Shown here one piece after another: positions 1-22,240 of a DNA stretch of 22,240 nt (position 1 is the stretch's first letter; each line of letters opens with the position of its first letter). Below the pieces are notes generated by a model, which did no database searches, was not told the DNA's origin, and worked only from the letters and a program-made list of their open reading frames with translations. The stretch lies in the NCBI GenBank assembly GCA_905214855.1, contig CAJMNU010000014.1, positions 1 through 22,240 on the forward strand, written 5' to 3'. The position numbers and the translations under genes are program-made. Source of the DNA: an uncultured bacterium (GTDB taxonomy: Bacteria > Bacillota > Clostridia > Lachnospirales > Lachnospiraceae).

Positions 1-114
1 TTCATTTAACGAAATACCAGCCGGACATCCATCGATCACAACACCAATTCCTTTACCATGGGATTCTCCCCATGTACTGATCCGAAACACAGTTCCAAAT
101 GTTGATCCCGCCAT
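1..114 (-). CDS. aroC: Chorismate synthase, N-terminal part (cut by window edge)
   Basis: Chorismate synthase makes chorismate from 5-enolpyruvylshikimate-3-phosphate, the last shared step of aromatic amino acid synthesis, in the cytoplasm with reduced FMN. The 38 visible codons begin M-A-G-S-T-F-G and continue through the family signature STWGESHG, then [12 protein letters not shown], which is diagnostic of the AroC N-terminus. The start ATG (112-114) directly abuts the stop codon of the upstream gene (115-117). A GAGGG ribosome binding site therefore lies inside the upstream coding end, which suggests translational coupling. The remainder lies left of the window, so intactness cannot be judged. 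Confidence 0.93.
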
Positions 115-1179
115 TTATTGTACCCTCACAATCGCACAGCAATTCGGTTCATTGACACGAATGGCACGATGATTCATAATGATTAATCCCTTATCATAGT
201 CAATCTTAAAGAACGTGATCGTTCCACTCTCATGATTCATACTGGCAAGATGTTTTCCATCCGGAAAGATAGCGATATCTTTTGGATATTCCCCGCTGAT
301 TGGCAGACAACAGATCACTTTTAAAAGACCTGATTCTGCATCACGTTCATAAATGCTGACAGAATTATCTCCTGCATTACTGCAAAAAACATATTTTTCA
401 TCTGGTGACATACGGATCGCACATGCCGCAGTCAGTTGACTCGCCTTCACATTTCCAGTTGTACTGATTGTCTGGATCTTTGTGATTTTAGGGGAACGCT
501 CTCCTGTCTCATATGTAAACACATCAATCACATTTTTTAATTCATACATAAGATAAATAAATTTACCATCTTTACTGAAAATAAAGTGTCTCGGTGCAGA
601 CTCTAATTCACAGCGGATCGCATCTACCAATACCAGATTTACATTACCTTCTCTGTCATTATTGAAACGGTAAATCTTAACCTGATCGATCCCAAGATCA
701 GAAACCATCAGATACTTGCCATCCGGTGTCCTTCTGCTGCAGCTTACATGCGGGCGGAAGTTTCGCTCTGCCACACTGCCCAATCCTTTATGATACACAC
801 CATCTGCAATACTGCCTACACTTCCATCTTTATTCAGATGCAGCACAGTTGCCTTCCCATCATGGTATCCTGATACAAAAATATAATTATCATCTTTGTC
901 TGTGGAAAGCTGACAACCTCTCATTCCTTTAATATTTGCACTGTTTAAACGGGAAATACTTCCATTCTGGAGAATGCGGAATGATACAATTCCTTCATCT
1001 GCGATAGAATACAATGTCTTCCCATTATTAGAGGCAACTACATAAGAGGAATTATCCACTTCTACCTCACATCTTGGAATAAATACTCCATTTTCTACAT
1101 CTACATCCAGTACTGTAATTCCTTTTGCCTTGCCATTGTAGGAATAAGATCCCACATAGGCCATATATTTCGCCTTCAT
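115..1179 (-). CDS. Lactonase-family beta-propeller protein (6-phosphogluconolactonase-like)
   Basis: The 354-residue protein belongs by its look to the seven-bladed propeller lactonase family (Pfam lactonase, COG2706; E. coli YbhE/Pgl type). Visible signs are the N-terminal MAYVGSYS, repeated blades containing G-K-x-hydrophobic turns (SNNGKTLYS, TPDGKYLMVSD, SKDGKFIYLMYE, SPDEKYVFCSNAG, FPDGKHLASMN) and a family-typical length. There is no signal peptide, so it is cytoplasmic. Family members hydrolyse 6-phosphogluconolactone, but many relatives have unknown substrates, so the exact role is inferred. It sits directly upstream of aroC with zero spacing. The start is supported by GGAGG about 9 nt upstream. 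A link to aromatic synthesis through pentose phosphate supply of erythrose-4-phosphate is only a guess. Confidence 0.8.
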   Translation of the reverse strand: MKAKYMAYVGSYSYNGKAKGITVLDVDVENGVFIPRCEVEVDNSSYVVASNNGKTLYSIADEGIVSFRILQNGSISRLNSANIKGMRGCQLSTDKDDNYIFVSGYHDGKATVLHLNKDGSVGSIADGVYHKGLGSVAERNFRPHVSCSRRTPDGKYLMVSDLGIDQVKIYRFNNDREGNVNLVLVDAIRCELESAPRHFIFSKDGKFIYLMYELKNVIDVFTYETGERSPKITKIQTISTTGNVKASQLTAACAIRMSPDEKYVFCSNAGDNSVSIYERDAESGLLKVICCLPISGEYPKDIAIFPDGKHLASMNHESGTITFFKIDYDKGLIIMNHRAIRVNEPNCCAIVRVQ

Positions 1180-1213
1180 CCCTCTTTACCTCCATCAGTA
1201 CATCATCCTATTT

Positions 1214-1219
1214 ATTATA
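1214..1219 (-). promoter_or_regulatory. Candidate -10 box for the lactonase-aroC unit
   Basis: On the minus strand this is a perfect TATAAT about 35 nt upstream of the lactonase start codon. No good -35 hexamer is seen 16-18 nt upstream, so the promoter is weak or activator-dependent, or this is a chance match in A/T-rich DNA. Confidence 0.4.
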
Positions 1220-1366
1220 CTTCTTTATCATGCTTCTTGCCTTTTCTTACCGATCTATATATTAAAAAATATCATAGACTGGATTCATGACTCTCTTCCC
1301 TTGACACCATGGCATTAGCATATCATATTTTTTTCTATTTGTTAATAACAAAAAGAGGAAAATATA

Positions 1367-1394
1367 TTGACACCAGAATAAAAGGAAGTATAAT
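1367..1394 (+). promoter_or_regulatory. Consensus sigma-A promoter of the polyamine uptake operon
   Basis: TTGACA at 1367-1372 and TATAAT at 1389-1394 are both perfect and 16 bp apart. Transcription would start near 1401 and give a leader of about 168 nt before the regulator gene. A second TTGACA at 1301-1306 has no good -10 partner. A consensus promoter of this strength suits an operon held down by a repressor. Confidence 0.8.
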
Positions 1395-1440
1395 AGATTT
1401 GCTGTTTGTTTATTTTTACTAAACTTTTATTTTATAATTA

Positions 1441-1472
1441 TGATACTGCTTTTATGATCAAAAACAGTATCA
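1441..1472 (+). promoter_or_regulatory. Hairpin in the 5' leader of the pot operon
   Basis: Arms 1441-1453 and 1460-1472 pair over 13 positions with one mismatch, around a 6-nt loop (ATGATC). It lies about 40 nt after the predicted transcription start. No U-run follows (the next bases are CACCCCAAGGG), so it is not a normal intrinsic terminator. It could be an RNA-level element, or a DNA operator since it is palindromic. Confidence 0.55.
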
Positions 1473-1490
1473 CACCCCAAGGGATATTAT

Positions 1491-1530
1491 ATTTATCCAG
1501 ACCGGTCATTATTTATCCAGACTGATCATT
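1491..1530 (+). repeat. Tandem 20-bp direct repeat, probable operator
   Basis: Two copies, 1491-1510 and 1511-1530, begin ATTTATCCAGAC and end TCATT, and match at 18 of 20 positions. The period of 20 bp is close to two helical turns, so both would face the same side of the DNA. The first copy contains the palindrome GACCGGTC. They lie between the promoter and the XRE-cupin start codon, so autoregulation by that protein is the simplest reading. This is inference from position. Confidence 0.6.
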
Positions 1531-1568
1531 CTATCAACATTACAATCGACTGGAGGCGATGCTTTTTC

Positions 1569-2102
1569 ATGGATATCGGTACAAAACTGAAAGAACTTCG
1601 CATTCTCAAAGGACTTACTCAAGAAGAGTTAGCAGACCGTGCAGAGCTTTCCAAGGGATTTATTTCCCAACTTGAACGCAATCTGACTTCTCCATCCATC
1701 CAGACACTTATGGATATTCTGCAATGTCTTGGAATAGGTATTGGTGATTTTTTCAGTGAAACACAGGAAGAACAGATCGTCTTCGGAAAACATGACTATT
1801 TTGAGAAATACGATTCGGAATTAAAAAATAAGGTTCAATGGATCATCCCAAATGCACAGAAAAATAAAATGGAACCAATTCTTCTGACATTAGAAGAAGG
1901 AGGCTCTACATATCCGGACACTCCACACGAAGGGGAAGAATTCGGCTATGTTTTATCCGGAAGCCTTTCCATCCACCTAGGTTCTAATATATACAAAGCA
2001 AAAAAAGGCGAATCATTTTATTATACAGCCGACAAACCACATTATCTTACGACTAAAACAGGTGCTGTCCTGATTTGGGTCAGCTCACCACCAAGTTTCT
2101 AA
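1569..2102 (+). CDS. XRE-family regulator with C-terminal cupin domain
   Basis: A 177-residue cytoplasmic DNA-binding protein. Residues about 4-62 form an XRE helix-turn-helix (LKELRILKGLTQEELA, then SKGFISQLERN and SPSIQTLMDIL). Residues about 105-175 form a small cupin (PHEGEEFGYVLSGS, then the turn KKGESFYY and PHYL). This architecture matches E. coli PuuR and many regulators of polyamine genes, where the cupin senses a small molecule. It is the first gene of the pot operon, 12 nt before potA, so a polyamine-responsive regulator is a reasonable inference. GGAGG lies 12 nt before the ATG, a long spacing, but no better in-frame start is present. Confidence 0.9.
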   Translation: MDIGTKLKELRILKGLTQEELADRAELSKGFISQLERNLTSPSIQTLMDILQCLGIGIGDFFSETQEEQIVFGKHDYFEKYDSELKNKVQWIIPNAQKNKMEPILLTLEEGGSTYPDTPHEGEEFGYVLSGSLSIHLGSNIYKAKKGESFYYTADKPHYLTTKTGAVLIWVSSPPSF

Positions 2103-2114
2103 GGAGGATTTATT

Positions 2115-3191
2115 ATGGGTCAGCCACTGATTGATTTAAAAAACATTACCAAAAGCTATGACGGACAGATTGTTTTAGACAATCTCAGCTTGACTGTAAA
2201 AGAAAATACTTTCGTCACGCTCCTTGGTCCCAGCGGATGTGGAAAAACTACTACACTGCGTATTATTGGAGGTTTTGAAACTCCAGATAAGGGAAATGTC
2301 ATCTTTGACGGACAGGATATCACAAAACTTCCGCCTAACCAAAGACAACTCAACACTGTTTTTCAGAAGTATGCTCTGTTCCCTCATATGAACATTGCGG
2401 ATAACATTGCATTCGGACTGAAGATCAAGGGAAAATCCAAATCTTATATTCAAGACAAAATTAAATATGCCTTAAAATTAGTCAATTTACAAGGATATGA
2501 AAACAGAAGTGTTGACTCTCTCAGTGGTGGTCAGCAGCAGCGAATTGCCATTGCAAGAGCCATCGTCAACGAACCAAGACTGCTTCTTTTGGATGAACCT
2601 CTTGGTGCTTTGGATCTAAAACTCCGTCAAGACATGCAATACGAACTGATCCGTCTAAAAAATGAGCTTGGGATCACATTTATCTATGTCACACACGATC
2701 AGGAAGAGGCACTTACTATGTCTGATACCATCGTAGTCATGAATCAGGGATATATCCAGCAGATGGGAACGCCAGAACAGATTTACAATGAACCTGAGAA
2801 TGCATTTGTTGCTGACTTTATCGGTGAAAGCAATATTGTCAATGGCTTGATGTTACATGATGAACTGGTAGAGATCTTTGGAGCAAAATTTGCCTGCGTA
2901 GATAAAGGATTCGGCATCAAAAAACCCGTCGATGTTGTGATCCGTCCAGAAGATATCGACCTTGTAGAACCAGAAAAAGGAACTTTAGTAGGAACAGTGA
3001 CTCATCTGATCTTCAAAGGTGTTCATTATGAAATGGAAGTCACAACTCCGGATGGTTTTGAGTGGCTGGTACATAGCACAGATATGTTCCCAGTTGGTCA
3101 AAAGGTTGGCATCCATGTAGATCCTTTTGATATCCAGATCATGAACAAACCAGCTTCAGAAGATGAGGAGGCAGTGGGTGTCAATGAATAA
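2115..3191 (+). CDS. potA: Spermidine/putrescine ABC transporter ATP-binding protein PotA
   Basis: The cytoplasmic ATPase that powers polyamine import. In the 358 residues I see Walker A GPSGCGKT (38-45), Q-loop Q84, ABC signature LSGGQQQR (136-143), Walker B LLLLDEP (156-162), the H-loop histidine 194 and a C-terminal TOBE-like region (about 280-345, [11 protein letters not shown]). Length and order match PotA. An AGGAGG site at 2104-2108 directly follows the regulator stop codon and gives an unambiguous start. The end overlaps the start of potB. Specificity for polyamines, rather than another substrate of this importer class, rests on the PotD-like domain two genes downstream. Confidence 0.95.
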
Positions 3192-4008
3192 ATTATTACA
3201 AAAGAAATATCTTGCCGCCCCTTATGTGGTATGGATGATTGGTTTTACCATCATCCCTCTCCTCATGATCGTATATTATGGTCTGACTGATAAAACAGGG
3301 GCATTCACACTTGCAAATATACAGGCGATCGGAACAGCGGAACATTTAAAAGCACTTGGACTTTCTTTACTTCTTTCCCTGATCAGCACGCTTTTGTGCC
3401 TTCTGCTAGCCTACCCGCTTGCTTTAATCCTTAGAAACCGCAATATTGGACAGGGAAGTTTTATCCTTTTCATCTTCATTCTTCCTATGTGGATGAATTT
3501 CCTTTTAAGAACATTGGCATGGCAGACACTCTTGGAAAAAAATGGAGTCATCAATGGCATTCTGTCTTTCTTCCACCTGCCTCAGATCAGTATCATCAAT
3601 ACTCCTGCTGCCATTGTCCTTGGTATGGTATATAACTTCCTGCCATTTATGGTACTTCCACTCTATAATGTATTGGTAAAAATTGATGATAACACGATTT
3701 ATGCAGCCAGAGATCTTGGTGCTAACGGGATTCAGACATTTTTCCATGTCATTTTTCCTTTAAGCATCCCAGGAATGATCAGCGGCATCACTATGGTCTT
3801 TATTCCTGCCTTGACCACATTTGTTATCTCTAATTTATTAGGCGGAAGCAAAATCCTGTTGATCGGAAATGTCATTGAACAGGAATTTACAAAAGGAAGC
3901 AACTGGCATCTCGGCTCCGGACTTTCTCTTGTACTGATGGTCTTTATCCTCATCAGCATGGGACTGCTTGCCAAATATGATAAAAACGGGGAGGGAACTG
4001 CATTCTGA
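3178..4008 (+). CDS. potB: Spermidine/putrescine ABC transporter permease PotB
   Basis: An integral membrane permease with about six membrane segments. The EAA loop that docks on PotA reads [14 protein letters not shown] and continues FPLSIPGM. Starts are ambiguous: ATG at 3163 lies ahead of any site, GTG at 3178 sits 6 nt after AGGAGG (3166-3171), and ATG at 3184 sits 12 nt after it. I chose the GTG for its spacing; ATG 3184 gives MNKLLQKKY and is the main alternative. All choices overlap the end of potA, which indicates translational coupling. Its stop TGA shares one base with the ATG of the next gene. Product length of about 275 residues is normal for PotB. Confidence 0.93.
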
Positions 4009-5942
4009 TGAAATCCTACAACTCAAAATTCAAACGTTTTTTTGAAGATTTTTACCTTGTTCTGGTACTCATCTTCCTGTATGCTCCCATTGCTACCATG
4101 ATGGTACTCTCCTTTAATACATCAAAATCACGTACTCAATGGGGAGGCTTTACATTAGACTGGTATGCAAAAATGTTTGAGAGTTCTGCTATAACAGAGG
4201 CACTCTATAACACACTGCTTATCGCATTTTTATCTGCTGCCATTGCTACCTTGATCGGTACTGTCGCAGCACTTGGTATCAGCTCAATGAAGAAATTTCC
4301 ACGTACCATCTTAATGGGAATCAACAATCTTCCTATCTTAAACTCTGAGATCGTAACCGGAATTTCTTTGATGTTGGCATTTATCGCTTTTGGTATTTCT
4401 CTGGGATTCAAAACCATTTTGTTATCCCATATCACATTCAATATTCCTTATGTCATTCTGAGTGTTATGCCAAAATTGCGTCAGACCAACAAATACACTT
4501 ATGAAGCTGCAATGGATCTGGGTGCAGGTCCTATTAAAGCCTTTTTTAAGGTGGTATTTCCGGACATCATGCCCGGTGTACTCTCTGGCTTTTTAATGGC
4601 TTTCACCATGTCACTGGATGATTTTATCATCACACATTTTACCAGAGGAGCCGGCATCAATACCCTTTCCACATTAATTTATAGTGAAGTGCGTCGGGGT
4701 ATCAAACCTTCCATGTATGCCCTCTCCACAGTCATTTTTATCACAGTACTGGCACTTCTTCTTATCACCAACTTCTCTCCAGAGAAACCTGTGGTATCAG
4801 GGAATACAGAAGAGACTGCATCCAAACACCAAAAGAACCACCACAGACAGCAATTCAAAAAAGGTATGCTTGTTGCAGCAGCATTCTGTGTCGTTGCCAC
4901 TGTTTGTTTTTCCACCTACAAACACTATATGATATCTAATTCTAACGAACTGTATGTGTATAACTGGGGTGAATATATCGATGAGAGTGTCATTGAGCAG
5001 TTTGAAGAAGAAACTGGAATCCATGTAACATATGACCTGTTTGAAACCAATGAGGAAATGTATCCTATCATTGAAGCAGGAGCTGTACAGTACGATGTTG
5101 TCTGTCCTTCTGACTATATGATCCAGAAAATGGCTGAAAATAACCTTTTAGCAGAGATCAACTTTGACAATATCCCGAATCTTTCCTATATCAATCCAGA
5201 ATATATAAAGCGTTCCAGAAGTTTCGACCCACAAAACCTTTATTCTGTACCATATTGTTGGGGAACGGTAGGAATTCTTTATAACACCAGCCGTATTGAA
5301 GAACTTGGTGTACCTGCTCCAACCAAATGGTCAGATCTTTGGGATCCCCATTATCAGGGAGAAATTCTTATGCAGGACAGTGTGCGTGATGCCTTTATGG
5401 TTGCCCTGAAATCTTTGGGATATTCCATGAACACCACAGATACCACACAGCTTCAGGAGGCAAAAAATCTTCTGATCGATCAGAAACCTCTGGTACAAGC
5501 CTATGTCATTGATCAGGTTCGTGACAAAATGATAGGCGGTGAGGCAGCTGTTGGTGTCATCTATTCTGGTGAGATGCTCTATATACAGGAAGAAGTTGAA
5601 AATCTGGGATTGGATTATTCTCTGGAATATGTGATCCCTGAAGAGGGAACGAACATCTGGATCGATTCTTGGGTAATTCCAGCAAACGCAAAAAACAAGG
5701 AAAATGCAGAAAAATGGATCAATTTCCTCTGCCGTCCAGATATTGCCAAGAAAAACTTTGAGTACATCACATACCCAACACCAAATCAGGGCGCATATGA
5801 TCTTCTTGATCCAGAACTCCAGAACAATCTTGCTTTGTTCCCAGACATCAGCAAACTCCAGACTTCTGAAGTCTTCCAATACCTTGGAGACGATGCTGAC
5901 CAAGTCTACAATGCATTCTGGAAAGAAGTAAAGGCAAAATAA
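4008..5942 (+). CDS. potCD: Fused polyamine permease PotC and substrate-binding protein PotD
   Basis: One 644-residue reading frame holds two normally separate subunits. Residues 1 to about 255 are the PotC permease, with an EAA loop AAMDLGAGPIKAFFK (167-181). A charged, His/Lys-rich linker (about 257-285) leads to an extra membrane segment (about 287-303) that would place the rest outside the cell. Residues 314-644 match PotD: YNWGEY (W320, Y323), PSDYMIQKM, DSVRDAF (D457, D461), IWIDS (W551, D553) and TYPTPN (Y589). These align with the polyamine-contacting Trp, Tyr and Asp residues of E. coli PotD, except that a Tyr (519) replaces one Trp and Asp 461 replaces a Glu. The gene has no frameshift and ends the operon before a terminator. 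No lipobox is needed because the binding domain is tethered. Confidence 0.93.
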   Translation: MKSYNSKFKRFFEDFYLVLVLIFLYAPIATMMVLSFNTSKSRTQWGGFTLDWYAKMFESSAITEALYNTLLIAFLSAAIATLIGTVAALGISSMKKFPRTILMGINNLPILNSEIVTGISLMLAFIAFGISLGFKTILLSHITFNIPYVILSVMPKLRQTNKYTYEAAMDLGAGPIKAFFKVVFPDIMPGVLSGFLMAFTMSLDDFIITHFTRGAGINTLSTLIYSEVRRGIKPSMYALSTVIFITVLALLLITNFSPEKPVVSGNTEETASKHQKNHHRQQFKKGMLVAAAFCVVATVCFSTYKHYMISNSNELYVYNWGEYIDESVIEQFEEETGIHVTYDLFETNEEMYPIIEAGAVQYDVVCPSDYMIQKMAENNLLAEINFDNIPNLSYINPEYIKRSRSFDPQNLYSVPYCWGTVGILYNTSRIEELGVPAPTKWSDLWDPHYQGEILMQDSVRDAFMVALKSLGYSMNTTDTTQLQEAKNLLIDQKPLVQAYVIDQVRDKMIGGEAAVGVIYSGEMLYIQEEVENLGLDYSLEYVIPEEGTNIWIDSWVIPANAKNKENAEKWINFLCRPDIAKKNFEYITYPTPNQGAYDLLDPELQNNLALFPDISKLQTSEVFQYLGDDADQVYNAFWKEVKAK

Positions 5943-5982
5943 TCCTTTATCCACAATCATATGAAATCTATACAAATACACT

Positions 5983-6030
5983 AGAAAAGAGTGCAGGATC
6001 AAAAACACATCTGATCTTACACTCTTTTCT
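5983..6030. terminator. Bidirectional terminator between the pot operon and rhaT-like gene
   Basis: Arms 5983-6000 and 6013-6030 pair over 18 positions with one mismatch and one G-U, around a 12-nt loop. The outer pairs are A/T rich (AGAAAAGAG with CTCTTTTCT), which gives short U-rich tracts in both directions. It sits between two convergent genes and would serve both. Confidence 0.75.
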
Positions 6031-6094
6031 CTTGCATAAAAACTATTATAAAAACTATTTTTTAATATCTATTCTTTTCTTTCTATAATTTACA

Positions 6095-7060
6095 CTATAC
6101 AACCGCCAAAAATGCCCATGAAAAAATCATCACTACATTTCCCAAAAATACATAACGCAATGCTTTTCCTGAATTTTTCCACTCTCCTGACGCAATTCCC
6201 CATAAATTAGAAATGATCAATGCTAAGGCATTAAAGATCACCCATCCTGTCACGGTTGCACTTTCTCCTGCCTGACAGGTAAAAATGCCATAAAGGCAGA
6301 GTGCCGCATACCATATGATCGCTGTGACAAAGAGTTTTTCCGTTGTCATCCATGCTTCTGCCTGCGGCAAACCACGCATCATCTTGTTTTTCTTAATCTG
6401 TGGCAGACAGTAGCATGTGGCAGCCATAGAACCTCCAAAAATCACAAGAAGCCATGATGCTGCTGAAATTCCGATATCTCCGATCCCTAATTCTTGCATT
6501 GCCGCATTCATATTTCTTCCATATCCAAATCCAAGATTCATTAATGCAGAGCCGATACCAGAACAAACTGCAAACCACATTCCCTTTTTCATATGATTTC
6601 CGTTCTGTCCACGTTCCCGTATCCTTCCTCCAACAGTGATCAGGATGATACCTGCTGCGCTCAACAAAAGCCCAACAAGTAAACTTCCCACATTCATTTC
6701 CTGTGCCATATCAGGATGCACCAGAATCGGGAACAAAGCACCCCCTATAATGGAGATTCCCATAGAGATACCATACAGAAGTGCCATTCCCAAAAGGTCA
6801 ATTCCCTTTGTAAAACAAATGGCGGAGATCCCCCACATGACACCACACAATAATACAACCGCTGCCTCACCGGGGTATTTCAAATAGACTGAAATACTCC
6901 CTGGTGCCTGCATCCATGTCCATCCGACTGCAATACAAAGGCAAAATATATTATAAATCTGCCAAAATAATGCCCATCCGAAAGGTTTATACTTTTTATA
7001 TCCCAGTCCAAAACTCCCCTGACAGATTCCCGCCAGCAATAAAATAATCCCATTCTGCAT
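6095..7060 (-). CDS. RhaT-family sugar:proton symporter-like protein
   Basis: A 321-residue, very hydrophobic membrane protein with about ten predicted spans. It resembles E. coli RhaT: the block GVMWGISAICFTKGIDLLGM matches RhaT [21 protein letters not shown], followed by a Gly-rich GISMGISIIGG and a C-terminal GEWKNSGKALRYV like RhaT KEWNNAGR. RhaT imports L-rhamnose with a proton. It starts 71 nt after the GH95 gene with AAGG 7 nt before the ATG and no terminator between, so the two are probably one unit. A 6-deoxysugar such as L-fucose or L-rhamnose, or a related monosaccharide, is the plausible substrate, but this is inferred from family and neighbour only. Confidence 0.82.
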   Translation of the reverse strand: MQNGIILLLAGICQGSFGLGYKKYKPFGWALFWQIYNIFCLCIAVGWTWMQAPGSISVYLKYPGEAAVVLLCGVMWGISAICFTKGIDLLGMALLYGISMGISIIGGALFPILVHPDMAQEMNVGSLLVGLLLSAAGIILITVGGRIRERGQNGNHMKKGMWFAVCSGIGSALMNLGFGYGRNMNAAMQELGIGDIGISAASWLLVIFGGSMAATCYCLPQIKKNKMMRGLPQAEAWMTTEKLFVTAIIWYAALCLYGIFTCQAGESATVTGWVIFNALALIISNLWGIASGEWKNSGKALRYVFLGNVVMIFSWAFLAVV

Positions 7061-7131
7061 CGTTACGCCTTTTCATCTTTCCAATCTCAATGTCTTTCAT
7101 CTATCTCTTTTATCGTTGTCTACATACCACA

Positions 7132-9360
7132 TCAGACAAGTGCCAACTCACTGTGTGCCTGCATGCTCACTTCTTTCCACTCTCCATTACACTGCACACG
7201 AAGGCTTTGTGCCTTTTCTCCTGTCTTTATCACGGCATGGACTACCTGACCGTCCTGCCAGTCAATAGACACTTCTGCATCAGATAAAATGCGTACTCCA
7301 TAGATATGACCACTGTTCCATTCTTTTGGAAGTGCAGGAAGAAGTTTCAGGATTCCTGGCTCTGCATGTACCAACATTTCTACGATTCCGGCTGCTGCTC
7401 CCATATTTCCGTCAATCTGGAAAACACACCCATTCCTTTTTGGATGCGTGTCCATAAGATTCAAAGAAGTGGACTCTCTTAATAGTTTCAAAATACACTG
7501 ATATGCTCCCTCTCCATCTTCCAGACGTGCATACATACAGATCATCCATGCACAGCTCCAGCCTGTATAACCACCTCCATTTTCCAGTCGGTGTTCCAGT
7601 GTGCGCTTTGCTGCTTCCATATATTTTGGTGTGCGTTCCCATGTGATCTGATTTGATGGATACAAAGCATACAAGTGGGAAATATGTCTATGCCCTGGTT
7701 CTTTTTCACCATAATCCTCTCTCCACTCCTGAAGCTGTCCATAACTTCCGATTTTCATTTTTGGAAGTTTTGTGAGTGCCATTTTTGCCCAATCTACCAA
7801 TTCCCCCTCAATCTGTAAAACAGAGGATGCCTCAATGTAATCCGTAAACAGATCATGCAAAATCTCGCTGTCCATAGTACATCCCGCACAGATACTGCTC
7901 ATCTTACCTGATCGAGTGATAAATGTATTTTCAGGTGAGACAGATGGACAGACGATCAGCTCTCCCTGATCTTCTATCATAAAGTCTTCAAAGAATCGCA
8001 CTGCATCTTCCAGACACGGATACATGCGTGCCAGAAATGCCCGATCGTTGGTATATCTAAAATGAGTCAAAATATGCGTACAAAGCCAAGCTCCCCCTAA
8101 AACCCAATACGATGCTGGAAGATAAATATCCTGCGGTGCAGTGTCTGCCCATACATCTGTATTATGGTGGGCAGTAAAGCCCCTGCATCCATACATGCGT
8201 CTTGCCGTCTCTTTTCCGCTTATCCTCATCCTCTCGATCAAGCCAAACAGTGGTTCATGACATTCTGACAGATTGCAGCTTTCTGCTGGCCAATAGTTCA
8301 TTTCTGTATTGATATTGATCGTATATTTGGAATCCCATGATGGCTGCATTTCTTCATTCCAGATTCCCTGAAGATTTAACGGCAAAGATCCCTGACGGCT
8401 TCCTGCGATCATCAGATAACGCCCAAACTGATAATAACTCTCTGCCACCTTTGGATCATTTGGATGTTCCAGCAATCTCTCATGGAACGGCATTTCCTCA
8501 TCCCCAAAAGATCCCTCCTCTGCATCCAGAACAAACTCCACTCTGTCAAACAGTTCTTTATAATCTTTCGTGTGGCGTTTGAAAAGCTGCACAAATCCCA
8601 TCTTCTCTGCATCGGCTAATCTCTGCTGCACTGTTTTTTTCGGATTTTGCCCGTAAAAACTGGTTTCACCGGAAATGAAAAGCACAATTTCTTTACAATT
8701 CTTTACTACAAGATGTTCTCCGATTGCCGCAAGTGTTCCTCCTAATACCACAGCCGAAACCGCTGTACAAAACTCCACTCCATTTGGACCGGACTGTCCC
8801 TGCATATAAATGGTGTGATCCCCAACTCTTCCTGTCTCCTCATAAAACCTTGCTCTTTGCAGCAACACACTGAGTGAAAGTTCTTCTTCGCCCTCTGCCT
8901 TCATATGGACAACCATCACATGATCTGGATATGAAGCAAAATATTCTTTTGAAACACTGCCTTTCTCTGTCTCAAAATATTCTGTTACCATCCCCTTCTG
9001 TAGGCACAGTTCTCTTCTGTACTTTTCCACATAATCAGGTGCGTTCTGATAGGTGATCCACAGATCTCCCAATGTTTGGTATGGTCTCTGACTCTGCGGT
9101 GTTCCTGTAAACGCATACAGCAAGATCTCCTCCGCTTCCTGAAAACGTTCCTCCAGAATGAGTTGTCTGACCTTATCCAAGTTTTCCCTTGCATCTGGAT
9201 TGATCCTGTCTACATGTCCGCCATAATACAAACTGTCCAGATTCATCTGAATCCTTTCTTCCTGATATCCCCCGAATATCATTGCGCCCTGACGACCATT
9301 TCCAATAGGGTATGCCTGCATCCAGTCTTTTGCTGGCTGATTCTCCCAAATAACTCCCAT
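7132..9360 (-). CDS. Glycoside hydrolase family 95 (alpha-L-fucosidase / alpha-L-galactosidase)
   Basis: This enzyme removes terminal alpha-L-fucose or alpha-L-galactose from glycans. The 742 residues show the GH95 order: IGNGRQGAMIFGG near the N-terminus, NLQGIWNEEMQPSW (329-342), TININTEMNYWPAE (347-360), HHNTDVW (398-404), PSVSPEN (472-478), TGWSCAW (599-605) and FQIDGNMGAAAGI (648-659). By motif match to Bifidobacterium bifidum AfcA, N349 and N351 assist the base, E477 is the acid and D650 completes the site. Residue 347 is Thr where AfcA has His. The ATG at 9360 is chosen because AAAGGAG lies 7 nt upstream; upstream in-frame ATGs at 9402 and 9366 lack a spaced site. No signal peptide, so cytoplasmic. 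Confidence 0.93.
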   Translation of the reverse strand: MGVIWENQPAKDWMQAYPIGNGRQGAMIFGGYQEERIQMNLDSLYYGGHVDRINPDARENLDKVRQLILEERFQEAEEILLYAFTGTPQSQRPYQTLGDLWITYQNAPDYVEKYRRELCLQKGMVTEYFETEKGSVSKEYFASYPDHVMVVHMKAEGEEELSLSVLLQRARFYEETGRVGDHTIYMQGQSGPNGVEFCTAVSAVVLGGTLAAIGEHLVVKNCKEIVLFISGETSFYGQNPKKTVQQRLADAEKMGFVQLFKRHTKDYKELFDRVEFVLDAEEGSFGDEEMPFHERLLEHPNDPKVAESYYQFGRYLMIAGSRQGSLPLNLQGIWNEEMQPSWDSKYTININTEMNYWPAESCNLSECHEPLFGLIERMRISGKETARRMYGCRGFTAHHNTDVWADTAPQDIYLPASYWVLGGAWLCTHILTHFRYTNDRAFLARMYPCLEDAVRFFEDFMIEDQGELIVCPSVSPENTFITRSGKMSSICAGCTMDSEILHDLFTDYIEASSVLQIEGELVDWAKMALTKLPKMKIGSYGQLQEWREDYGEKEPGHRHISHLYALYPSNQITWERTPKYMEAAKRTLEHRLENGGGYTGWSCAWMICMYARLEDGEGAYQCILKLLRESTSLNLMDTHPKRNGCVFQIDGNMGAAAGIVEMLVHAEPGILKLLPALPKEWNSGHIYGVRILSDAEVSIDWQDGQVVHAVIKTGEKAQSLRVQCNGEWKEVSMQAHSELALV

Positions 9361-9416
9361 ATTCATTCTCCTTTTCCCACTTTTACAGAGATTTTCCCAC
9401 ATACGTTCTTAACCTC

Positions 9417-9446
9417 ATTATACGAAAAACGCTTCTGCTTTGTTAG
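9417..9446 (-). promoter_or_regulatory. Promoter of the GH95-transporter unit
   Basis: On the minus strand CTAACA (9441-9446), an 18-bp spacer and a perfect TATAAT (9417-9422). The weak -35 fits a promoter that needs an AraC-type activator, and such a gene lies divergently next to it. Confidence 0.6.
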
Positions 9447-9455
9447 AGGATTTTT

Positions 9456-9485
9456 TGACATTTCGATACATTTTATGTCGCATTT
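9456..9485. promoter_or_regulatory. Candidate AraC-type binding region between divergent genes
   Basis: On the minus strand AAATGCGA (9478-9485) and AAATGTCA (9456-9463) recur at a 22-bp step, with a further AAATG between them. GACAT and ATGTC (9457-9461, 9475-9479) also form an inverted pair. The region ends about 10 bp upstream of the GH95 -35 box, where AraC-family activators usually bind. Assignment is inference. Confidence 0.35.
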
Positions 9486-9496
9486 TTGCAGATTTC

Positions 9497-9525
9497 TTGT
9501 ATCTTTTCAAGCCACATGCTATCAT
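9497..9525 (+). promoter_or_regulatory. Candidate promoter of the AraC-type regulator
   Basis: TTGTAT (9497-9502), a 17-bp spacer and TATCAT (9520-9525). It predicts a leader of about 30 nt. A TTGACA at 9455-9460 has no matching -10 at normal distance. Confidence 0.5.
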
Positions 9526-9560
9526 AAAGAAAAACACTTTCTATGACAGGAGATTTTAGC

Positions 9561-10502
9561 ATGCGGCTTGGACACGCCCTCATCAACCTATCTTTTTTGT
9601 TAGAAAAGACTCAGATCACTGCTGAACGTATTGTGATTGATCTTTTGGAAACTCCCATTCCATCCCACAGCCACGGCAATGGCTGTTTTGAACTGCATTA
9701 TGTGATTTCCGGAACCGGAACGGTTACACTTCAGGATATTCCCTATCCATTGTCTCCGCAAACCTTTTATATTACTGGTCCTCATGTTACACATGCACAG
9801 TATCCCAATCCCAATGCCCCTGTCACAGAATACTGTATGTATATTAAAGCAGCTTTGGATGATGTTTCTTTCCTTTCTGATTCTGATTTCTGTATGCATA
9901 CCTTTTTACAGACTGCATCCTATCACAGTGAGCAATCTGAGTTTCTTGGCAACTTTTTAATCCGCATTTTTCAGGAAGCCAGACAGCAGCTCCCTGGATA
10001 TCGGATCATTGTGGAATCCAAGGTTAAAGAACTGCTAGTTTTATTGGGACGTGCCTACTCTCTTCCGCAAAAACACCTTACATCTGACATACATAATGAA
10101 GACCATGAACGGATAGGAGAAGAATACCTTAATCATACTGGTTTTTCCTCTTACCTCCACAGTACAGATTATGAACATGCAACAGCGGACAAAACCGCCA
10201 TCATCATGGATGAATATTTTCTTTTCGAATACAAAACTGCTTCTCTGGAAACGCTGTCCTGCCGCCTGAACCTCAGCTGCCGACAGACGGAGCGGCTGAT
10301 TTGGCAATATTATGGCAAAACATTTCAGCAAAAAAAGACCGATGCCAGAATGGCTGCTGCTGCCATTCTTCTGCATCAGCCTTATAAGATCACACAGATT
10401 GCAGAAAAACTGGGATATGGTTCTATTGAACACTTCTCCTCTGCATTCCGCCACTATTATCAGATCAGTCCATCTGCCTATCGCAAACAGTTTTCTGAAT
10501 AA
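9561..10502 (+). CDS. AraC-family transcription regulator with cupin sensor domain
   Basis: A 313-residue cytoplasmic regulator. Residues about 20-95 form an AraC-type cupin sensor (PIPSHSHGNGCFELHYVISG, then GPHVTHAQYP). Residues about 210-312 hold two helix-turn-helix motifs: the first around TLSCRLNLSCRQTERLIWQYYG, the second ITQIAEKLGYGSIEHFSSAFRHYYQISPSAYR, the usual AraC/XylS ending. ATG 9561 is preferred over the in-frame ATG at 9543 because GGAG lies 8 nt upstream. It is divergent from the GH95-transporter unit with about 200 bp of shared control region, so it probably activates that unit on sensing the sugar. A terminator follows within 1 nt of the stop codon. Confidence 0.92.
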   Translation: MRLGHALINLSFLLEKTQITAERIVIDLLETPIPSHSHGNGCFELHYVISGTGTVTLQDIPYPLSPQTFYITGPHVTHAQYPNPNAPVTEYCMYIKAALDDVSFLSDSDFCMHTFLQTASYHSEQSEFLGNFLIRIFQEARQQLPGYRIIVESKVKELLVLLGRAYSLPQKHLTSDIHNEDHERIGEEYLNHTGFSSYLHSTDYEHATADKTAIIMDEYFLFEYKTASLETLSCRLNLSCRQTERLIWQYYGKTFQQKKTDARMAAAAILLHQPYKITQIAEKLGYGSIEHFSSAFRHYYQISPSAYRKQFSE

Positions 10503-10543
10503 AAAACGACTATGCAATCTGTTACTTTTTGCATAGCCGTTTT
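10503..10543. terminator. Bidirectional intrinsic terminator
   Basis: Arms 10503-10517 and 10529-10543 with an 11-nt loop. On the minus strand the stem is fully paired (one G-U) and is followed by a run of six U, serving the small gene at 10611-10697. On plus it has one A-C mismatch and ends in UUUU, serving the AraC-type gene. Confidence 0.85.
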
Positions 10544-10610
10544 CATTCTATCATTTATTTACTAGTTATTGTAAGTCTCTTGATACTTCCCTATATTATT
10601 CTGCTCTTTT

Positions 10611-10697
10611 TTATCTAAAACTCTCTTTTTTGTGGATGATCATGTAAAGATCATATGCTAAAATCCCGAGTGCAGCAGTGTACGCAAGTATTGTCAT
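10611..10697 (-). CDS. Small single-span membrane peptide, 28 residues
   Basis: A short reading frame with start ATG at 10695-10697, an AGAGG site 9 nt upstream and stop TAA at 10611-10613. The peptide reads MTILAYTAALGILAYDLYMI, then IHKKESFR: one hydrophobic span of about 20 residues followed by a basic tail. It has its own candidate -10 boxes upstream and a good terminator 68 nt downstream, which argues for a real gene. This build (short, one span, charged C-terminus) is shared by type I toxins and by small accessory subunits of membrane proteins. I do not recognise the family. It follows the uracil permease by 162 nt on the same strand, so an accessory role to that transporter is possible but unsupported. 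Confidence 0.5.
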   Translation of the reverse strand: MTILAYTAALGILAYDLYMIIHKKESFR

Positions 10698-10731
10698 ATA
10701 TCAGCGCCTCTTTTCTTTTTTTGATAACCTT

Positions 10732-10760
10732 ATTGTAGCGCCTTTCCATTATATGCACAA
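10732..10760 (-). promoter_or_regulatory. Candidate promoter of the small membrane peptide gene
   Basis: On minus, TTGTGC (10755-10760), 17 bp and TACAAT (10732-10737). A perfect TATAAT also lies at 10748-10753 but lacks a -35. The stretch 10544-10859 otherwise holds only the 28-codon gene. I see no strong terminator just after uraA. Confidence 0.35.
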
Positions 10761-10859
10761 TCCGCAAATCGTATAATGTTTTTATATGGTATTTACTTTT
10801 TTTTGCTATAATATACAATATTTTTTAGATTACCTAAATATTTTTGGTTTTCCTGTTTT

Positions 10860-12113
10860 TTACTGGTCATTTGTCCATTTCATCTTATCTAAGAAATGGA
10901 AAATCAAACTCAAAATCATTCCTACTACACAGGCAAGTACCATACCGGTCAACTGGATATCTCCAATCTGCACAGAAATACCAGAAAGCCCTGTCACGAA
11001 AATAACTGCCGTCAATGCCTGATTTCTGTTTTTACTAAAATCTACCTTAGAATCCACCAGAATACGAAGACCAGATGTTCCGATCATTCCATATAATAAG
11101 AAGGAAATACCACCGATTACCGGACCCGGTATGGTACTGATCAATGTAGTAAGTTTTCCGATAAAGGAACATGCGATAGAGAGGATCGCTGCCCCCGCAA
11201 TAACCTGTACACTATACACTCTGGTAACTGCCATAACACCAATATTCTCACCATATGTGGTTGTCGGCACAGACCCAATCAATCCAGAAAGCATGGTGGA
11301 GAAATTGTCTCCAAATAAGGAACGGTGCAGTCCTGGTTCTTTCAAAAGATCACGACCTATGATCTTACTGGTCACAACCTGATGACCAATATGCTCCGAT
11401 GTAATAACCAGAATCACGGGCAGAATGATCAAAATGGCATCCAGACTAAACTTAGGAGCAGAGAAATTTGGCATTGCAAAGAAACTGGCTTTTGCCACTT
11501 CACTGAAATCTACAAGTCCACAGGCAATGGCTGACACATATCCTGCGATCACTGCGATCAAAATTGGAATGACAGATAAAAATCCTCTAAATAAAATCGA
11601 ACCAAAGACAGCAGTTCCCAGTGTTACAAGGAACACGATCACATTTTCAGGCTGTACACTGTCTCCCAATAACCCTGCATTATTTGCAGCTGTACCGGAA
11701 AGTTCCAGACCGATCAAAGCTACAACAGGTCCCATTGCTGCTGGCGGAAGCACAATATCGATCCAGTTTGAACCAAATTTATAGATCACTGCTGCCAGAA
11801 TACAACCCAAAAAACCTACTGCCACAAAACCACCTAATGCATACTCATATCCAAACTTTGCGATCACGATACTTGCTGGTGCAAGAAACGCAAAACTAGA
11901 TCCCAGATATGCTGGTGCTTTTCCCTTTGTCACTACCATAAAGATCAATGTTCCAACACCGTTCATAAACAGTACGATCGCTGGATTAATACCAAATATA
12001 AATGGTACCAGCACAGATGCGCCAAACATGGCAAACATATGCTGAACACTGAGCGGAATCAAAAGTTTTGCTGGGACTTTTTCTTCCACCTGAATAATCC
12101 TTCGCTTTTCCAT
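10860..12113 (-). CDS. uraA: Uracil permease (NCS2 / UraA type)
   Basis: A 417-residue membrane protein that imports uracil with a proton. It is hydrophobic throughout, consistent with 14 spans. Family motifs are QHMFAMFGASVLVPF at the N-terminus, VITSEHIGHQ (237-245) and TTTYGENIGV (284-292). E240, H244 and E289 fall within a residue of E. coli UraA Glu241, His245 and Glu290, the uracil-binding and proton-coupling residues, so uracil is a better guess than xanthine. The start is supported by GGAGG 8 nt before the ATG. It has its own promoter; I found no PyrR-type leader in the short 5' UTR. Flanking genes are not pyrimidine genes, so it is likely monocistronic. Confidence 0.92.
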   Translation of the reverse strand: MEKRRIIQVEEKVPAKLLIPLSVQHMFAMFGASVLVPFIFGINPAIVLFMNGVGTLIFMVVTKGKAPAYLGSSFAFLAPASIVIAKFGYEYALGGFVAVGFLGCILAAVIYKFGSNWIDIVLPPAAMGPVVALIGLELSGTAANNAGLLGDSVQPENVIVFLVTLGTAVFGSILFRGFLSVIPILIAVIAGYVSAIACGLVDFSEVAKASFFAMPNFSAPKFSLDAILIILPVILVITSEHIGHQVVTSKIIGRDLLKEPGLHRSLFGDNFSTMLSGLIGSVPTTTYGENIGVMAVTRVYSVQVIAGAAILSIACSFIGKLTTLISTIPGPVIGGISFLLYGMIGTSGLRILVDSKVDFSKNRNQALTAVIFVTGLSGISVQIGDIQLTGMVLACVVGMILSLIFHFLDKMKWTNDQ

Positions 12114-12165
12114 ATCAAACCTCCACTTTTTCTTTTGCCTTTATATGGCATCTTTCTTCCAAAAG

Positions 12166-12194
12166 AGAATACCATTTCCGCTTTCTAATAGCAA
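12166..12194 (-). promoter_or_regulatory. Promoter of the uracil permease gene
   Basis: On minus, TTGCTA (12189-12194), a 17-bp spacer and TATTCT (12166-12171) with a TG one base before the -10 (extended -10). The predicted leader is about 45 nt. The -35 touches the end of the upstream terminator structure. Confidence 0.55.
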
Positions 12195-12208
12195 GATTTT
12201 TTTACAGT

Positions 12209-12273
12209 AAAAAATCTTATGGATATCATATTCCGACTTTTACATCGGATTTTTCCAATATCCATAAGATTTT
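12209..12273 (-). terminator. Terminator of the heparinase-family gene
   Basis: Arms 12211-12226 and 12258-12273 form 16 perfect pairs. A nested 5-bp hairpin (12232-12236 with 12245-12249) sits in the 31-nt apical part. On minus the stem ends in six U. It lies 24 nt past the stop codon at 12297. The downstream arm can also pair with 12193-12202 (10 bp). Confidence 0.8.
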
Positions 12274-12296
12274 CCTGATTTATTTTTTATGTTATC

Positions 12297-14348
12297 TTAT
12301 TTTATGATCTCACCCTCGATCAGTTTCCATTTTGTTCCATCTTCCAAAATCAATGTGATCTCTTTATCATTCAGATCTGCACCTGCCAAAACCTCTTTGA
12401 TCGGACAGCCTTCCTCCTGATGTGGATATAACACAGTTACCATTCTGCAATCTCTTCCCTTTGCCTCACAGAGAAGTGTTGGGATCGGTACTGCGTCTGC
12501 ACTAAATCCTTTCTGAGACAACCATCCCTGATATTGTGGTTCTTTCTGTCCTTCTACTACTTTCATCTGTGCTTCCTGACCGGAAACCAACAATGTGATA
12601 TCATTCATATCCAGCCTGTTCTTTGAAACCACTGGATTTTCACTGTTCAGATGCCAGATCACCTCATAGGTATGCTCTTTCTTTTCTTCATCTGATGTCA
12701 TAAGACGATCAATGGCAATGATAAATGGTTTCAGACCATATCCCGGTTTTTTAAAGAAATATAAGGAACGCTTATGAGAGACACTGGTATCTACATTCTT
12801 TCTCTCCTCATCTGTCAATTTCCCTTCAAAATTCCAGAAATCTGTTACTGCTTCTTTTAACTCTGTTCCATATCCATCTGTATACTCTGCCTCAGCAAAA
12901 TCGACATCCTCTGTCACCTTCGCAAGCATCCCTGCAGGTTTTAAGATATCTTCCTCTTTCCATTTGAATGTTCTAAGTCTGCTCTGTTCCAATCCATCGA
13001 CACGGATCGTATTATGTGCTCTGGTAGACATCACATAACGTCTCATACCAGAACCATCATATGCATAATTTCCACCCTCAACCAAAAGATACTTATGATT
13101 TGCATACATCACAAAGGATAATTTATCCTCATGCTGATGTGCACGTCCAAATGGACCACCATCAAATAATGCCCAGACTGCATCCTTATCCCAACCAGTA
13201 CGCATCACAAGGAATCCAGAATCCGGAAGGATCAAAGAAGTATTTTCTGGTTCTTTTCCCTCTTTTTGATCCGTGATCACCCACTGCATCTGCGGGTTCT
13301 GTGGGAATAAGACTTTTCTTCTATCCAGAATCTCTGACACTTTTGCTCTAGAACCATCGTTTAGCTCTGGGAGTGTTCCGTCTGGCATCATCAGTTCGAT
13401 ATTCAGCAGACACATTTTTTCCAGATATTGTGTAAAGACCTCTGGGATCTCCATATGGAATGCCTGAGCTGTCACCATCATTCTCTGATAATTGTTGATG
13501 ACCACATCATGGTATCCTGTACAAAGTTCATAATGGAATCCATCTGCATAGATCTGAGTCTTCAATTCATGGATCAATACATCCACTGCAAGCTGATACC
13601 ATCTTTTAGAATCTTTTAAAACTGGGGAAAGAATTGCAATATGAGCTAAACCATTCATTTCCATCACAAGCCAGTTTCCAGTTGTTCTGCGCAGTTCCAA
13701 TCTTCTAGCATTCTCTATCAGAGATTTATACCAGTTTACCAGAATATCATCTGTAAATGCAGGTGTCTTATAGAATGTAAATAATGCATATGGCCAGTTT
13801 GCGCCCATACGGATTCCGCACTCGATCGTACGCCAGCACTCTGTATCACGGCTTCCTGCCTCAAGATCACAGACTGCCTGCTCTGCCCAAGTAGAAAATA
13901 ATCTTGCACAACACTCTGCATATTTTTCATCTTTTGTCTGTCTATAGACATACGCCAAATGTTTCCACTCATTGTGGCGGTTTAACTGCCATGTCCACTC
14001 TTTATATTGATTTGGTGTTGGATTATAATCCCAGTCTACTTCATCACCAAAATCATATTCAATTCCACAGGAAATCAGACGGTTTGTACAGATCCTGTCT
14101 GCTGCTTCTACATCCGTCTCCTCTTTCCATTTATAATAATTTTCCGGAATCTCATACGGGATTGTAAAAAATGTTTCCGGATCTAATGTCTCCCTGATAT
14201 ACTCTGCAAACTGATGTCTGGCAGCTGCATAATCCCCCTCTTTGGCTGCCTCTTTCATCTTCTTTACTGCATCCAGACTATCATCCAAACACTCTAAAAA
14301 GAATTCTTCATCACTCAGCAAAGGTCCTTTTTTCATCTGCTGCTCCAT
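12297..14348 (-). CDS. Heparinase II/III-family polysaccharide lyase-like protein
   Basis: A 683-residue protein with an alpha/alpha-toroid N-terminal half and a beta-sandwich C-terminal half, as in heparinase II/III-type lyases (PL12/15/17/21 superfamily). Motifs in order: TTGNWLVMEMNGLAH (222-236), FHYELCTGYHDVVINNY (271-287), GRAHQHEDKLSF (401-412), VEGGNYAYDG (423-432) and STRAHNTIRVDG (441-452). By family analogy N225, Y279/H280 and H404 or H406 form the lyase site. The ATG at 14348 is chosen because AGGAGGAGG lies 8 nt upstream; the frame runs open to a TTG at 14441, which lacks a site. No signal peptide, so it should act in the cytoplasm on imported uronate-containing oligosaccharides. 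The substrate (glycosaminoglycan, alginate or other) cannot be read from sequence. Confidence 0.88.
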   Translation of the reverse strand: MEQQMKKGPLLSDEEFFLECLDDSLDAVKKMKEAAKEGDYAAARHQFAEYIRETLDPETFFTIPYEIPENYYKWKEETDVEAADRICTNRLISCGIEYDFGDEVDWDYNPTPNQYKEWTWQLNRHNEWKHLAYVYRQTKDEKYAECCARLFSTWAEQAVCDLEAGSRDTECWRTIECGIRMGANWPYALFTFYKTPAFTDDILVNWYKSLIENARRLELRRTTGNWLVMEMNGLAHIAILSPVLKDSKRWYQLAVDVLIHELKTQIYADGFHYELCTGYHDVVINNYQRMMVTAQAFHMEIPEVFTQYLEKMCLLNIELMMPDGTLPELNDGSRAKVSEILDRRKVLFPQNPQMQWVITDQKEGKEPENTSLILPDSGFLVMRTGWDKDAVWALFDGGPFGRAHQHEDKLSFVMYANHKYLLVEGGNYAYDGSGMRRYVMSTRAHNTIRVDGLEQSRLRTFKWKEEDILKPAGMLAKVTEDVDFAEAEYTDGYGTELKEAVTDFWNFEGKLTDEERKNVDTSVSHKRSLYFFKKPGYGLKPFIIAIDRLMTSDEEKKEHTYEVIWHLNSENPVVSKNRLDMNDITLLVSGQEAQMKVVEGQKEPQYQGWLSQKGFSADAVPIPTLLCEAKGRDCRMVTVLYPHQEEGCPIKEVLAGADLNDKEITLILEDGTKWKLIEGEIIK

Positions 14349-14507
14349 AAGTGTTTCCTCCTCCTGCAATCCTTTTGCGGAATATGGCAGAATCCATACC
14401 ATATTCTTTTCCATAAGATACATATTGTTTTCCCAGATCAAGCCCCGTCCATTCTTACATAGATCACAAGAACAGACCTTCTCTTTCTGAAATGTATTGC
14501 TACTTGT

Positions 14508-14536
14508 ATTGTACTCTCTGCACCTAATTTTGTCGT
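14508..14536 (-). promoter_or_regulatory. Promoter of the heparinase-family gene
   Basis: On minus, ACGACA (14531-14536), a 17-bp spacer and TACAAT (14508-14513). It predicts a leader of about 150 nt before the ATG at 14348. The half-match -35 suggests activator dependence. Confidence 0.5.
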
Positions 14537-14556
14537 GTCCTTATTTTACGGTCTGA

Positions 14557-14587
14557 TTCACATTTTCTTTGATTTCGTTCACATTTT
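14557..14587 (-). repeat. Direct repeat AAAATGTGAA x2, 21 bp apart, probable operator
   Basis: On minus the 10-mer AAAATGTGAA occurs at 14578-14587 and again at 14557-14566, exactly 21 bp apart. It ends 20 bp upstream of the -35 box of the heparinase-family gene. Two direct half-sites at 21 bp is the classic AraC-family layout. The rest of 14349-14609 shows nothing else I can name. Confidence 0.5.
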
Positions 14588-14609
14588 TTATTTTTATACC
14601 ATCAGCTTC

Positions 14610-15773
14610 TTATATCAGATTATATTTTCCTTTTCTCTTTCCTGTATTTTTTGATACTCCTCTTCCAGTCAATATGGATTTCCAGCGTTTATAGAATTCT
14701 TCTGCTTCTTCCCCCTTTTCCTTTTCAGAGATCTCTGTACGATACCTTGCCGCTATATAAAGCTCCCTCAGCCCTTCCAGTTCTTTTCTCCCTGTTTCCT
14801 TTCCAAAAACCAACGCTTTTTTCTTTACCTCTTCACTTGTATCAGAGATTTCCAGACTCATCCCCTGTTTTTTACAAAATAATAAAAACTTCTGGTAAGT
14901 TCTTCGGACTGTGTCCAGATTTTCCTCTCCCTTGTTTCTTCTGTATACCTCTCTGTCCTCTTTTTTGATCGTCCGTTTCACGATCGTCTGAGAAGATGAC
15001 ACATCCTTATCTTCCATTGCAGAGACCAGTTTTTTATACAAAAATACAACAGTCATACAAAGGATGCATCCTGCCAAAAACCAAAATACCATTCGTATGC
15101 TAACTGGAAATCCATTTACTTCTTCAGGCTGAAATGGGATCTTTGTCCATCCCTCTCCACCACCCAAAATTTCTGATATTTCCCGAATTTTTGAACTATC
15201 CGGAAAAATAAGAGAAAGGAAACGTACCAACATGTCAGCTAAAATCCCGATCAAATAGACAATTCCCATCAAAATCGGCACAATGATCTGAAAATATATC
15301 AATTTTACAATCCATACCACAGTCTGTAAAACAGGGGAAGAGCCAAAAAATGCTGCTGCCAGAGCGACCAACACGAATGTCATGCCATTCCATGCCAAAA
15401 ATAAAGGATCTTTTCGTTCTTCCTCATCCAATCTCTCTAAACGCAGCTGAAAAATCCCAGACAATGCAAATATAATGATCCATATACATGATATAATTTT
15501 TAGCTGACCCTCTGTATGATAGATCAGATTGACTGCAATCGCCACCACAAGGATCCGACATTCCCAGAAAAACACCTGTTTCTGAGAAACCACTGTCATT
15601 CTATTCTGTTTCCAAAGTACTGCCATCCATCCCCCGTACACAATCGGAAGACTCTCACATACCATCTTTAATATCTTAGGCAATGACAGCCTCACTGGTT
15701 CTAAGATCGCCAGATACCAGCATATATCTGTAATCCCTTTTATGATCCAAAGAAACATACCTTTTTCTCCCAT
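14610..15773 (-). CDS. Membrane protein with DUF4129-like C-terminal domain
   Basis: A 387-residue protein with about five to seven membrane spans in the first 255 residues and a soluble basic C-terminal tail. The tail (about 290-375, TVRRTYQKFLLFCKKQG, then TSEEVKKKA and ELYIAARYRTEISEKE) resembles the DUF4129 domain, which often ends transglutaminase-like membrane proteins in MoxR-DUF58 loci. No transglutaminase Cys-His-Asp core is seen here. It follows the DUF58 gene by 41 nt and is the last gene of the unit. The start is ambiguous: ATG 15773 has GGAAG at about 9 nt, while ATG 15758 has GGGAG at 8 nt. Function is unknown; position suggests a membrane partner of MoxR and DUF58. Confidence 0.75.
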   Translation of the reverse strand: MGEKGMFLWIIKGITDICWYLAILEPVRLSLPKILKMVCESLPIVYGGWMAVLWKQNRMTVVSQKQVFFWECRILVVAIAVNLIYHTEGQLKIISCIWIIIFALSGIFQLRLERLDEEERKDPLFLAWNGMTFVLVALAAAFFGSSPVLQTVVWIVKLIYFQIIVPILMGIVYLIGILADMLVRFLSLIFPDSSKIREISEILGGGEGWTKIPFQPEEVNGFPVSIRMVFWFLAGCILCMTVVFLYKKLVSAMEDKDVSSSQTIVKRTIKKEDREVYRRNKGEENLDTVRRTYQKFLLFCKKQGMSLEISDTSEEVKKKALVFGKETGRKELEGLRELYIAARYRTEISEKEKGEEAEEFYKRWKSILTGRGVSKNTGKRKGKYNLI

Positions 15774-15788
15774 CTCTCACATCTTCCA

Positions 15789-15807
15789 TAAGTATTTTTT
15801 ATACTTA
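15789..15807 (-). other. Small hairpin between DUF58 and DUF4129 genes
   Basis: A perfect 7-bp stem, TAAGTAT and ATACTTA, with a 5-nt loop lies in the 41-nt gap. No G/C-rich stem or U-run, so it is not a terminator. It may affect mRNA processing or simply be chance in A/T-rich DNA. Confidence 0.35.
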
Positions 15808-15814
15808 CCCAATT

Positions 15815-16909
15815 CTATTGATCCTCTTCTATTGCCGCCTGAGGGTACAAGGAAAGTACTTCATATCCTGTCATATTTCTCAAATGCAATATCTCTTCCT
15901 GACATTCCCTCCATTCCTCCAGCGAGATTAAGATACATGTCCTGTTTTCACCACGTTTTGCCTCTGCATAATGAAGCAAAGAAGGCAAATGATCTCCAAA
16001 ATGATGTGTAGCTCTTCCCAGAATCTCCAATATCTCTTCCAAATGTATCTTTCCTTTTCCCTGCCATACTCCCTGCACTGTTCCAAGCGGTCCCTGTACC
16101 ACAGCATTGGTCATAAATTCATAAGAAAAGTCACGCTCTTCCAGCATTTCACATACCGTTCTTGCCATAGAAAAACATTCCTCAGTTCTTTCTTCCATAT
16201 CTTTTTTCCATACTTCTCTGCAAGAAATATCCAAAAGTACAAGACAGGACAGATCTGCTGTATGATCATACTCTTTTACCATCCATGTACCACATCGTGC
16301 CGAATGTGTCCAGCTAATATCCCTAAATGCTTCCCGTCCTGTATATTCCCTAAATCCTGCCGGTATCATCGGATCTTCCATCCAAAAACGTCTGACAGAA
16401 ACATTGCCTAAAAAACCACCCAAAAGCTGCTGCATCTGTACATTTTGAGAGGGTTCTGGTTTGACCACAATTTCCACTCTTCCTTCTGCCATCTTTCTTT
16501 TGGAAGTGATCCCAAGGAAATCTCCTGCATCCAAAGAAACTTCTGGAAACCGATACGATCCACGTTTTGAAAAACTCACTTTTCTCTGTATCTCTACTTT
16601 CTGCCACCCAGCCAGATACAGACGTGTTTCCAGATAGGCTCTCTGAAAAATCCCATCTCCCTGACTTTCCTTCCCTTTCAATGACTCATGTATACACACA
16701 CCATCCGGAAGATTTTCCCTGATCCTCAAAGAGGGGAGCATCATTCTTTTCTGATTGCATATCACACTGCTCATCCCAACCACTTCTTGTGGCTCTGCCA
16801 GATATTTTTCCAACTCCAGTGAATAATCCAAACCTTCTAAACCATGTTCCAAAATATAAAATTGAAACGTTGCTGCGATTACTGCCATAGCGATTACAAA
16901 ACCGATCAT
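15815..16909 (-). CDS. DUF58 domain protein
   Basis: A 364-residue protein anchored by one N-terminal membrane span (about 2-19). The DUF58 signature is clear: PAGFREYTGREAFRDISW (183-200), then HSARCGTWMVKEYD (202-215), followed by a von Willebrand A-like strand LVLLDIS (223-229). DUF58 proteins pair with MoxR ATPases in many bacteria and are linked to envelope stress, cell wall or surface-enzyme maturation; the precise role is not known. Its ATG overlaps the moxR stop by four bases (ATGA), which indicates translational coupling and supports both gene ends. Confidence 0.9.
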   Translation of the reverse strand: MIGFVIAMAVIAATFQFYILEHGLEGLDYSLELEKYLAEPQEVVGMSSVICNQKRMMLPSLRIRENLPDGVCIHESLKGKESQGDGIFQRAYLETRLYLAGWQKVEIQRKVSFSKRGSYRFPEVSLDAGDFLGITSKRKMAEGRVEIVVKPEPSQNVQMQQLLGGFLGNVSVRRFWMEDPMIPAGFREYTGREAFRDISWTHSARCGTWMVKEYDHTADLSCLVLLDISCREVWKKDMEERTEECFSMARTVCEMLEERDFSYEFMTNAVVQGPLGTVQGVWQGKGKIHLEEILEILGRATHHFGDHLPSLLHYAEAKRGENRTCILISLEEWRECQEEILHLRNMTGYEVLSLYPQAAIEEDQ

Positions 16910-17853
16910 ACCAGATTCTCCATAGGAACTCTTACCTCATCCAGTATTTTTTTGACAAAACGGATCTCATTTTCAGAGCCGGAGACTCCCCTTAACACGA
17001 TCCGATGACTCCAAACATAAGGTGCTAACTCTTTCACATCCTCTGGGATCACAAAATCTCTCCCTTTTATAGCTGCCAAAGCCTGACAGGCATGATACAG
17101 GGCAATCGCACCTCTTGTAGAAACACCAACTGTACAAACTCCTCCCTGTCTCGTTTTTTCCACTAGATCCATCAAATATCCTGCCACATCCGGATGAACT
17201 TTGACTGTTTTTACATACTCTTTCATCTCTAAAATTTCTTCTCGTTCCACAACCGTTTCCAGATGGTTTAACACATTTGATGAACCATCTCCCATAAGAA
17301 CAGCTAACTCCTGTTCCCTGTTCATATATCCTAAAGAAAGCCTCATAAAAAAACGGTCCATCTGTGCTTCTGGAAGGGGAAATGTACCATACGATTCAAT
17401 TGGGTTCTGTGTTGCCATCACAAAAAATGGTTCTTCCAAAGTATATGTCTGCCCATCTGCACTGATCTGCCTTTCTTCCATTGCTTCCAAAAGACTGGAC
17501 TGTGTTCTTGGTGTAGCACGATTGATCTCATCTGCCAAAATTAAATTTGCAAACAATGGACCTTTTTGAAATACAAATTCTCCTATTTTCTGATTATAGA
17601 AACGGATACCTGTGATATCAGATGGAAGAAGATCTGGAGTAAACTGAATGCGTTTACACTCCTGACCAACACTTTTTGCAAATGCTTTCAGCAGTGTCGT
17701 TTTTCCTGTTCCCGGCACATCTTCCAAAAGCACATGTCCAGAACATAAAAAACATACTGTGACCAGCCCGATCTCCTTTTCTTTACCCAAAATCACACGG
17801 GAACAATTTTCTATAATCTTCTCACAAATTTCCTGAAACTTATTTTTATCCAT
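16906..17853 (-). CDS. MoxR-family AAA+ ATPase
   Basis: A 315-residue cytoplasmic chaperone-like ATPase. Visible motifs are LLEDVPGTGKTTLLKAFA (42-59, Walker A 46-52), LILADEINRATPRTQSSLLE (104-123, Walker B), sensor 1 ATQNPIES (147-154), PEAQMDRFF (161-169) and a C-terminal lid with GVSTRGA and FVIPEDVKELAP. ATG 17853 is chosen over the in-frame ATG at 17901 because AAAGG lies 7 nt upstream. With this start it sits 17 nt after the methyltransferase gene instead of overlapping it. It probably remodels a partner that contains the DUF58 protein encoded next door. Confidence 0.94.
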   Translation of the reverse strand: MDKNKFQEICEKIIENCSRVILGKEKEIGLVTVCFLCSGHVLLEDVPGTGKTTLLKAFAKSVGQECKRIQFTPDLLPSDITGIRFYNQKIGEFVFQKGPLFANLILADEINRATPRTQSSLLEAMEERQISADGQTYTLEEPFFVMATQNPIESYGTFPLPEAQMDRFFMRLSLGYMNREQELAVLMGDGSSNVLNHLETVVEREEILEMKEYVKTVKVHPDVAGYLMDLVEKTRQGGVCTVGVSTRGAIALYHACQALAAIKGRDFVIPEDVKELAPYVWSHRIVLRGVSGSENEIRFVKKILDEVRVPMENLV

Positions 17854-17870
17854 AACAGTACCTTTCTCAC

Positions 17871-18716
17871 TCAAAATCGTTTCCTTTTTCCCAATTCCCA
17901 AAATGCGATCCCTGCTGCCACAGAAACATTTAAAGAATCTACCTCACCTGCCATTTCAATACGCACGGTATAATCACAATCCGCAATGGTTTCGGATGCC
18001 AGTCCTTCCCCTTCTGTTCCCATAACAATTGCTAATTTTTCCTCAGACTGCAACACTGGATCATCCAAAGAGATCGAATCTTCTCTAAGAGCCATTGCCA
18101 CTGTCTTAAATCCTAACCCCCTCAATATTTCCATTCCTTTTTCAGGCCAGATCTCCTCTTTTTGATGGAAAAATGTCCAAGGGATCTGAAAAACTGTCCC
18201 CATACTGACACGACTTGCTCTTCTGTACAAAGGATCGCTGCATCCTGCTGTCAATAATACCGCATCCATATGTAAAGCTGCTGCGGAACGAAAGATTGCT
18301 CCAACATTTGTAGGATTCATCACATTTTCCAAAATAACGATCCTCTTTGCATTTTCACAAAGACTTCTGATATCCGGCAATCTTTTCCGCCGCATCACAC
18401 ACAAAGCCCCTCTGGTCAATGGAAAACCTGTCAGTTTTTTTAACACCTCAAATTCAGCTGTATAAACAGGGATATCACCACAGCGGATGATCAGCTCCTT
18501 TGCCTCCCCCTCTATATGTTTTGTTTCCACCAATAGGGAAACTGGCTCATATCCAGCACAAAGTGCCCTCTCAATTACCTTTGGACTTTCTGCAATAAAA
18601 AATCCAGATTCTGGTTCATTATAATGGAATAACTGCCCCTCTGAAAGACGTGCATACATGTCCAGCTCCGGTGCATGAAACTCTTCAATTAATTTGATAT
18701 TCTTTCTGTACATCAT
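17871..18716 (-). CDS. TrmH/SpoU-family RNA 2'-O-methyltransferase
   Basis: A 281-residue SAM-dependent methyltransferase of the knotted SPOUT class acting on rRNA or tRNA ribose. The three family motifs are present: NPTNVGAIFRSAAAL (134-148), IVMGTEGEGL (230-239) and EVDSLNVSVAAGIAFW (258-273). The N-terminal part (about 1-110) is the substrate-binding extension. Which RNA position it modifies is not evident. ATG 18716 or the adjacent ATG 18713 may be used; the binding site (GAGATGG) is weak. It is the first gene of a minus-strand run with moxR, DUF58 and DUF4129. I found no clean -35/-10 pair upstream. Confidence 0.92.
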   Translation of the reverse strand: MMYRKNIKLIEEFHAPELDMYARLSEGQLFHYNEPESGFFIAESPKVIERALCAGYEPVSLLVETKHIEGEAKELIIRCGDIPVYTAEFEVLKKLTGFPLTRGALCVMRRKRLPDIRSLCENAKRIVILENVMNPTNVGAIFRSAAALHMDAVLLTAGCSDPLYRRASRVSMGTVFQIPWTFFHQKEEIWPEKGMEILRGLGFKTVAMALREDSISLDDPVLQSEEKLAIVMGTEGEGLASETIADCDYTVRIEMAGEVDSLNVSVAAGIAFWELGKRKRF

Positions 18717-18806
18717 TCAAATCCATCTCTTTTCTCATCACTTTTATACGTCATTATTTTATCATAGATACAAAATCATGGGGGAAAAAAATATTATTTT
18801 TTTAAC

Positions 18807-18835
18807 TTGACAATTTTCACATAATTCGTTAAACT
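18807..18835 (+). promoter_or_regulatory. Promoter of the speD leader RNA
   Basis: TTGACA (18807-18812), a 17-bp spacer and TAAACT (18830-18835), predicting a start near 18842. It faces the polyamine synthesis genes and lies 90 bp from the divergent methyltransferase gene. Confidence 0.7.
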
Positions 18836-19027
18836 ACAGACAATGTGTGATATGAGTTTTTACAGAGTATCCATACAAATATTTTCTCTGACCACCCAGT
18901 ACAGGGTTCAGGCCACACGGACAGCCGGGTCAACTGCCGATTGGCATTCTATGTTTATAGTTTGCCACTATTGATTGAGCAAACGCTCAATTTTATAAGT
19001 TGGTTACTTTATAACCGTAGCGCAGAT

Positions 19028-19216
19028 GCGCATATCAACTTGTAAAACGTCAATATGAGTAGTAAGGTAAGTATTTGCTATATAAACTCTCAATAAAAAG
19101 CTCATTCTATTTACATGATCAGATCAAATTGGACGGATCGGCAAACCTCTATATATAATCTGCCATCTTTCTATTTGTATCACATTTTGAGAGGATAGTT
19201 TACAAGTGATATGCGT
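19028..19216 (+). promoter_or_regulatory. Possible antiterminator pairing upstream of speD
   Basis: 19028-19046 pairs with 19199-19216 in 17 Watson-Crick pairs plus one G-U, with a single bulged A at 19038. The second strand includes the whole 5' arm of the terminator (19204-19214), so the two structures exclude each other. The first strand also contains 19031-19037, which can instead pair with 18848-18854. This is the geometry of a transcription attenuator. Confidence 0.6.
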
Positions 19217-19238
19217 CTATGCATATCACTTTTTTATT
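19204..19238 (+). terminator. Intrinsic terminator at the end of the speD leader
   Basis: Arms 19204-19214 (AAGTGATATGC) and 19221-19231 form 11 perfect pairs with a 6-nt loop (GTCTAT), followed by TTTTTATT. It lies 88 nt before the speD start codon. Between them is only a small hairpin near 19266-19285 and no clear promoter. Confidence 0.9.
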
Positions 19239-19325
19239 GCAAAAACGACCATAAATCAAACTGGAAAGTCTTTGGAGAAGGACTCTAAATACTACTACTA
19301 TTATTCAATGTAAGGAAGGACGAAC

Positions 19326-20087
19326 ATGGGGGAAAAGCTAAAACTATATGGATTCAACAATCTGACCAAATCACTCAGTTTTAACATTTATGATATCTGT
19401 TATGCCAAAACAGCCCGTGAACAGCAAGACTATATCAAATACATCAATCAGGAATATAACTCTGACCGTCTCACTAAAATTTTAACCACTCTTACAGACA
19501 TGATCGGTGCTAAAGTACTTCACATCTCCAAACAGGATTACGAACCACAGGGAGCTTCTGTCACTATTCTGATCGCTGAGGAATCCATGATCCCTGCCGG
19601 AGAAACGCAGCTTGCCCACTTAGACAAAAGCCATGTCACAGTACACACCTATCCAGAATACCATCCTGAAACCTTCCTTGCGACATTTCGTGTAGATATC
19701 GATGTTGCAACCTGTGGGGCGATCACTCCGCTTTCCACATTAGACTACCTGATTGGATCTTTTGACTCCGATATCATTACCATGGATTACCGTGTCAGGG
19801 GATTTACACGAGATGTAAATGGACAGAAACTTTTTATCGATCATCCGATCACATCGATCCAAAATTATATTGCACCTGAAACATTACGCCGCTATGATGC
19901 TGTAGATATCAATGTGTATGGTGCGAATCTATTCCACACCAAAATGATGCTCAAAGACATCTATCTGCAAAATTATCTATTTAAAACAGATGTCTATGAA
20001 CTTCCTCCTCAGACCCGTCTGGAGATCATGAATAATCTTCGCAGGGAAATGATCGAAATTTTCAGCGGAAGAAATATCTATCACTAG
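19326..20087 (+). CDS. speD: S-adenosylmethionine decarboxylase proenzyme
   Basis: This enzyme makes decarboxylated SAM, the aminopropyl donor for spermidine. The 253 residues align along their length with E. coli SpeD, not with the short Bacillus/Thermotoga form: [20 protein letters not shown] at the N-terminus, [12 protein letters not shown] (71-82), the self-cleavage site [13 protein letters not shown] (99-111), CGAITPL and [13 protein letters not shown]. Cleavage before Ser102 would yield the pyruvoyl cofactor. GGAAGG lies 6 nt before the ATG. It is the first protein gene after the structured leader and starts a compact spe operon, with 41 nt to the next gene. Confidence 0.97.
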
Positions 20088-20128
20088 AAATCTAACACCG
20101 ACTATTTACCAGCAAAGGGGAAAAAAAT

Positions 20129-21580
20129 ATGCACGATCAGACACATGCGCCAATTTATGAGGCGTTAGAAAATTTCAAGAAAATGCGGGTAGTTCCTTTT
20201 GATGTCCCAGGGCATAAAAGAGGACGTGGAAATCCAGAACTCACTGCCCTTTTAGGAGAGGCATGTGTAAGTATGGATGTCAATTCTATGAAACCACTGG
20301 ATAATCTCTGTCACCCTGTCTCTGTCATCCGTGAGGCAGAGATTTTAGCCGCAGAAGCCTTTGGGGCAGCCCATGCCTTTTTAATGGTCGGCGGCACTAC
20401 ATCCGCTGTACAGAGTATGATCCTTTCTGTTGCAAAAAGAGGGGAAAAGATCATCCTCCCCAGAAACGTACACCGCAGTGTCATGGGAGCTATGGTTTTA
20501 TGTGGGGCAATTCCTGTTTATGTGAATCCAGAATGTGATGACAGGCTTGGGATTCCTCTGGGAATGAGTGTATCTGCGGTTGAAAAAGCCATCTTGGAAA
20601 ACCCAGATGCAAAAGCGATTCTCGTAAATAACCCGACCTATTATGGTATCTGCTCTGATATCAGATCCATTGTATCTCTTGCACATGCACATGGAATGTT
20701 ATGTCTTGCAGATGAAGCACATGGAACGCATTTTTACTTTGGGGAGAACCTTCCCATCTCAGCCATGGCAGCAGGAGCTGATATGGCAGCTGTTTCCATG
20801 CATAAATCTGGTGGAAGTCTGACACAAAGTTCCCTTCTTCTGACTGGTCCTGCCATGTCAGAGGGTCATGTACGTCAGATCATCAATCTGACTCAGACAA
20901 CCAGTGGATCTTACCTTTTATTGTCCAGTTTAGATATTTCCAGAAGAAATCTTGCTCTTAGGGGAAAAGAAAGTTTTCAGCGTGTTGCACAGATGGCAGA
21001 ATATGCAAGAGCAGAGATCAACAAAATTGGAGGCTACTATGCATACTCCAAAGAACTGATCAACCATGACAGTATCTTTGACTTTGATGTGACAAAACTC
21101 TCTGTCAATACTCTGGATATCGGGCTTGCCGGCATTGAAGTCTATGACCTTCTGCGTGATGACTACGACATCCAGATTGAATTTGGAGATCTTGGCAATA
21201 TCCTCGCTTATCTCTCCATTGGTGATCGTCAGAGAGAAATTGAGCGTCTTGTAAGTGCCCTGTCTGAGATCCGCCGCCGTTTCAGCAAAAGCAAATCTGA
21301 TCTTATGAAACAGGAGTACATCGACCCAGCTGTTGCAATATCCCCACAGGATGCCTTTTATGCTGATAAAGAATCTCTGCCAATCCGTGAAACTGCTGGA
21401 AGAGTCTGCAGTGAATTTGTCATGTGCTATCCGCCTGGAATCCCGATCTTAGCACCTGGTGAACGCATCACAAAAGAAATTTTGGACTATATTGAATACG
21501 CAAAGGAAAAGGGCTGTTCCATGACAGGTCCAGAAGATGCAAAAATTGAACACTTAAATGTTTTGAAAGGAGTAGTCTGA
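20129..21580 (+). CDS. speA: PLP-dependent Orn/Lys/Arg decarboxylase, SpeA type
   Basis: A 483-residue fold-type I decarboxylase of the short Bacillus subtilis SpeA class, cytoplasmic. Motifs are FDVPGHKRGRG (24-34), MVGGTTSAVQSMI (86-98), LADEAHGTHFYFG (193-205, D195 holds the PLP ring nitrogen) and SMHKSGGSLTQSS (223-235, K226 binds PLP). A C-terminal domain ends with CYPPGIPILAPGE. Arginine decarboxylase, giving agmatine, is the likeliest activity because the gene lies between speD and speE, but lysine or ornithine cannot be excluded by motif. AAAGGGG before the ATG supports the start. Two nt separate its stop from speE. Confidence 0.92.
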   Translation: MHDQTHAPIYEALENFKKMRVVPFDVPGHKRGRGNPELTALLGEACVSMDVNSMKPLDNLCHPVSVIREAEILAAEAFGAAHAFLMVGGTTSAVQSMILSVAKRGEKIILPRNVHRSVMGAMVLCGAIPVYVNPECDDRLGIPLGMSVSAVEKAILENPDAKAILVNNPTYYGICSDIRSIVSLAHAHGMLCLADEAHGTHFYFGENLPISAMAAGADMAAVSMHKSGGSLTQSSLLLTGPAMSEGHVRQIINLTQTTSGSYLLLSSLDISRRNLALRGKESFQRVAQMAEYARAEINKIGGYYAYSKELINHDSIFDFDVTKLSVNTLDIGLAGIEVYDLLRDDYDIQIEFGDLGNILAYLSIGDRQREIERLVSALSEIRRRFSKSKSDLMKQEYIDPAVAISPQDAFYADKESLPIRETAGRVCSEFVMCYPPGIPILAPGERITKEILDYIEYAKEKGCSMTGPEDAKIEHLNVLKGVV

Positions 21581-21582
21581 TT

Positions 21583-22240
21583 ATGGAATTATGGTTTTCT
21601 GAATCCCAAACCCCAAATGTCAAACTTTCCATCCGTGTCAACCGCCAGCTTTACAGCGGACAAAGCGAATTTCAACGGATCGATGTATTTGAATCCCCTG
21701 AATTTGGACGTTTTCTCACTCTGGATGGATATATGATGCTAACCGAAAAAGACGAATTTATCTATCATGAGATGATCACCCATGTTCCAATGGCAGTACA
21801 TCCCCATGTAAAAGATGTTCTGGTGATCGGGGCTGGGGATGGTGGTGTCATCCGTGAGCTGACCCGTTATCCTGAAATCGAACACATTGATATGGTAGAA
21901 ATCGATCCCCTTGTAGTAGAAGTCTGCAAAAAATATCTTCCGCAGACCGCATGCCGCCTGGATGATCCCAGAGTTTCAATTCACTATGAAGATGGACTAC
22001 GCTTTATCCGCTCCTGCGAAAGCTGTTATGACCTAATCATTGTGGATTCCACAGATCCGTTTGGACCCGGAGAAGGTCTCTTCACTCTGGAATTTTATGG
22101 TAACTGTTATAAAGCACTCCGCCCTGACGGCATCATGGTCAATCAGCATGAAAGCCCATTCTACGCAGAAGATGCCGCAGCATGTCAACGTGCCCATAAG
22201 CGGATTGTACAATCTTTCCCTATCAGCAAAGTATTTCAGG
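21583..22240 (+). CDS. speE: Spermidine synthase (cut by window edge)
   Basis: Transfers the aminopropyl group from decarboxylated SAM to putrescine. 219 codons are visible; the usual length is about 280. Motifs are LTLDGYMMLTEKDEFIYHEM (45-64), the SAM-binding VIGAGDGGVIREL (81-93), VEIDPLVVEVCKKY (105-118), YEDGLRFI (135-142) and DSTDPFGPGEGLF (155-167, with the catalytic Asp155). The ATG at 21583 follows AAAGGAG by 10 nt; that site lies inside the end of speA, so the genes are coupled. Nothing odd is seen in the available part. The reading frame is open to the right edge. Confidence 0.96.
   Translation, partial: MELWFSESQTPNVKLSIRVNRQLYSGQSEFQRIDVFESPEFGRFLTLDGYMMLTEKDEFIYHEMITHVPMAVHPHVKDVLVIGAGDGGVIRELTRYPEIEHIDMVEIDPLVVEVCKKYLPQTACRLDDPRVSIHYEDGLRFIRSCESCYDLIIVDSTDPFGPGEGLFTLEFYGNCYKALRPDGIMVNQHESPFYAEDAAACQRAHKRIVQSFPISKVFQ

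What the first reader, a model, noticed from the sequence alone, without database searches (positions are those of the whole stretch)
18842..19238. Three-way switching RNA ahead of the spermidine synthesis operon
Seen: the 7-mer TGATATG occurs at 18848-18854 and 19207-19213, and its complement CATATCA at 19031-19037 and 19222-19228. They allow exclusive pairings: 18848/19031 (leader domain closed), 19028-19046/19199-19216 (18 bp, one bulge, destroys the terminator) and 19204-19214/19221-19231 (terminator). That is how transcription riboswitches and attenuators are built. The next gene is speD, so SAM, decarboxylated SAM or a polyamine are plausible signals. The pairing is seen; the ligand and the switching role are inference. 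I know of no described riboswitch with this layout before speD.
Basis: partly seen in the sequence, partly recalled or inferred. Interest (0 to 1): 0.82.

Follow-up and report, generated by a model that had tools for sequence, protein, structure and literature searches.

The report
Polyamine-gene leader RNA switch
The stretch before this spermidine operon is one copy of a large, strongly conserved RNA that sits before several kinds of spermidine-making or polyamine-importing operons in Gram-positive bacteria and most likely switches them off when enough spermidine is present; one short piece of it is catalogued so far as a streptococcal 'small RNA'.

Summary
In detail: the 7-mers, the terminator and the 18-bp alternative helix are in the sequence. 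The real object is bigger. Window 18862-19090 is a conserved RNA of about 230 nt, followed by a terminator (19204-19235) and speD-speA-speE. Rfam covers only 18889-18940, as RF02440 'SpF59 sRNA (ldcC RNA)'. Of 179 distinct copies, collected by RNA sequence and not by gene, 171 have a polyamine gene next (speA 60, speD 50, potA 31, carboxy(nor)spermidine synthase 30); the other 8 have at most 232 nt of DNA after the anchor. These are SAM-dependent synthesis, SAM-independent synthesis and uptake, so spermidine is the likeliest shared signal. Terminators occur in 144 of 146 leaders, and their 5' arm tends to pair with the conserved CAACTTGT strand, which otherwise closes an internal helix. Best reading: an OFF transcription riboswitch for spermidine, with no SAM-family match. 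A published pneumococcal transcript (up to 327 nt) fits its terminated product. Ligand binding and switching are untested. Ten text searches of an open-licence library found no description of it.

The parts
18807..18835 (+). likely promoter (TTGACA, 17 nt, TAAACT); start of transcription near 18842
   Evidence: consensus scan only, 10 of 12, not above chance as a scan (5 found, 6.1 expected); inference
18862..18883 (+). 5' strand of the closing helix P1 (ACAGAGT ... CAAATATT)
   Evidence: alignment A1; coordinates; own partner better than swapped ones in 91 of 103 copies, but not in the window itself (-11.1 vs -13.4)
18889..18940 (+). Rfam RF02440 domain: P2 NGACC/GGGTCN, inner hairpin GGC/GCC around ACGGACA, TGCCGA
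   Evidence: 63.4 bits, cut-off 37.2; outermost P2 pair TA 47, GC 29, CG 17, 97 of 101 paired; missing in some relatives
18943..18966 (+). hairpin P3 (GGCA ... TGCC)
   Evidence: 82 cells changed on both sides against 24.3 in shuffles and at most 43 when slid, 101 sequences
18969..18975 (+). 5' strand of the long-range helix (TATTGAT), partner 19049-19055
   Evidence: nearly invariant, no change on both sides, so conservation only
18975..18990 (+). hairpin P4 (TTGAGC/GCTCAA)
   Evidence: 93% of cells paired (at most 56% when slid); 15 cells changed on both sides against 1.7 in shuffles, but one slid version reaches 17
18991..19001 (+). 5' strand of P5 (TTTTATAAGTT)
   Evidence: 97.4% of cells paired with 19037-19047 (at most 55% when slid), no change on both sides
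19002..19016 (+). hairpin P5b (GGTTA/TAACC)
   Evidence: 7 cells changed on both sides against 0.6 in shuffles; GATT/AATC in L173 and L175 (by eye)
19028..19046 (+). antiterminator 5' strand
   Evidence: pairs with 19199-19216; comparative test
19037..19047 (+). 3' strand of P5 (AACTTGTAAAA), the strand shared by the folded domain and the antiterminator
19072..19090 (+). 3' strand of the closing helix P1 (TATTTGCTATATAAACTCT)
19199..19216 (+). antiterminator 3' strand, overlaps the terminator 5' arm
19204..19235 (+). intrinsic terminator: stem 19204-19231, T-run 19230-19235
   Evidence: 144 of 146 leaders have one
19326..20087 (+). speD, S-adenosylmethionine decarboxylase
   Evidence: TIGR03331, 394.1 bits, cut-off 255.8
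20129..21580 (+). speA-type Orn/Lys/Arg decarboxylase, substrate not determined
   Evidence: Pfam OKR_DC_1, 219.3 bits; below all NCBIfam cut-offs
21583..22239 (+). speE, spermidine synthase, runs off the window
   Evidence: TIGR00417, 263.5 bits, cut-off 249.55

Best explanation
A cis-acting transcription-termination riboswitch. The nascent leader 18862-19090 folds into a large conserved receptor domain that binds an end product of the pathway, most likely spermidine. When bound, helix P5 (18991-19001/19037-19047) holds the CAACTTGT strand, the terminator at 19204-19235 forms, and speD-speA-speE is off. When unbound, that strand instead invades the 5' arm of the terminator (19028-19046/19199-19216), the terminator is lost and the operon is read. 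Shown by comparison: the conserved RNA, the gene association, the terminator and the competing complementarity. Inferred: that it binds a ligand directly, that the ligand is spermidine, and that the sign is OFF.
For: Of 179 distinct copies 171 have one of the reference polyamine proteins encoded within 582 nt of the anchor; the other 8 end within 232 nt. Several operon types share the RNA: speD-speA-speE, speA-speE, carboxy(nor)spermidine synthase-nspC, potABC(D). 113 of 248 consensus columns are at least 90% identical over 101 sequences, 78 of them outside the Rfam part. Covariation in P2, the hairpin above it and P3; compensatory changes in P2 and the inner hairpin of distant copies (by eye). 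Covariance model R1 finds 23 of 23 chosen held-out copies and 0 of 28 controls. Terminators in 144 of 146 leaders; their 5' arm pairs with the CAACTTGT strand better than the mean of its shuffles in 140 of 144 (mean -16.4 vs -9.4 kcal/mol), in all four gene classes. In the Streptococcus-like L206 both strands differ from the usual letters and still pair, 9 bp. A pneumococcal transcript of 318-327 nt between SP0915 and SP0916 is in print (passages); L206 predicts 327 nt from inferred start to the end of the T-run.
Against: No binding or expression data. P5 and the long-range helix are nearly invariant, so covariation does not prove them; P4's changes are matched by a slid version. Energy folding gives P5 plus terminator in 99 of 113 leaders, neither P5 nor antiterminator in 13, and the antiterminator only in the window, so computed energies do not show two balanced states in most copies. 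Only 91 of 144 terminator arms beat all 30 shuffles; 8 of 146 arms have no contiguous run of 6 nt. P1 in the window is weaker than with swapped partners. Duplicate loci were not merged.
Confidence: 0.7

Rival explanations
1. Same cis-acting riboswitch, but the ligand is not spermidine: SAM, decarboxylated SAM, putrescine, agmatine, cadaverine or methylthioadenosine.
For: The window's own operon uses SAM and an Orn/Lys/Arg decarboxylase. Pot transporters are annotated for spermidine and putrescine alike.
Against: Thirty copies precede the carboxy(nor)spermidine route, which is given as an alternative to the decarboxylated-SAM route (passage of PMC7531197), and 31 precede potA. Putrescine is a substrate of both synthesis routes, not their end product (established pathway knowledge).
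Confidence: 0.2
2. A protein, not a small molecule, binds the leader and decides between terminator and antiterminator.
For: Protein-controlled attenuators can have the same terminator/antiterminator layout (recalled). I did not search for a partner protein, so no call excludes one.
Against: The large number of conserved positions (113 of 248 columns) and several hairpins look more like a ligand-binding RNA; this is a judgement, not a test.
Confidence: 0.1
3. A trans-acting small RNA, as the pneumococcal copy is now catalogued.
For: Rfam RF02440 type 'Gene; sRNA'; short transcripts SN20/F59/srn235/M7 in print.
Against: A polyamine gene follows in 171 of 179 copies and the other 8 are cut short; terminators share complementarity with the leader in every gene class, which a trans sRNA does not need.
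Confidence: 0.03
4. Leader-peptide or T-box attenuation.
For: A 43-codon frame starts at 18843 in the window.
Against: The relative L046 has ATG directly followed by TGA at about the same place; conservation of the frame was not tested further. No T-box match in 18000-19600: at E up to 10 only RF02440 and two matches at E 9.4 and 9.8 appear.
Confidence: 0.02

Closest known systems
RF02440 SpF59_sRNA (ldcC RNA), Rfam 15; pneumococcal F59/SN20/srn235/M7
   Same: The 54-nt Rfam model matches 18889-18940 over its full length (63.4 bits); the pneumococcal transcript lies between SP0915 and SP0916, and SP_0916 is an arginine decarboxylase.
   Different: Rfam holds only one domain of about 230 nt and types it as an sRNA; that domain is missing in some relatives that keep the rest.
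Spermidine riboswitch, SAM-I variant (Salvail et al. 2023, PMC10853860)
   Same: Before ldcC, speB, speD and speE genes; OFF by transcription termination.
   Different: Thirteen examples, SAM-I aptamer; no SAM-family match here at E up to 10.
odc1 motif (PMC8632094)
   Same: Candidate element before a polyamine gene in bacteria (passage).
   Different: Named for ornithine decarboxylase, with a uORF and a proposed pseudoknot (passage); no sequence comparison was made here.
speF motif
   Same: Leader before a polyamine gene (passage of PMC11477304).
   Different: Described there from alphaproteobacteria with no ligand found; no sequence comparison beyond Rfam was made.

Membership tests
RF02440 SpF59_sRNA | score at or above the family's gathering cut-off | tested here: met
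   63.4 against 37.2 bits, full model length
RF02440 SpF59_sRNA | acts in trans as a small RNA | not testable with these tools
   fixed place before polyamine genes (171 of 179, 8 cut short) speaks for a cis role
SAM-I variant spermidine riboswitch | SAM-I aptamer sequence and structure | tested here: not met
   no SAM family match in 18000-19600 at E up to 10; no comparison with the variant's own consensus, which is not in the tools
SAM-I variant spermidine riboswitch | located before polyamine synthesis genes | tested here: met
SAM-I variant spermidine riboswitch | selective binding of spermidine | not testable with these tools
   needs in-line probing
riboswitch (general) | conserved structured domain shared by different operons of one pathway | tested here: met
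riboswitch (general) | expression platform with mutually exclusive pairings | tested here: met
   terminators in 144 of 146; competing complementarity better than the shuffle mean in 140 of 144; energy folds alone do not show both states
riboswitch (general) | direct binding of a small ligand that alters expression | not testable with these tools
   no bench data
T-box | match to the T-box family | tested here: not met
   no match at E up to 10

The most novel reading that the evidence does not exclude
A new and common class of spermidine riboswitch, independent of the SAM-I variant, that governs all three routes to spermidine (SAM-dependent, carboxyspermidine and import) in Bacillota. Its binding core is the 3' domain plus P1, while the part that Rfam lists is an optional accessory domain; the pneumococcal 'sRNA' F59/srn235/M7 is its terminated leader.
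Probability: 0.6. Interest if true: 0.87.

Novelty: new variant of a known kind. Interest (0 to 1): 0.75.

Why it matters
Polyamines bind RNA strongly, and specific polyamine riboswitches were long sought; the one accepted class that I found is a rare SAM-I variant with 13 examples, and its authors expected more classes (PMC10853860). This RNA was found here in 179 copies, has a clear gene set and gives a direct test. It would explain how many gut and soil Gram-positives set spermidine levels, and it would turn a pneumococcal transcript now listed among trans-acting sRNA candidates into a cis switch.

Tried and rejected
Helix 18848/19031 as the closing stem: rejected, partner in 1 of 10 copies. 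SAM or T-box aptamer: no Rfam match. RNAalifold's pairing of GACC with the later GGTC: I prefer P2 with GGGTC because its outer pair covaries. A CGG/CCG stem inside the core: the GGC/GCC stem is preferred because L173, L175, L206 and L207 flip it and break the other (by eye). Counting contiguous complementary runs for the antiterminator was a poor measure: 83 of 146 at 7 nt or more, against 53 for the 3' arm and 35.8 for shuffled arms; duplex energy replaced it. My terminator scan was too lax (146 of 146 leaders, 78 shuffled, 39 coding); one search is stricter. An earlier scan gave 58 of 71 leaders, and pairing each strand with leaders of other loci gave only a small difference (-21.0 own vs -18.9), since the strand is conserved. 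A hairpin P6 near 19020-19031 is not claimed: slid versions reach more changes (43 against 37). Phage records gave no match, plasmid records one, a Paenibacillus replicon. Viral contigs gave 15 matches to a 16-base pattern, none of which the model accepts.

Papers: PMC10853860 outline, introduction, one results section and passages; PMC8632094, PMC9971707, PMC2887815, PMC3395615, PMC12323649, PMC7531197, PMC10043782 and PMC11477304 passages only; PMC6429828, PMC7266159, PMC6296669 and PMC10942264 term look-ups without a hit; others in listings only. 'Not in print' rests on searches of an open-licence library; most subscription papers and the bioRxiv collection are not in it.

Rows dropped or chosen: 12 of the 118 pattern matches were rejected as not the motif, and L042 afterwards; record titles were seen for 80 of the 118. 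A1 holds 68 of 105 copies plus the window; one search used 101 sequences; searches used 115, 146 and 146 leaders without merging duplicates; the 23 held-out copies were chosen by me; the 20 loci were chosen from the rows that had no locus yet or matched mostly the 3' half; one search merged 200 instances to 179.

Full report
WHAT IS THERE. The simple terminator scan finds the hairpin at 19204-19231 and expects 1.2 such sites by chance, so the window alone proves little. A promoter-like TTGACA/TAAACT pair lies at 18807-18835. Downstream are speD, an Orn/Lys/Arg decarboxylase (called speA here) and speE.

A KNOWN FRAGMENT. Rfam reports one family in the window: RF02440 SpF59_sRNA (ldcC RNA), 18889-18940, 63.4 bits against a cut-off of 37.2. 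In 18000-19600 only two other matches appear at E up to 10, at E 9.4 and 9.8.

A MUCH LARGER RNA. After dropping 12 that do not hold the motif and later L042, 105 remained. Record titles were printed for the first 80 of the 118; the kept ones among them are Bacillota except L065, a MAG labelled Spirochaetes. Alignment of 68 of the 105 with the window shows conservation from about 18862 to 19090, far beyond the Rfam part. Over 101 sequences 113 of 248 columns are at least 90% identical, 78 of them outside the Rfam span. A covariance model of 163 positions built from 22 sequences finds 23 of 23 other copies that I chose and none of 28 control loci (13 rejected pattern matches and 15 viral contigs) at E 0.01. 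The copies found include two Streptococcus-like genomes (79.5 bits each) and L065 (71.7 bits).

STRUCTURE. Covariation: P2 outer pair TA 47, GC 29, CG 17, 97 of 101 paired; the hairpin above it, 155 cells changed on both sides against 39.2 in shuffles and at most 48 when slid; P3, 82 against 24.3 and at most 43 when slid. P4 has 15 against 1.7, but one slid version reaches 17; its 93% paired cells fall to at most 56% when slid. In L173 and L175 P2 reads TGCCC/GGGGCA instead of TGACC/GGGTCA, and the inner GGC/GCC stem reads GCC/GGC; L206 and L207 flip the inner stem too (by eye). The closing helix P1 pairs better with its own partner than with swapped ones in 91 of 103 copies, though not in the window. 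P5 (TTTTATAAGTT/AACTTGTGAAA) and TTATTGAT/GTCAATAA are almost invariant and rest on conservation.

TWO ARCHITECTURES. In L171, L172, L174 and L177 the 5' strand of P1 runs almost straight into the P3 hairpin, without the Rfam domain, while the 3' domain is intact; L176 also lacks the domain, but its P1 5' strand is unclear. Of 20 further loci that I chose, nine had no core by pattern; of these L211 and L221 by eye carry a diverged core and L209 keeps only its end. So the part that Rfam lists looks optional, and the common part is P1 plus the 3' domain. All 14 loci named or counted here as without a core by pattern precede speA or speD. How common the short type is was not measured.

GENES. Merged, there are 179 copies. 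I searched 2,500 nt after an anchor in the RNA for nine reference proteins. In 171 copies the nearest one starts 147-582 nt from the anchor: speA 60, speD 50, potA 31, carboxy(nor)spermidine synthase 30. The other 8 have only 50-232 nt of DNA after the anchor. Other genes in between were not excluded one by one; the short distances leave little room. In an earlier count 24 of 29 potA cases were followed by potB. NCBIfam supports the examples: PotA and NspC above their cut-offs, the carboxynorspermidine synthase (421.8 against 800), PotB and PotD below theirs. The copies were found by RNA sequence, never by gene. The three routes share spermidine, not SAM. This is the main ground for the ligand, and it is inference.

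SWITCH. Terminators of -12 kcal/mol or better lie between RNA and gene in 144 of 146 leaders (duplicates not merged), against 14 of 146 shuffled leaders and 3 of 140 coding stretches. The 5' arm of the terminator pairs with the CAACTTGT strand at a mean of -16.4 kcal/mol against -9.4 for shuffled arms; 140 of 144 are below the mean of their shuffles and 91 of 144 below all 30; a control strand of the same RNA is weaker in 126 of 144; the effect holds in all four gene classes. In L206 the strand and the terminator arm differ from the usual letters and pair over 9 bp. The same strand closes P5, so the two states exclude each other. Against this, minimum-energy folds show P5 and the terminator together in 99 of 113 leaders, the terminator without P5 in 13, and the antiterminator only in the window: energy alone does not prove two balanced states.

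IN PRINT. A pneumococcal short transcript lies between SP0915 and SP0916: SN20, 869478-869791 (table passage of PMC2887815), F59, 869510-869591 (table passage of PMC3395615), M7/srn235/Spd_sr49, 869478-869804, 327 nt (table passage of PMC12323649). SP_0916 is an arginine decarboxylase (PMC7531197). In L206 the distance from inferred start to end of T-run is 327 nt. The match of length is suggestive; L206 is unnamed. PMC12323649 says that M8 and M12 were taken out as cis elements; M7 is not named there. The known spermidine riboswitch is a SAM-I variant with 13 examples (PMC10853860).

SPREAD. RF02440 over its cut-off: 11 of 299 genomes drawn from the phylum of G001, the genome of Blautia schinkii L060, 31 of 398 from the class of G002, the genome of Bacillus sp. 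V3B L028, both with stricter filters that lose weak matches; of 14 named control genomes only Lactococcus lactis. Window RNA by blastn at E 1e-5: 60 of 299 genomes of the family of G001. G001 and G002 are counted among these.

VERDICT. It works like a terminator riboswitch; it is a member of RF02440 by score; it has no match to the SAM-I aptamer. Cis attenuation is very likely, direct small-ligand sensing likely, spermidine the best ligand.

Noticed in passing
window 1569-5942 +: HTH-cupin regulator followed by an ABC ATPase with TOBE domain, a 281-aa frame and a permease fused to a solute-binding protein: looks like a polyamine-type importer operon, without an RF02440 match in front (Rfam, Pfam; the 281-aa frame was not scanned; the polyamine reading is inference).
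   Followed up: partly
window 18848-18854 and 8 other distinct loci (L026, L034, L040, L046, L083, L118, L152, L154): TGATATG upstream of the RNA, near the expected transcription start, without a conserved partner; role unknown.
   Followed up: partly
L087, L098, L114: Leaders with the Rfam domain and the TTATTGATT start but with most of the 3' domain missing or replaced; L087 and L098 precede potA. The opposite of the short type.
   Followed up: no
window 19057-19090: GAGTAGTAA can also pair locally with TTTGCTATATAAACTCT, competing with P1; both partners are conserved, so this may be a second switch.
   Followed up: partly
L065: A copy in a MAG labelled Spirochaetes with speD-speA-speE downstream: transfer or binning error.
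   Followed up: no
window 7132-9402 -: Family 95 glycoside hydrolase beside a RhaT-like transporter at 6095-7060; ordinary carbohydrate genes.
   Followed up: no
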